Part shown: positions 1-64,000 of the stretch, piece after piece
Layout: every line of letters begins with the position of its first letter
How positions within the stretch are numbered: the first letter of the stretch is position 1
Source of the DNA: Gammaproteobacteria bacterium
Lineage (GTDB): Bacteria > Pseudomonadota > Gammaproteobacteria > Steroidobacterales > XN24
Reading direction: 5' to 3'
DNA: 64,000 bases
Assembly: GCA_029287575.1 (NCBI GenBank)
Contig: JARFQW010000032.1
Coordinates: 1 to 64,000, forward strand
Notes under the pieces: generated by a model
The model's input: the letters and a program-made list of their open reading frames with translations, nothing else
What the model was told of the DNA's origin: nothing
Database searches by the model: none
Program-made: the position numbers and the translations under genes

Positions 1-187
1 CGAAGCGCGGCGCTATGTCCGCGATCGGCTGGCCCATGGCCTGAATGAAGTCCAGCGCCGGCTCGCGGACGAGTTCCTCATAGCGGTGTTTGTTCTCGTT
101 GAACCAGTCCCGCTCGTTATTGCGGGCCAGCTCGACGAGGAGTTTCATCGCGCCTGCGGGAAAACCGGCGAAACCCTTGCCTGTCAT
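1..187 (-). CDS. DUF2461 family protein, truncated by the window edge
   Basis: The first 62 residues of a minus-strand gene are visible; the rest lies beyond position 1. The translation begins MTGKGFAGFPAGAMKLLVEL and continues through NNERDWFNENKHRYEELV, which matches the N-terminus of DUF2461 (TIGR02453-type) proteins, a family of about 220 residues with no established function. The start codon at 187 is preceded by a GGAG ribosome site eight bases upstream, so the start is well supported. The gene faces away from the insertion sequence and would be transcribed out of the window. Recognition rests on the N-terminal motif only. Confidence 0.8.
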   Translation of the reverse strand, partial: MTGKGFAGFPAGAMKLLVELARNNERDWFNENKHRYEELVREPALDFIQAMGQPIADIAPRF

Positions 188-391
188 AGTTCGATTCTCC
201 TGGCCGGTTGCGCGCCGACTCCGGCGGCGTTTCGAATACCCGCGCCTGGCCGTTCCGTCGAGCCGCGGTGTGCTCCGGACGGAGGGCAGGCAGCTGGCTG
301 AAGGCTACAACCTCCGCGGCAGAGGATAGGTAGGCCCGGAGAGTCGCTGCAAGTCTGTCTGGGCAGACACGGGCCAGGCCCGAAAAAAAAA

Positions 392-414
392 GGTTCATCG
401 CGGAATTCCGGGGA
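392..414 (+). repeat. Left terminal inverted repeat of the ISL3 element
   Basis: This is the 23-bp left end of the element and matches the right end at 18 of 23 bases. The transposase stop codon (395-397) lies inside it, so the last residues of the transposase are encoded by the repeat. Confidence 0.85.
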
Positions 415-1615
415 AGGCGGCGCGGGTTTTGAGGAAGAAGTACTCCTGGTCACGGTAACCATACGCCCGACGCTTGATGACTTTGATCGTGTTGTTGATG
501 CCCTCAACGACACTGGTTTTGAGAGGGTGTCTGCAGCGGGCCAGGATGCCCGGCAGATACGGTTTCAGCCGTTCGGCGAACCTTCGCAGGGCAGCGATAC
601 CTCTTTGTTGCGCGTGCTGATACCACTGGAACGAGGCTCTTTCTGCCCAGCCCTGTCGGCGGTAGTACCACAGCCGCTTGAGCTCGTCGCGCAAGACATA
701 GGCCGTCAGAAGCGCCTGATTGGCCTCCAGCAGTTCATCCAAGCGCACACTCTGTGCTGCGTTGAGTGATCGGCGGTTGCGTAACAGCAGCCAGCGGCTC
801 GACTTGATGACCTGGCGACGCCTGCGGTCTCCCCGTAACCGGTTGGCCTCGTCCACACGGACCCGGTCGATGACTTCCCGCCCGTACTTGGCGATCACGT
901 GGAACAGGTCGTAGACCACCTCGGCCTGCGGGCAGTGGGCCTGGATCTCGAGCTCGTAGGCCGTGGTCATGTCGATCGCGACCGCCCTGATCCGCTCACA
1001 GGCGCCTGCCGGCAGCTGCTCGAAAAACGCGCGTGCCGTCTCGCGGGAACGCCCCGGGCCCACCCAGAGCACCTGCCGACGGATCGGCTCAATCACGACG
1101 GTGGCGTAACGGTGACCTTTGTGCAGCGCGAACTCGTCCATCGCCAGGTAATGGATCGACGCCAAGTCGGGCTCGGCGACACTGGCCTTCAGACGCGCCT
1201 TGTCGATGGCTTTCACCGTGTGCCAGCCGAGACCGTAGAAGCCCGCGACCGTTTGAACGCTCGTCCCTCGAAGTAGCTGACTGCAGGCTTCTGCCAGCCG
1301 GTCGGTCACCCGCTGATAGCGGCCCAACCAGCTCAGCTTCTCCAACTGAGGACCATCACAGTGCTCGCACCACAGGCGCCGACGCGGGACGACCAGAACC
1401 ACCCGGTGCTCGAAAATCGGCAAATCCCGAACCCGCCGGACTACCGTCTCGTGGACCTGTTGACTCTTGTGACCGCATCGCTCGCAGCGCATCCACTTGC
1501 CGCTCGGCTTCAGATGCAGTTCCAACGTGCCGCCTGGCGCTTCAGGCCAGACTGCTCGCTCCAGCCGATACCCCTCCCACGATCCCAGCTTCTGCAGGGT
1601 CTTCTTGTCCAGCAT
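395..1615 (-). CDS. ISL3-family transposase
   Basis: The 406-residue protein fits the ISL3 transposase family in length and layout. An N-terminal zinc-binding region carries CERCGHKS (about residues 44-51) and CEHCDGP (about 83-89). The DDE catalytic core shows the first Asp in LAMDEFALHKGHRY, the second in VAIDMTTAY and the Glu in VVEGINNTIK. The start at 1615 is preceded by GGAG nine bases upstream. No frameshift or internal stop is seen and the reading frame ends within the left inverted repeat, so the gene appears functional. It moves the element by cut-and-paste or related chemistry, judging from the family. Confidence 0.95.
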   Translation of the reverse strand: MLDKKTLQKLGSWEGYRLERAVWPEAPGGTLELHLKPSGKWMRCERCGHKSQQVHETVVRRVRDLPIFEHRVVLVVPRRRLWCEHCDGPQLEKLSWLGRYQRVTDRLAEACSQLLRGTSVQTVAGFYGLGWHTVKAIDKARLKASVAEPDLASIHYLAMDEFALHKGHRYATVVIEPIRRQVLWVGPGRSRETARAFFEQLPAGACERIRAVAIDMTTAYELEIQAHCPQAEVVYDLFHVIAKYGREVIDRVRVDEANRLRGDRRRRQVIKSSRWLLLRNRRSLNAAQSVRLDELLEANQALLTAYVLRDELKRLWYYRRQGWAERASFQWYQHAQQRGIAALRRFAERLKPYLPGILARCRHPLKTSVVEGINNTIKVIKRRAYGYRDQEYFFLKTRAAFPGIPR

Positions 1616-1681
1616 CGCCGCTCCCCGGATCCCAAATGACCAGGTGCACGAGCATACGATGTACTAAAACACCGGAAAATC

Positions 1682-1704
1682 TCCCCGGTTTTCTTCGAAG
1701 AACC
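1682..1704 (-). repeat. Right terminal inverted repeat of the ISL3 element
   Basis: This is the 23-bp right end of the element, on the promoter side of the transposase. It contains the self-complementary core TTCTTCGAAGAA. It abuts nine adenines that repeat the left flank. Confidence 0.85.
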
Positions 1705-1735
1705 AAAAAAAAAGGGCCACCCGAGAGGGTGGCCC
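1705..1735 (-). terminator. Rho-independent terminator of actP, disrupted boundary with IS
   Basis: Read on the minus strand, a perfect 9-bp stem (1714-1722 with 1727-1735) closed by a 4-base loop is followed by nine T residues. It lies 25 bases after the actP stop codon. The T-tract is exactly where the insertion sequence entered, and because the target was duplicated the terminator keeps a full T-tract. Confidence 0.9.
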
Positions 1736-1760
1736 CGATTTGCCGATGCAAGCCGTTGCC

Positions 1761-3545
1761 CTAGTGGGCGACGCTGTCTCCGGCGCCGCGCGGGACACGA
1801 ATGTCCTCGACGAGGTGCTGGATATGCTCCGGCGGAGGTGCCGTGGCGTGGGACACGATGTAGGCCACCGCGAAGTTGATCATCGCGCCGACCGCACCGA
1901 AGGCTTCCGGGGAAATGCCCAGGAACCAGTTGTCCGCGTTATTGGGCGCCATGGCCGTGCCGGGAATGAAGAACCAGCCCTTGAACCAGAAGATATAAAG
2001 CAACGTGCTGCCGATACCCGCCAGCATGCCGGCGATCGCTCCGGTGCTGTTCGCGCGCTTGTCGAAGATACCCATCATCAGGACGGGGAATATCGACGAG
2101 GCGGCGAGACCGAACGCGAGGGCCACGACCTGCGCCGCGAAGCCTGGTGGATTCAGGCCGAAATAGCCCGCCACCATGATCGCGAACGCCATGGCGATGC
2201 GACTGGCCAGCAATTCGTTCTTCTCCGAAATATCCGGCTTGAAGACACCCTTGAGCAGGTCATGAGAAATCGCCGACGCAATGGCCAGAAGCAATCCCGC
2301 CGCCGTGGACAGCGCCGCCGCGATGCCGCCTGCCGCCACCAGGGCAATGACCCAGTTAGGCAGTCTGGCGATTTCGGGGTTGGCCAGCACCATGATGTCC
2401 CGATCGACCTTGGTCATCTCGTTGCCGGTCCAGCCGAACTCCGCGGCCTTGGCGTTCATCGCCTCGTTCGCGTCGTTGTAGTACTGGATACGGCCGTCGC
2501 CGTTCTTGTCCTCGTAGGCCAGCAGTCCCGTGGTTTCCCAGCGGTCCATCCAGGCCGGCCGCTCCTCGGCCACCAGGTTGCCGGTCGGGCTGCCGACGGG
2601 TCCGGTCTGGATGGTCTCGATGAGATTCAGACGGGCCATCGCGCCCACTGCCGGGGCCGTGGTGTAAAGAATGGCGATGAAGACCAGCGCCCATCCGGCC
2701 GAAAGACGCGCGTCCTTGACCTTGGGCACCGTGAAGAACCGGATGATGACGTGGGGCAGACCCGCGGTACCGATCATCAGCGACATCGTGTAGAGGAACA
2801 TGTTGAGCATATTCCCGTTCGACGTCGTCGTGTACTCGTTGAAGCCGAGTTCCCTGACGATCTGGTCCAGCTTGTCCAGGAGATAGACGCCGCTGCCGTC
2901 GGCCATCGTGCTGCCCAGGCCGAGCTGCGGAATCGGATTGCCGGTGAGTTGCAGCGAAATAAAGATCGCCGGAATCGTGTACGCCAGAATCAGCACGCAG
3001 TACTGCGCGATCTGCGTATACGTGATGCCCTTCATGCCGCCGAGCACGGCATAGATGAAGACGATGCCCATGCCCGAGAACAGACCGACTTCAAACGGTA
3101 CTTCCATGAACCGGGAGAAGGCCACGCCCATGCCGCGCATCTGACCGATCACGTAGGTGATCGAAACGACGATCAGGCAGATAACAGCGACAATTCTCGC
3201 AGTCTGGGAATAGTACCGGTCGCCGATAAACTCCGGAACCGTGAACTTGCCGAACTTTCGCAGGTAGGGCGCTAGCAGCATGGCCAGCAGGACGTAGCCG
3301 CCGGTCCAGCCCATGAGGAACACCGAGCCCCCGTAGCCCAGGAAGGCAATCAGCCCGGCCATCGAGATGAACGATGCCGCCGACATCCAGTCGGCCGCCG
3401 TCGCCATACCGTTGGCTACCGGATGAATACCCTTGCCGGCTACATAGAACTCGCCCGTGCTGCTGGCTCGTGCCCAGACGGCGATGCCGATGTAGATCGC
3501 GAACGTAATACCTACGACGATATAAGTGAGTGTTTTGAGCTCCAC
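1761..3545 (-). CDS. actP: Sodium:solute symporter, ActP-like acetate permease (large subunit)
   Basis: This 594-residue, strongly hydrophobic protein belongs to the sodium:solute symporter (SLC5/SSF) family and resembles the VC_2705-type subfamily that pairs with a small DUF4212 protein. It is predicted to import acetate or another short organic acid with Na+ across the inner membrane. The usual 13-14 membrane segments can be followed from the N-terminus (LTYIVVGITFAIYIGIAVWA) to the C-terminus. A hydrophilic insertion at about residues 315-380 separates membrane segments. The gene lies nine bases after the DUF4212 gene and is transcribed with it. The partner genes crbS, crbR and acs next door make acetate the most likely substrate; that is inference. 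Confidence 0.88.
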   Translation of the reverse strand: MELKTLTYIVVGITFAIYIGIAVWARASSTGEFYVAGKGIHPVANGMATAADWMSAASFISMAGLIAFLGYGGSVFLMGWTGGYVLLAMLLAPYLRKFGKFTVPEFIGDRYYSQTARIVAVICLIVVSITYVIGQMRGMGVAFSRFMEVPFEVGLFSGMGIVFIYAVLGGMKGITYTQIAQYCVLILAYTIPAIFISLQLTGNPIPQLGLGSTMADGSGVYLLDKLDQIVRELGFNEYTTTSNGNMLNMFLYTMSLMIGTAGLPHVIIRFFTVPKVKDARLSAGWALVFIAILYTTAPAVGAMARLNLIETIQTGPVGSPTGNLVAEERPAWMDRWETTGLLAYEDKNGDGRIQYYNDANEAMNAKAAEFGWTGNEMTKVDRDIMVLANPEIARLPNWVIALVAAGGIAAALSTAAGLLLAIASAISHDLLKGVFKPDISEKNELLASRIAMAFAIMVAGYFGLNPPGFAAQVVALAFGLAASSIFPVLMMGIFDKRANSTGAIAGMLAGIGSTLLYIFWFKGWFFIPGTAMAPNNADNWFLGISPEAFGAVGAMINFAVAYIVSHATAPPPEHIQHLVEDIRVPRGAGDSVAH

Positions 3546-3554
3546 GATTTCCTC

Positions 3555-3815
3555 CTAGTCCTCGTGCACGTCGTATTTCTGGTCGAGCTTGTTCATACGC
3601 GAGGCGTAGAAAAAGATCAGTACCACGAAGACGTAGATGGAGCCCTGTTGGGCGAACCAGAATCCCAGCTTGTAGCCGCCGATCTGGATGTTGTTGAGTG
3701 GTTCAAAAAGAATGATGCCGAACAGGTAGGAGACGACGAACCAGATGACCATGCATACGGTCATCAGTCGCAAGTTCTCCTTCCAGTAGGCAGCCCTGCT
3801 CAGTGTGTTATCCAT
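3555..3815 (-). CDS. DUF4212 small subunit of the symporter
   Basis: This 86-residue protein (starting MDNTLSRAAYWKENLRLM) has two hydrophobic segments around residues 20-42 and 54-72 and a charged tail. It matches DUF4212 / TIGR03647, the small component found next to VC_2705-type sodium symporters. A longer in-frame start exists at 3836, but the start at 3815 is favoured because GGGGAGG stands six bases before it. The stop codon lies nine bases before the actP-like start, so the two are almost certainly one operon. It is probably an accessory membrane subunit of the transporter. Confidence 0.9.
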   Translation of the reverse strand: MDNTLSRAAYWKENLRLMTVCMVIWFVVSYLFGIILFEPLNNIQIGGYKLGFWFAQQGSIYVFVVLIFFYASRMNKLDQKYDVHED

Positions 3816-4151
3816 TGGGCCTCCCCTCTCGAGCACGAAGTCGCATAGCCAGAAGTCGCTAAGCCACGGGCAATCTATCAGAGGGAGAAGGTCAGACCAG
3901 CCCGACTTTAGTCGAACCTCACAAACGGTTGTGGCACAGGCGGATGGCGGGTTTCAGGCGGAAGTGTTGATTTCCGATGGATTGCAGGCTCGCTGCGATA
4001 TGCACATCGCCCGGCAATCTCCGACGAAGGTCTGAGTCGCAGTGCCACTTTCTTGGAATGCCCAAGGGGGTTAGCATCGGTTCGGGGGCTGCTGCTGCGG
4101 GCTATTGCGCCGCAACAGAACAACACAAGGCGGCGTCCCCGGAGGAGTTGC
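3816..4151. promoter_or_regulatory. Divergent promoter region between the symporter operon and crbS
   Basis: These 336 bases separate two divergent transcription units and must hold promoters for both. No ORF here is convincing. A palindrome GGTCAGACC is at 3890-3898 and a GGTCTGA (reverse of TCAGACC) at 4029-4035. Similar TTAGACC words occur upstream of acs, so these may be sites for the CrbR regulator; this is a suggestion from word similarity only. No clear consensus -35/-10 pair was picked out. Confidence 0.4.
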
Positions 4152-7100
4152 ATGCTTCAGTCCTGGGTGCTGGCCCTGGTGGCGCTGGCCTACGGAACGT
4201 TGTTGTTCGCGGTCGCCTGGCTGGGCGACCGCTGGCACCGCGCCGGCCGTGGCCTGCCGACGCCCGTGGTGTTCAGCCTCGCCCTCGGCATCTATTGCAC
4301 CTCATGGACGTTCTACGGCGCGGTCGGCCGGGCCGCGTCCAACGGCTGGGATTACCTGACCATTTATCTCGGGCCGATTATCGCTTTTCTACTGCTGCAC
4401 CGGCTGCCGGCACGGATCGTTGACATCGGCAAGCGCCAGCGGGTGACTTCCATCGCCGATTTCATCGCCGCCCGCTACGGCAAGTCCCAGGGCCTGGCAT
4501 TGTGGGTGTCGATCGTGGCCCTCGTCGCGGTGCTGCCGTATATCGCGCTGCAGTTACGGGCGGTGTCGCGAACCTACGAACTGCTTTCGGAGCGCAGCGG
4601 CTCGGGTTCGGGGGCCGGTATTGCCGACGACACCGCTCTGTTGGTCGCCGCCGTCCTGGCGCTGTTCAGCATCCTCTTCGGGACCCGGGAAGTCGACCAG
4701 ACCGAGCGCCATCCCGGCATGGTGCTTGCCGTAGCGGCGGAGTCGGCGGTCAAGCTGCTGGCGTTCATGGCAGTCGGGCTGTACGTGGTGTTCGGGCTGT
4801 TCGACGGTCCCGGCGCGCTCCTGGCGGCAGCCAGCGCCGATGAAGGCATTGCTTCGGTCTACTCGAGGGCGAGTCTCGGCGCGCCGTTTGTCGTCCACAC
4901 GATGCTCGCGCTGCTGGCCATACTGTGTCTGCCGCGGCAGTTCCACGTCATGGTCGTGGAGAACAGCGGCCCCGGCGACATGGCCGCCGCCCGCTGGATC
5001 TTCCCCGCCTATCTGGCGCTGTTCACCCTGTTCGTGGCGCCCATCGCAGTCGCAGGCATGCTGACCCCGGGGGCGGGCGCGGACGCCGATCTGTTCGTTC
5101 TCACCCTGCCGCTGAGCCAGGGCCGCGAGGGCCTGGCGCTGCTCGCCTTCGTCGGTGGCTTCTCCGCCGCGACGGCCATGGTCATCGTGGCCACGGTGAC
5201 GTGCAGCACCATGCTGTGTAACGAAGTGATCATGCCCGCCATCATCCGCCTGCGGGGCGGGCGCCTGCCGTCGGCCACCGTTCTCCCGCGGCTGCTCGTT
5301 TTTATCCGCCGTGTTCTGATCATCGGGATCCTGCTGCTGGCCTGGTTGTGCTTCCGCCTGATCGGAGCCTACGGGGCACTCGCCTCCATCGGCCTGTTGT
5401 CTTTCGTCGCAGCGGCGCAGTTTGCGCCGGCCCTCTTGCTCGGACTTTACTGGAAGGGCGCCACCCGGCAGGGGGCACTGGCGGGCCTGATTGCCGGTTT
5501 CGGCGTCTGGATGTACACGCTCCTGCTGCCCGCGGTGGTCCGCACAGGCTGGCTGCCGCAGACACTGCTGGACGAGGGACCCCTGGGTCTGTCCTGGCTC
5601 CGGCCCTACGCGCTTTTGGGTATTGAGGGCATCGAACCGGTCACCCACGGCACCCTGTGGAGCCTGGGCATCAATGTCGCCGTGCTGGTATGGGTCTCCC
5701 GGAATGCCCACGCAGGCTTGATGGAACGCCGCCAGGCCGGCGTGTTCGCCGGCGAGGAACCCGATCATGGCCGCGGCCGGCACGAGGTTCTGAAAGGCTC
5801 GGCGACGGTCGGTGACCTGCGCGTTCTCGCCGAGCGGTTCGTGGGCGAGGAAAAGGCCAAGGCGGCGTTTGCGCAGCAGCTCGCCGAGCGCCGCCTCGAC
5901 CCGTCGGATGCGAATCGCGCGGACCGCCAGACGGTCGACTTCACCGAACGGCTGCTGTCCGGCGCCATGGGCGCAGCCGCGGCACGCACCGTGCTGGGTT
6001 CCGCGTTGCGCGGCCGCGAGCTACAGATCGAGGACGTGGCCGACATCGTCGGCTCAGCCTCGGAAACCTCGCGCTTCAACCGTGATCTGCTGGAAACGAC
6101 CCTCGAGAACGTTGCCGAGGGCATCAGCGTCGTGGACTCGGAACTGCGCCTGGTAGCGTGGAATCGCCGGTATTCGGAACTGTTCGCTTATCCGCCCGGC
6201 CTGCTGCGGGTAGGCACGCCGGTCGAGGCACTCGTGCGCTACAACGCCCGCCTGGGCCGCTGCGGCCCAGGCGAAATCGAGGAATTGGTGGTCCGCCGGC
6301 TGAGCTACATGCGCGCCGGGGGGAGCCACGTGTTTCAGCGGACGTGGAATGACGGCACGGTGTTCGAGCTGCGTCAGAATCCGCTGCCCGGCGGCGGCCT
6401 CGTTACCAGCTTCAGCGATATCACCGAGCACAAGCGGATCGAGTCCGCCCTGCTCGAGCGCGAGCGCGATATCCGCATCTATACCGACAACGTACCGGTG
6501 CTGATCGCCTATGTGGACAAGGATCTCCGGTTCCGCTTCGTGAATCGGGCCTATCACGAGTCCCTCGGTCTGGATCGCAGCCGGATCATCGGCCATCGCG
6601 TGGACGAAGTGCTTGGCCAGGAGCGCTTCCTCGCCCGCGAGGCCCACATGACCCGAGCCCTGGACGGCGAAACCCAGCGCTTCGAGGTCGAGACCTCCGA
6701 CGGCGTGGGTGGCGTTCACTATGCCGAAGCCAGTTATATTCCGGACCGCAATGCCGACGGCACGATCAACGGCTTTTATGCGCTGTTCCACGACGTCACG
6801 GGGCGCAGGCTCGCCGAACAGGCGCTGAAGGAGTCCTACGACACGCTGGAGCAGCGCGTGGCTGAACGGACCCGCGAGCTGTCGGTGCTCAACGAGCGTC
6901 TGCGAAGGGAAAACGAACTGCGCCGGGACATCGAACTGGCTCTGCGCGAGGCCAGCGAAGCGGCACAGGCGGCCAACCTCAGCAAGACCCGGTTCCTTGC
7001 GGCCGCCAGCCATGATCTGCTGCAGCCCCTGAACGCCGCGCGCCTGTTTACGTCCGCGCTCGGGCAACGATCACACGACGAGCGCACGGAGCTCTCCATC

Positions 7101-8090
7101 CAACGAGTGGATAGCTCCCTGCAGGCCGCCGAGGAGCTTCTGACGGCACTGCTGGACATCTCCAAGCTGGATGCCGGTGCCATCGAGCCCGCGGTGACGC
7201 GCTTCAGTCTGCGCGAGGTTCTCGAGGCGCTGACCATGGAGTTCGGCGCGCTCGCCGAACAACGCGGCCTGCGCTTCGACACGGTCCCCTGCAGCCTCGG
7301 GGTGCTCAGCGACCGGCGCTTTGTTCGCCGGATACTCCAGAACTTTCTATCCAATGCGTTTCGATATACCCGCCGCGGGCGGGTCCTGATGGGCTGCCGC
7401 AGGCTCGGAGACCGGGTTCGTATCGAGGTCTGGGACACGGGCCCCGGCATTCCCGAGGACCAGCGGGACCGGGTGTTCGAAGAGTTTCAGCGTCTGCATC
7501 GGATCGACGAAACCGGCGAAAAGGGGCTCGGTCTGGGTCTCGCCATCGTGCAGCGGATGGGCAAGGCCCTGGATCATCCGATCACCGTGCGCTCATGGGT
7601 CGGGCGGGGCTCGGTCTTCAGCGTGGAGGTGCCGGTCACCGAGCAGCCCGTTTCGACGGCGCCCGCCCGCCCGCGGGCGCTGGCCGGTCGTGAGCTCCAG
7701 GGCGTGGTCGTAATGTGCGTGGACAACCAGGAAGACATACTCGACGGCATGGTGGATCTGCTCAGCGGCTGGGGCTGCGACGTCATGACGGCCCCCGGCA
7801 CCGGCGATGCGGTCCGGGTCATTGAGGACGCCGGCCGTGTCCCGGACCTGGTGCTGGCGGACTATCATCTGGACGGCGGCGACACCGGCCTGGCAACCCT
7901 GGCCGCCGTGCGCCAGCGCCACGGCGAGATCCGCGGCGCGGTCATTACCGCCGATCATTCCGACGAACTGCGCGCGCTGGTTCGGAGCGCGGGCTATACG
8001 CTGCTTCGCAAACCCGTCCGGCCGGCGGCGCTGCGCGCGATCATGAGCCAGCTGCTCTCCGCCCGGGCGGTGGGTGCTACCACCGCCTAG
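4152..8090 (+). CDS. crbS: CrbS-like hybrid sensor kinase with SLC5/SSF-type N-terminus
   Basis: This 1312-residue protein resembles CrbS, the sensor kinase that controls acetyl-CoA synthetase in Vibrio and Pseudomonas. Residues 1-530 form a transporter-like SSF domain with many membrane segments. Two PAS domains follow (about 640-760 and 765-890), then a coiled coil (893-937). The phosphoacceptor is His954 in AASHDLLQPL. The ATPase domain has NFLSNAFRYT, DTGPGIPED and GLGLGLAIVQ. A C-terminal receiver domain carries Asp1237 in LADYHLD. The start at 4152 follows GGAGGAG; the frame is open upstream but has no better site. It converges on crbR with 15 bases between them. It probably senses acetate transport or a related signal and phosphorylates CrbR. 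Confidence 0.88.
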   Translation: MLQSWVLALVALAYGTLLFAVAWLGDRWHRAGRGLPTPVVFSLALGIYCTSWTFYGAVGRAASNGWDYLTIYLGPIIAFLLLHRLPARIVDIGKRQRVTSIADFIAARYGKSQGLALWVSIVALVAVLPYIALQLRAVSRTYELLSERSGSGSGAGIADDTALLVAAVLALFSILFGTREVDQTERHPGMVLAVAAESAVKLLAFMAVGLYVVFGLFDGPGALLAAASADEGIASVYSRASLGAPFVVHTMLALLAILCLPRQFHVMVVENSGPGDMAAARWIFPAYLALFTLFVAPIAVAGMLTPGAGADADLFVLTLPLSQGREGLALLAFVGGFSAATAMVIVATVTCSTMLCNEVIMPAIIRLRGGRLPSATVLPRLLVFIRRVLIIGILLLAWLCFRLIGAYGALASIGLLSFVAAAQFAPALLLGLYWKGATRQGALAGLIAGFGVWMYTLLLPAVVRTGWLPQTLLDEGPLGLSWLRPYALLGIEGIEPVTHGTLWSLGINVAVLVWVSRNAHAGLMERRQAGVFAGEEPDHGRGRHEVLKGSATVGDLRVLAERFVGEEKAKAAFAQQLAERRLDPSDANRADRQTVDFTERLLSGAMGAAAARTVLGSALRGRELQIEDVADIVGSASETSRFNRDLLETTLENVAEGISVVDSELRLVAWNRRYSELFAYPPGLLRVGTPVEALVRYNARLGRCGPGEIEELVVRRLSYMRAGGSHVFQRTWNDGTVFELRQNPLPGGGLVTSFSDITEHKRIESALLERERDIRIYTDNVPVLIAYVDKDLRFRFVNRAYHESLGLDRSRIIGHRVDEVLGQERFLAREAHMTRALDGETQRFEVETSDGVGGVHYAEASYIPDRNADGTINGFYALFHDVTGRRLAEQALKESYDTLEQRVAERTRELSVLNERLRRENELRRDIELALREASEAAQAANLSKTRFLAAASHDLLQPLNAARLFTSALGQRSHDERTELSIQRVDSSLQAAEELLTALLDISKLDAGAIEPAVTRFSLREVLEALTMEFGALAEQRGLRFDTVPCSLGVLSDRRFVRRILQNFLSNAFRYTRRGRVLMGCRRLGDRVRIEVWDTGPGIPEDQRDRVFEEFQRLHRIDETGEKGLGLGLAIVQRMGKALDHPITVRSWVGRGSVFSVEVPVTEQPVSTAPARPRALAGRELQGVVVMCVDNQEDILDGMVDLLSGWGCDVMTAPGTGDAVRVIEDAGRVPDLVLADYHLDGGDTGLATLAAVRQRHGEIRGAVITADHSDELRALVRSAGYTLLRKPVRPAALRAIMSQLLSARAVGATTA

Positions 8091-8105
8091 GCGAAGACAA
8101 CCGGC

Positions 8106-8771
8106 TCAGCGGGCCTCGGAGGACTGAGCAGCGCGCTCCAGGCGCCGCGCCGCCACGGCCGCCTGGGTGCGGCTGCGCACCTCCATTTTGCGAAGAATCG
8201 CCGTCACGTGGGCCTTGATCGTGGCCTCGGAGACGTCAAGCTCCGCGGCGATCTGCTTGTTGAGCAGACCATCGGCAAGCATCATCAGAACCCGGAACTG
8301 CTGCGGTGTCAGCGACGCGATCCGGCGGGCGAGTTCCTCGTCTTCGGTGGTCTGTTCCCCGTCGGCATGCAGCGCCGCCTCGGGAAGCCAGATTTCCCCC
8401 GCCAGCACCGAACGCACTGCCTCGGCGATCACCCCGAGCGGCGAGGACTTGGGAATGAATCCCGCCGACCCGAACTCCACCGCCCGGCGCATGACCTGGG
8501 GATCGGTCGCCGCCGATACGATGACCACGGGCAGGGCCGGATGGTTGGCCCTGAGCCACGCCAGTGCGGAAAAACCATGCGTGCCGGGCATGTCCAGGTC
8601 GAGGAGGACCAGGTCTGCCTCCTCGTTGTCCTGGGCTACCTGCTCCAGCGATTCGAAGGAGTCCGCTTCGACGAACGTGACCCGTTCGAAGAGATCCATC
8701 AGCGCCTGCTGCAACGCCTCCCGAAACAGCGGGTGGTCGTCCGCGACAATGATCCGGGCTTGATCCACCAT
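8106..8771 (-). CDS. crbR: CrbR-like LuxR/NarL-type response regulator
   Basis: This 221-residue regulator has an N-terminal receiver domain, with the acidic pair in VADDHPLF, Asp58 in LVLLDLDMPG as likely phosphoacceptor and Lys in IPKSS. A C-terminal LuxR-type helix-turn-helix spans LTPQQFRVLMMLADG to KQIAAELDVSEATIKAHV. The start at 8771 (MVDQARIIVADD) is chosen because the frame upstream overlaps the end of acs and lacks family similarity. It lies 19 bases after the acs stop codon, so it is probably co-transcribed with its own target gene. Pairing with the adjacent CrbS-like kinase is strongly suggested by convergent placement. Confidence 0.88.
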   Translation of the reverse strand: MVDQARIIVADDHPLFREALQQALMDLFERVTFVEADSFESLEQVAQDNEEADLVLLDLDMPGTHGFSALAWLRANHPALPVVIVSAATDPQVMRRAVEFGSAGFIPKSSPLGVIAEAVRSVLAGEIWLPEAALHADGEQTTEDEELARRIASLTPQQFRVLMMLADGLLNKQIAAELDVSEATIKAHVTAILRKMEVRSRTQAAVAARRLERAAQSSEAR

Positions 8772-8790
8772 GCCCGCTGGAGTCTCCGAT

Positions 8791-10740
8791 TCAGCCTGTG
8801 TTGCGCCGGTTCTGAATGATCTCGTCCACAACGCCCGGGTCCGCAAGCGTCGAAGTGTCGCCAAGGGAGCCGTAGTCATTGGCCGCCACCTTGCGGAGGA
8901 TGCGGCGCATGATCTTGCCCGAGCGAGTCTTTGGCAAGGACGGAGTGAACTGAATCAAATCGGGTGATGCGATCGGGCCGATTTCCTTGCGTACCCATTG
9001 CCGAAGCTCCTTCTCAAGCTCATCGCCGGGTTCCTCACCCTGCTTTAGCGTCACGTAGACATAGACACCCTGGCCCTTGATGTCGTGGGGATATCCCACG
9101 ACCGCGGCCTCGGCGACCTTGTCGTGGGCCACCAGGGCGCTTTCGATTTCGGCGGTGCCCATGCGATGGCCGGACACGTTCAGCACATCGTCCACCCGGC
9201 CGGTGATCCAGTAGTAGCCGTCTTCGTCCCGGCGGGCGCCGTCGCCGGTGAAATAGGTCCCTTCGAAGGTGCTGAAATAGGTCTGCACAAAGCGATCATG
9301 GTCGCCGTAGACCGTCCGCATCTGCCCCGGCCAGCTGTCCAGCAGCACGAGATTCCCCTCGACCGCCCCATCGAGTTCCTGACCCTCGTTGTCCACCAGC
9401 GCCGGGCGTACACCAAAGAACGGCCGCGTGGCGGAGCCAGGTTTCAGGGCGGTGGCGCCGGGCAGCGGCGTAATGAGGATGCCGCCGGTTTCGGTCTGCC
9501 ACCAGGTGTCCACGATCGGGCAGCGCTCATCCCCGACTATGTGGTAGTACCACTCCCAGGCCTCCGGGTTGATGGGCTCGCCCACCGTCCCCAGCAGCCG
9601 GAGACTCTTGCGGCTGGTTCCCTTGACCGGTTCCTCGCCTTCGCGCATCAGCGCGCGAATAGCGGTCGGCGCAGTATAGAAGATCGAGACCTCGTGCTTG
9701 TCCACGACCTGCCAGAAGCGTGAGCTGTCCGGATAGTTCGGCACGCCTTCGAACATCAGGCTGGTCGCGCCGTTCGCCAGGGGGCCGTAAACGATGTAGC
9801 TGTGGCCGGTGATCCAGCCCACATCGGCGGTGCACCAGTAGACCTCGCCGTCCCGGTAGTCGAACACGTACTCGTGAGTCATGGAGGCGTACACCATGTA
9901 CCCCCCGGTCGTGTGCAGCACGCCCTTGGGCTGACCGGTGGATCCGGACGTGTAGAGGATGAAGAGGGGATCCTCCGCACTCATCTCCTCGGCCGGGCAC
10001 TCCGGCTCCTGCGAGGCCACCGCCTCCTCGTACCAGACGTCCCGGCTGTCATCCCAGGCAATGTCGGCGCCGGTGCGCTTGACCACGAAAACCTTCTCCA
10101 TGGTGGGCAGGGCGCGATCCGCCATCGCCCGATCCACGTTGGCCTTCAATGGAACCTTGCGGCCTCCCCGCAGGCCCTCGTCTGCGGTGATGACCGCCTT
10201 GGCTCCACAGCCCTCGATGCGGCCCGCCAGCGCTTCCGGCGAAAATCCGCCGAAGACGACGGAGTGGGGCGCGCCGATCCGGGCGCAGGCCAGCATGGCG
10301 ACCGCCGCTTCCGGGATCATGGGCATATAGATGGTGACCATGTCGCCGCGGCCGATACCGTGGGCCTTGAAGGCATTGGCCAGCCGGCAGACGTCCTCGT
10401 ACAGCTCCCGATAGGTGATCTTCTTGGAATCCGCCGGATCGTCTCCCTCCCAGATGATCGCGACCTGGTCGCCGCGGGTTTCCAGGTGCCGGTCCAGGCA
10501 GTTGGCGGACGCATTCAGCGTGCCGTCCTCGAACCATTTGATATGGACGTCATCCCGGGCGAAGGAGACGTCCTTGACCGTCGAATAAGGCTTGATCCAG
10601 TCGATCCGCTGGCCGTGTTCGGCCCAGAAGCCCTCGGGGTCCTCCACGGACCGGGCATACATGGCCAGATATGTCTCATTATCGCAACGCGCGGTGCGCA
10701 CGACTTCCGATGGCACTGGATAAACCTTTGTCTCGGTCAT
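8791..10740 (-). CDS. acs: Acetyl-CoA synthetase (AMP-forming)
   Basis: The 649-residue protein is a full-length acetate--CoA ligase: it activates acetate with ATP through acetyl-AMP and transfers it to CoA in the cytoplasm. The adenylate-forming signature [15 protein letters not shown], the acetate-pocket region around [11 protein letters not shown], the A8 hinge [15 protein letters not shown] and the regulatory/catalytic lysine in [12 protein letters not shown] are all present. The lysine is the residue acetylated in Acs of other bacteria. The start at 10740 follows GGAGGGA by eight bases. It heads an operon with crbR; the upstream region holds repeated TTAGACC words that could be regulator sites. 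Confidence 0.97.
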
Positions 10741-10827
10741 GGCCGAGTCCCTCCAAATCGTGGGTTGAGTTGACGGGGTGTTGACGCTTACCCGGAAGAG
10801 TCTTGCGCCAGCGCCCCGGTACGGCCA

Positions 10828-10865
10828 TTAGACCTTCGGAGGACCGAAGGATTCCGCCTTAGACC
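10828..10865. promoter_or_regulatory. Candidate regulator sites between acs and the porin gene
   Basis: TTAGACC occurs twice in direct orientation (10828-10834 and 10859-10865), with starts 31 bp apart, or three helical turns. Between them is a perfect 7-bp inverted repeat, CCTTCGG / CCGAAGG (10833-10839 and 10844-10850). The region lies between divergent acs and porin genes. Binding by CrbR is a guess. Confidence 0.35.
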
Positions 10866-10940
10866 ATTGACTAATACCAAGGCGCTACAAGGGGGTTCAT
10901 AGTCCGGGCCAGTGGCTTCCAAACACAGGGAGACATAGCC

Positions 10941-12122
10941 ATGTTGACAAGAAAAGCCATCCGTTTTGCGCTCCTCCCCGTCGCGGCGGGCGCCCTCCTG
11001 GGCACCTCCAGCGGCGCCCTCGCGGCCGGGTCCTGGGATGCCGGCAGCTTCAAGCTGAGCTACGGCGGATACATCAAGCTCGATGTGTTGTATTCAGACT
11101 ACAGTGACGGCAATCCCGCCAGTAACAGCATCGGCCGTGACTGGTATGTGGCGTCTACCACGCCGGTCGGCGGCGATGACGACGATGCCGTACTCGACGC
11201 CCACGCCCAGCAGTCACGCTTCTTCTTCGCGACGGAAGCCGATGTGGGCGGCAAGAAGGTCACCTCCCGCTTCGAGTTCGACTTCATGGTCAGCCCGGGG
11301 GGTAACGAGCGGGTATCCAACTCCTATAACCCGCGCATGCGCCATGCGTTCTTCACGTATGACAAGTTCCTGTTCGGCCAGACCTGGTCCACGTTTCAGA
11401 ACGTGAGCGCCCTGCCGGACACAGTGGATTTCGTCGGTGCATCGGATTCCACGATCTTCGTTCGCCAGGCGCAGGTTCGTTACACGACCGGTAACTTCGC
11501 CATCGCGCTGGAGAATCCCGAGACCACGGTGTCCAACTTCGCGACCAGCGGCCGGATCGACGCGGACGACAACAACGTTCCCGACCTGGCGGCCCGGTAC
11601 ATCCTGAAGACCGGTTTCGGCGATTTCTGGGCGGCCGGCCTCGTGCGCCAGCTCAAGATCCAGGACGATGCCGCGTCCGGAATCGATGACGACGACGTTG
11701 GCTATGGCATCAGCCTCTCCGGCAAAATTCCCTTTGGTGACAAGGGCAGCGATTTCCGCTTCATGGGCAGCTTCGGCGAGGGCATGGGCCGCTACATGGG
11801 CCTGAACCTCTTCAACGGTGCGGAATCTGATGCCAGCGGCAACATCGACGCGCTGGAAAGCTACGGTGCCTTTGGTGCGCTGCGTCTGGTATGGAACTCC
11901 AGCTGGCGTTCGAGCTTCGTGGGCAGCATCGCCGAAGCGGATAACAGCGGTGACATCGGCGGGGCCACCAAGAAGGCCTGGAGCATCAGCGGCAACGTCA
12001 TTTACTCGCCGGTTCCGGGTATCGACCTGGGTCTCGAGCTTCGCTACGCCGAGCGTGAAGTCGAGAACGGCGACGACGGCGACCTGACCCGCGTGCAGTT
12101 CGGCGCCCGCTACAACCTCTGA
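10941..12122 (+). CDS. DcaP-like outer-membrane porin
   Basis: The 393-residue protein starts with a clear signal peptide (residues 1-29, cleavage after SSGALA). The mature part opens with SFKLSYGGYIKLDVLYSDYS, typical of DcaP-family trimeric porins, and continues with alternating beta strands and acidic loops. It ends in VQFGARYNL, whose terminal hydrophobic residue fits an outer-membrane barrel. The family takes up dicarboxylates or other small anions; acetate uptake is suggested only by position between acs and the rest of the locus. GGGAGA precedes the start. It is followed by a strong terminator. Confidence 0.82.
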   Translation: MLTRKAIRFALLPVAAGALLGTSSGALAAGSWDAGSFKLSYGGYIKLDVLYSDYSDGNPASNSIGRDWYVASTTPVGGDDDDAVLDAHAQQSRFFFATEADVGGKKVTSRFEFDFMVSPGGNERVSNSYNPRMRHAFFTYDKFLFGQTWSTFQNVSALPDTVDFVGASDSTIFVRQAQVRYTTGNFAIALENPETTVSNFATSGRIDADDNNVPDLAARYILKTGFGDFWAAGLVRQLKIQDDAASGIDDDDVGYGISLSGKIPFGDKGSDFRFMGSFGEGMGRYMGLNLFNGAESDASGNIDALESYGAFGALRLVWNSSWRSSFVGSIAEADNSGDIGGATKKAWSISGNVIYSPVPGIDLGLELRYAEREVENGDDGDLTRVQFGARYNL

Positions 12123-12169
12123 TCGAAAGCATCGGTTCCGGTCTTCGGATCGGAGCTGAATCCGTCCGC

Positions 12170-12202
12170 GGGGCCGGCTCGTTGCCGGCCCCGCTCTTTT
12201 TT
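12170..12202 (+). terminator. Rho-independent terminator after the porin gene
   Basis: A 9-bp GC stem (GGGGCCGGC / GCCGGCCCC) with a 5-base loop is followed by GCTCTTTTTT. It lies 47 bases after the porin stop and 30 bases before the next start codon. Confidence 0.92.
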
Positions 12203-12231
12203 CCCTCCCGTTCCCACGCTATCGTGCGGTC

Positions 12232-14016
12232 ATGACCGGACTCCTGGATTTTTCCGATACACCGTTCGCCGCTCTGACCGAGAAGGAGCTGGGAATTGTG
12301 CGGGGCCGTCTGGGCGTGGCCAGTTTTGCCCAAGGCGAGGTGCTCAAGGCCGCCGGCGACCGCTGGAGCGAGCTGTTCCTTGTTCTGAGGGGCACGGTCC
12401 AGGCCGAAGCGCCGGATGGCACCCAGCGCCACTTCGGCCCCGACGACCTGGTAGAGGGCCGGGACCTGGTGCGGGGCGATCGGGACCGCGTCTTTACAGC
12501 GGCCAGGGAAACGGTCTGCCTGGTCCTCGGCCGCGAGACCGTTGACTGGCTGCTGCACCGGAACACGAAGTTCCGCCATGCCCTGGCAGAGAAACGGCCA
12601 CCCCTGTCCCGCATGCGTGCCGGCATGCCGGCCGGCGACGCGTTCACGATGGCCCGCGTCCGGGATGCCCTGGTCCGCAAACCCCTGGTGCTGGCCGCCG
12701 AAACGCCGGCAACCGAAGGCGTGACGACCCTGCAGGAGCGCAGCGGAGACTGTCTGCTGGTCAGCGACGACGGCCGCTACGGCATGGTGACCGGTACGGA
12801 TTTGCTCGAGGCCGTCACCAGCCCGGCGGGCCTCTCCCAGCCGCTGAAAAACGTCGCCACCTGGGACCTGGTCAGCGCCTCCCCGGACGATTTTCTGTTC
12901 GACGTGCTGGTCCGCCTCACCCGCCACCACATCGAGCGGGTCCCCGTGTTCGAGGAGGGGGAGCTGATCGGCCTGCTGGAGCAGACCGATATCCTGAGCC
13001 TGTTCTCTACACAGTCAGCGTCGCTGGGCATCCGCATCGAACGGGCGGAGAGCGTGGCCGAACTCGAGACCGCCGCCGCCGGCATGGTGGACCTCACCCG
13101 CATGCTCGTGGACCGCGGCGTGGACATCACCCTGGTCCTCGACCTGTTGTCGGCCCTCAACGAGCGGATCATGGCCCGGCTGTTCGGGCTGGTCGTTCCG
13201 AAGCAATTCCATGCCCGGACCTGTCTCATCGTGATGGGAAGCGAAGGTCGCGGGGAGCAGATCCTGAAAACCGACCAGGACAATGCGCTGATCGTCGCAG
13301 ACGATCTGGACTGGCCGCAATGCCAGGAGGCGATGAACCGGTTTTCCCACGAGCTCGGCCGGCTGGGCTATCCGCCGTGCCCTGGCAACTACATGGTCAG
13401 CAATCCCAAGTGGGTCGTTTCCGTTTCGGACTGGGAGACGCGGATCGACCACTGGCTGCGTCACCGGGACGGCGACGCCATGCTGGACCTCACGGTGTTC
13501 TCGGACTCCCATCCGGTGGCCGGAAACCGTCAGCTGTTCGAAACTCTCGAGGACTGGTTTCTGGAACGCCTCACAAAGAGCATCGGCTTCATCCCGTCCT
13601 TTGCCCATCCAGTCCTGCGCTTCCAGGTCCCGCTGGGATTCTTTGGCGGCATCCGCAAGGCCGACGAGGGTGTCGACATCAAGAAAGGCGGTATCTTCCC
13701 GTTGGTGCACGGGGTCCGCAGTATGGCGCTGGATGCGGCGATCCACGAGACCAATACGTTCCGGCGCGTCGATGCCCTGGTGGCCCGGGGGGATATGGAT
13801 GCGCCGGGGGGCGAGGACCTGAAGGCGGCGCTCGAGATTTTCATGCTTTACCGGCTGCGTCAGCAGATGGAGGCCATCGCCGCCGGGGAGAAGCCCACCA
13901 ACATCATCCGGCCGGCTGCGCTGCGGCGCATGGAGCGGGAGCAGCTGCGCCGGGCCCTGCGCACGGTCAAGGCCTTTCAGGCCCGGCTGGCGAGGAAGTA
14001 CCACCTGGAGATCTAG
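12232..14016 (+). CDS. DUF294 / CBS / cNMP-binding-like nucleotidyltransferase protein (copy 1)
   Basis: The 594-residue protein has a cyclic-nucleotide-binding-like N-terminus (about 1-115) that lacks the usual phosphate cassette, two CBS motifs (about 135-265), a DUF294 nucleotidyltransferase-like domain (about 290-430) and a DUF294 C-terminal helical domain. The nucleotidyltransferase motif is complete: MGSEGRGEQ followed by TDQDNALIV near residues 333-355, with both aspartates of the DxD pair. The family resembles the GlnD uridylyltransferase core, but no substrate is established. It begins a run with the exonuclease and deaminase genes (9-base gap, then a 4-base overlap). Such proteins often neighbour acetate-switch genes, suggesting a regulatory role. 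Confidence 0.85.
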   Translation: MTGLLDFSDTPFAALTEKELGIVRGRLGVASFAQGEVLKAAGDRWSELFLVLRGTVQAEAPDGTQRHFGPDDLVEGRDLVRGDRDRVFTAARETVCLVLGRETVDWLLHRNTKFRHALAEKRPPLSRMRAGMPAGDAFTMARVRDALVRKPLVLAAETPATEGVTTLQERSGDCLLVSDDGRYGMVTGTDLLEAVTSPAGLSQPLKNVATWDLVSASPDDFLFDVLVRLTRHHIERVPVFEEGELIGLLEQTDILSLFSTQSASLGIRIERAESVAELETAAAGMVDLTRMLVDRGVDITLVLDLLSALNERIMARLFGLVVPKQFHARTCLIVMGSEGRGEQILKTDQDNALIVADDLDWPQCQEAMNRFSHELGRLGYPPCPGNYMVSNPKWVVSVSDWETRIDHWLRHRDGDAMLDLTVFSDSHPVAGNRQLFETLEDWFLERLTKSIGFIPSFAHPVLRFQVPLGFFGGIRKADEGVDIKKGGIFPLVHGVRSMALDAAIHETNTFRRVDALVARGDMDAPGGEDLKAALEIFMLYRLRQQMEAIAAGEKPTNIIRPAALRRMEREQLRRALRTVKAFQARLARKYHLEI

Positions 14017-14025
14017 GAGCACGGG

Positions 14026-14643
14026 ATGCCGCTGAAGCCGCTGCGGGTCGCGCTGGACCGGAGACGCCACAAGGGCGGCCGCTGGGCCGGCCTGTTCAAG
14101 CCGTATAGCGGCGACGAAGTCGTTTCCCTGGACTGCGAGACAACCGGACCGGATCCGGCAAATGCCGGCATTCTGTCGGTGGCGGCGGTGCCCATCAACG
14201 GCCAGCGCATCCTCACGAGCGAGGCCCTGGACATCAAGGCGGTTCCGGAAAGTGAGATCGAGCACGGGGCGATCCGGGTGCACCGCCTGCGCCGCCAGGA
14301 CCTGGCCGACGGCCTGCCCATGGACGATGTCCTGGAACAGGTGCTGGATTTCGTCGGTAACCGGCCCATCCTCGGCTACAACGTCCGCTTCGACGCCCGG
14401 GTGCTGGACCGGCATATCAAGCCGCGTTTCGGCTTCCGCCTGCCCAACAAGCGGATCGAGCTCTCCGAGCTGTATCTGTCCCGCTGCCGGTCGGGAGAGG
14501 GCCAGGATGCGGATCTGCGTCTGGAAACGATCTCCGCAAGCGTCGGTTTGCCGCCTCCCCGGGGGCGGCACACGGCCCTCACGGATGCGGTCTTCGTCGC
14601 GGCGGTCTACGTGCGCCTGAAACACGGCAAGCGGCCGGCATGA
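14026..14643 (+). CDS. DnaQ-like DEDDh 3'-5' exonuclease
   Basis: The 205-residue protein has all three exonuclease motifs of the DEDDh class: SLDCETTGPD (Asp and Glu of motif I), LGYNVRFDARVLD (motif II) and RHTALTDAVF (His and Asp of motif III). It therefore should remove nucleotides from 3' ends of DNA or RNA with two metal ions. The length fits small standalone exonucleases of the DnaQ family that commonly accompany DUF294 proteins beside actP/acs genes. It starts nine bases after the DUF294 gene and its stop overlaps the start of the deaminase gene (ATGA). The true substrate is unknown. Confidence 0.87.
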   Translation: MPLKPLRVALDRRRHKGGRWAGLFKPYSGDEVVSLDCETTGPDPANAGILSVAAVPINGQRILTSEALDIKAVPESEIEHGAIRVHRLRRQDLADGLPMDDVLEQVLDFVGNRPILGYNVRFDARVLDRHIKPRFGFRLPNKRIELSELYLSRCRSGEGQDADLRLETISASVGLPPPRGRHTALTDAVFVAAVYVRLKHGKRPA

Positions 14644-15215
14644 AGAAAAGCCCCGGCATCGACGAGCTGGCCGGGCAGGTCGCCGCGCTCGACTTAACAA
14701 CCTCACGGCACGCGGATGATGCTGCGGGCCGGCTGGTGCTGGAGGAGGCGGTTGCCGCCCTGCGGGTCGGCAACTACGGGGTGGGCGCGGTCATTTTCGA
14801 TGCCCGGGGCGAGGTCGTGCTGCGGGCCGGGAGCCGGGTCATACGCCCGCAGTTCCGCTCCGACGGACACGCCGAAATGATGGCCCTGGGGTCTCTGGAA
14901 GCGGACCATCCCGCCCTCGTGCCGTCCACCCTGACCTTGATGGTTAGCCTCGAGCCGTGTCCGATGTGCCTGGCCCGGATCAAGCTGTCGGGAATCGGCC
15001 GGGTCCGGTACCTGGCCGACGACTATGACGGCGGCATGGTGCACCTGGCCGGGCGTCTGCCGCCGATTTTCCGGCTGCTGCACCCCGACCAGGATATTCG
15101 CCGGGCCGACGTGGACCCGGCGCTGAGGGAACTCGCCCTGGCACTGTTCGGCTGCAATCTGCGGGCGTTGCGCCGGGCAGTGCTGGCGCGCGCAAAAGGC
15201 CAGACCACGACCTGA
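14640..15215 (+). CDS. Zinc-dependent nucleoside/nucleobase deaminase
   Basis: The 191-residue protein has the cytidine/deoxycytidylate deaminase fold signature: SDGHAEMMAL gives the zinc-binding His and the catalytic Glu, and SLEPCPMCLARIKLSGI gives two zinc-binding Cys residues. This arrangement resembles guanine deaminase or tRNA-adenosine-deaminase-like enzymes more than cytidine deaminase, but the substrate cannot be decided from sequence. An N-terminal extension of about 35 residues precedes the core. The start overlaps the exonuclease stop by four bases, so translation is probably coupled. It converges on the second DUF294 gene. Confidence 0.82.
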   Translation: MKKSPGIDELAGQVAALDLTTSRHADDAAGRLVLEEAVAALRVGNYGVGAVIFDARGEVVLRAGSRVIRPQFRSDGHAEMMALGSLEADHPALVPSTLTLMVSLEPCPMCLARIKLSGIGRVRYLADDYDGGMVHLAGRLPPIFRLLHPDQDIRRADVDPALRELALALFGCNLRALRRAVLARAKGQTTT

Positions 15216-15251
15216 GGGGCGCGATCCCTTCGACCGACCGTCTGCTGTCCC

Positions 15252-17120
15252 CTATGGCAGTGCGTAGCGGGCGCCGAGGTGCTGGCGAAAGTCGCGCACG
15301 GTGCGCAGGGCCTCCCGCAGCAGGGTCAGTTCGCCGTGGGGCAGGTTGCTGGTATTCACCAGGTTCGCCCCCTCCGGCGGTATTGCCATCGTGCCCTGTT
15401 CCTCGATGCGCATGAGCTGCTGACCCAGGCGGAGCTGGATCAGCACGGAGAAGGCTTCCGTCAGGTCCCGGGCCAGCTGGCTGTCCAGAGTGCCGGATTC
15501 GCCTAGCGCCTTGAGGCGGCGAAAGGTGTTGGCTGCCTCCAGCCGGCCCTCCAGGGCAATGGTCCGGGCGCCATGAACGATCGGGAAAATACCGTAGTGC
15601 TTGACGTCGATGGCCCGGCCGGTGGTATCGCCGGCCTCGAAAAAGGGCGGCGGGTCGCCCACGGCCTTGGCGGGCAGGGCCAGGGTGGCAAGGGACTCGC
15701 GGTCGCGTGGCAGCGCCTCGTCGAGACTGTCTCTCAGCGTATCGAACAGGCTGTGGCGCCCGGCCAGCGGCGTGGCGTCGAGAAATGCTGACAGGCCCGT
15801 CACCGCCGTCTCGTCTTCGAGACGGCACCACTGGGTCAGCCGTCGGCTCCAGCCTTCGGAATCGAGCACCCAGTCCGGGTTGCTCACCATCATCCCGCCG
15901 GCCGACGGCGGGTAGCCGAGCTCCCGGGTGCGCTCGGCGAACAGCCGCAGGTGCTGGTCCTGCTCCCGCCATTCGATGCCGGGCTCTACGATCAGCGCGT
16001 TGTTCTGATCGGTGCGCATCACCTGTTCGCCCCGGCCCTCGGACCCGGCCACGAGCAGGCAGCTCTCCTCGAGCACGTGGGGCGGAACGATCAGCTCGAA
16101 GTTGCGCGCCAGGATGCGCCGGTGGAGCTCAGCGAGGAGGTCCATGATGAAACGCACCCCGACCTTCTGGGCAAACAGGGAGCGGGCGAGGTCCGGCAGG
16201 CCGGTCGAGGCGGCGGCGAGGTCGGAGAAACTCTGCGCACGATCCACGCGCAGGGCCAGAACATGGCTGTGGCTGGAGAGAAAACCGAGGATGTCGGTCA
16301 TCTCCACCAGCCCCGCGGGCGTGTCGCCCTCGAGTACCACCAGCCGCTCGATACCGTGCCGGGTCATGCGGATGAGGGCCTCGAACAGGAATCCACCCCT
16401 TTCGATGCTCAGCAGGTTCCACGTGGCCATGGGACAAACCGAAGCGTCGAGTCCCAGCCCTTCCAGGGCGACGGCCTCGAGCATGTCGGTGCGGGTGAGC
16501 ATGCCGTAGCGCTCGCCTTCACGGACCAGGACGCAGTCGCATCCGGCATCGCGCATGGTGGAGACCACGTCGCGGACGCTGGCCTCGCAGTCCACGACCA
16601 CGGCCGAGCGCATGCTCGTCTCGTCCACCCGGGCCATGTTGAAGTTCACAAGGTCCCGGTACGCGCCGCTCTGGGCCACCAGCTTGGTTTTCGTGGCCAG
16701 ATCCTGGTGAAAAAATTCCCCGAAGGCAGTGGAGGAGAACACCAGTTCCTGGAACACCTTCTTCGGGAGGGCGTGGCACAGGGTGTCCTCCCGGGCCACA
16801 TAGCGGTGCCGGGAGCGGCCGCGGAGCAGCGCCAGCGAGCCGAAGAGTTCACCGCTGCGGTAGTGGGCTACCGGGGCGGTGGGTGTCTCCGAGGCCGGGT
16901 CCTGTTCCTCGACCAGGCCCTTGTCGACGATAAACAGGCTCTGGGTCTCCACCCCCGCCGGGATGATCTCGTCACCGTCGGAAAAGAACTGGATATCCAT
17001 CGCCCGGACCGCGCGCTCTCGCAGCGCCGGTTCCAGCAGTCCGAAGGGGGGCTCGTTGGTGTCGAAATCCGCGTACACGAACACAGGCTGACCAGAAGGG
17101 TTTAGAGTGTCAATTCGCAC
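15252..17120 (-). CDS. DUF294 / CBS / cNMP-binding-like protein (copy 2) with altered catalytic motif
   Basis: The 622-residue protein repeats the layout of the first DUF294 gene: a cyclic-nucleotide-binding-like domain with the GELFGSLALLRGR cassette (about 80-110), two CBS motifs, the nucleotidyltransferase-like domain and the DUF294 C-terminal helices. The motif reads AGSEGRGEQ then TDQNNALIV (about residues 355-377), so the second aspartate of the DxD pair is replaced by asparagine. The start is a GTG without a clear ribosome site; the next Met is at residue 41, inside the conserved region. It may be a regulatory partner of copy 1 rather than an active transferase; that is inference. Confidence 0.83.
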   Translation of the reverse strand: MRIDTLNPSGQPVFVYADFDTNEPPFGLLEPALRERAVRAMDIQFFSDGDEIIPAGVETQSLFIVDKGLVEEQDPASETPTAPVAHYRSGELFGSLALLRGRSRHRYVAREDTLCHALPKKVFQELVFSSTAFGEFFHQDLATKTKLVAQSGAYRDLVNFNMARVDETSMRSAVVVDCEASVRDVVSTMRDAGCDCVLVREGERYGMLTRTDMLEAVALEGLGLDASVCPMATWNLLSIERGGFLFEALIRMTRHGIERLVVLEGDTPAGLVEMTDILGFLSSHSHVLALRVDRAQSFSDLAAASTGLPDLARSLFAQKVGVRFIMDLLAELHRRILARNFELIVPPHVLEESCLLVAGSEGRGEQVMRTDQNNALIVEPGIEWREQDQHLRLFAERTRELGYPPSAGGMMVSNPDWVLDSEGWSRRLTQWCRLEDETAVTGLSAFLDATPLAGRHSLFDTLRDSLDEALPRDRESLATLALPAKAVGDPPPFFEAGDTTGRAIDVKHYGIFPIVHGARTIALEGRLEAANTFRRLKALGESGTLDSQLARDLTEAFSVLIQLRLGQQLMRIEEQGTMAIPPEGANLVNTSNLPHGELTLLREALRTVRDFRQHLGARYALP

Positions 17121-17289
17121 ATGGTCGAGTGGCGCCCGGGACCCTCGGTTCTGCCCATCCCGCCGTCCTCGTCGAGCGCCGTCCCGTCAGCTGAGGAAAA
17201 ACGGGCTTTCCGCGCCGCGGACGTGCCGCAGTGCGGTATGTTGGTCGTAACAACCACTGGATATCCGGGTCGTCCGGGGAGGAATTTCG

Positions 17290-19185
17290 ATGTCGTCACG
17301 TGCCGCCGCCGGCCTGCTCCTGCTCATGAGCCTGGCCTTCGCGATGGGCTTGCAGCCCTCGCTCGTTGCCGCCCAAGAAGCCCCGGCGGCCGCCGCGGAT
17401 GGCGGCGGGCTGGCCGCGGAGGACAAAGCCGCCCTCGACGCGCGGGTGGAGCGGGTCCACGAAATCAACGAGCGCATCAAGAGCCTCGAGGCCCGGGCCG
17501 AACAGGCCGACGAACGCACCCGCCGGGTGCTGCAGTCGCGGATCGACGGCGCCTGGGCTGACTTGGCCGACGAAGGGCAGTCGTTTGCCGAAGACGTCCA
17601 GAAGTTTGCGGCCGAGGGCGTGGATACCGGCGATTACCAGGACACTGCGCTCAGAGTGCTGGAGGCCGTGCCGACCCGCGTACGCGAGGCCATTGATCAC
17701 ACCTGGGAAAGCGTCGAGCAACCCGCGTCCGACGCGAGTGCTGCAGAGCAGGCCGCCGTGGACGCGCGCACCTTCGACGCCGCCGATCGAATCAACAGGT
17801 TTTATGCAGCACTCGTTCGCAACGTGGAGCTGAGTGAGTCCTTCGGCCTGGATGTCGGCGACCAGCGCCAGGAACTCATCGATGACCTCCAGGATCGGGC
17901 CGAGAATCTGTCTGTCGCCCTGGAGCTGACCCAGGACGACGTCGCCGCCGCCGAGGCGAGCCTCTCGCTGACGCCGGACGACGCGGAGGTGGCTGCCAAG
18001 GTCACCCTTCTTCGGAATCGTTCCAAGGCCGTCGCCGGGCAGCTGGAGCAGGCCATCAGTCTGCTGGAAGAACTCGATGTCCAGTCGCCGAACTTCAAGA
18101 AACAGGTGATCGCCGCGACGGGCGAGGTGAACACGGACGTGCTCAACCCGGCCGTGGCCTTCGGGCTGCTGGGTGACTGGCTGGGCGGGATCGGCGATTG
18201 GTTTGTAGAAAACGGGCCGCGCCTGCTGGTCCAGCTGCTGCTTTTCGTGGCCATCATCCTGGCTTTCCGCTTTTTGGCGCGACTGGGACAAAAAGTGGTG
18301 ACCCGGGCTTTGGATGCCTCGAAGGTCCGCATGTCCCGGCTGCTGCGGCAGATGATCATCTCGGTCACCCGGGGCCTGATCATGATCTTCGGTGTGCTCG
18401 TGGCCCTGTCTCAGATGGGTATCTCGGTCGGCCCGCTGCTGGCTGGTCTGGGTGTTGCCGGCTTCATCGTCGGTTTCGCCCTGCAGGACACGCTGGCCAA
18501 TTTCGCCTCGGGCCTGATGATTCTTTTCTACCGGCCGTTCGACGTGGGCGATCTCGTGGAAACCGGGGGCGTTTTCGGCAAGGTACAGGACATGAGCCTG
18601 GTCAATACCACCATCCTGACCGTAGACAACCAGACCCTGGTCGTGCCCAACAGCAAGATCTGGGGCGACGTGATCAAAAACGTGACCGCCCAGCAGGTGC
18701 GCCGCGTGGACATGATCTTCGGTATTGGCTATGCCGACGACATTCCGAAGGCGGAGGGGATCCTGGAAGACATCGTCACGCATCACGAGTCGGTGCTGGA
18801 CGATCCGGAACCGGTGGTAAAGCTGCATGAGCTCGGAGAGTCGTCGGTGAATTTCGTGGTGCGCCCGTGGGTTAAGCGGGACGACTACTGGGACGTCTAC
18901 TGGGACATTACTCGCGAAGTGAAGATGCGCTTCGACGACGAAGGTGTGTCGATTCCCTTTCCCCAGCGAGATGTGCATCTCTACACCGAGGAGGCGGTCG
19001 CGCTGGCCGCGCCCGAAGCGCGCGAGGCGCTGGCGTCTGACAACGGAGACAGGCCGGCCGAGGAAAAACCGGCGCCTTCCCGGGAGCGCACGGCGTCCAC
19101 TGGACTGGATGCGGACAGTGCGGATGCACCGGAGGGGCGCGGTGACGACGACGGCGGCAACGGCGGCGGCGACGACGGGCGCTGA
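17290..19185 (+). CDS. MscS-family mechanosensitive ion channel with long periplasmic N-terminus
   Basis: The 631-residue protein has a signal peptide (1-28), then a roughly 270-residue, charged, helical periplasmic region with coiled-coil character. Three to four membrane segments follow (about 310-420). The pore-lining helix and beta domain show the MscS signature: LLAGLGVAGFIVGFALQD, then FYRPFDVGDLVE and DNQTLVVPNSKIWGDVIKN. The C-terminal tail after residue 575 is acidic and ends in a glycine/aspartate-rich run. It should release solutes when membrane tension rises during osmotic downshift. GGGGAGGA stands five bases before the start. Confidence 0.9.
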   Translation: MSSRAAAGLLLLMSLAFAMGLQPSLVAAQEAPAAAADGGGLAAEDKAALDARVERVHEINERIKSLEARAEQADERTRRVLQSRIDGAWADLADEGQSFAEDVQKFAAEGVDTGDYQDTALRVLEAVPTRVREAIDHTWESVEQPASDASAAEQAAVDARTFDAADRINRFYAALVRNVELSESFGLDVGDQRQELIDDLQDRAENLSVALELTQDDVAAAEASLSLTPDDAEVAAKVTLLRNRSKAVAGQLEQAISLLEELDVQSPNFKKQVIAATGEVNTDVLNPAVAFGLLGDWLGGIGDWFVENGPRLLVQLLLFVAIILAFRFLARLGQKVVTRALDASKVRMSRLLRQMIISVTRGLIMIFGVLVALSQMGISVGPLLAGLGVAGFIVGFALQDTLANFASGLMILFYRPFDVGDLVETGGVFGKVQDMSLVNTTILTVDNQTLVVPNSKIWGDVIKNVTAQQVRRVDMIFGIGYADDIPKAEGILEDIVTHHESVLDDPEPVVKLHELGESSVNFVVRPWVKRDDYWDVYWDITREVKMRFDDEGVSIPFPQRDVHLYTEEAVALAAPEAREALASDNGDRPAEEKPAPSRERTASTGLDADSADAPEGRGDDDGGNGGGDDGR

Positions 19186-19262
19186 TGGCCGTTGACATCA
19201 CGCGCTGAGGTTCCGCGAACCGCCGGCAGGGCGGCGGACGTCCGGCGTCCGTCCCCGGCAAG

Positions 19263-20036
19263 GTGATACACGCGCAGTCCGGAGCCGGCCGGGACGTGCT
19301 CGTCACCGGTTTGAACGGCACCCTGGCGCCCGCGGTTGCCAAGGTCCTGCGCGAGCAGGGGACGACCGTCAGAGGGTGGAACCGCAACCGCGTGTCTCCG
19401 GATGACGGAGCGGCCTGCATCCATGAGCTCGAGCGGGCCCGGCCGGCGGCGGTTTTTCACCTGGGTCTGGGGAGCGAGGCGTGGGCGGCGCTGCTGGCCG
19501 GCTGGTGTGACCGCCACGACGTGCCGTTTCTGTTTACGAGCACCGCCATGGTGTTTGATCACGAGCCCGACGGACCGCATCGTGTGGGAGACGAATGCAC
19601 GGCGAGGGACGACTACGGCCGATACAAAATCCGCTGCGAGGAGGCGATTGCCGGCGTGTCCGGCCAGGCGATCGTCGCCCGGATCGGATGGCAGATCGGT
19701 ACGCGGCGCGGCGGCAACAACCTGCTTGAGGCTCTGTGGCGCATGATCGAAACCGAGGGTCTCATCCGCGCCAGCAATTGCTGGCGGCCGGCGTGCTCGT
19801 TCATGAACGACACCGCCGAAGCCCTGACCCGGCTGGTTGCCGACGGCGTGTCCGGTACCTGCCATCTGGACAGCAACGCCGTTGACGCACTGAGCTTCCA
19901 CGACATCGTACTGCGGATGCGAACACTTCACGGCGCCGACTGGCGTGTGGAGCGAGTTGACGACTATGTCCACGACCAGCGACTGCTGGATGACGTTCAG
20001 CGTATTCCCAGACTAAGCGACAGGCTGCCGGGCTGA
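19263..20036 (+). CDS. RmlD/SDR-type NAD(P)-dependent sugar-nucleotide reductase-like protein
   Basis: The 257-residue protein resembles the extended short-chain dehydrogenase / RmlD_sub_bind family. The nucleotide-binding start is DVLVTGLNGTLAPAVA, with a modified glycine motif; FTSTAMVFD resembles the active-site strand, and YGRYKIRCEE supplies the YxxxK pair. The family reduces or epimerises nucleotide sugars; the substrate here is unknown and no sugar cluster is nearby. The start is GTG with only a weak upstream AGG. The gene is followed by about 245 bases without a recognisable gene. Confidence 0.7.
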   Translation: MIHAQSGAGRDVLVTGLNGTLAPAVAKVLREQGTTVRGWNRNRVSPDDGAACIHELERARPAAVFHLGLGSEAWAALLAGWCDRHDVPFLFTSTAMVFDHEPDGPHRVGDECTARDDYGRYKIRCEEAIAGVSGQAIVARIGWQIGTRRGGNNLLEALWRMIETEGLIRASNCWRPACSFMNDTAEALTRLVADGVSGTCHLDSNAVDALSFHDIVLRMRTLHGADWRVERVDDYVHDQRLLDDVQRIPRLSDRLPG

Positions 20037-20282
20037 GCTGGAAATACGCCCCAGTGATGCGACGCGCTTGATGCTCCGCCGCGGTCAACTTGGACCACGA
20101 GGAAGCGTTGCCGCGAATGCGCATGAGCGGATTATGGCAAAGCATTCGGCGGTCACCGGCCGGCCCGGATACACTCGGGTTTTGGGCGAACGAACGTCCC
20201 TGCAGGAATCTGAGCCGCACGCAGGGCCGAAGCATGCAGGATGGCGGCGACAGCCCGTCCCGCAGCTGGAGCGCAAACCGAT

Positions 20283-21425
20283 ATGGATTTTTCCCGCACC
20301 GAAGCACAACAGCGCCTCTGTGACGAGATCCGTGGGTTCGCCCGCGAGAAACTGGACCCGGGCACGGCCGAACGCCAGGTCGAGCGATTCGGCCGGGAAC
20401 TGTGGGAGCAGATCGGCGCCAGAGGGATTCTCGGTTCCTGCGTGCCGGAGATCTACGGCGGCCGGGGCCGGGACGTGCTCACCACGATCCTCGCCATGGA
20501 GGCCCTGGGCGAAGGGTGCCGCGACAATGGCCTGACCCTCGGGGTCAACGGCCAGATGTGGGCGGTGCAGGAGCCAATCCAGCGCTTCGGGTCCGAGGAA
20601 CAGAAGGAACGCTTTCTGCCGAAGCTGTGCTCAGGCGAATGGTTCGGCGCCCACGGCATGAGCGAGGCCACATCGGGTTCCGACACCTTCGCCCTCAAGA
20701 CCAGCGCCGAACGCGAGGGCAGCGACTATGTGCTCAATGGCACCAAGATCTACATCGGCCTGGCGCCGGTGGCGGACCTGTCCCTGGTGTTTGCGTCCAC
20801 CGCCCCCGACAAGGGTCGCTGGGGCCTGTCCGCGTTTCTCATCGAGAAGGACACCCCCGGACTGACCCGCAGCGAGGTGAAACAGAAGATGGGTCTGACC
20901 TCTTCGCCGCTGGGCGACCTGGTGATGGAGAACTGCCGCGTGCCGGGAGCCAACCGGCTCGGTCCCGAGGGTGCCGGCCTGTCCATCTTCAACCACTCCA
21001 TGCAGTGGGAACGCAGCTTCATCTTTGCCAGCCACGTCGGCTCCATGGCCAGGCAGCTGGATGAGACGGTGGCGTTTGCCAAGGACCGTCGCCAGTTTGG
21101 CCAGCCCGTGGGCCACTTCCAGTCGGTCTCCAACCGCATTGCCGATATGAAGCTGAGGCTGGAGACAGCGAGGCTGCTCATGTACAAGGCCGCGTGGACC
21201 CTGGATCAGGGCGGCGACGCGAGCATGATCTCGGCGTTGTCGAAACTGCACCTGGGCGAGGGTTTTTTTGCGTCGAGCATCGATGCGATGCGGATTCACG
21301 GGGGCCGGGGATACCTGACGCAATACGAAGTGGAACGGGATGTGCGCGACTCCGCCGGCGGCGTAATCTACTCCGGCACGTCGGACATACAGCGTCAGTT
21401 GATCGCCAGACTGCTGGGGCTCTAG
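20283..21425 (+). CDS. Acyl-CoA dehydrogenase
   Basis: The 380-residue flavoprotein shows the acyl-CoA dehydrogenase family layout: N-terminal helical domain, middle FAD domain with GMSEATSGSD and LNGTKIYIGLA, and C-terminal domain with DRRQFGQPVGHFQ and GGRGYLTQYEVER. It oxidises an acyl-CoA at the alpha-beta bond and passes electrons to ETF. The usual MCAD catalytic Glu position reads IYSGTSDIQR, with Ser where Glu is expected. A Glu in QWERSFIF aligns instead with the catalytic base of isovaleryl-CoA-type dehydrogenases. The start at 20283 (MDFSRTEAQ) fits the family better than the in-frame start 42 bases upstream. Confidence 0.88.
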   Translation: MDFSRTEAQQRLCDEIRGFAREKLDPGTAERQVERFGRELWEQIGARGILGSCVPEIYGGRGRDVLTTILAMEALGEGCRDNGLTLGVNGQMWAVQEPIQRFGSEEQKERFLPKLCSGEWFGAHGMSEATSGSDTFALKTSAEREGSDYVLNGTKIYIGLAPVADLSLVFASTAPDKGRWGLSAFLIEKDTPGLTRSEVKQKMGLTSSPLGDLVMENCRVPGANRLGPEGAGLSIFNHSMQWERSFIFASHVGSMARQLDETVAFAKDRRQFGQPVGHFQSVSNRIADMKLRLETARLLMYKAAWTLDQGGDASMISALSKLHLGEGFFASSIDAMRIHGGRGYLTQYEVERDVRDSAGGVIYSGTSDIQRQLIARLLGL

Positions 21426-21573
21426 CGCTCGCAGGATTCCCCGCCTGTCCGACAGCGATGAGTACGCTTTCTGGCCAGTATCGATCGATCAGGGAAATCG
21501 GTATGCCGGCCCAGGGTATCAGCGAGAATGTTGCCGGTAAGTTGGCGATCACCGCCTTCACCGGCACCAATGA

Positions 21574-21753
21574 GCCAGGCCATTAGGAGTCATCGACATC
21601 TACTTCGGTCCGACGGCGCCCGAGGGACAAGAGGACAACCGGATCCAGGCCGACCCCGGCAAGGGGTGGAAAACAATTCCTCGCCTCTACGGCTCCCTGG
21701 AATCCCTCTACGATAAGGGCTGGAAGCCGGGTGACCCGGAGCCGGTGGAGTGA
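21574..21753 (+). pseudogene. C-terminal remnant of a DUF1254/DUF1214 protein
   Basis: In the frame ending at 21753, the translation VIDIYFGPTAPEGQE followed by GKGWKTIPRLYGSLESLYDK and GWKPGDPEP matches the C-terminus of DUF1254/DUF1214 proteins, which are normally 350-500 residues long. The frame is closed by TGA at 21571 and no start codon or upstream domain is found between it and the acyl-CoA dehydrogenase gene. Only about 60 codons remain, so this is a fragment of a deleted gene. No function is expected. Confidence 0.78.
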
Positions 21754-21843
21754 GACCGGCGATATTCTGGGCGCACCCTTGCAACAGACCCCTTGAGCCG
21801 GACGCTTATGAAGCCATCGGCCAGGCACAGGAATGAGTCAGCC

Positions 21844-22182
21844 ATGGATCGAATGACAACCACCGCTGCACTGGAGAAGCTGGGTAACGAACACGGCGCT
21901 GTGTTCACCGGGGTGTTACGCCATGGGTCACTCGAGGTGGAGATCTATAAGCCGGACAAGGTCGACAATCAGCAGCCGCACACCCGGGACGAGATTTACG
22001 TTGTTACTTCGGGGTCTGGGTATTTCGTGAACGGGGAAACGCGGCAGCCGTTCGAGCCGGGGGAGGTTCTCTTTGTGCCCGCGGGCATCGCTCACCGGTT
22101 CGAGCAGTTCACTCCCGACTTTGCCACCTGGGTGTTCTTCTACGGGCCCGAGGGTGGTGAAAACGCCGGCGGCCAGGGCTGA
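21844..22182 (+). CDS. Cupin-domain protein
   Basis: The 112-residue protein forms one small cupin barrel. The metal-binding motif I is in PHTRDEIYVVTSGSGYFVNG and motif II in PFEPGEVLFVPAGIAHRFEQ. The family includes dioxygenases, isomerases and sensory proteins, so the reaction cannot be assigned. An in-frame start upstream (21793) is possible, but the cupin begins after the Met at 21844, which has AGGA 11 bases before it. It stands alone between a pseudogene fragment and the next gene. Confidence 0.8.
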   Translation: MDRMTTTAALEKLGNEHGAVFTGVLRHGSLEVEIYKPDKVDNQQPHTRDEIYVVTSGSGYFVNGETRQPFEPGEVLFVPAGIAHRFEQFTPDFATWVFFYGPEGGENAGGQG

Positions 22183-22320
22183 GCGAAACGGTACCGGTGT
22201 CGGTGCTAGGCTTCTCTGAGCGCCGAATTGTCTGGCCAGGGTTCGGCTCAGCCGGCCGTTTCTTCTTCGCTGACTCTCCCGCTGTCGGGGAGAGCGCAAC
22301 AAAACAAGGCACAAACATCC

Positions 22321-23100
22321 ATGAGCAAACAGATTCTGAAGATTTCCGACGAGTTCTGGAACATCCGCGGAGAGTTCAAGATCGGAGGCGTCTTGAATAT
22401 CGGTACACAGGCCTCGTTGGCGCGTCGGGCCACCGGGCAATTCGTCCTGCTGGACGCCTATACGCTCGACGGCCAGGTGAAAGCGGAGGTTGACGCGGCC
22501 ACCCGTGACGGCGCGGACATCGAGGCGATCATCAATCTGCATCCCTTCCATACCGTGCATGTGAAGAAGGCCCATCAGCAATATCCCGACGCCAGGCTTT
22601 ATGGCACCCGGCGGCACCTGGACAAGTTTCCGGACCTGCCATGGCAGACCGAATTGAGCGAGTCGGCAGAATGTGCGGCCCTGTTCGCCGAGGATTTCGA
22701 GTTTTCCGTGCCTGCCGGCGTGGACTTCATTTCCAGCAACGAGCACCTGCATTTTTCGTCCGTGCTGGCGTATCACAAGGCATCGAGGACGATTCATTCG
22801 GACGACACCTTGATGTACCTGCAGTTGCCCGGGCTGCTGGGCATGCTCAAGAAGCCGGAGGTTACCTTTCACATGACGCTGGCAAAGACGCTGGAACGGC
22901 GAGCCTCGGCGGCGGAGGACTTTCGAGCCTGGGCAAGGCAGCTGGCTGCGGATTGGAACGACGCCGAGAACCTCTGTGCCGCACACTCGGCCGCTTTGCT
23001 GGGTCGGGACAATCAATCCGAGTCGATTTCCAACAGGATCCTGATTGCCCTCGGAAAAGTGGAAAGAACCCTGCAGGCTCATGAGAAGAAATTCGGTTGA
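22321..23100 (+). CDS. Hypothetical protein with metallo-hydrolase-like features
   Basis: The 259-residue protein begins MSKQILKISDEFWNIRGEFK. An early block (FVLLDAYTLDG) and a later one (IINLHPFHTVHVKKAHQ) resemble the strand order and His-containing loop of metallo-beta-lactamase-fold proteins, with further His residues in YGTRRHLDKF and SSNEHLHFSS. The classic HxHxDH motif is absent, so hydrolase activity is uncertain. No signal peptide or membrane segment is seen. The start at 22321 is preferred over the longer frame at 22228 because the upstream part is low in similarity to any fold and lacks a ribosome site. Product unknown. Confidence 0.6.
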   Translation: MSKQILKISDEFWNIRGEFKIGGVLNIGTQASLARRATGQFVLLDAYTLDGQVKAEVDAATRDGADIEAIINLHPFHTVHVKKAHQQYPDARLYGTRRHLDKFPDLPWQTELSESAECAALFAEDFEFSVPAGVDFISSNEHLHFSSVLAYHKASRTIHSDDTLMYLQLPGLLGMLKKPEVTFHMTLAKTLERRASAAEDFRAWARQLAADWNDAENLCAAHSAALLGRDNQSESISNRILIALGKVERTLQAHEKKFG

Positions 23101-23250
23101 TCGACCGGGTCGTGTGGCCGTTGCGCTCCAGCGCAACTGGAGAATCCTGCGGGTGACTGCGGATCGGCCAATCGATCATGCCGTGCCAGAAATCTGCCGT
23201 CGACGCAGATATCTCTGCACTCAGATGCCTTGCATTAGGGGACATTACTG

Positions 23251-23859
23251 ATGATCGATTTCGTGGCAAGTTTCATCTTTTTCTTCGCGGTAATCGATCC
23301 CATCGGCACGGTACCCGTTTTCATTGCGGTAACGAGCCAGTTCGACGAGCCCACCAAGAGGCGCATAGCCCTAAAAGCTACGCTGGTGGCCGCTGGCATT
23401 CTCTTGTTCTTCGTCGTGGCCGGGGAAGTGATTCTGACCGCCATGGCAATTCCTCTTTCGGCCTTTCAGATTGCCGGCGGCGTCGTGTTGTTCCTGTTCG
23501 CGCTCTCGATGATTTTCGGCGAGAGCAAACCTGATCAGGAAGTCAAAATGGCCGCGAGCGGTAGTGAAACGGCCATCTTTCCACTCGCCGTGCCGTCTAT
23601 TGCCGGCCCCGGCGCCATGCTGGCGGCCGTGTTGATGACAGAGAACACGCGCTTCGGCCTCATGGAGCAGGTTCAGACTGCTGGTGTAATTCTCGCGGTG
23701 TTGGTAATCGTGTTGCTCCTCATGCTCGCGGCCACCTGGATTCACAGGTTCATCGGCAGCAGCGGAGCGAGCATTGTCAGTCGGATCATGGGAATGATTC
23801 TGGCCTCCGTTGCGACGGCCAATGTCCTGGACGGCATCAAGGAATTCTTCAGCCTGTGA
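23251..23859 (+). CDS. MarC-family integral membrane protein
   Basis: The 202-residue protein has about six hydrophobic helices and the family hallmarks FFFAVIDPIGTVPVFIAV in the first helix and FPLAVPSIAGPGAMLA near residue 115. It belongs to MarC/UPF0056, inner-membrane proteins of unknown transport or assembly role; the name does not imply antibiotic resistance. The start at 23251 follows AGGGG by nine bases. It is separated from its neighbours by about 110-150 bases and appears to be a single gene. Confidence 0.9.
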   Translation: MIDFVASFIFFFAVIDPIGTVPVFIAVTSQFDEPTKRRIALKATLVAAGILLFFVVAGEVILTAMAIPLSAFQIAGGVVLFLFALSMIFGESKPDQEVKMAASGSETAIFPLAVPSIAGPGAMLAAVLMTENTRFGLMEQVQTAGVILAVLVIVLLLMLAATWIHRFIGSSGASIVSRIMGMILASVATANVLDGIKEFFSL

Positions 23860-23971
23860 TGAGCAGACGTTCGCCCGCCCGACATCGCCCGTGGGATCAA
23901 GGTACGGCGGCGGGTATCTGCCGGTGCCAGCCAAGCTGCTGCGGGAATCGACTGTGAGGTCTAGCGTCATC

Positions 23972-24547
23972 ATGCGGCATCGAACCAGCTATCCCGATCC
24001 CATCGCCTTCAAGGCGAATGACCTGCTCCAGATCGGCGCCGAGGATGCCGAGTATCCGGGGTGGATCAGGGTCACACTGAATGACGGCAACGAGGGGTGG
24101 GCACCCGCGGACTTCGTTCGGGTTCTCGACGGGCCGGCCAGGGGGATGGCCACCGCGGATTACTGTGCCCGGGAGCTGGACGTGGATGTCGGGGATGAGC
24201 TGCAGATCCTGGGAACCTATGGCGGCTGGCACCATGTGGTCAACGTGGCCGGTGAAGAAGGTTGGGTGCCCCAGGCATGCGTGCGGCGCAATGAACGTCC
24301 CAGACAACGGGCCAGACAAGGATCTGTTACATCGGGAGCGCCAATGAGAGGAACATTTGGATGGTTGAGCGTCACCCTGCTGGCAGGTGCGTTTGCGTGC
24401 TGGGGAGGCTATCTGTGGATCGGGGCCGAGGTAGACGCTGACGGCATCCTGCGCGAGCCGTTTGCCCTGATTCCCCTGGGCTGGATGTGTCTGATCGCTG
24501 CCCTCATCAGCGGTGTCGCCTGGTTGTTCATGCGCTCACGCGACTAA
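23972..24547 (+). CDS. SH3-domain protein fused to a DUF3955-like membrane tail
   Basis: The protein of 191 residues begins with two SH3-like repeats: YPGWIRVTLNDGNEGWAPAD (about 29-48) and GGWHHVVNVAGEEGWVPQAC (about 85-104). After a basic linker (NERPRQRARQ), a C-terminal part with two membrane helices starts at MRGTFGWLSVTLLAG and contains GAEVDADGILREPFALIPLG, which matches DUF3955. DUF3955 proteins are usually short separate proteins, so the single frame is either a true fusion or two genes whose frames joined; an ATG at 24345 could begin the second part on its own. Function unknown. Confidence 0.68.
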   Translation: MRHRTSYPDPIAFKANDLLQIGAEDAEYPGWIRVTLNDGNEGWAPADFVRVLDGPARGMATADYCARELDVDVGDELQILGTYGGWHHVVNVAGEEGWVPQACVRRNERPRQRARQGSVTSGAPMRGTFGWLSVTLLAGAFACWGGYLWIGAEVDADGILREPFALIPLGWMCLIAALISGVAWLFMRSRD

Positions 24548-24816
24548 TCGATCTAGCGAGTTCCGAAACGAACCGGGATATTTACCGCCGAGCCGATCCC
24601 GTCTTGAGTCGAGCGTAGCGATCAATCCTTGCTTCTCGTCTCCGCGCCCAGGTCGCTGCCTTGACCTATCCTTAGCGCGGTGTCTTCCGTGACTCCGGCA
24701 GAGCAGGCCTGTTACCTGGCGGTGTCTCAATCCCCCGTCCGCGCGATGCAATGCACTGCAGCGGCATGGGCCGGATGTCCGGCGGCGAAGCCACGAGTGA
24801 TACAGAAGGAGCATCA

Positions 24817-25587
24817 ATGACAGAAATGACGGATCGCGTGGCCCTGGTTACCGGCGCAAGCAGCGGAATTGGACGGGCTACGGCCAAGGTCTTTGCCGGG
24901 AAGGGCGCGAGCGTGGTCCTGGCCGCGCGGCGCCAGGAAGAACTCGCCTCCCTCGTGGCCGATATCGAAGCACTCGGGGGCAAGGCGAGCGCCATCAGGA
25001 CGGACGTCTCCTCGGCGGACGACGTCGAGGGCATGGTGGCTCACGCCATCGAGACCTTCGGTCGCCTCGACTATGCGGTAAACAACGCCGGTATCGAGGG
25101 GCAATGGGCCCCCGTCACCGAGTTGGCCGAAGAGCAATGGGACCGGGTCCTCGGCATCAATCTGAAGGGTGTATTCCTGTGCATGAAGTACGAGGCGAGA
25201 GCCATGCTCAAGTGCGGGCACGGCGGCGCCATCGTCAACATCGGGTCGGTGAATTCCTTTCTCGGATTCCAGACCGCATCCGCCTATGTCACCTCTAAGC
25301 ACGGCCTGATCGGGCTCACTTCAAGCGTCTCCGCCGAGCTGGCGCCTCAGGGAATTCGGGTGAATCTCCTGTGTCCTGGTGTCATCGATACGCCAATGCA
25401 TCACCGGGCGCGAGCGTTCGTCGGCGATGAGATCTACGACGAGACGCTGCTCCCGAGTATTCATCTTCGGCGGGCGGGTCGTCCCGAGGAAATCGCCCGT
25501 TCCATTGCCTTCCTGTGTTCGGACGATGCCAGCTACATCACTGGCACCACGCTGACGCCGGACGGCGGCTACACGCTGACCATGTGA
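24817..25587 (+). CDS. Short-chain dehydrogenase/reductase
   Basis: The 256-residue classical SDR has the cofactor motif TGASSGIGRA, the structural NNAG, the catalytic Ser in NIGSVNSFLG and the pair YVTSKHG. The C-terminus contains the family-typical DASYITGTTLTPDGGYT. It is a cytoplasmic NAD(P)-dependent oxidoreductase; the substrate cannot be read from the sequence. GAAGGAG stands five bases before the start at 24817, which decides against the longer frame from 24751. It is followed by a VOC gene 78 bases later, but a shared operon is not certain. Confidence 0.9.
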   Translation: MTEMTDRVALVTGASSGIGRATAKVFAGKGASVVLAARRQEELASLVADIEALGGKASAIRTDVSSADDVEGMVAHAIETFGRLDYAVNNAGIEGQWAPVTELAEEQWDRVLGINLKGVFLCMKYEARAMLKCGHGGAIVNIGSVNSFLGFQTASAYVTSKHGLIGLTSSVSAELAPQGIRVNLLCPGVIDTPMHHRARAFVGDEIYDETLLPSIHLRRAGRPEEIARSIAFLCSDDASYITGTTLTPDGGYTLTM

Positions 25588-25665
25588 GGTCGAGCTTATG
25601 ACCCCTGATCGTTTGCGGCATTCAAGGCGCCGTCGCATGAGCTGCGAAGCCGGGCGCTAGGCCTC

Positions 25666-26100
25666 ATGCTCCACCACGTTTCTCTTCCTGTTTCCGACAT
25701 TGTCGCCTCGACTCGCCTCTATGATGCGGCGATGGGGGCGCTTGGATACCGGCGTGTGTGCGCGGCGGAAGGATTCGTGGGTTATGGCCTCCACGACGAC
25801 GAGGACCAGCTTGCCCTCAAGCAAACATCCGACCCCGGGGTCGCGCGACCCCGTTTCCATCTCGCCCTCGCTGCACCGACGCAGGCCGCGGTGGCTGCAT
25901 TTCACGAGGCTGCGTTACTGCATGGAGCAACTGATGACGGGGCGCCCGGTCTTCGGCCGCACTATGGCGATCATTACTACGCCGCCTTCATCATCGACCT
26001 GGACGGAAACCGGATCGAGGCGGTGCATAATGAGGCCGCCGCCAGTCTCGTGGGACGAGCGCCGGGCGCGGTGTCACCGAACTCATCCCACGGTATGTAG
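25666..26100 (+). CDS. VOC-superfamily (glyoxalase-like) protein
   Basis: The 144-residue protein begins MLHHVSLPVSDIVASTRLYD, where His and the following Ser-Leu-Pro-Val-Ser-Asp fit the first betaalphabetabetabeta module of VOC proteins. FHLALAAPT and YYAAFIIDLDGNRIEAVHNE form the second module, with the metal-binding Glu in IEAVH. Members include glyoxalases, ring-cleavage dioxygenases and resistance proteins; no specific reaction is indicated. It lies between an SDR and a zinc-type alcohol dehydrogenase-like gene, all facing the same way. Confidence 0.85.
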   Translation: MLHHVSLPVSDIVASTRLYDAAMGALGYRRVCAAEGFVGYGLHDDEDQLALKQTSDPGVARPRFHLALAAPTQAAVAAFHEAALLHGATDDGAPGLRPHYGDHYYAAFIIDLDGNRIEAVHNEAAASLVGRAPGAVSPNSSHGM

Positions 26101-26160
26101 CGCATCCGCAAACGCCCTCTGTCGCTCAATGTCGAACAGCCCCTGAACCGGAGATCAACC

Positions 26161-27174
26161 ATGAAAGCCGTTGCCTACAGGACCCCCGGCCCCATCGATC
26201 GGGAGGATGCCTTGGAAGACGTCGATCTGGAGATGCCGACGGCCGAAGGCCGCGATCTCCTCGTCCGGATCCATGCCGTGTCGGTCAACCCCGTGGATGC
26301 CAAGGTTAGAGCCGCCATGGCGCCGGAAACCGGATCCTGGCGCGTGCTGGGCTTCGACGCCGCCGGCGTCGTCGAGGCGATCGGATCTGAGGTGCAGGAC
26401 TTTCAGCCGGGCGATCCGGTGTTCTACGCCGGGTCCATCGCCCGACCGGGCACGAACAGCGAGTTTCATCTCGTCGACGAGCGCATTGTCGGCCGCAAAC
26501 CCGCCAGCCTCAGCGACGTCGAGGCTGCGGCACTTCCGCTAACCGCGATCACCGCGTGGGAAATGCTCTTCGACCGGCTGGACGTGAGACATCCCACAGC
26601 CGAGGGCGGTGATCTCATCCTGGTCATCGGCGGTGCGGGGGGTGTCGGTTCGATCACCCTCCAGCTTCTGCGGACCCTGACCGATCTGACCGTGGTCGCC
26701 ACCGCGTCACGGCCAGAGACCCAGGATTGGGTGCGCGAGTGTGGTGCCCATCACGTCATCGACCATCGCCAGCCGCTGGTGTCTCAGGTCGAGGCCCTGG
26801 GACTTGGTGCGCCCGGCTACGTATTCTCGACTACGCACACCGGCGAGCATCTGTCCGACATCGTCCAGCTTATTGCTCCGCAGGGCCGCTTCGGCCTCAT
26901 CGACGACCCCGACGTGCTCGACGCGAAGCCGTTCAAGCAAAAGGCCGTGTCGCTGCACTGGGAGTTCATGTTTACGCGGCCGGTTTTCGACACGCCGGAC
27001 TTGGCGGAGCAGGGCAAGCTGCTGAACGAAGTGGCGGCGCTGGTCGACGCGGGCCGGATCCGCTCAACGGCCACCGAGATTGCCGGCAGGATCGATGCGG
27101 CGACGCTGCGCGCGGTCCATGGGCAGATCGAGAGCGGCACGGCGCGCGGCAAGATCGTCCTGGAAGGTTTCTGA
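26161..27174 (+). CDS. Zinc-type alcohol dehydrogenase-like / quinone oxidoreductase family protein
   Basis: The 337-residue MDR-family protein has an N-terminal GroES-like domain and a Rossmann domain with VIGGAGGVGSITLQLLR. It matches the TIGR02817-type zinc-binding alcohol dehydrogenase family in length and in SVNPVDAKVRAAMAPE and LGFDAAGVV. Cysteines for catalytic or structural zinc are lacking, so it is probably a zinc-independent NADPH:quinone or enone reductase. A GGAGA lies six bases before the start. Downstream 220 bases hold no gene. Confidence 0.88.
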   Translation: MKAVAYRTPGPIDREDALEDVDLEMPTAEGRDLLVRIHAVSVNPVDAKVRAAMAPETGSWRVLGFDAAGVVEAIGSEVQDFQPGDPVFYAGSIARPGTNSEFHLVDERIVGRKPASLSDVEAAALPLTAITAWEMLFDRLDVRHPTAEGGDLILVIGGAGGVGSITLQLLRTLTDLTVVATASRPETQDWVRECGAHHVIDHRQPLVSQVEALGLGAPGYVFSTTHTGEHLSDIVQLIAPQGRFGLIDDPDVLDAKPFKQKAVSLHWEFMFTRPVFDTPDLAEQGKLLNEVAALVDAGRIRSTATEIAGRIDAATLRAVHGQIESGTARGKIVLEGF

Positions 27175-27395
27175 GCGGTCTGGCCCGGGTTCGCACCGGG
27201 GCACTCCTCGGGCTCCTTGCTCCATGCATGATCATTCGGCGATGGCATGCCCTGCCACGCCGCTGGCGTCGTGAAATTGTGAAGCCTCGCCTTGACCGGC
27301 CAGGGATGGATTGCTGAACTGAACCACCGCAGCTCTTCTCCCTGCCGTTGGGCATAAACCGGGGTACACCGGCGAAGAATTCGCCGAGGCACATC

Positions 27396-27827
27396 GTGCG
27401 AACCATCGTTCACCTTGTCATTCTGTCGGCTATCGCTCTCACCGCGTGGCAGGAGTTCGGACCCGCGCCGGGGTTTCCCGGCGGCCCTGCAGGGCCCGAT
27501 GCGGTCCTGGCAACGGCCTTCGAATCCCGGCAAAGCAATCTGCAGGTCAAGGGGCAGGGCGTAGTGGCCCGGGTGCTGTCCGATGACCGCGATGGCAGCC
27601 GTCACCAGCGTTTCATCCTTCGTCTTGTCTCCGGTCAGACGGTCCTGATCGCCCACAATATCGACCTGGCACCACGCATACCGGGTATCGAGAACGGCGA
27701 TACGGTGGAATTCCACGGTGAATACGAGTGGAATCCGAGAGGCGGGGTGATCCACTGGACCCTCCACGATCCCGCCGGTCGTCACGTGGGTGGCTGGCTG
27801 AAACACGAAGGGAGGACCTATCAGTAG
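27396..27827 (+). CDS. DUF3465 domain-containing secreted or membrane-anchored protein
   Basis: The 143-residue protein begins with a hydrophobic signal or anchor (TIVHLVILSAIALTAWQEF). The core includes GQGVVARVLSDDRDGSRHQ, TVLIAHNIDLAPRIPGIENG and YEWNPRGGVIHWTLHDPAGR, which match DUF3465, a small beta-rich domain probably of OB-fold type. The GTG at 27396 is preferred to the TTG at 27348 because GAGG lies seven bases before it and the signal peptide begins there. The role is unknown. It converges on the TIR-protein gene. Confidence 0.8.
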   Translation: MRTIVHLVILSAIALTAWQEFGPAPGFPGGPAGPDAVLATAFESRQSNLQVKGQGVVARVLSDDRDGSRHQRFILRLVSGQTVLIAHNIDLAPRIPGIENGDTVEFHGEYEWNPRGGVIHWTLHDPAGRHVGGWLKHEGRTYQ

Positions 27828-27944
27828 AGACGGCTCGGGTTTACCTTCCGACCGGCGAGCCGACTTCGACGACCGAACCGGCGGTGCGGTCTGATGTATC
27901 TGAACGGGGCGCCGAGGCGAATCGTGGCCCGTTCCGCTTATCGC

Positions 27945-29555
27945 TCAGCCGGAAACCTTCAGCCCGGCCTTGCACAGGCCATCGAGAATCAGGTCCCGCA
28001 CATTCGGCTGCCCATACAGCCAGCGGTCGAGAAGAGCCGGTATTTCCTCAGGGCGAAACGGGCAGAGGGCGAGAAACTGGTCCAGGGCTGCGTGGGCTTT
28101 GTCCTGGTTGCCCAGCTGGCCCTGCGTGGCGGCGACCAGCTCCGGGCAAACCCAGTACTGCGGCATGTTGACCCGCTCGATGTATTCCAGGGCAAGCTCG
28201 TACTCGCCCTGGCGATAGTGGTCGTAAAAGATCGCGAACCAGTACCAGCCCGGATGGTTCGGGTTGAGACTAATCGCCCGCTTCACCAGGCCCAGGCCGC
28301 GCTCCCAGTCGCCGGTGAACGCGAACCAGACGCCGACCATTGCCATGGCGTCGGAGTCGCGCGGGTTCAGTTCCAAAGACCGCAGCCCGGCGGACCGACC
28401 CATGCCGACGTCCCGGTGAAAGAACGACGCATCGCAGAGGGCGAACTGGGCCCAGGCATGGTTCGGATCCAGCTCGGTGGCCCGCCGGGCCGCCTGCAGT
28501 GCACGCTCCAGCGAATCGGGCCGCATATTGAAGCCGTGCTTGAATTCCTCGAGGTAGATCAGGCTCTGCGCGGCCCAGGCCGTGGCGTTTCCGGGAGCCT
28601 TCTTGACCGCCAGTTCGGCGGCGGTGCGAGCGATCAGATGGTCTTCGGGGCTGACCCGCTGCCGATACACAAACTGGCGAATCAGCGACTCGTAGACCGT
28701 CAGGGACTTCGGGTCACGCTGCAGGACCGGGGCAGACAAGTCCCGCACCAGGGCGCCGTAGGGGTCGGCCACGGCAGTGACCACGTGATCGGTCAGGTCA
28801 TCCAGAAGCTCGAATACGCTGTCTGCGTCATAGTTCCGATGGTAGTCGTCGCCCCAGATTTGCCTGGCGTTATGGGTATCGGTGAGTCTCGTGCTCAGGC
28901 GCAGGCTGCTTCCCGCCCGGCGCAGCGATCCTTCCAGCACATAGCGTGCGCCAGCCTTCTTGCCGGCTGCGGCCGACGCCTGGGAGGCTACGTTCAGATA
29001 GGAAAAGCGTGCCAGGGCGCTGGAGATGCCGTCGGCCAGTTCCTCGGCCAGGTCAGTCAGTTCCGGATCCGTACCCCTGACCTTGATCGGGGTGACGGCG
29101 ATCCAGGGCCCGGCGTCCTCCGCGGGCTCCGGCGCCAAGGGCGAGGTTTCCGCAGCCGGCGCCGTACCGCCGAGCCTTAAACCCACAGCGTGCACGAGCT
29201 GGACAAGCGCCTCATCTCCCTGGCCCCCGGCCCATGTCGACAGGTCGATCGCGTGGTACTGGCGAAAGCCCATGGGGGGCAGGCCGCCGTCCAGGGTGGT
29301 GGCCACGAGCGTGCCCCGGCTTGCGGCAAACGACGCCTCATCCTTGACCCAGTTGGAGCGGGAACCGGAATCCGACCACGCCACGACGACCGTGCCAGCC
29401 GCCGCGAGTTCGGCTTCGATGATGGTGCTGAACTCGTCGCCGGCCACAATGCGCCGATCCCACCAGACTTCGAAGCCCTCGTCGCCCAGTGCGGCTGCGA
29501 GGCGCTCAATGATTTCGCGATCATCCCGGGCGTAGGAAAGGAATATGTCGGCCAC
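27945..29555 (-). CDS. TIR-domain protein with TolB/FlgO-like and TPR domains
   Basis: The 536-residue protein has an N-terminal TIR domain (about 1-125) starting [15 protein letters not shown]. It contains W69-x3-E73 (WVKDE), the spacing that carries the catalytic Glu in bacterial and plant TIR NADases. A middle domain (about 150-280), with [26 protein letters not shown] and [11 protein letters not shown], resembles the TolB/FlgO-like region found in adenylate-cyclase-linked regulators. The rest is TPR repeats (about 310-520) such as [15 protein letters not shown] and [11 protein letters not shown]. No signal peptide is seen. The start is GTG at 29555 with AGGGGG close upstream, inside a hairpin. 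A signalling or stress role is likely; defence is possible but unproven. Confidence 0.85.
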
Positions 29556-29560
29556 GTCAC

Positions 29561-29589
29561 CCCCTGTTCTGCGGTGCGCAGAACAGGGG
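29561..29589. promoter_or_regulatory. Perfect 12-bp inverted repeat between the TIR gene and sstT
   Basis: CCCCTGTTCTGC (29561-29572) and GCAGAACAGGGG (29578-29589) are perfectly complementary around a 5-base centre. On the minus strand the second half of the hairpin contains the AGGGGG that would act as ribosome site for the TIR gene five bases later. On the plus strand it lies just upstream of the sstT -10 box. It may be a dyad operator or an mRNA hairpin that hides the ribosome site. Confidence 0.7.
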
Positions 29590-29593
29590 TCAG

Positions 29594-29599
29594 TATAAT
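29594..29599 (+). promoter_or_regulatory. Consensus -10 box (TATAAT) upstream of sstT
   Basis: A perfect TATAAT lies 37 bases before the sstT start codon. No good -35 hexamer is seen 16-18 bases upstream, where the inverted repeat lies, so the promoter may need an activator or be controlled by a factor that binds the dyad. Confidence 0.55.
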
Positions 29600-29635
29600 T
29601 GCGCGCTCAGCGTCATGCGTCCAAGGCCTTCGTCC

Positions 29636-30841
29636 ATGAAATCTGACGGGATCATCAGTCGTCTGGCCTCCGGCAGCCTGGTGCTGCAGATCGCCATCGG
29701 CATCGGCCTGGGCATCGCGCTTGCACTAATTTCACCCGATACGGCCAGGGGCTCTCTGCTTCTGGGTAATCTCTTCGTGCAGGCCTTGAAGGCGGTCGCG
29801 CCGATCCTCGTGCTGGTCCTGGTCGCATCGGCTATCGCCAACCGGCGGGCAAGCCACGCCTCGCAGCTGGGTCCGATCGTTGTGCTGTACCTGGTGGGCA
29901 CAGTGGCCGCGGCGCTGATTGCGGTGGCCATGAGTCTCCTGTTTCCGACCACGCTGGCACTGCAGGTGACCGAGTTCAGCGCCGATGCGCCTCAGGGCAT
30001 CGCGGAGGTCCTGGGCAACCTGCTGAACAAGCTCGTGGACAATCCGGTGAACGCAGTGCTCACCGGCAACTTCATCGGCATCCTGGTGTGGGGCGTGCTG
30101 CTGGGGGTGTTTCTTCACCAGGCCGCCGAATCGACCCGGCGGATGCTGGCCGACCTCGCCGACGCGGTGACGCATATCGTGCGCCTGGTGATCCGGTTGG
30201 CACCCATCGGCATCTTCGGCCTGGTGGCCGGCAATCTCGCGGAGTCGGGCTTGTCGGTCCTCGGCGGTTACGCGCGGCTGCTGACCGTGCTGCTCGGCTG
30301 CATGCTGATCATGGCGCTGGTCATCAACCCGTTGATCTTCTGGGTCAAGACCCGGCGAAACCCCTATCCAGTGGTGCTGACCGCCTTGCGGGAAAGCGGG
30401 GTCACGGCGTTCTTTACGCGCAGTTCGGCCGCCAATATCCCGGTCAACCTGGCCCTGTGTGAACGGCTGGACCTGGAAAAGGATACCTACGCGGTGTCGA
30501 TTCCGCTGGGTGCGACCATCAACATGGGCGGGGCGGCCATCACGATCACCGTTCTGACCCTGGCGGCCGTGCATACCCTGGGTATCAGCATGGATCTGCC
30601 GTCGATGCTGCTGCTGAGCGTGGTGGCGGCGTTGTCCGCCTGCGGCGCCTCGGGCGTCGCCGGTGGGTCGCTGCTCCTGATTCCGCTGGCTTGCGGCCTG
30701 TTCGGCATTTCGAACGACGTGGCCATGCAGGTGGTCGCCGTGGGCTTCGTGATCAGTATCCTGCAGGATTCCGCCGAGACCGCCTTGAACAGCTCCACGG
30801 ATGTCGTTTTTACCGCCGCGGTGGCAACGAAAACGTCTTGA
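29636..30841 (+). CDS. sstT: Serine/threonine:sodium symporter SstT-like
   Basis: The 401-residue protein belongs to the dicarboxylate/amino-acid:cation symporter (DAACS) family. It has eight or more membrane helices, and the substrate-binding hairpins carry [13 protein letters not shown] and [16 protein letters not shown], followed by [17 protein letters not shown]. These are typical of SstT, which imports serine and threonine with Na+. The Met at 29636 is favoured over 29615 because AAGG is upstream and the SstT N-terminus begins there. It is divergent from the TIR gene. Confidence 0.9.
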
Positions 30842-30907
30842 CCACTGACTAAAACACGCCGGGCCGGTCTCGAAGAGGCTGGCACCGGCTCCAGCAGGAG
30901 ACCGCCG

Positions 30908-31825
30908 ATGCATCATGAGACCCCAGGCTTGTCCAAGGGCGAGGAATCCCGCCCGATTCCCCAGGAAGCGTTCGACTGGTACGACGAATACGCTCATGGC
31001 CTGATCGACCGGCGCACCTTCATGACGCGGCTGGCCGGGCTCGGCGCGCTGGGTTTCAGCATGAGCGTGCTGACCGGTTCGCTGCTGCCCGACTACGCAA
31101 AGGCCGAGCAGGTGTCCTTCAATGATCCCGATCTGAAGGCGACGTACGCAAAATACCCGTCTCCCAAGGGCCACGGCGAATGCCGGGGTTACCTGGTGAC
31201 GCCGGCCGCGCTGGAAGGCAAGGCGCCGACAGTTCTGGTCGTGCACGAGAACCGGGGTCTCAACCCCTACATCAAGGACGTGGCCCGACGCCTCGCGAAG
31301 GCCGGATTCATCGCGTTTGCGCCCGACGCCCTGTATCCGTTGGGTGGTTATCCGGGTAACGACGACGATGGCCGCGCCATGCAGCGGAGCATGGACCGGG
31401 CGAAACTGGAGGAAGACTTCATTGCCGCGGCGCGGTTCATCAAGGGCCACGAGGCGAGTACCGGAAAGCTCGGCGCGGTGGGGTTCTGTTTCGGCGGCTA
31501 CGTGGTGAATATGCTGGCCGCCTCGATTCCCGACGAACTGGATGCCGGTGTCCCGTATTACGGCTCTCCGGCAGCAGAAGCCCTGCGATCCAGCGTCAGG
31601 GGCCCGCTCATGCTGCACTTCGGCAGCCTGGATGAGCGGGTCAATGCCACCTGGCCGGACTACGAAAAAACCCTGAAGGCCAACGACGCCGAGTACGTGG
31701 CGTATTTCTACGAGGGCGCCAATCACGGCTTTCACAACGACTCCACGAGCCGCTATGCGCCGGCGGATGCCGAACTGTCATGGTCACGGACGATCGAGTT
31801 CTTTACCCGGAACCTGTCCGTGTAG
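30908..31825 (+). CDS. Dienelactone-hydrolase family protein with Tat-type signal
   Basis: The 305-residue alpha/beta hydrolase has an N-terminal twin-arginine signal: DRRTFMTRLAGLGALGF followed by a hydrophobic stretch and cleavage near residue 60. The nucleophile elbow GFCFGGYVV places Cys where dienelactone hydrolases have it. Asp is in the SLDERVNATW region and His in ANHGFHND. The enzyme should act in the periplasm; the substrate is unknown, and related YghX-type proteins are annotated carboxymethylenebutenolidases. AGGAG stands seven bases before the start. Confidence 0.88.
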   Translation: MHHETPGLSKGEESRPIPQEAFDWYDEYAHGLIDRRTFMTRLAGLGALGFSMSVLTGSLLPDYAKAEQVSFNDPDLKATYAKYPSPKGHGECRGYLVTPAALEGKAPTVLVVHENRGLNPYIKDVARRLAKAGFIAFAPDALYPLGGYPGNDDDGRAMQRSMDRAKLEEDFIAAARFIKGHEASTGKLGAVGFCFGGYVVNMLAASIPDELDAGVPYYGSPAAEALRSSVRGPLMLHFGSLDERVNATWPDYEKTLKANDAEYVAYFYEGANHGFHNDSTSRYAPADAELSWSRTIEFFTRNLSV

Positions 31826-32146
31826 ACGACCCGGGACTCAGAGAGACGGGACTTCGCGGTTTCAGGGTTTCCGAGGGCCTTCCTGCTGCTACGCTTCTCT
31901 TCGGACGCGTAAAGGCTAAAAGGTCGACGGATTGCAAAAAAAAAGCAAAACCCTCACCGGCGGCACGGCTGCAGGATACCGGGAGAGATTTTGCAGGCGT
32001 CAGCGAATATCCAGTCGGCCTGCGCGGGCTGCTCGAGCGCGGGATCTTCGGCGCGGCAATATCGCAGGGGCTACCGGAGCGGGGCGCCGCTGACCGTCAG
32101 CGACGCCCAGGGCCCGTCGGCATTTACAACTGATTCAGGAGACCCC
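31826..32146. other. Intergenic region without a recognisable gene
   Basis: About 320 bases lie between the hydrolase and the next gene. It holds a run of nine adenines near 31936-31944 and open frames that resemble nothing I recognise. A promoter for the next gene is expected here but none stands out. Confidence 0.4.
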
Positions 32147-32713
32147 ATGGACTGGAATATTGCGGCATCAATCGCCGAGGTCGTGGGCGCGGTGGCCGTG
32201 ATCATCTCGCTGGTCTACCTCGCCACCGAGGTCCGCAATAACACGAAAGCGCTGAAGGCCTCGGCGGGCTTTGACGCTTCGCTGCAGATGGGTCAGCTCA
32301 ACGAGGCCCTGTTCCAGGCAGTGATCGGCGATACGGAATATCAGCAGGGCCGGGAGTCGCGCTTCACGACCCTCGTGCGCAAGGTTTATAACCCGGAAGC
32401 GGACGTGGACGATCTGACCTCGTCCGACCTGATCCTCCTGCTATTTATCAACCGCTCCATATTCCAGAGGATCGAGGGCGAGTATTACCTGTACCAGCAC
32501 GGGTTCCTCGACGCCGCCCGGTGGGAAGCCAGAAAGTCCTGGGCATGCGGCTACATCGAGCTGCCGCTGGTCAAGGCTTGGTGGGACGATGAGATCAAAC
32601 AGGGCATTTTCCGGCCCGAGTTCATCGCCGCCATCTCCGGGGAGATTAAGGCGCGTCTGAAGGTTCAGGTGGCCGGGGCGGACGGCGCGAGTGGCAGAAG
32701 TCCGGCGAAATAA
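32147..32713 (+). CDS. Hypothetical protein with N-terminal membrane helix
   Basis: The 188-residue protein begins MDWNIAASIAEVVGAVAVII, a membrane helix at residues 3-27, and continues with EVRNNTKALKASAG. A soluble, mostly helical remainder has SWACGYIELPLVKAWWDDE near residues 138-156. I recognise this as a widespread unnamed family of marine and soil proteobacteria in which one N-terminal helix precedes a helical domain, but no function is assigned. AGGAG lies five bases before the start at 32147, which decides against the longer frame from 31991. No operon partner is visible. Confidence 0.72.
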   Translation: MDWNIAASIAEVVGAVAVIISLVYLATEVRNNTKALKASAGFDASLQMGQLNEALFQAVIGDTEYQQGRESRFTTLVRKVYNPEADVDDLTSSDLILLLFINRSIFQRIEGEYYLYQHGFLDAARWEARKSWACGYIELPLVKAWWDDEIKQGIFRPEFIAAISGEIKARLKVQVAGADGASGRSPAK

Positions 32714-32973
32714 CCCGATCGCGCCGGTGCTCGTAACACGGGCCAGGCGTTGACTCCTTGACCCAGGCCGACAGCGGCATGTCGTGCACCTGCGGGTACA
32801 TTGACTATCCTTGGTCACGCCTCGGCCATGAACAGGGTGCCGCTCCACCGTACCGGACGGAACTGGCCCGACCAGGCGGGGTCCATTGCAGTTGACCTTT
32901 GCATGCCGCCGTCCCGCAGGGGCGGCTGGCCCTTTGGCGATCAACGTCAACCAGCTGACCTGGAGAATGCGCA

Positions 32974-33717
32974 GTGAGCTATGACATCGGGGGTAAGACC
33001 GTGCTCGTCACGGGTGCGAATCGCGGTATCGGCAAGGCCTTGGTAGAAACATTTCTTCAGCACGGAGCCGGCAAGGTCTATGCCGCGGTTCGCGCCGTCG
33101 ACAGCGCTGCGCCTCTGGTCGAGGCCCACGGCGACAAGGTGGTTCCGGTGCCTGTCGATCTGGCCGATGCCGGCGCGATCAGCCGCGCGGCGGAAACCGC
33201 GTCGGATGTGGACGTGGTGGTCAACAATGCGGGTGTCCTGACAACCACCGGGCCGCTGGATTCCGACGCCGCGAAGTCGCTGGACTTCGAGCTCAAGGTC
33301 AACGTTTTCGGCCTGCTGCATATGGCGCAGGCGTTCGCGCCTGTGCTGAAGAACAACGGCGGGGGCGTCTTTGTCCAGCTGAACTCGGTCGTCTCCTTCA
33401 AGAGCTTTCCCAACTTCACCACGTACTCGGCGTCGAAGGCTGCCGCTTATTCGCTGACCCAGGCGCTTCGGGAAGTTCTCGGCGCGCAGGGCACCACGGT
33501 CCTTAGCGTGCATCCCGGACCGATCGCCACGGATATGGGCGATGCCGCGGGCCTCACCGATATCGCCGAACCCGCGTCGCTGGTGGGCGAGGCCATCATC
33601 AGGGCGCTCGAAGACGGCGAATTCCACGTCTTCCCCGACTCCATGGCCAGACAGTTCCAGGCGGCCTATGACAGTTTTGCGAAGAACGTGATCGAGGCCA
33701 GCGCCGCCGAGGGCTGA
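32974..33717 (+). CDS. Short-chain dehydrogenase/reductase
   Basis: The 247-residue classical SDR has [10 protein letters not shown] at the cofactor site, NNAGVL, the Ser in [10 protein letters not shown] and YSASKAAAY at the active site. The [12 protein letters not shown] loop after the active site is typical of carbonyl-reductase-like SDRs. The start is GTG at 32974, with GGAG nine bases upstream. It is a cytoplasmic oxidoreductase with unknown substrate. It is followed by a decayed NTF2-like gene 23 bases later, a possible former operon partner. Confidence 0.88.
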
Positions 33718-33740
33718 GGACCCGCGCCGCGGTCACGCCG

Positions 33741-34161
33741 TTGAATGACGGCCTGAAGACTGTCACCCGGTTCGCCCTGGCGCTGGACGCCGAAGACTAT
33801 GCCGCGGCGAAACGACTTTTGAGTGACGCCTGTGAGGACGCTTGCCGCGGGGCCATTCATCGCGGACCCCAAGCCATCATCGCGTCGTATCGCGGCAACG
33901 GCGACGCGGCCCGGGCATTCGAATCCATCGACTACGAGAGCCGTGTCGAGCGAGGGTCCGCGGTGTTTTCGGATTCGGTCCGTCGATGACATCAGCCACG
34001 CCGGCCAACGGCTCGTTTTTCGATGTGAGCAGATCGTTCAGACCGGGCATACAGGCCGGATCACGGGGATCGGACATGTGGATCTTCCGGGACAGCTGGA
34101 GGTGCTGCCGAAATTCAAGGCGTTGTTCGAATCGGGGACGTCCGGCGACACAGAGTGCTGA
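33741..34161 (+). pseudogene. NTF2/SnoaL-like protein gene with a frameshift
   Basis: The first frame encodes LKTVTRFALALDAEDYAAAK through AFESIDYESRVERGSAVFSD and stops at 33989. The next frame continues the same fold with DDISHAGQRLVFRCEQIVQT and GRITGIGHVDLPGQLE to 34161. Joining the two frames near 33975-33985 gives a protein of about 140 residues with the order expected of NTF2-like proteins. A single extra or missing base therefore breaks the gene, or the read is wrong at that base. The start codon would be TTG, which is uncertain. Confidence 0.72.
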
Positions 34162-34191
34162 TCAACGTTTCTTGCTGCTAAGGTGTCGCCG

Positions 34192-34560
34192 ATGAAGAAA
34201 CTCCTCAAGGTCCTGGCCATTGCCGGCGCGCTCGCCGTCGCCGGCGTGTTCGCCCTCCGCCTCGCCTCGCCCGAGATCCGGGTGGAGAACCGGTCGGCCA
34301 TGCCTATTGCCGAACTCGTGGTCCGGCTGCCATCGAGCCGGGTGTCGTTCGGCCCTGTCCAGCCAGGCACCGACAGTGGCATTTACTACTCGGCGCGCCA
34401 AGCCGAGGGACAGTACGCTTATGTCATGCGCTTCGAGGGTGGAGAGACCGTCGAAGGCGCCTGTGGTGAGGTGATCCCGTCCGATTTCGCAAAACGACTT
34501 CGTCTCGTCGTGTCTTCCCCGGACGATGTCGAATGCCGGGAGGATGACAAGGTCTTCTAG
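34192..34560 (+). CDS. Small hypothetical membrane-anchored or secreted protein
   Basis: The 122-residue protein opens with MKKLLKVLAIAGALAVAGVF, a signal peptide or anchor, followed by a beta-rich region (IRVENRSAMPIAELVVRLPS, IYYSARQAEGQYAYVMRFEG). Two cysteines near the C-terminus (EGACGEV and VECRED) could form a disulfide. I do not recognise a named family. The start at 34192 follows AAGG; the earlier Met at 34183 lacks a ribosome site. It is a single gene between the frameshifted NTF2-like gene and a DUF2834 gene. Confidence 0.65.
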   Translation: MKKLLKVLAIAGALAVAGVFALRLASPEIRVENRSAMPIAELVVRLPSSRVSFGPVQPGTDSGIYYSARQAEGQYAYVMRFEGGETVEGACGEVIPSDFAKRLRLVVSSPDDVECREDDKVF

Positions 34561-34662
34561 GATCACCGGTACCGGGCATCGCAAGACCCCGGTCCGGGTT
34601 CATTGTCGAATCTCGCGCCATAATTGGCGCCCAGGGCGAGCCGGCCCTGGCCAGGAGCCGAC

Positions 34663-35109
34663 ATGAGCATTTCCAGAAAAGACCTCTGCGTGGTGTACCT
34701 GCTGATTGGCCTGCTGGGCCTGGTCGGCACGTGGGGCAACAACATCGACTATTTCTTTTCAGGCTTGGGGATCGCAGGGGTGAACCTGCTCTTCTGGCAG
34801 GAGACCCTTGCCAATCCGGCCAGCCGGTCGATTACCGTGGATATTCTCTGCCTGGGTATCGCCGCGATCACCTGGATGTTTTTCGAGGCCCGCCGGCTGT
34901 CCATGCGCGGTATTCCGATCTACGTATTCCTGAGCATTTTCGTTGCGATCGGCGCTGCGTTCCCATTCTTCATGGTTCACCGGGAGCGCACCCTGGCGCG
35001 CCTGGAGGTTTCTGACACCGCCGGCAGGCTGTCGAGAGCCGAACTCGCATTCCTCGGGGCTCTGGGTCTGTTGATCGTGGGGTATACGGGGCTTGCGCTG
35101 ACGAGGTGA
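34663..35109 (+). CDS. DUF2834 integral membrane protein
   Basis: The 148-residue protein has four predicted helices: CVVYLLIGLLGLVGTWG, a second around residue 35, VDILCLGIAAITWMFFEARR and PIYVFLSIFVAIGAAFPFFM, with a further one at the end. The order matches DUF2834, including the ANPASRSITVD loop, FFEARRLSM and the following MVHRE. The function is unknown. GGAG stands five bases before the start at 34663, which supports it over the frame opening at 34624. Confidence 0.8.
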   Translation: MSISRKDLCVVYLLIGLLGLVGTWGNNIDYFFSGLGIAGVNLLFWQETLANPASRSITVDILCLGIAAITWMFFEARRLSMRGIPIYVFLSIFVAIGAAFPFFMVHRERTLARLEVSDTAGRLSRAELAFLGALGLLIVGYTGLALTR

Positions 35110-35269
35110 CGTGGATCCCGCGCATGCAGCTCGGGTCACAGGCCCGGGACCGGGCATTCACATCGCTGTGGCCGACAGGCGTGCGCCGATGAGATCGATG
35201 GGAGCGGGACGCCGGCAAGCCGAGTTCCCGCTGTGTGCCGGATTTGTGCGCAGGCCGATCGGCGAACGC

Positions 35270-36493
35270 TCAGCCCCGGTAGGTCAGTCTTTTTCCGGCC
35301 GCCTTCAGGCCTGCCCCGACCGCCGTTCCGGCAAACGCCGCCAGCAACCAAAACCAGCCGTGCAGGCTGCCGCTGGAAGCGCCCCCGAGAAAAGCGCCGA
35401 TGTTGCAGCCGAGCCCGACCACGCCGCCGTAGCCCAGCAGCAGGCCGCCTAGCAACGCGCTGAAGCCCTCGCCGGGGCGGACCTTCCAGTCCACCGCCAG
35501 GCTGCCGGACCGGGCCGCGGCCAGTGCTGTGCCGAGGATCAGTCCGCCGATCATCAGCGTCGCGGTGTGTGTCCACAGACTGGCTTCCAGCGCGTTGATT
35601 CTGGAGTCCGCCGACCAGTAATCCCAGAAGGCCACGTCGAGATCCAGGCCGAAGGCCTGGATGAGATGCGCGCCCCACAACGGCGGCGCCGTCATGATGG
35701 TCCAGGGCCGGCCGGAAAGCACCAGGGTCGCGGCGCAAAGCATCGCGATCACCACCACGCCACGGGACAGGGACCAGGAGCGGTGGGGCCCGAAGGATTC
35801 CTGCAGCGCCGGCCGTGACACTGATCCGTGGCGGACCTTTTCCAGCCAGAGGCTGGCGCCGGCCAACAGTCCGATGACCGCCAGGTTGCCCGCCATGCCG
35901 GGCACCGTCCCCCACTCCCTGGGCAGGGACACGGCGAACCAGCTGGCCCGGGCTTCCCACCAGCCGAAGTGGGCGCTGCCGAGGGTCGCGCCCGCCATCA
36001 TGGCCACGACCACGATGACGTAGCGAAACTTGCCTCGTCCCACGGCCGACAGCGATCCCGACGAGCAGGCGGACGCGAGCTGCGCACCGATGCCGAAGAG
36101 AAAGGCGCCGGCGAGCAGCGCCACGCCGACCGGCCGCACAATGTCGAGAACCGGCTGGCCGAACGCCGCACCGCGGGCAAACAGCGGAAAAAACACCAGG
36201 CTCAGAATCGCCAGGAGCGCGAGCTGGGACCGCAGTCCCGCCCCGCGGCCGTCGATTACCTGGGCCCGCCAGGCACCGGCGAACCCGAACCCGGACTTCT
36301 GCAGGGCAAATCCCAGCCCGCTGCCCACGAGCAGCAGCAGGGCGGGCCGCACGCCTGCGTTGTCATAGGCGAACCAGGTCGCAACGCTCAGCAGGACCAC
36401 TACGCCGGCCAGCGGGAGCACACGAGCCGAATCCAGGCCCCGCCGCGCGGGCGCAAGGGTCTGCGAACCAAGAATAGCGGCGAGTGGGGGCAT
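35270..36493 (-). CDS. YeeE/YedE-family sulfur-compound transporter
   Basis: The 407-residue membrane protein has about ten helices and the duplicated Sulf_transp signature. The first half has GAQLASACSSGSLSAVGRGK and the second has GYGGVVGLGCNIGAFLGG; the cysteines are those proposed to carry thiosulfate or related sulfur species in YeeE. It probably imports a reduced sulfur compound across the inner membrane. The ATG at 36493 is chosen over a TTG at 36547; its ribosome site is poor. A double dyad lies upstream at 36561-36591. Confidence 0.85.
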   Translation of the reverse strand: MPPLAAILGSQTLAPARRGLDSARVLPLAGVVVLLSVATWFAYDNAGVRPALLLLVGSGLGFALQKSGFGFAGAWRAQVIDGRGAGLRSQLALLAILSLVFFPLFARGAAFGQPVLDIVRPVGVALLAGAFLFGIGAQLASACSSGSLSAVGRGKFRYVIVVVAMMAGATLGSAHFGWWEARASWFAVSLPREWGTVPGMAGNLAVIGLLAGASLWLEKVRHGSVSRPALQESFGPHRSWSLSRGVVVIAMLCAATLVLSGRPWTIMTAPPLWGAHLIQAFGLDLDVAFWDYWSADSRINALEASLWTHTATLMIGGLILGTALAAARSGSLAVDWKVRPGEGFSALLGGLLLGYGGVVGLGCNIGAFLGGASSGSLHGWFWLLAAFAGTAVGAGLKAAGKRLTYRG

Positions 36494-36560
36494 AACCGAT
36501 CCGACCGGGGATGACGGGACGTCGAAACCTACACGAGGCCCGGCCAAGCCAGAACGAAGG

Positions 36561-36591
36561 GATCATGATGATCCTATAACCAAAAGTTATA
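36561..36591. promoter_or_regulatory. Adjacent dyads upstream of the YeeE gene
   Basis: GATCAT-G-ATGATC (36561-36573) is a perfect palindrome. It is followed at once by TATAAC-N5-GTTATA (36575-36591), a perfect 6-bp inverted repeat. The second resembles the AT-rich dyads bound by ArsR-type repressors that often control YeeE genes. No such regulator gene is seen beside it, so its binding protein is unknown. Confidence 0.5.
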
Positions 36592-36715
36592 AGGCGTGTT
36601 GGCGGGGCGCTCGCTTCGACACTCTTCGCTGCGGCAGGTCGGTCGGATCCGGTCGCGGTCCCGGGTGGACACAGCGGGCGGGCGACGCAACGCGTCCAGA
36701 AGAGGGCAGGCAGCC

Positions 36716-37066
36716 ATGACCGACCCGGTTCCCCGACAGCAGTACGCCTTTCGTCCGTCGCCGGGCGGGCTGAAAGCCTGGGATGTGCACCGGCTGATCG
36801 GACTGGCCGCGGACCTGCCAGTCAAGGACGTTGCGCTGGCCGATATCCGGGAGATCGATCAGACCTGCCGGTATGAACCGGACGATCCACCACCAGCCTG
36901 CCGGAGCATTCTCGTGGACGCCGAACCCGTTTTCCGAGCCGAACTTCGCTAGCCGGTCATTCTGGCATCCCACGGCAGCGTGATGGATGGCATGCATCGA
37001 ATTCTGAAGGCGCTGATGGACGGCCGGGACATCATCCGCGCGGTGCAGTTCAACACCGATCCCTAA
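36716..37066 (+). pseudogene. ParB-like small protein gene with two nonsense codons
   Basis: The frame starts at ATG 36716 (MTDPVPRQQYAFRPSPGGLK) and runs through AWDVHRLIGLAADLPVKDV and ADIREIDQTC. A TAG at 36950-36952 interrupts it, after which PVILASHGSVMDGMHRILKA and LMDGRDIIRAVQFNTDP continue in the same frame to a second stop at 37064. Related proteins of about 120 residues read through both positions, with PVIL...GRVMDGMHR and DPEPDY. Two in-frame stops indicate a decayed gene rather than a single read error. Confidence 0.8.
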
Positions 37067-37204
37067 CCGGGCTACGGGGCCGGCCACCGTCGAAGCTGCC
37101 ATACTGAGAAAAAGCTGGCGGACCTTGGTCCAGTTCACTGCGGGATGACCCATGATCGTCGATGTCCAGTTCGAAATCCTCGGCCGCTCTGTCGGGGCGA
37201 GACA

Positions 37205-37750
37205 ATGAGCGTCCTGGACCTGCAGCGGTTCGTGGAGGCGGTCGACACCGTCCGCGTGGACGGCCGGGTGGCGGTGGAGGAGAAGCTTCGCGAGGCGGTC
37301 GAACGTCCCGGTGCCGTGCTCGCCGCCGTGGGCGAACCCGAGAAGGCCGGGATAAGAACGATTTTCCGGTCCGACAAACTGACGATCCTGAACATCGTCT
37401 GGGCGCCGCACATGGTGTTGCAGCCTCACGACCACAACATGTGGGCGGTCATCGGCCTGTACACCGGCCGCGAGGACAACTTGATCTGGCGGCGGACCGG
37501 TGAGCACGTTGAGGCCAGCGGGGGCGTGTCGCTGTCGTCGGGCGATGTGTTCGGGATGGACGCCGACGGGGTGCACTCGGTGCTGAATCCGATTTCCCGC
37601 CTGACCGGGGCCCTGCACATCTACGGCGGGGACTTCTTTGCCCCGGGGCGTCATCAGTGGGATCCCGAAACCCTTCAGCAAGAGCCCTTCGACGTGGACG
37701 CGCTGAGGCGATCGTTCGCCGCGGCCGAGAAGCGCTTTGCCGCGGCATGA
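37205..37750 (+). CDS. Cupin / cysteine-dioxygenase-like protein
   Basis: The 181-residue protein has one cupin domain with QPHDHNMWAVIGLYTGREDN (about 79-98), where the two His residues fit metal binding, and a later GMDADGVHSVLNP. This resembles the cysteine dioxygenase / thiol dioxygenase branch, but key residues of true cysteine dioxygenase cannot be confirmed by eye. The protein is likely cytoplasmic and iron-dependent. The start at 37205 agrees with the family N-terminus; GGCGAG lies upstream. It is followed by a GFA-family gene. Confidence 0.75.
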   Translation: MSVLDLQRFVEAVDTVRVDGRVAVEEKLREAVERPGAVLAAVGEPEKAGIRTIFRSDKLTILNIVWAPHMVLQPHDHNMWAVIGLYTGREDNLIWRRTGEHVEASGGVSLSSGDVFGMDADGVHSVLNPISRLTGALHIYGGDFFAPGRHQWDPETLQQEPFDVDALRRSFAAAEKRFAAA

Positions 37751-37817
37751 ACGCTGCGCCTGCGCGAAACGGGACCCTACCCCCGGCCCCGGCCGGTGAG
37801 GCTGGCGGAGCGACCGC

Positions 37818-38237
37818 ATGACCGTGACCGGTGAATGCTTCTGCGGAGCGATTCAGTACCAAGTCCGGGGCGGACTCGCAAATGCCCGGTCCTGCCACTG
37901 TTCCCGCTGCCGGAAGGTGTTCGGCGGCGCCGCGTCGGCGTTTGCCGAACTGGCAGACCTGGCCGTGTTCCGCTGGACTCGCGGAGAGCAAAATCTGCGC
38001 CGCTATATCGGCGCGAGCGGCTGGGGGCTGGGGTTTTGCCGGACCTGCGGATCGGCCCTGTGCGGGCTGCACCGGGGCAAGGTCGTGGGCGTGACCCTCG
38101 GGACGGTCAACGGTGATCCCGGAGTCGAACTCACCGCGCATATTTACGTCAATTCCCGGGCGCCCTGGGACCACATCGACGGGACGATTCCCCGGTATGC
38201 GGAGGGCCTGCCAGAACAGTCGCAGGGATCCGACTAG
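37818..38237 (+). CDS. GFA-family (glutathione-dependent formaldehyde-activating-like) zinc protein
   Basis: The 139-residue protein has the GFA/CENP-V fold signature: GECFCGAIQYQV, SCHCSRCRKVFGG and FCRTCGSALC. The Cys clusters bind two zinc ions. Despite the family name, the formaldehyde-glutathione activity is doubtful for most members, so no reaction is assigned. GGAG lies seven bases before the start. A short tandem repeat begins 15 bases after the stop. Confidence 0.88.
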   Translation: MTVTGECFCGAIQYQVRGGLANARSCHCSRCRKVFGGAASAFAELADLAVFRWTRGEQNLRRYIGASGWGLGFCRTCGSALCGLHRGKVVGVTLGTVNGDPGVELTAHIYVNSRAPWDHIDGTIPRYAEGLPEQSQGSD

Positions 38238-38252
38238 AGACCATTGCGGCCG

Positions 38253-38294
38253 GGCCGAAGTACGCGGGCCGAAGTACGCGGGCCGAAGTACGCG
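38253..38294. repeat. Three perfect 14-bp tandem repeats
   Basis: GGCCGAAGTACGCG is repeated three times without mismatch and followed by a fragment of a fourth copy. It lies in the gap after the GFA gene. Copy number may vary between strains; no protein is encoded here. Confidence 0.9.
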
Positions 38295-38433
38295 GGCCGG
38301 GGCACCGGGCGGGCCTGGTCCTCGATTGGGAGGCATGGACGAATGACGCTGGAAGCGCCACGCCCGGGTCCGGGCTCCGCCGCATGTTCCGATGGCTATG
38401 GTTCCGGGCCAGCACCAAGGTGGTGTCAGAGCA

Positions 38434-38854
38434 TCAGTCTTCCTTGATGGCCAAGCTCAGCCCCTGCACCGTGTTTTGGGCAATTGCTACGGTGAAGTCC
38501 GGGGTATCGCCCTTGCCTTTGACCTTAACGTGCTCACCCCAGTCCACCTCGGAATGAAATTGGTCATCGCCGAGGGTGCCGCGAAAAGCGGCGCTGATGA
38601 GATCAGCCATGTCGTTGGCCCCCGTGCCCTCCGGAATCGCCACCGTCACGGTGGCCGCCTCCCGCGCAGCGCCGTCATCCGCCGGCTCAAAGGTGAGCGT
38701 AAAGCTCAGCGAGCCCGCGCTCTTGGACTTTCCGCTGACGGAAATTTTCCAGTCATCGTCCCAGCGATCATCGGCCTGTGTCACAGGCGCCAGTCCCAGC
38801 AAGACTAACGACGCCGGCCACTAGCCCGAGTTTTCGTGCGAGTGCTTTGATCAT
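38434..38854 (-). pseudogene. Small secreted protein gene with frameshift in the signal peptide
   Basis: A strong start exists at 38854 (AAGGGGAG four bases upstream) and encodes MIKALARKLGLVA, the front of a signal peptide, but that frame stops at about 38776. In the next frame the signal continues as ASLVLLGLAPVTQADD and then runs for 110 residues (WKISVSGKSKSAGSLSFTLT, PEGTGANDMADLISAAFRG) to 38434. Removing one base near 38820 restores a 135-residue secreted protein with a TQA cleavage site. The mature protein is unknown. A sequencing error is possible. Confidence 0.7.
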
Positions 38855-39381
38855 GAATCTCCCCTTGCGGTGCCGGCGTCAAGTATTCAACATTTTCGCG
38901 GCCGAAGCGCGGAGCACAGCTCGCACACCAGCCGGGCGATGGAAGCCCTGAGCGCAGGATCCGGTTCAAAAGTCCCTCGCCCCGGTCATGCCATGCGCCA
39001 TGGAACCTCCGGGAATCTCCTCGGATGAGTGAGCATAAACGCCAATCCCGGCCAGCGGCGCGAGATCCGGGGGAGCATGCTGGAAGCCCGATGCCACTGT
39101 GAGCGGTTCTCCCGAAGATCTGGCGCGGCTGATGTCCGTCCAGAAACACGGCCGTAGCCCTTGTCGGCCGGAAGTCCGCACACATTGCGTGCTTGGGGAC
39201 CCTGGTCTCCACGACAGAGGGAAGAAATCAGTCCAGCGCGAGATCGCACCCGCAACACCATACCCCCATCGCAACGATGGTCGTCGAAGGGGCTTCAGGT
39301 GCGTGTAACATCTCGTCGACTGACCTTCCGCCGGACACTCTTGGGCTCGGACGCAGGCCAGAAACGCGCCTTGAATGAAAT
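38855..39381. other. Intergenic region without a recognisable gene
   Basis: These 527 bases between the frameshifted secreted-protein gene and the tRNA gene contain no convincing coding sequence. The longest minus-strand frame (to 38966) would start inside the tRNA gene and has no family resemblance. A short 6-bp dyad CCATCG/CGATGG is at about 39268-39282. Confidence 0.45.
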
Positions 39382-39458
<77 letters not shown>

Positions 39459-39652
39459 GAATTTCGTTGTGCCCGCGCAGCAGGATCCCGCTGCCGATGG
39501 CGGCATGCGCGTAGCCGGGACTATAACCTGAATCCCTCCAAGACGGTGCCGGTGTTCGGTATTTGACTATCGAGTCTGACCGGTCAGCTCGCTACCTCGG
39601 TCTTGCAGCCTATCGGTCATCGTGGACTGTTATCGATGCAGCGGCCGATAGG

Positions 39653-39679
39653 AAAAACCCCGCGCGAGGCGGGGCTTTT
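39653..39679 (-). terminator. Rho-independent terminator after the beta-propeller gene
   Basis: A short stem CCCCGC/GCGGGG-type hairpin has five adenines on its left and four thymines on its right, so it can stop transcription in both directions. Its main user is the minus-strand gene that ends 55 bases upstream at 39734. Confidence 0.85.
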
Positions 39680-39733
39680 CGGAACATGCACTGGGTGAAA
39701 ATGCGCTGGCCGCGGCCAGCCTTCCCCAGCCGG

Positions 39734-40696
39734 CTATTTCCCCGGGCGAATCCTCACCTTCGAAAGGAAGTACTCCGTGGTTGGCTCCGGAAATTCGAAG
39801 TACTTCGCGTTGTTCACATAGAGTGAACTGCCGAAAATCGCGCCGCTGGCGACGCCGTCCAGCAGGTCGGGGTCGGTAATCGTCTCCACGATGGTCCCCG
39901 AAAGCAGGTCCTTGCTCAGCTCCACGACGAGTATGCGGTCGCTGTCCGGAACAAAGGCCGGGACCAGGATATAGAGCGTGCGGCCCGCCATGATGATGCC
40001 GTCCAGGAACCCGTCCAGCGGCGGATCGATGCTGATTTCTTTCGCATCGCCGGTGGCTGGGTCTACCCGGAAGAGCAGAGCTCGGAAGGAATCGCCGATG
40101 ATCAGGGTCTTGCCGTCGGGCGTCGCCACGATGCCGTTCGAAACGCCGTCTCCGAATTCTCCGGTCAGGGGAATCGCGGTGCCCGCGTCGGACGCCGGCA
40201 GGCCGCCGTTCTTCGCCAGCGGGAGCCGGTACAGAAACGGTCCCGCGAAATCGGTGATGTAGACGGCGTCCTGGGTGATTGCCAGGTCGTTAAGCACCGA
40301 CTGACCCGGTGAGGCCAGCTGGTACTCGGAGATCAGCGCGCCGTTGTCCGCGTCATACACGAAAACATTGCCGTTAAAACATCCGGCGCCGAACAAATAG
40401 TTCGTCCGGGGATCGATGCGCATTCCCAGCAGCCGGCACGTGGCCTCTGTCCAAGGTTCGATGACGTCAACGATGAGTTCGCCTTTGCCGGACCGCAGGT
40501 CGGCCTTGTAGATGGATCCGTCAAGCGAGCCCTGATAGGCGGTGTGGCCCTTGCCGATCGTAAAACCCTCCGGCGGAGATCCAGGCTGGGTGGGGACGGT
40601 TGTCGGGAAGGGCTTTTCGCGGGCGTCGGCGGGCGCGCTGGCTAGCGCGGATGCGGCGAGCGCCACGGGGATCAGGAACACAAAACCTTTTTTCAT
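39734..40696 (-). CDS. Secreted SMP-30/NHL-like beta-propeller protein
   Basis: The 320-residue protein starts with a signal peptide (MKKGFVFLIPVALAASALAS, cleavage near ADA). The mature part forms a six-bladed propeller: repeated strands such as GHTAYQGSLDGSIYKADLRS, LLGMRIDPRTNYLFGAG, NDLAITQDAVYITDFAGP and GIVATPDGKTLIIGDSFR. It resembles SMP-30/gluconolactonase-like proteins found in the periplasm; the metal-binding residues cannot be fixed by eye, so lactonase activity is unproven. GGGAG lies six bases before the start. A terminator follows. Confidence 0.82.
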   Translation of the reverse strand: MKKGFVFLIPVALAASALASAPADAREKPFPTTVPTQPGSPPEGFTIGKGHTAYQGSLDGSIYKADLRSGKGELIVDVIEPWTEATCRLLGMRIDPRTNYLFGAGCFNGNVFVYDADNGALISEYQLASPGQSVLNDLAITQDAVYITDFAGPFLYRLPLAKNGGLPASDAGTAIPLTGEFGDGVSNGIVATPDGKTLIIGDSFRALLFRVDPATGDAKEISIDPPLDGFLDGIIMAGRTLYILVPAFVPDSDRILVVELSKDLLSGTIVETITDPDLLDGVASGAIFGSSLYVNNAKYFEFPEPTTEYFLSKVRIRPGK

Positions 40697-41054
40697 CAGG
40701 AACTCCCATTGTTTACAGATGATCGGCGAACGGTGTGTTCGACTCGACCTCTCTTCGGCGGTAGCCCGGCAATCCTGGCGCTCTTCTCAAGGAGAATGAA
40801 TCACTCTCCGGCGATTGTCAGGACCCGTGACTTTCCGTCCCCACTTTGCAGTGGGTATGGCTTTGCCTCGTAAGGGTATAGGCGCTGCCTGGCCTGAAAG
40901 CGAGCACGTTTAGGGACTTTCGCCGTGATGAACGGCGAAAGCGTCATTATTGTTAAGTCAATGATCAGGAATCAGTTTCAGCGCTCTCGGTTCGGACCGC
41001 GCTGTGCGTGCTGGGGTCTCTTACGAAACGGAGCCGGATGGACGATCAGACGCT
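40697..41054. other. Intergenic region upstream of the beta-propeller gene
   Basis: About 358 bases contain no gene I can support. It must include the promoter of the minus-strand propeller gene. The only clear structure is the 9-bp inverted repeat at 40917-40941. Confidence 0.45.
40917..40941. repeat. Perfect 9-bp inverted repeat
   Basis: CTTTCGCCG (40917-40925) and CGGCGAAAG (40933-40941) flank a 7-base centre. No T-tract follows on either strand, so an operator or RNA hairpin is more likely than a simple terminator. Confidence 0.65.
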
Positions 41055-41283
41055 TCAATGTATCAGGCCGGCGGCCCGGACGGCTTGTCGTTCCGGTGGC
41101 CGTCCCGGTGAAACCCTGTGTTCGTAGGTCACGGTGATTTGGCCTTCGATCATGTAGCCCCAGTGAGGACAATTGCAGGCGTCGTTATCCAGGCTGCAAC
41201 AGGGGCCCAAGGTCCGATCCGGCCGCGAGACTGAAGTATTCGCCGCCGATCTCTCCATAGCCTGAAGCCGCGTCGAAGTTCAT
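41055..41283 (-). pseudogene. Cupin-domain gene broken by frameshifts
   Basis: From ATG 41283 the frame encodes MNFDAASGYGEIGGEYFSLA and AGSDLGPLLQPG, then stops. In the next frame LDNDACNCPHWGYMIEGQIT and VTYEH continue, which matches a common small cupin family in which GLxxDxCxCPHWGY follows the LGPLLQ segment. Farther on, a further degenerate stretch (ERQAVRAAGLIH) resembles the end of motif I. At least one frameshift near 41190 separates the parts and the C-terminal half is eroded. No function is expected. Confidence 0.75.
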
Positions 41284-41599
41284 TTTCTGCCGGCAGACTG
41301 CCCCGGGTGCTTCGTCTGTCGCCGGAGTGTCCTGTTTCGCTATCCGCACGGTTCCTCTCCCCCGTTGTTCTTCTTGGTTCTCCTGGTCAACGAGCCCTCA
41401 GGTTCTTCGGAATGCTCGCTGACCTTGTCTATAGAGATAGAACCGTATTTCTTATTTGGGGCACACTGGTTCAACTCAGACCAAGTTGCCGCCGGGGTAT
41501 GGGAAAGACCCGAACCCGGTTCCTCGCTGAAGCGCAGTCGGTTCAGATACAGTTCAATGGTCAGGGCGAGCGTTATTGCTGCAAGGAGGCCCGCAAGTC
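41284..41599. other. Intergenic region without a recognisable gene
   Basis: About 316 bases precede the lipoprotein gene. It is locally less GC-rich than its surroundings (around 41360-41480) and contains no ORF with family resemblance. It presumably contains the promoter for the lipoprotein gene. Confidence 0.4.
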
Positions 41600-42907
41600 A
41601 TGTCTCAAAGACCTGAAAGCTGCTGTTGGCCTGCCCTGCTTGTCGTGTTGATCGTGGCGGGCTGCGGCTACTCCCCAAGCGTTCCCCCGGAGGCCCGGGA
41701 ACAGGCGGCTGCCGTCGACTGTGCCCAGACGACCTGCGTTGACTTCATCTACATTCATGGCGCGGCCACCCATACCGAGGCCGACCGCCAGTACGTGCTG
41801 GAGCGTGTGGGCGTGATGCACGAAGAATTGTCCGCGGCCCTCTACGCCACGCCGGAATTCGTCGAAGGCGCGCTCGAAGACGGGCGCCTGGCCATCGCAC
41901 CGGAACCGGTGCTGTATTTCTGGGGCGGCGATGTCTCCCTGGTGCGGGACATCGAGATCATCGAGGCGATGCTGGACGCCCGCCAGGCGCGGGAGGGGGG
42001 CGGTATCCGCACCTTTTACGGCAACGTGCATCGGCGCATGTCCGAAGCCATACACGATCTCTTCTGGGCCGCCAGCGATGCCCATCGCTACCAGATCACC
42101 GATTCGCTGCACGCCAAGGTCCGGGAATCCCGGGGACAGGGCCGCAAGGTAGTCCTCCTCGGATACAGCGCGGGATCCGTCATCCTGACGTCCTATGCGC
42201 TGCATCGGGTCCGGGGCATCCATCTCGGCGAGTTTGCGCGCATCCTGCGCGGGAGCGAGGCCCTCAGGGACCTGTTTGCCGGCCGTGACGAATGGACCTG
42301 CGGTGAGGCCCTGCTCGACTCCGGCCTCGTGGAAGTGGACGAGCGCGGCCTGCTACGGGCACGGCTGGAGGACGCCACGACCCAGCGTGAGCTGAATCTC
42401 GACGCCTTTCGCGAGGCCTACTGGCGGGACCGGCTTGCCGCCTTGCCCGCCCTGACCCGGCGCTATTGCCTGGACCAAGACACCCTGATCGGCGGGGTCA
42501 CCTTCGGCAGCATGGCCAATCTGCTGACGTCGAAGAGCGACGACGCCGCCGGTGAGATGCTGGTCCTGGCCGCCCGTGAGCTGAAGCGACAGGGGGCTTT
42601 CTGGCTGAACGTCAACCACGCCGATGATCTGGTGGGGTTCAACGTCTATCCGGAGGTGGACCTGATCGCCCGTCTGGAGCACAGCCTCGGCCTGCCACCA
42701 GTGGACGGGACCGGGTTCACGCGCAGCGCGGAGCCGGAGTACGGCGGAGCCACTCTCGTCAGCGCGCACAGCTGGTACCTGACCCATCCGCCGGCGTTTG
42801 CCGCCCTGGTGGCCGATACCTATGCGCAGGGCTACCGGGAACGCCGGTCCGCGCCCGCAAGACCCTCCGCAACCGGCACCGACGGCGAGTCGCGCGGGGG
42901 CGACTAG
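41600..42907 (+). CDS. Predicted lipoprotein with GxSxG hydrolase motif
   Basis: The 435-residue protein begins MSQRPESCCWPALLVVLIVA and has the lipobox VAGC, so it should be a lipoprotein anchored by Cys25. The mature part has VDFIYIHGAATH (a possible oxyanion strand) and VVLLGYSAGSVILTSYAL, whose GYSAG fits the nucleophile elbow of an alpha/beta hydrolase. Length and spacing do not match any hydrolase family I can name, so the reaction is unknown. AGGAGG is about ten bases before the start at 41600. It is transcribed toward a dehydrogenase gene 147 bases away. Confidence 0.75.
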   Translation: MSQRPESCCWPALLVVLIVAGCGYSPSVPPEAREQAAAVDCAQTTCVDFIYIHGAATHTEADRQYVLERVGVMHEELSAALYATPEFVEGALEDGRLAIAPEPVLYFWGGDVSLVRDIEIIEAMLDARQAREGGGIRTFYGNVHRRMSEAIHDLFWAASDAHRYQITDSLHAKVRESRGQGRKVVLLGYSAGSVILTSYALHRVRGIHLGEFARILRGSEALRDLFAGRDEWTCGEALLDSGLVEVDERGLLRARLEDATTQRELNLDAFREAYWRDRLAALPALTRRYCLDQDTLIGGVTFGSMANLLTSKSDDAAGEMLVLAARELKRQGAFWLNVNHADDLVGFNVYPEVDLIARLEHSLGLPPVDGTGFTRSAEPEYGGATLVSAHSWYLTHPPAFAALVADTYAQGYRERRSAPARPSATGTDGESRGGD

Positions 42908-43054
42908 CCGCCGCGTCCGGCCTGCGGTCATTGCCGCCGTCCTGCCCGCGTGGCGGTGTCTCCGCCCACCGGCTATGGTCTTTCCCGTTCGAGGCGCTCC
43001 GGACAGGGAGCGCGGGGTATCGGCCGGCGCCGTCGTCCGGCCAGGGAAGATGTC

Positions 43055-44422
43055 ATGCAGAACTTCGAGTCCATCAGCCCGGTTGACGGGACCCGCGTGT
43101 TTTCGACGCCGGCCTTTGACGAGGCGCAGGTCGAGCGCTGCCTTGTCCGCAACCAGGATGCGGCGCCGGCCTGGGCCGAGCGGCCGGTCGCCGAGCGGGC
43201 GGGATTCCTGAGAAAGGCCGCGGGGCTGCTGCGACAGCGGCGCGACGAACTGGCCCGACTGGCGACCCGGGAAATGGGCAAACCCATCGCCCAGGCCCTC
43301 GCGGAGGTCGACAAGTGCGCGCTGGTCTGCGATCACTACGCGGACCATGGCGCGGACTACCTGGCGGACGAGATCGTCGAGACCGATGCGGCCCGAAGCC
43401 TGGTGGCCTACCAGCCCCTCGGGACGATTCTCGGCGTCATGCCATGGAATTTCCCCTTCTGGCAGGTGTTCCGGTACACCGCGCCGGGCCTGGTGGCCGG
43501 TAACACCACCCTGCTGAAGCACGCCTCCAACGTCTCCCGCTGCGCCCTGGCCATCGAGACGATCCTCCGCGATGCCGGAGTCCCGGACGGCGTCTTCGTC
43601 ACCCTGCTGGTGCCGTCGTCGCGGGTCAACGGCCTCATTGCCGATGAGCGGATTGCCGCGGTTACCCTGACGGGCAGCGAGCCCGCCGGCCGGGCCGTCG
43701 GGGCGGCGGCCGGCGCGCACCTGAAGAAAACCGTGCTGGAACTCGGCGGGTCAGATCCCTTTATCGTCCTGGATGATGCGGACCTTGAGAAAACCGCCGC
43801 CTGCGCCGTGACCGCCCGCTACCAGAACTGCGGTCAGAGCTGTATCGCCGCGAAGCGGTTCATCGTAACGCCGGGAATTCATGACCGTTTCCTGGAGGCG
43901 TTCCGGTCGGCAGTCTCCGAGCTCAAACCGGCCGATCCGATGGACCCGGACACCCGCATCGGACCCATGGCCCGGACGGATCTTCGTGACGAACTCCACC
44001 GCCAGGTGAGCGATGCGGTCCACAAGGGCGCGCGTGTCGTCATCGGCGGGGAGGTGCCTGAGGGACCGGGGGCGTGGTATCCGCCATCGATCCTTGCCGA
44101 TACGCATCCCGGTATGAAGCTCTGGGCCGAAGAGGTGTTCGGTCCGGTGGCTGTGGTGATTCGGGCCGGCAATGAGGCGGCCGCGGTGGCCATCGCCAAT
44201 GCCAGCCGCTTCGGCCTCGGCGGCAGCGTCTGGACCCGCGATCCGGAACGGGGTGAAGCCGTGGCCCGGCGGCTGGCCTGTGGGGCGGCATTCGTCAATA
44301 CGGTGGTCAAAAGCGATCCTCGCCTGCCCTTCGGGGGCATCAAGGCGTCCGGTTACGGCCGGGAACTCTCCCGCCACGGCCTTCGGGAGTTCGTCAACGC
44401 GAAAACCGTCTGGGCGGGCTGA
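43055..44422 (+). CDS. NAD(P)-dependent succinate-semialdehyde-type aldehyde dehydrogenase
   Basis: The 455-residue aldehyde dehydrogenase has MPWNFPFWQVFRYTAP (catalytic Asn), LELGGSDPFIVLDDAD (general base Glu) and NCGQSCIAAKRFIV (nucleophile Cys). The last two motifs and the short length fit the GabD-like succinate-semialdehyde dehydrogenase branch. It should oxidise a short semialdehyde to an acid in the cytoplasm. The start at 43055 has a weak AGGGA upstream; the open frame before it lacks family similarity. No GABA transaminase is nearby. Confidence 0.9.
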   Translation: MQNFESISPVDGTRVFSTPAFDEAQVERCLVRNQDAAPAWAERPVAERAGFLRKAAGLLRQRRDELARLATREMGKPIAQALAEVDKCALVCDHYADHGADYLADEIVETDAARSLVAYQPLGTILGVMPWNFPFWQVFRYTAPGLVAGNTTLLKHASNVSRCALAIETILRDAGVPDGVFVTLLVPSSRVNGLIADERIAAVTLTGSEPAGRAVGAAAGAHLKKTVLELGGSDPFIVLDDADLEKTAACAVTARYQNCGQSCIAAKRFIVTPGIHDRFLEAFRSAVSELKPADPMDPDTRIGPMARTDLRDELHRQVSDAVHKGARVVIGGEVPEGPGAWYPPSILADTHPGMKLWAEEVFGPVAVVIRAGNEAAAVAIANASRFGLGGSVWTRDPERGEAVARRLACGAAFVNTVVKSDPRLPFGGIKASGYGRELSRHGLREFVNAKTVWAG

Positions 44423-44501
44423 ACGGGAACTGTGCACTGTTCGGTCTGGGTGATTTCACATAGTGTCGCCCCGCAACGCGTACTTTTCAGGAGGAAATCA
44501 C

Positions 44502-44927
44502 GTGCGCCAGTCCAATCCCCCCAAGGACAAAGTCAGTAAGAACAGCAGCTTGCGGTCCGGTGCGGTCCGTGCGGTCGTGGCCTGGGTATCCGTGGCCCTG
44601 CTGAGCGTCGGAGTCTGGCAGACGGCAGCCGCCGGCATCATCGGGACCCGTTCGGTGCTGGACGCCGAGCTTCGCGACGTGCGTATCGAGCAGGTGGAGC
44701 GGCTGCTGAGCCAGGCACAGGTCCGCGACCAGCTGGTCGCGCTGGGCGTCGATCCCGCCTGGGCCGTCACCCGTGTAGCCAGCCTGACGGACGAAGAGCT
44801 GCGTCTGCTGGAGCAGGACCTCCAGAACCTTCCCGCAGGCGGCCTGCTGGAGGTCATCGGGATAGTGTTCGTTGTGCTGCTCGTACTCGAACTCGTCGGT
44901 GTCACCGATATCTTCAAGAAGATGTAG
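44502..44927 (+). CDS. PA2779-family protein
   Basis: The 141-residue protein begins at GTG 44502 with GGAGG six to seven bases upstream. It has an N-terminal hydrophobic segment (AVVAWVSVALLSVGVWQTAA), a helical middle (QVERLLSQAQVRDQLVALGV and DPAWAVTRVASLTDEELRLL) and a C-terminal membrane helix (LLEVIGIVFVVLLVLELVGV). This matches the PA2779 family, always found beside PA2778-type peptidases in Pseudomonas and relatives. Its role is unknown. The next gene overlaps its end. Confidence 0.85.
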   Translation: MRQSNPPKDKVSKNSSLRSGAVRAVVAWVSVALLSVGVWQTAAAGIIGTRSVLDAELRDVRIEQVERLLSQAQVRDQLVALGVDPAWAVTRVASLTDEELRLLEQDLQNLPAGGLLEVIGIVFVVLLVLELVGVTDIFKKM

Positions 44928-45915
44928 CCTGCCGCGGCTTGCGGCGGCCCTGCTGACGGCCGCGGCGGCGTTCGGATTGAGCGGCTGCATCACCGCACCG
45001 CCGGAAGCCGCGGCGCTTTCCGGACGCCCCCCCGTGGAGCTGACCGGCGTGCCGTTCTTCCCCCAGGCAGACTACCAGTGCGGCCCGGCGGCTCTGGCAA
45101 CGGCCTTGTCCGCCGCCGGCCAGCCCGTCTCGGCGGAGGAACTGGTTGCCGAGGTCTATGTGCCCGGGCTGCAGGGAAGCCTGCAGCCGGAGCTGCTCGC
45201 CGCGGCCCGGCGCCGCGGCCTTTTGCCCTACGTGCTGCGGGGCTCACTGGAGGAACTCGCCGCCGAGCTGGACCAAGGCCGGCCCGTGCTCGTGCTCCAG
45301 AATCTGCATTGGCTGGGCCCTCCGGCCTGGCACTACGCCGTCATTGTCGGCATGGCTGGGGCAGATTCCGAGGTTATCCTTCGCTCGGGCGAAGAGCGTC
45401 GCCGGGTCGAGCCGCTGTGGCGATTTCTGCGCTCCTGGGATGCCGCGGACCGGTGGGCTGTCGTGCTGCTGGAGCCCGGCCAGCTTCCGGCGCGCCCCGA
45501 TCGATACCGGTATCTTCGTTCGGTAACGGAACTGGAGGCATCCGGCCACTCGTCGGCAGCGCATGCCGCCTATCTCGCCGCCGAGAAGACCTGGCCGGGC
45601 GACCCGGTCGTGCGCGCCGGCCTGGGCAACACCGCCCTGGCCATGGGCCAGTGGAAGGACGCCGCTGAAGTCTATTCGGCCATGCTCGCCGAAGATGCTG
45701 GCAACGTTCTGGCCGGTAACAACCTGGCGGTTGCGCTGGTGGAGCTGGGCTGTCCGGCGACCGCAGTGGCCCTGGCCGACCGGGCACTGGCGGCTCTCGG
45801 CGCCGAGGACCGGCGCCGGCCGGTTATCGAAGACACCCGGTCCCAGGCCCTGAGCCGGCAGGGTCCTCGGGAGCCCGACGACTGCCGGTCCTACGGAGAC
45901 GTGTCTCTGCGCTGA
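44899..45915 (+). CDS. PA2778-family C39-type cysteine peptidase lipoprotein with TPRs
   Basis: The protein of 338 residues has a signal peptide with a lipobox (FGLSGC), so it is probably an outer-membrane or periplasmic lipoprotein. The peptidase-C39-like domain has QADYQCGPAALATAL with the likely catalytic Cys and WHYAVIVGMAG with the His. TPR units follow (AEKTWPGDPVVRAGLGNTAL, YSAMLAEDAGNVLAGNNLAV). The GTG at 44899 is preferred to TTG 44872; either way the start overlaps the PA2779 gene. The target of the peptidase is unknown; the paired gene suggests a joint envelope function. Confidence 0.83.
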   Translation: MSPISSRRCSLPRLAAALLTAAAAFGLSGCITAPPEAAALSGRPPVELTGVPFFPQADYQCGPAALATALSAAGQPVSAEELVAEVYVPGLQGSLQPELLAAARRRGLLPYVLRGSLEELAAELDQGRPVLVLQNLHWLGPPAWHYAVIVGMAGADSEVILRSGEERRRVEPLWRFLRSWDAADRWAVVLLEPGQLPARPDRYRYLRSVTELEASGHSSAAHAAYLAAEKTWPGDPVVRAGLGNTALAMGQWKDAAEVYSAMLAEDAGNVLAGNNLAVALVELGCPATAVALADRALAALGAEDRRRPVIEDTRSQALSRQGPREPDDCRSYGDVSLR

Positions 45916-45930
45916 ACTCCGGAACGGATA

Positions 45931-46797
45931 TCAATCCGCTGGCGGCGCATGGCCGAGCACCCGGGCCCGGGACTGTTCCCGGGGGCGGCGGACATCGTTC
46001 CCTGCCAGGGCCTCGTAGGCCGCGCGCACCGTGTCCGCGTCATAGGCCCGTTCCAGGCGGCGCACGGTGAAATGTCCACGGGCCATGTCCTGGAAATGCT
46101 GCATGAAGATGGCGTTCAGCGTGGCCCCGGAAATGGCGCCGGCCACCGGCACCATCTGAAAGGCCAGCTTGTCGCCGACCGCAACCCCGAAGCGAGCCGC
46201 GACGGCTCGGGCCAGCTGCACGGTGGCCGGCAGGCTGGCATGGGCCAGGCCTTTTTCGACCAGGGTGCGACTGACGGTGGAGAGATGGAAGGCGAGGGCC
46301 ATCCTCAACCCGTAGTATCCGGTTTCCGCGGCATCGTCGTCGGCCCGCCGGCCGCCGTATGCAAACACTTCCACGCAGGCCAGTCTCGCGGTGGCATCGT
46401 CGAGGTCCTCGCCGTGGCTGCGGGCGATGTCGGCAATCGAGCGCAGCATGAGGGTGGTGGACACCGGCAGCTCGGCGAGGGTGCCCGGCAGGCCGAAGAA
46501 GCCGCCGGCGGCACCGGTGGCCATGCCGAGGACCCGGTGCAGATCCGAGCGGTCGGCGGTGGGATGCCGGCCCGGCATGGACAGCATGGCGGTTCCCAGA
46601 GCCCGGAGAATCGCGGCCTCGGCGATCCGGTGGACCCGCCGGGACAATCCTGACGGCAGCAGCCGCACGGCTTCCTCCAGCGGCAGTCCCACCAGGGCGG
46701 TGAGCCGCGCGGCAAGGCTCGGATACTCCAGCAGGCCACGCGCTGCGACCAGGGCGTCCTGGTCGGCAGGCTCGAGGCGGGCGATGTCGGAATTCAT
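45931..46797 (-). CDS. EcsC-family protein
   Basis: The 288-residue protein has the EcsC order: an N-terminal helical region, the glycine-rich MATGAAGGFFGLPGTLAELP, TTLMLRSIADIARSHGEDLD and the later VPVAGAISGATLNAIFMQHF. EcsC proteins take part in ABC-transporter function or membrane stress in other bacteria, but the mechanism is unsettled. It starts nine bases after the stop of the MetK-like gene, making it the fifth gene of the ATPase operon, and converges on the PA2778 gene with 15 bases between stops. No good ribosome site is seen, which fits translational coupling. Confidence 0.86.
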   Translation of the reverse strand: MNSDIARLEPADQDALVAARGLLEYPSLAARLTALVGLPLEEAVRLLPSGLSRRVHRIAEAAILRALGTAMLSMPGRHPTADRSDLHRVLGMATGAAGGFFGLPGTLAELPVSTTLMLRSIADIARSHGEDLDDATARLACVEVFAYGGRRADDDAAETGYYGLRMALAFHLSTVSRTLVEKGLAHASLPATVQLARAVAARFGVAVGDKLAFQMVPVAGAISGATLNAIFMQHFQDMARGHFTVRRLERAYDADTVRAAYEALAGNDVRRPREQSRARVLGHAPPAD

Positions 46798-46806
46798 GGT
46801 CAGATG

Positions 46807-47964
46807 CTAACCGAGTTGGGCAGCCAGATCCCGCCGCTCCCAGGGCAGATCCAGGTCTTCCCGGCCCATGTGGCCGTAGACCGCTAGACGGCGGAAAAAG
46901 GCCTGGGCCGCGGGCTGGGGTTCGCCGAGGCCGAAATGTTTCAGCAGGCCGGCCGGCCGCAGATCGATGGCCTTTTCCAGCCGCGCGATCAACTCGTCAT
47001 CCGGCAGCGCGCCGGTGCCGAAGGTGTCGACCCAGAGGCTGACGGGCTCGGCACGGCCGCTGGTCCACGAGATCTGGATTTCGCAGGACTCGGCAAGCCC
47101 GGCCGCGACCGCGTTCTTGGCCAGATAGCGGGCGGCATAGGCGCCCAGCCGATCAATCCGCGACGGATCCTTGCCCGACAGCGCCGCGCCGCCGTGGCGC
47201 GCGTACTCTCCATAGGTGTCCATCCCCGTCTTGCGGCCGGTCAGGCCGGCATGCAGCGTCGGCCCGCCGGTGGCCAGCGCTCCGTCGGGCTGGATGAACA
47301 GATCGCTGCGGCGGTCCATTTCCAGTTCCCTTGCCGCCAGGACCGGGTCCACGACCTCCTTCTTCAACAGCCGCCGGAGTGTCCGTGAGTCGGGTGCCCG
47401 CCCGGCGTCTCCTGTCAGCACCAGCGCCAGGGCATGAATACGCCCGGGCCGGCCGTTGTGGATTTCCACCGCCGCCTGGGTCTTGCAGTCGGGGGAAAGG
47501 AAGTCCAGCGTGCCGGCCATGCGCACCTCGTCGAGCTGCCGGGCCAGCCCGTGGGCCAGATCCAGCGGCAACGGCATCAGCGATTCGGTCTGGCTGCAGG
47601 CAAAGCCCAGCACGGTAACCGGGGCGTCGGCTGGCGTGCCCGGCCCCGCCGCGTCCCGGCGAGGCGCGTCGGACCGGGTCAGCGTGCTCAGAACGGTGCA
47701 ACGGTCCGGGTCGAACTCGCGGCGGTCATAGCCGATGTCCTCGATGACATCGCGCGCGGCCCGGGTAATGTCCACCTCCTCGTCGGCATGGTAGCGGGCC
47801 GCAAGAAATACAATGCCCGTGGCGACAGCGCACTCGGCGTCCACGCGGGCAAAGCCATCCTGTGCCAGGAAACGATCCACGATGGCGTCGCTGATCTGGT
47901 CACACAGTTTGTCGGGATGGCCGCGAGTGACGGATTCCGAAACAAAAACCGACGCTTTGCTCAT
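46807..47964 (-). CDS. metK: Divergent methionine adenosyltransferase-like protein
   Basis: The 385-residue protein follows MetK from end to end: [20 protein letters not shown] at the start, GLTGRK and [12 protein letters not shown] in the middle, [20 protein letters not shown] and [11 protein letters not shown] later. MetK makes SAM from methionine and ATP. However the GAGDQG signature is replaced by PADAPV (111-116), the second signature GGGAFSxKDP reads [10 protein letters not shown], and the GDCG loop before GLTGRK reads LHAG, so an active-site Asp is lost. It is therefore an unusual paralogue with uncertain activity. Its ATG overlaps the ATPase stop (ATGA) and GAGGAG precedes it. Confidence 0.8.
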
Positions 47965-50900
47965 GACGACTTCTCCTCGACGGGCGGGCCGCCCGCTGCG
48001 GCCGCCCGCCGCTCTTTCAGAGCCCGGTTGATCATGGCCGGGGCGATGGCGCCGGCGGCGGTGACCGCCAGGTCCACGATGCCCGGCCGGGCGGCTCCCA
48101 GGAGCCGGCGGGTTGGCGGAAACAACAGCGCGAGACCCTGCAGGGCGAGGCTGCCGCCGACGGCCAGGTCCAGGCGCCAGTTGCCGGAGGACGACGCCGA
48201 CGGGCGCGCCCTGCGGCACACGTAGGCGTGGATCAGCTGGGCCGCGGTCAGGGTGGAAAAGGCCAGCGTTCCGGCCCGGGGCCCGGGACCGTAGCGGGCG
48301 AGCCCGAAGCGGTAGGCGGCCAGGGCCGAAACCGAAATCACCGCCGATTCCCCGAGCATCCGGCGCAGATCGTCCCCGGTCACCACCGGCTCGTCCGGGT
48401 CTCGGGGCGGCTGGGCCAGCACGTCCTCCTCGGGCCGTTCCAACGCCAGGGCGAGGGCGGGGAACACGTCGGTCACCAGGTTGATCCATAGCAGCTGCAG
48501 CGGATTGAGGGGCTGGGGCATCCCGAGTGCCAGGCCGGCGAGCATGACTTCGATCTCGCTGAAGTTCGTTGAGAGGAGGTAATGGATGGACTTGCGGATG
48601 TTGGCGTAAATGCCCCGGCCCTGGGCAATGGCATCGATGAGTGTTGCGAGCTTGTCGTCGTCGGCCACCACGTCGGCGATCGCGCCGGCGATCTCGGAAT
48701 GGCCTCCGCCCATTGCCACCCCCACGTCCGCGGCCTTCAGGGCCGGGCCGTCGTTGATGCCGTCGCCGGTCATCCCGACGACGAGCCCGTCGTCCTGCAG
48801 CGCCCGGACGATCTCGAGCTTGTCGGCCGGGCTGACCCGGGCGAACACGTCCGTGGAATGGGCCAGGCCGGCGAGCACGGCCGGTTCCAGGTTGCTGAGC
48901 TGGCCGGCCTCCAGTACCCGGAGTTCCGGTTTGCCGCTGAGACCGAGTTCGCGGCCAACCGCCGCAGCCGTGGCGCCCTGGTCGCCGGTAATCATGACGG
49001 TGCGCAAGCCGGCGCCGTGCATTTCCGCCACGAGTGCCTGCATGCCCGGCCGGAGCGGGTCGGCGAGGCCGACGAGTCCCTGCCAGACCGCCTGGCCAGC
49101 AACCGGTTCCGGGCCATCGACACCGGTGGCGCGGGCAACCGCGATGACGCGCAGGCCTCTGGCTGCCCACCGTCCGTTGAGTCGTGTCAGCGTGGCGCGC
49201 CGCGCCGCGGTCAGCTTGCGTCGCCGGCCGCCGCGAACTTCGTGGCCGCAAAGTTCCAGCACCTGGGCGGGGCTGCCCTTGATGGCCAGCATGGCGCCGC
49301 CACGGTCGCCCTCGTGCAGGGTGGCCATGTAGTGCCGCTCGGCGGAGCGATAAACGGTTTCCAGGCGGGGATGTTTTGCGGCCACGCGGGCCCCGCTTAC
49401 GCCGCCGGCATCCGCCAGTTCCAACAGCGCGCGTTCCGTGGGTGAAGCCTCCTCTCTGCGCTGTGTTTCCCGGCACAGGGCGAGGGTTTCCAGCATGCGT
49501 CGCAGGGCCCGGTCCCCGGCTGCGTCCAGGTCGCCGCCCTCGGCGTCCCTGACCCGCAGGTCGCTCATCACGGTCAGCTCCTCGGCTCCCAGCGCGACGG
49601 CTACCGCGGCCATCCGGTTGCGGGTCAGGGTCCCGGTCTTGTCCAGGCAGACCACCTGCAGACTGCCGAGAGTTTCGACGGCGTCCAGGCGGCGCACGGA
49701 AACGCCGCGGCGGCGCATTTCCCGAATACCCAGTGCCAGGGTCGTCGTGGCGACCGCCGGCAGTCCTTCCGGTACGGCGGCGACTCCCAGCGAGAGGGCG
49801 GTGCGCAGCACCTGCATGACCGGCAGCCCCCGGGCCAGGCCTATGGCCCCCACCGCGGCGCAGGCGGCGATACTGGCCACGGCCAGCTGGGTACCCAGGC
49901 CGTCGAGCTGGCGCTGCATGGGCGTGGTCGGGGCGCTGACGCTGCCCAGCGCGGCATGTAGGCGGCCCATCTCGGTCTGCAGACCGGTCTGCACGACCAG
50001 GGCGAGCCCGCTGCCCCCCGTGACCGTCGTGCCGCGCCACACCATGTTGGTCCGTTCCGCGAGCACGGTCTCTTTGGGGTGCACGTTGCCGGCCTGTTTC
50101 TGCACCGGGAGGCTCTCCCCGGTCAGCACGGACTCGTCCGTAAACAGGCCCCGGCTCTGGACCAGGCGCGCATCCGCTGCGATCACCACGCCGGGGGTGA
50201 GCATCAGCAGGTCGCCGGGGACCACATCGGTGACACTGATCGTAGTTTCCACGCCGTCCCGGAGAACGTTCACGAGCTTCCCCGCCGGCGTCGCCATGGC
50301 GCGAATGACCCGCTCGGCCTGTCGCTCGGTCGCGAACCCCACCGCAGTATTGGTGGCCACGACCGACCCGATCGCGAGCGCATCCAGAATCGCCCCGGTC
50401 AACACCGAAAGGCCGGCGGACCCCGCGAGAAGCCCCACGGGTGCGGTCACGACCTGGCGCCGCAACAACTCCGCGGCGCCCGGGGGCTGGCTCTCCGGAA
50501 GCGCATTCGGTCCGTGGCGCTGCCGTCGCAGGAGCGCCTCGTCCGCGGTCAGGCCGGTCAGGACGTCAATGCCGATCTGTTGACCGCAGGCCTCCGCCGT
50601 CAGGGTGTGCCAGGCCGGTCCGGAAGGCACGTCATCAAGACCCTCGACCGGCGGTGTCGGACCCGGCCGGCGGGCTTTCCGGGCGGACGTGTTGCCGGCG
50701 CGCCCGGCTTTTTGCTTGTTCGTGGCTGCTTGGCCGTCACGGCTGGACGATGGCGCCGCCGGCTGACCGGACAGTCCGGCAACGGCGTCCTCGAGATGCC
50801 GGAGGATCTGGTCCCGGTTCAGCTGGTGGTGGACGAGCACGGTGCCGGTGGCCGGGCTGGCCCGGACCTCGTCGACTCCCTTGTGCGTCATGAGCGCATC

Positions 50901-51017
50901 TTCGATGGCCCGGGCATGGTCGGAACGCCGCCGTAACGCGTCGAGCGCGACGCGGGTACGGCCCGGCACGACCCCGTGAACCGGGCGGATCAGCCAGCGG
51001 GAGGAACCCTTGGTCAC
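47961..51017 (-). CDS. P2-type cation-transporting ATPase with N-terminal HMA-like region
   Basis: The 1018-residue pump has an HMA-like N-terminus (about 10-75) without CxxC, a basic linker, and the full P-type ATPase core. TGES is near residue 297, the phosphorylated Asp in CLDKTGTLT near 457, and [10 protein letters not shown] near 750. Membrane helix 4 has VPEGLPA and a later one [19 protein letters not shown], as in P2-type Ca2+/Mn2+-like pumps rather than heavy-metal P1B pumps (no CPC). The start is GTG 51017 overlapping the HMA2 gene stop (GTGA); its stop overlaps the MetK-like start (ATGA). The cation is unknown. CtpI-like mycobacterial pumps have a similar N-terminus. Confidence 0.87.
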
Positions 51018-51424
51018 TGGTCCGCGCGTAGCTCTTCCCAGCGGACGATTTCCAGGGCATACCAGGCCAGCGAAATCGCCGGGACCATGATCTGTCCCCG
51101 GACCGCCTGGATTACGGCCAGCCCGAGAAATACGGGTGCGAGGCTGGCCAGGGCATCCGCCGCCGCGCCGCCGGAGCGCGCCGGGTCGCGGACCGCGAAC
51201 CAGCCCCGTTCTTCGCCCACCTCGGGAATCTGCCGCACGGCGAGATCCTTGCCGCGGATCAGGAAGCTCCCGGTGGCGGAGTTGCCGATGACCCGGACGA
51301 TGCCGGGGAACTGGTTGATGGCGCGGCGAGTGTCGGCAAACCAATCGTCATCGCCCTTGCGTTCCGGGATCCGCAGGCGGATTCTCCCAGGCGCCGCATG
51401 CACCAGCTCCGCGGCCGGGATCAT
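51014..51424 (-). CDS. HMA2-domain protein with C-terminal membrane helices
   Basis: The 136-residue protein has an HMA2-like ferredoxin fold: [20 protein letters not shown] then [20 protein letters not shown], lacking the metal-binding CxxC. Two short hydrophobic stretches follow ([20 protein letters not shown] and [16 protein letters not shown]). Its ATG at 51424 overlaps the DUF5132 stop (ATGA), and its stop overlaps the ATPase GTG (GTGA), so the three genes are translated together. It probably docks on or regulates the ATPase; without cysteines it is unlikely to carry metal. Confidence 0.82.
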
Positions 51425-51690
51425 GCCGTTCGCCTCGATGCCTCCCCGGGCGCGTCGGTGGCTTCCGGGCACCGGGTCTCGACAGCCTGCAGTTCGGCAA
51501 TCGTATCTTCGGCAACTTCCAGCAGCTCCGCGGCGGTCTCCCGGGCTTTTTCCTGAAGGATGCGGCCGCTGCGTCCTAGGGCCCGCGCCAGGGGCCTCCC
51601 TGAGGCGCCCATGGCGGCTATCACCAGCGGCGTTGCCGCCGCCACCGTTACCCCCAGCACCATGCCCTTGATCAGATCTCCACGCGCCAT
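51421..51690 (-). CDS. DUF5132 small membrane protein
   Basis: The 89-residue protein begins MARGDLIKGMVLGVTVAAAT, with a membrane segment at residues 9-28, followed by an amphipathic helix (LQEKARETAAELLEVAEDTI). It matches DUF5132, small proteins found upstream of HMA2 and P-type ATPase genes. AGAGG precedes the start. It is the first gene of the five-gene operon that ends with EcsC; the upstream gap to the divergent CBS gene (51691-51854) holds the promoter. Confidence 0.82.
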   Translation of the reverse strand: MARGDLIKGMVLGVTVAAATPLVIAAMGASGRPLARALGRSGRILQEKARETAAELLEVAEDTIAELQAVETRCPEATDAPGEASRRTA

Positions 51691-51854
51691 TGCATTACCT
51701 CTGGTCCCGTCGCCCGCCGTCCGACGGGTCTGACAACAGCTTAGCGCAGGCCGGACCGCTTGGGTCCCCTCTGCCCGTTATCATGTCACGGGCGTCGCTC
51801 GCCGGCGTCGTCGGACCTATACTTGCCCTGCACTGACGCACGCAAGGGTATGCC

Positions 51855-52292
51855 ATGTTCAGTATTCGCACGGTGTTGAGCCACAAGAAGAATCAGGCCA
51901 TCGAATCGATTGGTCCGGACGATACGGTGCTCGAAGCGATCAAGCACATGGCCGAGAAGCGCATCGGCGCCCTGCTGGTCATGGAGGGCGAGGCGGTCGT
52001 CGGCATCGTCTCGGAGCGCGACTATGCCCGCAAGGTCATTCTGCAGGGCCGCCGGTCGGCGGACACCCGGGTCCGGGACATCATGAGCAGCGATGTCGTG
52101 ACCGCCACCGCGAGCATGACGGCCCGCGAGGGCCTGGAGATCATGACCGAAAAGCTGATACGGCATCTGCCGATCTACGACGACAGCGCTCTCGTCGGCG
52201 TCGTCTCCATCGGCGACCTGGTCAAGACGGTGATCGCCGAACAGGATGCGCTGATCAACCAGCTGGAGGCTTACGTCAGCGGGTCGGCCTGA
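51855..52292 (+). CDS. Two-CBS-domain protein
   Basis: The 145-residue protein is a CBS pair: DTVLEAIKHMAEKRIGALLV and EAVVGIVSERDYARKVI in the first, SMTAREGLEIMTEKLIRHLP and ALVGVVSIGDLVKTVI in the second. The VGIVSERDYARKV motif fits adenosyl-ligand binding of CBS modules (AMP, ATP or SAM). It is a soluble stand-alone sensor of unknown partner. AAGGG precedes the start. It is divergent from the ATPase operon, so a shared control region is possible. Confidence 0.88.
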   Translation: MFSIRTVLSHKKNQAIESIGPDDTVLEAIKHMAEKRIGALLVMEGEAVVGIVSERDYARKVILQGRRSADTRVRDIMSSDVVTATASMTAREGLEIMTEKLIRHLPIYDDSALVGVVSIGDLVKTVIAEQDALINQLEAYVSGSA

Positions 52293-52358
52293 CGGCTGAT
52301 CGGTGCCGAGCCACCGCCGGTTTTCCTGGACCGCCGCCGTCCGCCCCGCCATGGGCCG

Positions 52359-55300
52359 TTACTGGCTGGACGTCAGACCCAGCTTCAGACGGATCCGTAT
52401 GTCGCCGGCCTCGCCGCCCGGCGCCGCTTGCGTGACCGCGATGCGGTCTTGTGCCAGTCCGCCATCGGTCAGCAGGGTCTCCCGCATAATGGCCGCGCGC
52501 GCGTCTCCCAGGGCCTGCAGGTCTGCGTCGCTCAAGGGCTGATCCTCGATCAGGGCCTGGCGCACGGCCTCCAGGAAGGCCGGACCGTCCAGCTCCGGTT
52601 CGCCGTCGGGCTTGTCCTCGGGCGGCTTGGAATACTCCGCCTTGAGCTGCTCGAGAGCGCCGGGCCCACGCGACTCCGAATACAGGGCTTCCATGGCCGA
52701 GAGGCCTTCGTCGTCGCCCGGTCCCGCCCGGCGCTCGTCCAGCTGGGCGTCCAGGCTGGCGCTTCTCAGGGCGGTGCCGTCGGCGTCCGGGTCATAGGCA
52801 GACGGCAGCTCAACGGAGAGCGCGGGGCGCTGGTTCAGTGCTTCACCCACCTTCGCCAGCCGGCTGCGGGCGGTCTCGTCCAGCTCGCTCGATCCCAGCG
52901 CAAACTCGACAAATTCCAGGTCCTCGTCTCCTGCCCCGACCAGCGAGCCGAGGAGTTTGAAGGGTGCGGTGACAGCTTTCACGAGTACGTTGGTAACGAC
53001 CTGCAGGACAACGCCCCCATAGTGGAACTCCGGGTCGTTGACGTCGCCGGAGACCGGCAGTTCCAGGTCGATGGTCCCGCTGGGGTCCTTCAACAGCGCG
53101 ACCGCCAGTTTCAGCGGCAGATTCATGGCCTCGGGAGATTCCACCTTGTCGCCCAGGACCAGCTGCTCGATGACGACCCGGTTGGTGGAGTCGAGCAGAC
53201 CGTCGCTCAGGCGATAGCGAAGGTCCAGGTTGAGCCGCCCCTCATCGATCTCGTAGCCGCCGAACTTGGCCGAGTACGGCGTCAGCCGGGGCATCTCGAC
53301 GTTCTGGAAGACAACGGCAACGTCGGCCTGGCTGACCACGTCCAGCAGGTCCATGGTGCCTTCGATATTCGCGCTCCCGGTCTCGTTGACCCGGCCCTTG
53401 AGGAGGATGCGCGCCGCGTCGGCCGAGTCGCTGCTGATGTTGGCGACTTCGCCGCCAAGCTCGTGAATGAGAGTCGCAAAGGGCAGGGGGAGGGAAAGGT
53501 CGGCAAAATCCATGGAGCCGTTGGTCAGGGCAACACGACCGACCTCGGCTCGAAACGGCGGCGATCCGGAGTCCCCGGCCGGACCGGACCCGGCGCTGGC
53601 GGCGGAGACGTCGGCCTCGTCGGCCTCCGCGTCGTCGGCACCGTCGGGCGGCGTGTCCCCGGTGCCGACCGACGCGAGATTCAGGTTGCCTTCCGCATCG
53701 ATGCGAACCCGCAGATAGGGCTCCTCGACGGCGACGCGCTGCACGTTCAGCGTGCCGGCATCCAGCGCAAAGGAAACCTCCTCGGAGCGCACGGATTTCC
53801 AGCCCGCCAGTCGTTCGTCCTTGGTCGTTTCCTGCAGCTCCAGGGGCCCGGGATTGACCGTGCCTTCGAAGCGCAGCGTCTCCTCGGCGTTGGAGGCGAG
53901 CCGTCCCTCGAGGCTGAGGCTGGCCTCGTCGATGCGAAGCGACGCCAGGTCAGTGACATAGGGCTGTATCACCTTCAGATCCAGGCCGGCGACCGTGACG
54001 GTGGCGTCGAGATCTACCGGATCGGCGATCACGCCACCGGTCAGCGAGACCTCGCCGCCGGACTCAATGCCTGCATCGACTGCTACATCGAAGCGCGTGC
54101 CCGGCGCCGATGACCAGTCGGACACCGTGACATTTAAGGGGTTCACGGCAAACGCTACCCGCGGATCCCGGCTCCGGTCCTCCAGGTCGATTCGCAGCGC
54201 GTTCACGTTCAGCTCGCCCATCCCGATGGTCCACGCGGGCTCACCCGTGTCGTCTGCCCCGGAGCCAGTCGGCTCAGGCGTCTCCGCGGCACGCGGTTCC
54301 GCCGCAGCCGGTTCGGCCTCGGCCCGGGGCGTGTTGGCCGGCGTATCCGCTACCTCGGCATCGGCGGGTGTTTCCGCGGGCTCCGGCAGCGCGGCCGGGT
54401 CTTCGCGCTGGCCGCCGCCCCGGGGCGTCTCCGGCGGCACGAAAATGTTCTGCAGGCTGACGCTGCCGTCGGCTTCCAGCCAGGCCGCGACCCGACCCCC
54501 GTCGACGGTGAGGCTGGCCACGTCGGCCCGGGCCGCGAGGAGATCGGCGCCAATGCCTTCGGCGGTAATGGACGGCAGATTCACGATTTCCTCGCCGGCA
54601 ACAATACGTAGTTCGTCGATGTCCAATCCGCCGTCGGTCACCGTGACCTGCGCACCCTCTTCCAGCATCCGGAACTCGTAATTGAAGCCGAGCCCGAGGC
54701 GTCCCTGGTCCACGGTGTACGGCAGCCGGCTGTCCACGTATTCGAACATCTCCGCCAGCGATTCGTTGCGTATGTCGAACCGGCCGGTGGACTGCACCGG
54801 GTTGACGCCGATCCGGCCCTGCCACTCGTAGTGGCCGCCTTCCTCGGTCGCGACCTGAAAGCGAATCTCGCCGTCGTCGTCAGGCAGCGTGCTGAATGCA
54901 TTGAGCTCCAACGAGCCGGGGCCGAAGTATTCTACGAAGACCGGCTCGACAGTCTCGTCCGTCAGCAACAGCCGTCCGTCGTCCAGAAGGAAGTGTTCCA
55001 GCACGATCCGGGGGATGGTCGCGGGTTCTTCCGAAGCGGGTTCCGGCGACTCCGGCATGCGGTCCATCAGCACCTGGGCATTGAAGCGCCCGTCGGCGTT
55101 GCGCTTGGCGCTCAGCCGCGGTTTGCCCAGCCGGAAGTCAGTCAGGACTACCGCCCGGCGAAACAGACTGGCCCAGGCAACGTCGGCGAGGAAATGGTCC
55201 AGGGACAGCAGGTGTCCCAGCTCGGCGTCGGTCAGGTCGATATTGCGCATCGACAGGGTGAGCGTGAAAGGGTTGAAGTACGCTTCCTGGATTGTCAGGT

Positions 55301-55451
55301 CGGCACCCACCGCCTGGGCAACGCGGGGCGGGACCTGGCTCTTCAGCGCCCAGGGCACACCGACGAATCCCGCCAGGGCGTACAGGACGACGATTGCCAT
55401 CAGCCAGAGCCGCCAGCCCGTCAGGCCCATCCTTCGACGTATCGATGCCAC
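52359..55451 (-). CDS. DUF748 (AsmA-like) envelope protein
   Basis: The 1030-residue protein has one N-terminal membrane helix (LWLMAIVVLYALAGFVGVPW), a very long beta-rich body typical of AsmA/DUF748 proteins and an acidic, Ala/Glu/Pro-rich insert (about 340-400). The C-terminal third has the DUF748 core LTPYSAKFGGYEIDEGRLNL and PLKLAVALLKDPSGTIDLEL, then a short OmpA-like region (FVEFALGSSELDETARSRLA). Such proteins are thought to bridge inner and outer membranes or move lipids. The GTG at 55451 has GGGAG upstream and the family N-terminus. It converges on the CBS gene. Confidence 0.85.
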   Translation of the reverse strand: MASIRRRMGLTGWRLWLMAIVVLYALAGFVGVPWALKSQVPPRVAQAVGADLTIQEAYFNPFTLTLSMRNIDLTDAELGHLLSLDHFLADVAWASLFRRAVVLTDFRLGKPRLSAKRNADGRFNAQVLMDRMPESPEPASEEPATIPRIVLEHFLLDDGRLLLTDETVEPVFVEYFGPGSLELNAFSTLPDDDGEIRFQVATEEGGHYEWQGRIGVNPVQSTGRFDIRNESLAEMFEYVDSRLPYTVDQGRLGLGFNYEFRMLEEGAQVTVTDGGLDIDELRIVAGEEIVNLPSITAEGIGADLLAARADVASLTVDGGRVAAWLEADGSVSLQNIFVPPETPRGGGQREDPAALPEPAETPADAEVADTPANTPRAEAEPAAAEPRAAETPEPTGSGADDTGEPAWTIGMGELNVNALRIDLEDRSRDPRVAFAVNPLNVTVSDWSSAPGTRFDVAVDAGIESGGEVSLTGGVIADPVDLDATVTVAGLDLKVIQPYVTDLASLRIDEASLSLEGRLASNAEETLRFEGTVNPGPLELQETTKDERLAGWKSVRSEEVSFALDAGTLNVQRVAVEEPYLRVRIDAEGNLNLASVGTGDTPPDGADDAEADEADVSAASAGSGPAGDSGSPPFRAEVGRVALTNGSMDFADLSLPLPFATLIHELGGEVANISSDSADAARILLKGRVNETGSANIEGTMDLLDVVSQADVAVVFQNVEMPRLTPYSAKFGGYEIDEGRLNLDLRYRLSDGLLDSTNRVVIEQLVLGDKVESPEAMNLPLKLAVALLKDPSGTIDLELPVSGDVNDPEFHYGGVVLQVVTNVLVKAVTAPFKLLGSLVGAGDEDLEFVEFALGSSELDETARSRLAKVGEALNQRPALSVELPSAYDPDADGTALRSASLDAQLDERRAGPGDDEGLSAMEALYSESRGPGALEQLKAEYSKPPEDKPDGEPELDGPAFLEAVRQALIEDQPLSDADLQALGDARAAIMRETLLTDGGLAQDRIAVTQAAPGGEAGDIRIRLKLGLTSSQ

Positions 55452-55539
55452 GCTGGCTCCCGCCGTTCGCCGGGGTGCCCCCGGCAACCCCACAGTTATA
55501 GCCGACGATCAGGCATCCGACTAAGGAAATTTGGGCAAG

Positions 55540-55579
55540 AAAAAGGCCGCACCGACATGGCCGGTGCGGCCGGGTTTTT
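55540..55579 (-). terminator. Bidirectional Rho-independent terminator after rpoD
   Basis: A perfect 10-bp stem (55545-55554 with 55562-55571) has five adenines on one side and five thymines on the other. It ends transcription of rpoD on the minus strand and separates it from the DUF748 gene. Confidence 0.93.
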
Positions 55580-55607
55580 CGGGCGGCGGCCCTCCCGCGG
55601 ACCGGGG

Positions 55608-57419
<1,812 letters not shown>

Positions 57420-57495
57420 GCAGATGTCCCCGTAAAGTACCCAAACAAACCATTCAGTATAGCGGGTGTAGAGCCCAACTACCAGTGATCGCGGC

Positions 57496-59247
57496 TTATT
57501 GCCGGCCTGTCGTTGTCTGGCCCAGCAGTTCCCTGAGCTCCTTTTTCTCCGCCGGCGTCAGCTCTCGGACCCGTGCCTCGGCAAGAAGTTCGTCCGCCCG
57601 CTGAGCCGGTGCCTCCGCAGCCAGCCTGGCCAGCGTGTCCTCAAGGACCCTGGCGGCGACTTCCTCCCCTGTCAGACTCTCTGCCGCAGCGAGCCTTGCA
57701 AGATGAGGATAGTCGGTTTTTTCGCGCCAGCGCTCCAAGAGCCCGCCCGTCGAGATATCGGGATGCGAGCGCGCGTCTTCAAGCAGGGCGGCCAGCAGCG
57801 GCAGCCCCGGACGCTGCAGCCCGCTCAGCTCCCGGGGAATGGCCACGTTGGCCACCTGCGCGGGATAGTGAAGCACCAGCGTGATGGCCTGCCGGACGAG
57901 ACTGGCCCTCGGATTCAGCGTTCGACGGCTTTGCCCGGCCGGATCCTGCGGGACGGAGATTTTTTCGTCGCCGCCGATCAGTCGCGCCAGCTTGTCTTCG
58001 TGCATACCCACCGCGGCCGCCAGCTGCTGAATTAGCAGCGTCCGGAACACCCCCTCGGGGACCCGTCGCACCAGCGGACGCGCCAGCTCGGCCAGCCGGG
58101 CCCGCCCGTCCAGGCTGCTCATGTCCACCTGCTCGGCCAGTCTGCGGAGCAGGAATCGAGACAGAGGCTCGGCGTTCTCGACCCGTGCGCAAAACGCCTC
58201 CGCCCCTTCCTTGCGGACCAGCGAGTCGGGGTCCTCTCCATCCGGCAGGAACAGAAAGCGCACCTGGCGGCCTTCTGTCAGTCCGGGCAAGACGTTCTCG
58301 AGGGCCCGCCAGGCTGCTCGTCGCCCGGCGGCGTCGCCGTCGAAGGCAAAGACAAGCTCCGGCGTCACCCGGAAGAGACGGTTGGAATGATCCCCGGTCG
58401 TCGCCGTGCCCAGTGTCGCCACGGACCAGGGAATGCCCGCCTGGTTCAGCCCGATCACGTCCATGTAGCCTTCGACCACGAGCAGGCGCGGAATATCCCT
58501 GAGCTGCTGTCGTGCCTCGTATAACCCGTAAAGCTCCCGGCCCTTGTGGAACAGGGGCGTTTCCGGCGAGTTGAGATATTTGGGCTCACCTTCCCCGAGG
58601 ACCCGGCCGCCGAAGGCAATCACGCGGCCGCGGACATCGCGGATCGGGAACATCAGCCGGCCGCGGAAGCGGTCGTAGAAGCCCCCCGAATCCCGCTCGC
58701 TGGCCAGCCCGGCCCTGGCAAGATTGCGGCCGGCTTCCTCACTCCCTCCGAGCCGGCGGACCAGCGTGTCCCACGCGTCCGGGGCATAGCCGAGTCGGAA
58801 TCGCCGGACCACCCCCTCGCTCAGGCCCCGCTGTTCCGCGTAGCGGGTCGCAACGGCGGATTCCGCCAGCGCAGATTCGTAAATGGCCGCAGCCTGCTCC
58901 ATCACCGCGTACAGATCGCTCCGGCCCCGATCCTCAGCACTGCTCCCGGCCTCCCGCGGCACTTCAACGCCGGCTAGCCGGGCGAGCTCCTCGACGGCTT
59001 CGGGAAAGCTGAGATGGTCATGGTCCATCAGAAAGCCCAGCGCCGTGCCGTGGGCGCCGCAGCCAAAACAATGAAAAAACTGCTTTGTGGGGCTGACGGT
59101 AAACGAGGGCGTCTTTTCGTTGTGGAACGGGCAGCACGCGGAATACTCGCGGCCGGCCTTTTTCAGGCTGATGCGGTTCCCTATGACCTCGACGATATCC
59201 GTTCGAGCCACGAGATCATCGATGAACGACTGCGGTATGAGTCCCAC
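57496..59247 (-). CDS. dnaG: DNA primase
   Basis: The 583-residue protein has the primase zinc finger ([12 protein letters not shown] and [10 protein letters not shown]), the RNA polymerase core with [15 protein letters not shown], the TOPRIM acidic residues in [13 protein letters not shown], and a C-terminal helical domain that binds DnaB helicase. It makes RNA primers at the replication fork. The GTG start at 59247 has AGGGG just upstream. It lies 76 bases before rpoD and 172 bases after the yqeY-like gene. Confidence 0.97.
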
Positions 59248-59419
59248 GTCCCCTCGAATCCTCCGTGCGGGAGCGCCAGTGTCGCGGCGAGGCTGGCGCC
59301 GGGTGGCCGTTGCCGGCCGTCAGGGTTCCTGGCCGCGGATCGCGGTCCACGGAAAAGTCATAGCGGAACAGGCGAAAAATTCAAGCGGGGCCTGGGTTTG
59401 TGGCGGGCCCCGAGGTCGG

Positions 59420-59866
59420 TCAGGCGCCCAGCGCGGCCCTGACCCGGGCGCTGGCCGCGCCCATGTCCACCCGGCCCTGGGCACGCTGCTTCAGCAGGCC
59501 CATGACCCGGCCCATGTCCTTTACCGACGCTGCGCCGGTCTCGGCAACCAGTTCGGCGACGAGGTCCTCGAGCTCGGCATCGGTCATCGGTTCGGGCAGG
59601 TACGTCCTGAGAATCTCGATTTCGGCGGCTTCCTTGTCCGCCAGATCCTGCCGGCCGCCGGCCTCGTACTGGGCGACCGATTCGCGGCGCTGCTTGACCA
59701 TCTTCTCGATGATCGCCGTGATTTCGGGGTCAGCCATGTCCGCGCGCTCGTCCACCTCGCGCTGCTTGATGGCCGCCAGGGCCATGCGCAGCACGCTCAG
59801 ACGGTCCTTGTCACCGCTGCGCAAGGCGTCCTTGGTGTCCTGCTGGATCTGGTCCTTGAGTGCCAT
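59420..59866 (-). CDS. yqeY: GatB/YqeY-domain protein
   Basis: The 148-residue protein starts MALKDQIQQDTKDALRSGDK and has ALAAIKQREVDERADM, KQRRESVAQYEAGGRQDLAD and IEILRTYLPEPMTDAELEDL, the YqeY family pattern shared with the C-terminus of GatB. It may help tRNA-dependent amidation or aminoacylation, but this is not settled. The ATG at 59866 gives the standard YqeY length. It sits between rpsU and dnaG, a common order in proteobacteria. Confidence 0.93.
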   Translation of the reverse strand: MALKDQIQQDTKDALRSGDKDRLSVLRMALAAIKQREVDERADMADPEITAIIEKMVKQRRESVAQYEAGGRQDLADKEAAEIEILRTYLPEPMTDAELEDLVAELVAETGAASVKDMGRVMGLLKQRAQGRVDMGAASARVRAALGA

Positions 59867-59942
59867 ATCGACTCGGGAAGGAACTATGGCGGTGCCGGTC
59901 GGCATCCGGGCGGCGCGAGGGATTCCCCGGGCCGCGAGGCGA

Positions 59943-60158
59943 TCAGTAGAGGCGCTTGCGGCGGGACACTTCGCGCTGCACGCGCTTGGCGTGCCGCTTC
60001 ACGGCCGCGGCCTTCTTCCGCTTGCGCTCCTGGGTCGGCTTCTCATAGTACTCACGGCGACGGAGCTCGGTCAGAACGCCGGCTTTTTCGCAGGCACGCT
60101 TGAAGCGCCGCAGGGCGGCGTCAAAATATTCGTTCTCGCGAACGCGTACTCCAGGCAT
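59943..60158 (-). CDS. rpsU: 30S ribosomal protein S21
   Basis: The 71-residue basic protein begins [20 protein letters not shown], continues with [20 protein letters not shown] and ends in [11 protein letters not shown], the S21 pattern and length. It binds the small ribosomal subunit near the anti-Shine-Dalgarno region. GGTGAG lies six bases before the start. It opens the macromolecular-synthesis operon, with tsaD divergent at 60287. Confidence 0.98.
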
Positions 60159-60286
60159 CAGATACTCACCATCCGGATAGTTAAATGCCCCAACGGAGGG
60201 GCAAAAAGGCCGACAATTGTATCGGGCCGGCGGGGGAAAGCAAACCCCCCGGAGAGACTCTTCATCACATCTGCGGAGCAGAACCT

Positions 60287-61339
60287 ATGCGGGTCCTGGG
60301 CATCGAAACCTCCTGCGACGAAACCGGCGTCGCTGTTTGTGACGACCGCAGGGGGCTGCTCGCCCATGCGCTGCACAGTCAGGTGAAGCTGCACGCGGCC
60401 TACGGTGGCGTGGTGCCGGAACTGGCCTCACGCGATCACGTGCGCAAGCTGGTACCCATGATCCGTGCGGTGCTTGCCGACGCCGGCACGGCGCCGGCCG
60501 ATATCGACGGTGTGGCCTACACCGCCGGGCCGGGCCTCATTGGTGCGCTGCTGGTCGGCGCCAGCGTCGGCCGCAGCCTGGCCATGGCCTGGAATGTACC
60601 GGCGATCGGCGTACACCACATGGAAGGCCACCTGCTTGCGCCAATGCTCGAAGACGATCCGCCGGAGCCGCCGTTCGTGGCGCTGCTGGTCTCCGGCGGT
60701 CATACACTGCTTGCGCGCGTGGACGGCCTGGGCCGCTATGACATTCTGGGCGAGACTCTCGATGATGCCGCGGGGGAGGCCTTCGACAAGACCGCCAAGC
60801 TGCTCGGCCTGCCTTATCCGGGCGGCCCGGCGCTCGCGGCGCTGGCGGAAACCGGTACGCCGGGCCGCTACAGGCTGCCGCGGCCCATGGTGGACAGACC
60901 GGGCCTGGATTTCAGCTTCAGCGGCCTGAAGACCGCGGTGGTCGTTGCCCGGGGCGATACCGAACCGGACGAGGACAGCCGCCGGGACCTGGCGCGGGAG
61001 TTCGAAGAGGCGGTCGTCGATACGCTGGCGATCAAGTGCCTCCGGGCCCTGGATGCGACCGGTCTGAACCAGCTGGTGGTCGCGGGCGGGGTCGGCGCCA
61101 ATCGTCGCCTGCGCGAGCGGCTGGCAGAGGAGTGCGCGGCCCGGGGTGCGTCGCTGCGCTATCCGCGCCTGGAATTCTGCACCGACAATGGAGCGATGAT
61201 TGCGTACGCTGGTATGCTCCGCCTGCTCGGCGGAGAGCGGGCGGGTCTGCACATCGAGGCTCGCGCCCGCTGGAGTCTGGAGAGCCTCCAGCCGCCCGGG
61301 TCCGGCAACGCCTCCACCGCACAAGAATTCGACACCTAA
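60287..61339 (+). CDS. tsaD: tRNA N6-adenosine threonylcarbamoyltransferase TsaD
   Basis: The 350-residue protein has [20 protein letters not shown], the metal-binding [14 protein letters not shown], the ATP-site [11 protein letters not shown] and [20 protein letters not shown], and [15 protein letters not shown]. It transfers threonylcarbamoyl to A37 of tRNAs reading ANN codons, with TsaB and TsaE. The start at 60287 fits the family and has CGGAG upstream. It is followed 14 bases later by folB; plsY, common between them in relatives, is absent. Confidence 0.98.
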
Positions 61340-61353
61340 GCAGAAGCGGCATC

Positions 61354-61719
61354 ATGGACACGATTTTCCTTTCCGACCTCCGGGTTGAAACCCTGATCGG
61401 TATTTTCGATTGGGAACGGCAGATACGGCAGACGGTCAGCATCGACCTGGAAATGGCGACGGATATTCGCAAGGCGGCGGCCTCGGACAGCATCGAAGAC
61501 ACGCTGGACTACAAGGCCGTGGCCAAGCGCGTGATTGCCTTTGTGGAGTCCTCCGAGTTCTATCTGGTCGAAACGCTGGCCGAGCGGGTGGCAGGCATCG
61601 TGACCGGCGAGTTCGGCGTGCCCTGGGTCCGGCTGACCCTGAGCAAGCCGGGGGCGATCCGCGGCGCCCGCGACGTGGGCATTCGCATCGAGCGGGGCCT
61701 GGAGGACGGCGGTGCCTGA
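61354..61719 (+). CDS. folB: Dihydroneopterin aldolase
   Basis: The 121-residue protein begins MDTIFLSDLRVETLIGIFDW, with WERQIRQTVSIDLEM and the catalytic-site region FYLVETLAERVAGIV, and ends with SKPGAIRGARDVGIRIER. FolB cleaves dihydroneopterin to 6-hydroxymethyl-dihydropterin in folate synthesis. It follows tsaD by 14 bases and overlaps folK by eight bases, so folB and folK are coupled. Confidence 0.96.
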   Translation: MDTIFLSDLRVETLIGIFDWERQIRQTVSIDLEMATDIRKAAASDSIEDTLDYKAVAKRVIAFVESSEFYLVETLAERVAGIVTGEFGVPWVRLTLSKPGAIRGARDVGIRIERGLEDGGA

Positions 61720-62230
61720 AGTCTTCGTCGGCGCCGGCAGCAACGTGCGCCCGGAAACTCACCTGCGACGGGCGCTCGTGGCCCTTGCCGAACGGTTCGG
61801 CGTGCTGCGCCTGTCGTCGGTATACGAGAACAGCCCCGTCGGTTTCGACGGGGAAGACTTCCTCAACCTGGTTATCGGCTTCGATACGGATGAGGACGTG
61901 GCCGCCGTAACGGCCTGCTTCGCGGACATCGAGACGGAGAACGGGCGTACACGAGGCGAAGCGAAATTCGGGCCCCGGACCCTGGATCTGGATCTACTGC
62001 TCTACGGGGACCTGGTCGACGAGGACGTTCTGGGAATCCCCAGGGACGAGATACTCGAATACGCATTCGTGCTGAAACCGTTATCAGAACTGGTACCGGA
62101 TCGGCGGCATCCGATTGACGGCCGCACCTATGCTGACCTGTGGGCGGCCTTCGACAAGACCGGAGTGGATCTCCGGCACTACCCTCTCGAGCTGACCGGA
62201 GGCACGGACCCCACCACGGACGGGGAATGA
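61712..62230 (+). CDS. folK: 2-amino-4-hydroxy-6-hydroxymethyldihydropteridine pyrophosphokinase
   Basis: The 172-residue protein has FVGAGSNVRPETHLRRAL, SVYENSPVGFDGEDFLNLVI and the Mg-ATP site FGPRTLDLDLLLYGD. FolK transfers pyrophosphate from ATP to the product of FolB. The GTG start at 61712 overlaps folB. The C-terminus is longer than the E. coli protein by several residues. It is followed five bases later by an S41 peptidase gene, which may share the transcript. Confidence 0.96.
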   Translation: MPEVFVGAGSNVRPETHLRRALVALAERFGVLRLSSVYENSPVGFDGEDFLNLVIGFDTDEDVAAVTACFADIETENGRTRGEAKFGPRTLDLDLLLYGDLVDEDVLGIPRDEILEYAFVLKPLSELVPDRRHPIDGRTYADLWAAFDKTGVDLRHYPLELTGGTDPTTDGE

Positions 62231-62234
62231 CGGC

Positions 62235-63530
62235 ATGATACGGTTTCGATCCTTCCTGCTGGCCGCGGCGACGGCGGGCCTCGCGGCTTGCGGCGGTTCT
62301 TCGGGCAACGGCTCCGCGGCGACCCCGGACGGTTGCAGCATTGCCGGCCAGAACAACTTCGTGCTGGCCACGATGGAGGACATTTACCTCTGGAACACCG
62401 AAATTCCGGACGTGGATCCGCTGGCCTACGAAGATCCCGAGGCTCTGCTGGAGGCGATTCGGTTCCGACCCATCGACCGCTTCAGTTTCCTGACGACTAT
62501 TGCCTCGGAAAATGCCCTGTTCGGGGACAGTCAGTTTGCCGGCTTCGGCTTCCGCTCCCGGCCCCAGGGCAGCGAGCAGATCGTCAGCGAGGTCTTCGAG
62601 GGCAGCCCCGCCGCTCTGGGCGGGCTGGTCCGTGGCGCAGCGGTGATCAGTATCGACGGCCGGCCCATGGCCGAGATCTTTGCGAACGAGGGCTTTTCCG
62701 CCGCCCTGGGCCCGCCGGAGCCCGGTGTTACTCGGACCCTCGGCTTGCGCCTGCCCGACGGGAGCGTGACCGAAACCACGATCACCAAGGACGTCGTCAC
62801 CATTGGCCCGGTCTCCGATGTCTCTGTGCTCGACGTGAATGGGGTGCCCACCGGCTACATGAACTTCCGGACCTTCACGGAGCCCGCGGCACCGGCTCTT
62901 AGCGAGGCTGCGGACCTGCTTCAGGCCGGATCCATAAGCCAGCTGGTTCTGGACCTCCGCTACAACGGCGGCGGTCTGCTGTCGATTGCCGAATACCTGG
63001 CCGGGCTGCTGGGCGGCCAGGTTACGGCGGGACAGGTGTTCGTCACCAACCAGTTCAATGAAAACAACGAATATCGCAATGCCTCCCGGGTCTTTCCGAA
63101 CCCGGTCAATGCGCTGGGACTGGGCCGCATCGTGTTCATCACGACCGGCGCCACCGCGTCCGCAAGCGAGATCGTGATCAACGGGCTCGCGCCGTTCGTG
63201 GAGGTCGCCGTGGTCGGCAGCACCACGTTTGGCAAGCCGGTGGGACAACTCGGCTACGCATTCTGCGAGCGCGTCCTTCGGCCGGCGAGTTTTCAGACCG
63301 TCAACGCGAACGGCGAAGGGGAGTTTTTTGGCGGCATCACGCCGGACTGCGAGGCCGAGGACGATCTGACCCGGCCCCTCGGCGATCCGGATGAAGCGTC
63401 TCTGGCCGAAGCCCTGCACTTTCTGGAGACCGGCAGCTGCAGCTCTCCGCCGGTGGCCGTGGACTCAGCCGCGCCGGGCACGAAGGCCGTTTCGGTCCCC
63501 GCCGAGTACCGCTGGCTTAAGGCTGACTGA
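62235..63530 (+). CDS. S41-family peptidase, predicted lipoprotein
   Basis: The 431-residue protein has a lipoprotein signal (FLLAAATAGLAACGG, Cys19). A PDZ-like segment is at SEVFEGSPAALGGLVRGAAV, then LVLDLRYNGGGLLSIAEYLA, and the catalytic Ser in TTGATASASEIVINGL followed by Lys in TTFGKPVGQLGY. This is the C-terminal-processing-peptidase (S41) layout. The protease should act in the periplasm on unknown proteins. The start follows folK by four bases; coupling to folate genes is probably positional only. Confidence 0.9.
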   Translation: MIRFRSFLLAAATAGLAACGGSSGNGSAATPDGCSIAGQNNFVLATMEDIYLWNTEIPDVDPLAYEDPEALLEAIRFRPIDRFSFLTTIASENALFGDSQFAGFGFRSRPQGSEQIVSEVFEGSPAALGGLVRGAAVISIDGRPMAEIFANEGFSAALGPPEPGVTRTLGLRLPDGSVTETTITKDVVTIGPVSDVSVLDVNGVPTGYMNFRTFTEPAAPALSEAADLLQAGSISQLVLDLRYNGGGLLSIAEYLAGLLGGQVTAGQVFVTNQFNENNEYRNASRVFPNPVNALGLGRIVFITTGATASASEIVINGLAPFVEVAVVGSTTFGKPVGQLGYAFCERVLRPASFQTVNANGEGEFFGGITPDCEAEDDLTRPLGDPDEASLAEALHFLETGSCSSPPVAVDSAAPGTKAVSVPAEYRWLKAD

Positions 63531-63548
63531 GCAAAACGCGCCGCGACC

Positions 63549-64000
63549 CTAGAAACTCACCGAACGTCCGCCGTCCACGGCGACGATCTGACCGGTGATG
63601 TAGTCGGCGTCCCGGGCCAGGAACAGGGCGGTTTCCGCGATATCGTCGGGACACCCCAGGCGCGCGAGGGGCACCTTCCCGAGGGTGGCGTCTTTTTCCG
63701 CCTCCGCAAGGCCCGCTTCCGGCCAGAGAATCGCGCCGGGGGCAATCCCGTTGACACGGACCGCCGGCGCCAGATCGCGGGCCAGGCTTTTCACGAGCAT
63801 GGCGTTGCCCGCCTTGGCGACGGCATAAACCACGTGGTCCGCCGGCGGCCGGTCGGCATGGATATCCACCAGGTTGATGATGCAGCCCCCGCTCCCGGTG
63901 AGCGCCGGCGCTGCGGCCTGGGCAAGAAACAGCGGCGCCTTGAGATTGGTGCCCACCAGGTCCTGCCAGTTCTTCTCCGAGACGGTGCCTATCGGCGTCG
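63549..64000 (-). CDS. Pteridine-reductase-like SDR, truncated by the window edge
   Basis: The visible C-terminal 150 residues start TPIGTVSEKNWQDLVGTNLK and continue with LFLAQAAAPAL, VDIHADRPPADHVVYAVAKA with the YxxxK pair, and DADYITGQIVAVDGGRS. The upstream portion including the cofactor motif lies beyond 64000. This pattern matches pteridine reductase (FolM/PTR1-like) SDRs, which reduce biopterin or dihydrofolate; the folate genes near it agree. A general SDR remains possible without the N-terminus. Confidence 0.8.
   Translation of the reverse strand, partial: TPIGTVSEKNWQDLVGTNLKAPLFLAQAAAPALTGSGGCIINLVDIHADRPPADHVVYAVAKAGNAMLVKSLARDLAPAVRVNGIAPGAILWPEAGLAEAEKDATLGKVPLARLGCPDDIAETALFLARDADYITGQIVAVDGGRSVSF

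Follow-up and report, generated by a model that had tools for sequence, protein, structure and literature searches.

A perfect 13-bp dyad over the ribosome site of a TIR-TPR gene divergent from sstT, and its possible role as a start-dependent translation gate

The Locus

The window (the whole stretch of DNA that was analysed, 64 kb) contains a TIR-TPR gene on the minus strand and the divergent sstT on the plus strand. Between them lies the dyad CCCCTGTTCTGCG-GTG-CGCAGAACAGGGG (29561–29589, 29 bp), the arms of which are complementary in 13/13 nt (100%). A sequence-only reading of this DNA had described a 12-bp perfect dyad; the perfect inverted repeat is confirmed, and its arms are one pair longer. 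The overlap with the TIR-gene ribosome site, also claimed there, is found as well, all but one base of AGGGGG lying in the proximal arm (Table 1).

The ribosome site of the TIR gene is predicted to be strong: AGGGGGUGA pairs over 9 nt, with one G-U, with the anti-Shine-Dalgarno end of the 16S rRNA (duplex -14.6 kcal/mol). The GTG start is backed by a homologue (L013) that begins GTG-GCT-GAC and has the same first residues. The middle and TPR part of the TIR protein recurs, at 38% identity, within a 1230-residue open frame (G000:C65:6138-7346, L127).

For sstT, ATG 29639 fits the homologues better than 29615, and its distance to the conserved SG(S/N)LV stretch is similar to that of the homologues' starts. 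The gene was found (E 1e-60) in 5 other genomes of 59, all in other families of the order, with 71–87% identity, and at the same threshold in none of the 6 other genomes of the same family, which would make the TIR/sstT pair young here, or else sstT lost elsewhere. Across the order, the distribution of sstT points to transfer or repeated loss.

Table 1. Features of the region between and including the TIR-TPR gene and sstT.
Feature	Position	Strand	Remarks
TIR-domain gene	27945–29555	-	TIR_2 at residues 4-120, middle region, TPR repeats towards the end; GTG start at 29555
Ribosome site AGGGGG	29560–29565	-	4 nt to GTG; 5/6 bases in proximal arm
Dyad arm CCCCTGTTCTGCG	29561–29573	strandless	on the minus strand, proximal (3') arm; holds AGGGG of the TIR-gene ribosome site
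Spacer/loop, 3 nt	29574–29576		GTG on plus strand, CAC on minus strand
Dyad arm CGCAGAACAGGGG	29577–29589	strandless	on the minus strand, distal (5') arm
Inferred TIR mRNA start if TATACT is used	29584–29587	-	inside distal arm; inferred from -10 position
TATACT, candidate -10 of TIR gene	29592–29597	-	5/6; no -35 better than 2/6
TATAAT, likely -10 of sstT	29594–29599	+	best -35 match 2/6
sstT, serine/threonine transporter	29639–30841	+	NCBIfam NF010151, E 5e-183

Rarity of the Dyad

The dyad is the longest of the perfect hairpins in the window. Under an order-3 Markov model (40 simulations), hairpins with arms of at least 13 and a loop of 3–8 are expected 0.025 times per 64 kb, against 1 observed, and the dyad pattern with 3 mismatches allowed did not occur in 100 shuffles. 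A sample of 440 kb of the same genome, i.e., the window and 20 further stretches, holds 2 perfect hairpins of at least 13 bp, the other being 14 bp long and inside an ORF (coding and intergenic labels follow the longest ORFs, not gene calls). The genome as a whole would perhaps hold a dozen or more, and because of the 2 in 440 kb the length by itself is not extraordinary genome-wide.

Intergenic perfect hairpins with arms of at least 11 number seven. The other six carry 5–7 T in the 9 nt beside the stem and have the look of terminators, whereas the dyad has 3 on one side and 2 on the other; the 6-nt start distances of two other hairpins are likely artefacts, given their T-runs on one side. Place and the missing T-run are thus what sets the dyad apart among the hairpins of the genome. 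An intrinsic terminator (GC-rich stem, then T-run) is ruled out by the missing T-run. A clear terminator is seen at 12168–12194 of the window, where an 11-bp perfect hairpin is followed by TCTTTTTTC.

These counts bear on a neutral origin, by which the dyad would have arisen by chance or recently, or would be what is left of a small, eroded mobile repeat, and would have no selected role. The genomic frequency of such hairpins speaks for it and the Markov expectation against it, as does the place of the dyad, on a ribosome site and beside the only TATAAT of the window.

Conservation

The genome, 3.75 Mb, has a single copy of the dyad. Searches with the dyad, with a dyad half plus flank and with the flank returned this place only, besides weaker matches (2–3 mismatches). 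No second site with 0–2 mismatches to the 18 fixed core bases was found in the genome, and four have 3 mismatches. Relatives lack AGAACAGGGGTCAG (not found in 96/96), and at the 5 sstT loci of other genomes there was no perfect hairpin of at least 7 bp within 200 bp upstream of sstT (0/5) and no TIR gene.

At related TIR-gene starts no such hairpin was found (0/13; z between -1.68 and 1.68 where the TIR gene of the window has -4.35, mononucleotide shuffles), these starts having been picked automatically as nearest to the TIR motif, so that several are probably internal GTG codons. A close TIR orthologue was found in none of 59, 396, and 369 genomes (overlapping draws), and the best full-length identity besides the protein itself is 40%, too far for comparison at base level. 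Conservation in relatives had been proposed as a check on the dyad, and its lack as a sign against the reading; the dyad is absent from all relatives tested, but these are distant, with no other species or strain of the genus among those searched, so a functional reading is weakened rather than refuted. With the nearest full-length TIR relative at such a distance, the results leave room for a young functional element. Uniqueness in the genome and absence from relatives speak for a neutral origin.

In public genomes the pattern CCCTGTTCTGN{1,24}CAGAACAGGG occurs in 76 stretches of unrelated bacteria; none has the flank of the dyad, and in many the pattern is followed by T-runs (by eye). No relative of the genome's own Y1 transposase was found in those 76 loci. 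Phages gave no match, and among the 14 plasmid records found no match covered the dyad.

Relation to REP-Type Repeats

The genome has one Y1 (RAYT-like) transposase gene (L153, G000:C158:8850-9167), flanked by inverted GGGGACAGTTCACTTA repeats. Pattern matching gives 12 copies of the GGGGACAGTTCACTTA type on 8 contigs (L183–L197), the transposase flanks included, and several of them pair as hairpins, some near-perfect (e.g., L193, 1343-1386). GGGG[AT]CAG is seen by eye on the flanks of 10/30 transposase loci in the order, and the transposase repeats of relatives are GGGGTCAG versions. Related transposases of the order (L158, L165, L172, L174–L176, L178) have end motifs of their own, GGGGTCAGAGT, GGGGTCAGAGCCCTTT, GGGGACAGTGAC, and GGGGTCTGACCCC, which looks like joint divergence of end motif and transposase.

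The Y1 transposase gene of this genome with its GGGGACAG repeats, together with the GGGG[AT]CAG flanks of those 10/30 loci, prompted a REP reading of the dyad. In the definition given for REP elements a 5'-GT(A/G)G head stands directly before the palindrome (PMC2817692). With the REPs of Y1 (RAYT) transposases as described in that source, the dyad shares a short, perfect, GC-rich intergenic palindrome with a middle of 2–4 nt, and a Y1 gene in the genome; it differs in having no GT[AG]G head and in being single (PMC2817692). Before the palindrome stand CGTCAC on the plus strand and ACTGA on the minus strand, and REPs come in many copies where the dyad has one. The repeat of the genome's own Y1 transposase has a GGGGACAGTKCACTTA-type end with GGGG...CCCC pairing, whereas the dyad has GGGGTCAGTATAAT and CCCC...GGGG arms. 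Of the GGGG[AT]CAG matches in the genome, 12/16 are of the transposase type, and the place of the dyad is outside those. Membership is rejected on head, copy number and arm orientation.

A REP-type repeat is possible as a remote origin. The GGGGTCAG-TATAATT that adjoins the dyad resembles the GGGG[AT]CAG...TTAAT repeats flanking Y1 transposase genes in the genome and the order, and the flank GGGGTCAGTATAATT is reminiscent of Y1 transposase repeats; the opposite orientation of the arms and the lack of any copy argue against a mobile remnant. All in all, a neutral origin is considered somewhat unlikely, yet it is the closest rival of the reading preferred below.

Promoters and Control of the Two Genes

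TATAAT occurs once across both strands of the window, 5 bp from the dyad. The sequence-only reading had placed the dyad before the sstT -10 box and where its -35 should be, and both placements hold: TATAAT lies beyond the dyad, which covers every sstT -35 position tested (spacers 15–19) and spans about -45 to -17 relative to the inferred sstT start. On the opposite strand TATACT overlaps TATAAT by TATA, giving a near-symmetric -10. A rival minus-strand pair, AATTAT and TGGACG with a 17-bp spacer, matches 8/12 against 7/12 for TATACT and would shift the RNA start some 3 nt upstream, to near 29588, and a start there leaves the ribosome site mostly closed. In a consensus promoter scan, neither strand had a site that passed.

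Escherichia coli and Salmonella, according to published work, commonly have bidirectional promoters in which both directions share a near-symmetric -10, the divergent starts lying 7–25 bp apart and most frequently 18 (PMC10268837, PMC12825309). The TATAAT/TATACT overlap resembles the promoters described there, and the starts of sstT and the TIR gene would be about 18–21 bp apart, within that range; those of the cited promoters are mapped, and those here are predicted from the -10 positions. Among the matches listed by a literature search, no bidirectional promoter had a hairpin over a ribosome site to one side.

Control of both genes by one repressor or one hairpin had been suggested. As a DNA operator, the 29-bp palindrome would bind a dimeric repressor that blocks the sstT -35 region and the TIR-gene start, one protein serving both genes. 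The perfect 13-bp symmetry and the position over the sstT -35 region are consistent with this, and with weak -35 regions on both strands a regulator may matter. On the other side, no DNA-binding regulator is among the three neighbouring proteins scanned or the TIR-TPR and SstT proteins, and neither the core-base search of the genome nor the five other sstT genes supplied a second site or an upstream hairpin. The relatives tested have neither such a dyad nor such a gene pair; single-repressor control is unsupported and an operator unlikely. An RNA hairpin cannot act on sstT, because the predicted sstT start is downstream of the dyad and on the other strand, which leaves joint control by one hairpin unsupported too.

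RNA Folding and Access to the Ribosome Site

Minus-strand RNA was folded from 18 start positions and the cost of opening AGGGGG was computed for each. For starts at or above 29589 the cost is 14.2–14.7 kcal/mol; it falls to 11.5 at 29588, 9.0 at 29587, 6.1 at 29586, 3.9 at 29585, and 3.3 at 29584, and is 3.4–6.0 kcal/mol for starts from 29583 to 29570. Computed pairing of the ribosome site in a stable stem is thus limited to starts from about 29587 upwards. In RNAs that begin at 29585 or 29584, what remains of the dyad is an 8–9 bp hairpin at the extreme 5' end, and in the computed ensemble the ribosome site is still paired with downstream coding sequence, from which it is cheaply opened. The fold of the 71-nt RNA exceeds shuffles in stability by 3.45 sd, and 1/200 shuffles are as stable. 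No Rfam family passed its threshold, the sole match being a snoRNA model at 29665–29708 (20.5 bits, threshold 50).

The claim that the repeat as RNA buries the ribosome site stands for the full-length minus-strand transcript, where the site is closed almost always (14–15 kcal/mol). It does not stand as a general statement: burial is start-dependent, requiring RNA that begins at 29589 or upstream of it, and the predicted TATACT start would lower the cost to 3–9 kcal/mol. A hairpin that always buries the site until a trigger (temperature, small RNA or protein) opens it, as an RNA switch, agrees with the closed full-length transcript but is very unlikely, given that start requirement, a stability that would be very high for a simple thermometer, and the lack of an Rfam family and of conservation.

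Burial of a ribosome site by 5'-UTR structure, with lowered translation, is described for the ISPpu9 tnp gene, where mutations weakening that structure raised a reporter 26-fold (PMC8450116). The likeness to the dyad is in this burial; the ISPpu9 UTR is long, with an antisense RNA proposed as its opener (PMC8450116), whereas no such RNA is known for the TIR gene.

A Start-Dependent Gate

The dyad is here read, tentatively, as a gate for translation of the TIR-TPR gene that depends on where transcription starts. The nearly symmetric -10 AGTATAAT would drive sstT one way and the TIR gene, weakly, the other. TIR mRNA from AGTATAAT would start in the distal arm, retain the short 5' hairpin, and leave the ribosome site usable. 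Transcripts entering from upstream, antisense to sstT, would carry both arms and form the 13-bp hairpin, and their ribosome site would be closed. Because the opening cost is start-dependent, the same dyad would block outside transcripts and spare those from the shared -10, provided that both start sites and the minus-strand box are used as supposed and the hairpin is relevant in the cell.

In the transposase genes of IS10/Tn10 and IS50, an inverted repeat near the gene start protects against read-through; only transcripts that come in from outside form the full hairpin, while those of the gene's own promoter begin within the repeat. The gate would share with these the closing of the ribosome site by a hairpin in outside RNA and an own start within the repeat. 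It would differ in that the gene is a TIR-TPR gene instead of a transposase gene, and its start a predicted one.

Against the gate stand the absence of the dyad from all relatives tested, the -35 of TATACT (at most 2/6) with its better-scoring rival pair and the empty consensus scan, and the 13 related TIR-gene starts, none with such a hairpin. The gate is nevertheless ranked first as a possible reading, before a neutral origin and, third, a repressor operator. Distinctly less probable is its full form, in which one near-symmetric -10 serves two divergent genes and one-base shifts of the start change ribosome-site access over a range of 11 kcal/mol, which would shield the TIR gene against transcription running antisense through the neighbouring transporter gene.

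The dyad is ordinary in kind and real in fact, found in this genome only and with a putative role. Were the gate untrue, it would be one more unconserved hairpin. If the gate is true, it would protect a signalling gene of the chromosome from stray transcription as transposases are thought to be protected, and translation would be set directly by which start a bidirectional promoter uses.

Follow-up and report, generated by a model that had tools for sequence, protein, structure and literature searches.

A P2A-type ATPase gene set with an altered SAM synthetase paralogue recurs in several bacterial phyla and points to an undescribed cation pump system

SAM synthetase (methionine adenosyltransferase, MAT; MetK, EC 2.5.1.6) is among the most conserved enzymes. 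P-type pumps with dedicated accessory subunits include KdpFABC and the Na,K-ATPase with its beta and gamma subunits. The gene set described here resembles these in that a catalytic pump subunit acts or is encoded together with small membrane partners. To our knowledge, no P-type pump with accessory subunits has a partner derived from a SAM synthetase. The pumps LMCA1 (lmo0841), SPCA/PMR1 and SERCA have their domain order and the motifs DKTGT, TGES and PEGLP in common with the pump of this set. The residues by which MATs hold their ligands have been reported. In human MAT2A, Asp258 (D238 of E. coli MetK) binds the amino group and the ribose O3 of SAM, Glu70 binds the amino group and Gln113 the carboxyl group; the Q113A variant keeps about 76% of the activity, and S114A (E. 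coli S99) has 2.5% of SAM synthesis left with wild-type PPPi hydrolysis (PMC6850014). In E. coli MetK the carboxyl group is bound by K269 and Q98, and in archaeal MATs methionine is bound by different residues (PMC3853416).

The window, a stretch of 64,000 nucleotides at the start of contig JARFQW010000032.1, belongs to a gammaproteobacterial genome of 3.75 Mb in 208 contigs. Five genes of interest lie on its minus strand: a DUF5132 small membrane protein (51421..51690; PF17195, 24.8 bits, just under the cut-off of 25), an HMA2 protein with a cysteine-free ferredoxin-like domain and two helices (51014..51424; PF19991, 29.5 bits, just under the cut-off of 30), a P2A-type (Ca2+-ATPase-like) P-type ATPase with an N-terminal HMA2 domain (47961..51017; PF00690, PF00122, PF00702 and PF00689), a MetK-like paralogue with the SAM synthetase fold (46807..47964) and an EcsC-family protein (45931..46797; PF12787, 92.1 bits, above the gathering score of 30.4). 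The first-pass annotation had described five open reading frames joined by three 4-base overlaps and one 9-base gap, and its coordinates and junctions were confirmed. All five frames are open, with ATGA overlaps between DUF5132 and HMA2 (51424-51421) and between the ATPase and the MetK-like gene (47964-47961), a GTGA overlap between HMA2 and the ATPase (51017-51014), and a gap of nine bases between the MetK-like gene and EcsC (46798-46806). The same annotation took this coupling as a sign of fixed stoichiometry and of a single machine, which goes too far, as stop/start overlaps alone show neither a stoichiometry nor a physical complex. Scans for sigma-70 promoters and terminators yielded nothing informative. 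A divergent gene for a CBS-domain protein (51855-52292) was weighed as a further partner and rejected, since tblastn gave no homologue in the other loci. The annotation also knew of no described function for the set; none was found in the open-access literature, nor was any description of this gene set or of an association between MetK and P-type ATPases.

One genome per species was scanned with the MetK-like protein alone as query, the pump being kept out of the search. The matches listed comprise MetK-like relatives of about 44-53% identity, followed by ordinary MetKs of Clostridia, and the carriers among them belong to the Cyanobacteriota, Nitrospirota, Thermodesulfobacteriota, a Myxococcota MAG and the alpha-, beta- and gammaproteobacteria. 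The distribution across phyla is a lower bound, with at least 44 MetK-like loci. It had been considered that the order might be peculiar to this genome, or that the MetK-like gene might mostly sit away from the ATPase; neither is the case. In 42 of 44 loci the gene immediately upstream, in the same orientation, is that of the pump; the two genes are apart almost nowhere (2/44, both in Calothrix genomes, where the distance between the MetK-like gene and a clade pump is 42 kb and 192 kb). The set noted in the first-pass annotation is real and conserved, and it recurs in several phyla. The 4-base overlap of ATPase stop and MetK start is present in about half of the measurable loci, and three ordinary metK loci taken as controls have no pump close by. 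The adjacency of ATPase and MetK-like gene is more than chance, because of these 42 loci, the recurrent overlap and the occurrence of both genes in the same 10 of 274 genomes (see below).

Among the loci compared, the full five-gene order ending in EcsC is found in the window only; a near relative has the order ATPase-MetK-EcsC on a contig that ends there. Fischerella thermalis carries two MetK-like genes and two clade pumps, and an alphaproteobacterium matched by the pump profile alone has a MetK-like gene 36 bases downstream. The record of a Microvirga plasmid holds two DUF5132 genes, a clade pump and two HMA2 genes, and no MetK-like gene, so the pump may work without the MetK-like protein. 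In a search of plasmids, none of the 25 best matches was a MetK-like paralogue, and the top one was at most 46% identical. Over 25 loci the pairwise distances of the pump are correlated with those of the MetK-like protein (r 0.89; 0 of 2000 permutations), with a contribution of shared ancestry. At the level of sequence distances, the congruent divergence of the two proteins, shared ancestry included, is established.

Profiles of the MetK-like clade and of the pump were run against 274 gammaproteobacterial genomes sampled evenly across the class. The MetK-like profile separated 10 genomes (548-675 bits) from all others (at most 434), and the pump profile separated the same 10 (1303-1516 bits; all others at most 951), a near-perfect co-occurrence. 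Under independence this overlap has a chance of 2e-18, which serves only as a guide because the genomes are not independent. DUF5132 was detected in 9 of the 10 pair-positive genomes versus 1 of the 264 others (p 5e-15), the latter having DUF5132, HMA2 and EcsC at a contig end. HMA_2 matches occur in 10/10, in part from the N-terminal domain of the pump itself. The near-obligate core is therefore the ATPase with the MetK-like protein, DUF5132 and HMA2 being close behind. The set is patchy, with 10 of 274 gammaproteobacteria and 2 of 398 genomes in a phylum-wide draw, which suggests horizontal transfer.

The MetK-like protein has the N, M and C domains of Pfam and scores 335.9 bits with the metK equivalog model TIGR01034 (cut-off 309.4). 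Its predicted model superimposes on the MAT of C. glutamicum with a Z score of 45.4 and 2.1 Å over 373 residues, and on solved MATs with Z scores of 43-45. In a tree of 85 sequences, 43 MetK-like proteins and 42 ordinary MetKs are split by one branch (SH-aLRT 100). Residues were counted in these two groups in E. coli numbering; the MetK-like protein of genome G173, which has HPDC where HPDK is expected, was left out. H14, D16, K17, E42, R244, K245 and K265 are kept in 43/43 MetK-like proteins, D271 in 41 (Glu in two) and K165 in 34. D238 is His in all 43. E55 is kept in none (Arg in 36, His in five, Met and Gln in one each), as is K269 (Arg in 42, His in one), and Q98 is kept in two, S99 in one and D118 in 10. 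E55, Q98, S99, D118, D238 and K269, as well as H14, D16, K17, E42, R244, K245 and K265, are invariant in 42/42 ordinary MetKs. Mostly basic residues replace those that would hold the methionine zwitterion (E55 to R/H, D238 to H, K269 to R), and the changes of I247 to A/G and I246 to N/T widen the side-chain pocket. In the window a diagnostic stretch ending in SGKDPSR (47158..47268, minus strand) contains the His at D238 and the Arg at K269 with R244, K245 and K265 kept.

From these counts and the ligand contacts of known MATs, the part of the site that recognizes methionine has changed, and the part that recognizes the triphosphate has not. With the methionine and ribose residues replaced throughout the family, SAM synthesis by the MetK-like protein is unlikely, and a role as SAM synthetase is very unlikely. 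Of the SAM-synthetase-like protein noted in the operon at first pass, the MAT fold and the passing of TIGR01034 stand, and a SAM synthetase activity is what the replaced residues speak against. Compared with MetK, the MetK-like protein has the same fold, length, triphosphate and metal residues and catalytic histidine, but belongs to a separate clade with replaced methionine and ribose residues, lies next to a pump instead of in a methionine operon and accompanies a normal MetK. That the catalytic histidine and lysines are strictly conserved across the 43 sequences speaks for active chemistry no less than for sensing.

An ordinary metK is split across two contig ends in the window genome, and its longer piece has E55, Q98, D118, D238 and K269. 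Further MetK matches were obtained in 10/10 pair-positive gammaproteobacteria and in 15 of 16 other pair-positive genomes, the exception being an incomplete MAG. The idea that the MetK-like gene stands in for a missing metK was ruled out, as carrier genomes also hold an ordinary one.

The window pump has the P-type ATPase domains and catalytic motifs, and its nearest solved structures are the Ca2+-ATPase LMCA1 of Listeria and human SPCA1. Its ligand positions are E417 in the PEGLP motif of M4, N818 and E821 in M5, and N846, T849 and D850 in M6, which we take to be E309, N768, E771, N796, T799 and D800 of SERCA (M4-M6 only). At these positions of M4, M5 and M6 the ligands of SERCA and of the window pump are alike. 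LMCA1 carries Ala and Asn at the positions of E821 and T849, and the Ca2+ ligand positions vary in alphaproteobacterial pumps, for example in Methylosinus. Read from the sequence of the window pump, the ion would be Ca2+ or Mn2+. In contrast to LMCA1, SPCA/PMR1 and SERCA, the window pump falls into a clade of its own, begins with an HMA2 domain (residues 13-65, 50823..50981, minus strand, by Pfam; no cysteines), scores below the equivalog cut-offs of the PMR1 type (TIGR01522, 533.8 against 798.3) and the SERCA type (TIGR01116, 447.4 against 703.4), and is accompanied by DUF5132, HMA2 and the MetK-like protein. The linked pumps group in a single clade (SH-aLRT 100), which also includes the unlinked Calothrix pumps and the Microvirga plasmid pump. 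In the 274 genomes the best matches outside this clade start at or after about profile position 100, with a few weaker ones slightly earlier; the top-scoring ones are therefore without the N-terminal HMA2 domain. A P1B assignment does not apply, as M4 has PEGLP and not CPx, and the HMA2 domain has no cysteine. Heavy-metal transport by way of the HMA domain was ruled out for the same lack of cysteines.

By inspection, the DUF5132 protein has one hydrophobic stretch and an amphipathic helix. A whole-genome search with flanks gave 25 bits, level with the gathering score and next to the 24.8 bits of the open reading frame. Homologues occupy the same operon position in the Nitrospirota, Thermodesulfobacteriota and Myxococcota loci, and both the DUF5132 and the HMA2 protein of the window can be aligned with unambiguous members of their families that other genomes encode at the equivalent position. 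The AlphaFold model of the HMA2 protein is ferredoxin-like (pLDDT 90), with C-terminal helices at residues 86-108 and 112-135 that are read as a membrane hairpin or anchor. A fold search with this model gave no match at E < 0.001; weak Foldseek matches were to MerP, CopZ and PacS domains. The ferredoxin-like fold is shared with HMA_2 (PF19991) and the HMA metal-binding domains, whereas the window protein has neither CxxC nor any cysteine and adds the two helices. No CxxC was seen in an alignment of 20 members. In the absence of cysteines, neither the HMA2 domain of the pump nor the HMA2 protein is a classical metal site.

EcsC had been proposed as a membrane-associated partner. Its subfamily is enriched with the pair (7/10 pair-positive genomes versus 7/264 others, p 2e-8), but it is optional, gammaproteobacterial and outside the core. 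In G173, EcsC lies with DUF5132 and HMA2 distant from the pump. An amphipathic repeat protein of 210-320 residues takes the place of EcsC in Nitrospirota, Thermodesulfobacteriota, the Myxococcota MAG and Nitrosospira. No paper on EcsC function was found in the open-access literature. In other genomes the neighbors of the set include CorA, MgtE, Na/Ca exchangers and TerC; by family each of these transports divalent cations, and none of them is constant.

The explanation we favor, at a probability of roughly 0.45, is one conserved divalent-cation P2A pump system with membrane accessory proteins and a dedicated MetK paralogue that binds ATP and does not form SAM. The ATPase, with the membrane ligands of a Ca2+ pump, would transport Ca2+ (or Mn2+) across the membrane. 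The small membrane proteins HMA2 and DUF5132 would probably assemble with it, HMA2 perhaps docking through the matching HMA2 domain at the pump N-terminus. The MetK-like protein would be a cytosolic partner that arose by duplication of a SAM synthetase; it would no longer bind methionine in the known way nor make SAM, and would still bind Mg-ATP and/or tripolyphosphate in the old site. Most likely it would gate or tune the pump in response to the state of nucleotides or phosphate, through presumed physical contact, and slow hydrolysis might act as a timer. EcsC, or the amphipathic repeat protein in other phyla, would be a membrane-associated extra.

The chief alternative, which we regard as rather unlikely, takes the MetK-like protein for a new enzyme in which a nucleophile attacks C5' of ATP and an anionic or larger acceptor replaces methionine; the small adenosyl product would be exported by the pump, serve as its ligand or protect against ion stress. 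The retention of catalytic H14, K17, R244, K245 and K265 and of both metal ligands across several phyla fits such an enzyme, and the mostly basic replacements at the zwitterion-binding positions, together with the wider side-chain pocket, make an anionic acceptor probable under it. The pump, however, retains Ca2+ ligands and not a site for an organic substrate, K165 is variable, and no product-consuming enzyme recurs beside the genes in the loci compared. That the catalytic residues are kept in a near-obligate partnership would also agree with an enzymatic modification of the pump, for instance the placing of an ATP-derived group on a residue of the pump or of HMA2. This we consider improbable: neither a candidate target residue nor a comparable precedent emerged, and the pocket, at the dimer interface under the gating loop, would be awkward for a protein substrate.

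A continued formation of SAM through a rearranged methionine pocket, to serve local needs near the membrane or as an additional dose of MetK, is equally hard to credit. The MAT fold, the NCBIfam metK equivalog score, the different methionine residues of archaeal MATs (PMC3853416) and the roughly 76% activity of MAT2A Q113A (PMC6850014) would allow it. Yet Ser99 and four residues in direct contact with methionine or ribose are replaced throughout the family and kept in 42/42 normal MetKs, a normal MetK is also in the genome, and a SAM-forming protein gives no reason for the near-obligate link to a cation pump. The least probable reading is that the link is merely genomic, a mobile cassette of a pump and a metK copy with no functional partnership. 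It can appeal to the patchy distribution (10/274 gammaproteobacteria), with its suggestion of horizontal transfer, and to the Microvirga plasmid pump, but both genes persist unlinked in Calothrix and are doubled in Fischerella, and they stay linked across deep divergence, with an active site that is specific to the family and conserved.

Taken as favored above, the pump and the altered MetK copy suggest, on the evidence of their sequences, a so far undescribed pump system in which a repurposed enzyme is the partner. Since the MetK-like protein of the window passes the curated metK equivalog model, annotation would file it as a methionine adenosyltransferase and so conceal the system. It is conceivable, and we hold it tentatively at somewhat below even odds, that enzymes descended from SAM synthetase and carrying out another reaction (turnover of ATP or tripolyphosphate, or 5'-adenosyl transfer to an acceptor other than methionine) directly control or supply a P-type cation pump; we know of no organism with such a link of nucleotide chemistry to ion transport. 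A whole clade of SAM synthetase relatives in several phyla appears to be without the methionine site and tied to one ion pump. Should this partnership be functional, bacteria would have a new route for handling Ca2+, Mn2+ or Mg2+, and the system would be a clear and testable example of a metabolic enzyme recruited by a pump as its partner.

The MetK-like protein of the window (46807-47964) scores 335.9 bits against the NCBIfam metK equivalog model, for which the cut-off is 309.4, and automatic annotation would therefore call this paralogue methionine adenosyltransferase. In the paralogue at locus L120 (1501-2673; genome G173), GHPDK has become GHPDC and K165 (E. coli MetK numbering) is replaced by Thr; judging from these residues it is perhaps a non-catalytic member. 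A gene for a two-CBS-domain protein (window, 51855-52292) is divergent from the pump/MetK-like operon and is transcribed away from it. Adenosyl nucleotides are frequent ligands of CBS domains. A homologue of this protein was sought beside the other loci, and none was found.

An amphipathic repeat protein of 210-320 residues is encoded in 11 loci, including L006 (5168-5860), L007 (5136-5840), L029 (5320-5952) and L010 (11884-12807), located either between HMA2 and the pump or alongside HMA2/DUF5132. A Pfam scan of some of these proteins identified no family above its cut-off.

Downstream of the orphan MetK-like gene of Calothrix sp. PCC 7103 (L018), a P2-ATPase-like protein of 657 residues is encoded (10695-12668). 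SGKTGM occupies the position of the phosphorylation motif (DKTGT expected) and most of the nucleotide-binding domain is missing; the protein is thus predicted to be a pump-like pseudoenzyme. On the plasmid of Microvirga sp. VF16 (NZ_CP069355.1; L250, 5071-11742), two DUF5132 genes are located 5' of the clade pump and two HMA2 genes 3' of it. The MetK-like gene is absent from the whole 1.4 Mb record, which covers the plasmid only, and the set is possibly a MetK-less form of the pump system. At L247 (G250, 8995-13055), also without a MetK-like gene, a member of the EcsC subfamily adjoins a P2-ATPase other than the clade pump, together with an HMA2 fragment. The association of EcsC with P2 pumps may be more general than the MetK-like system.
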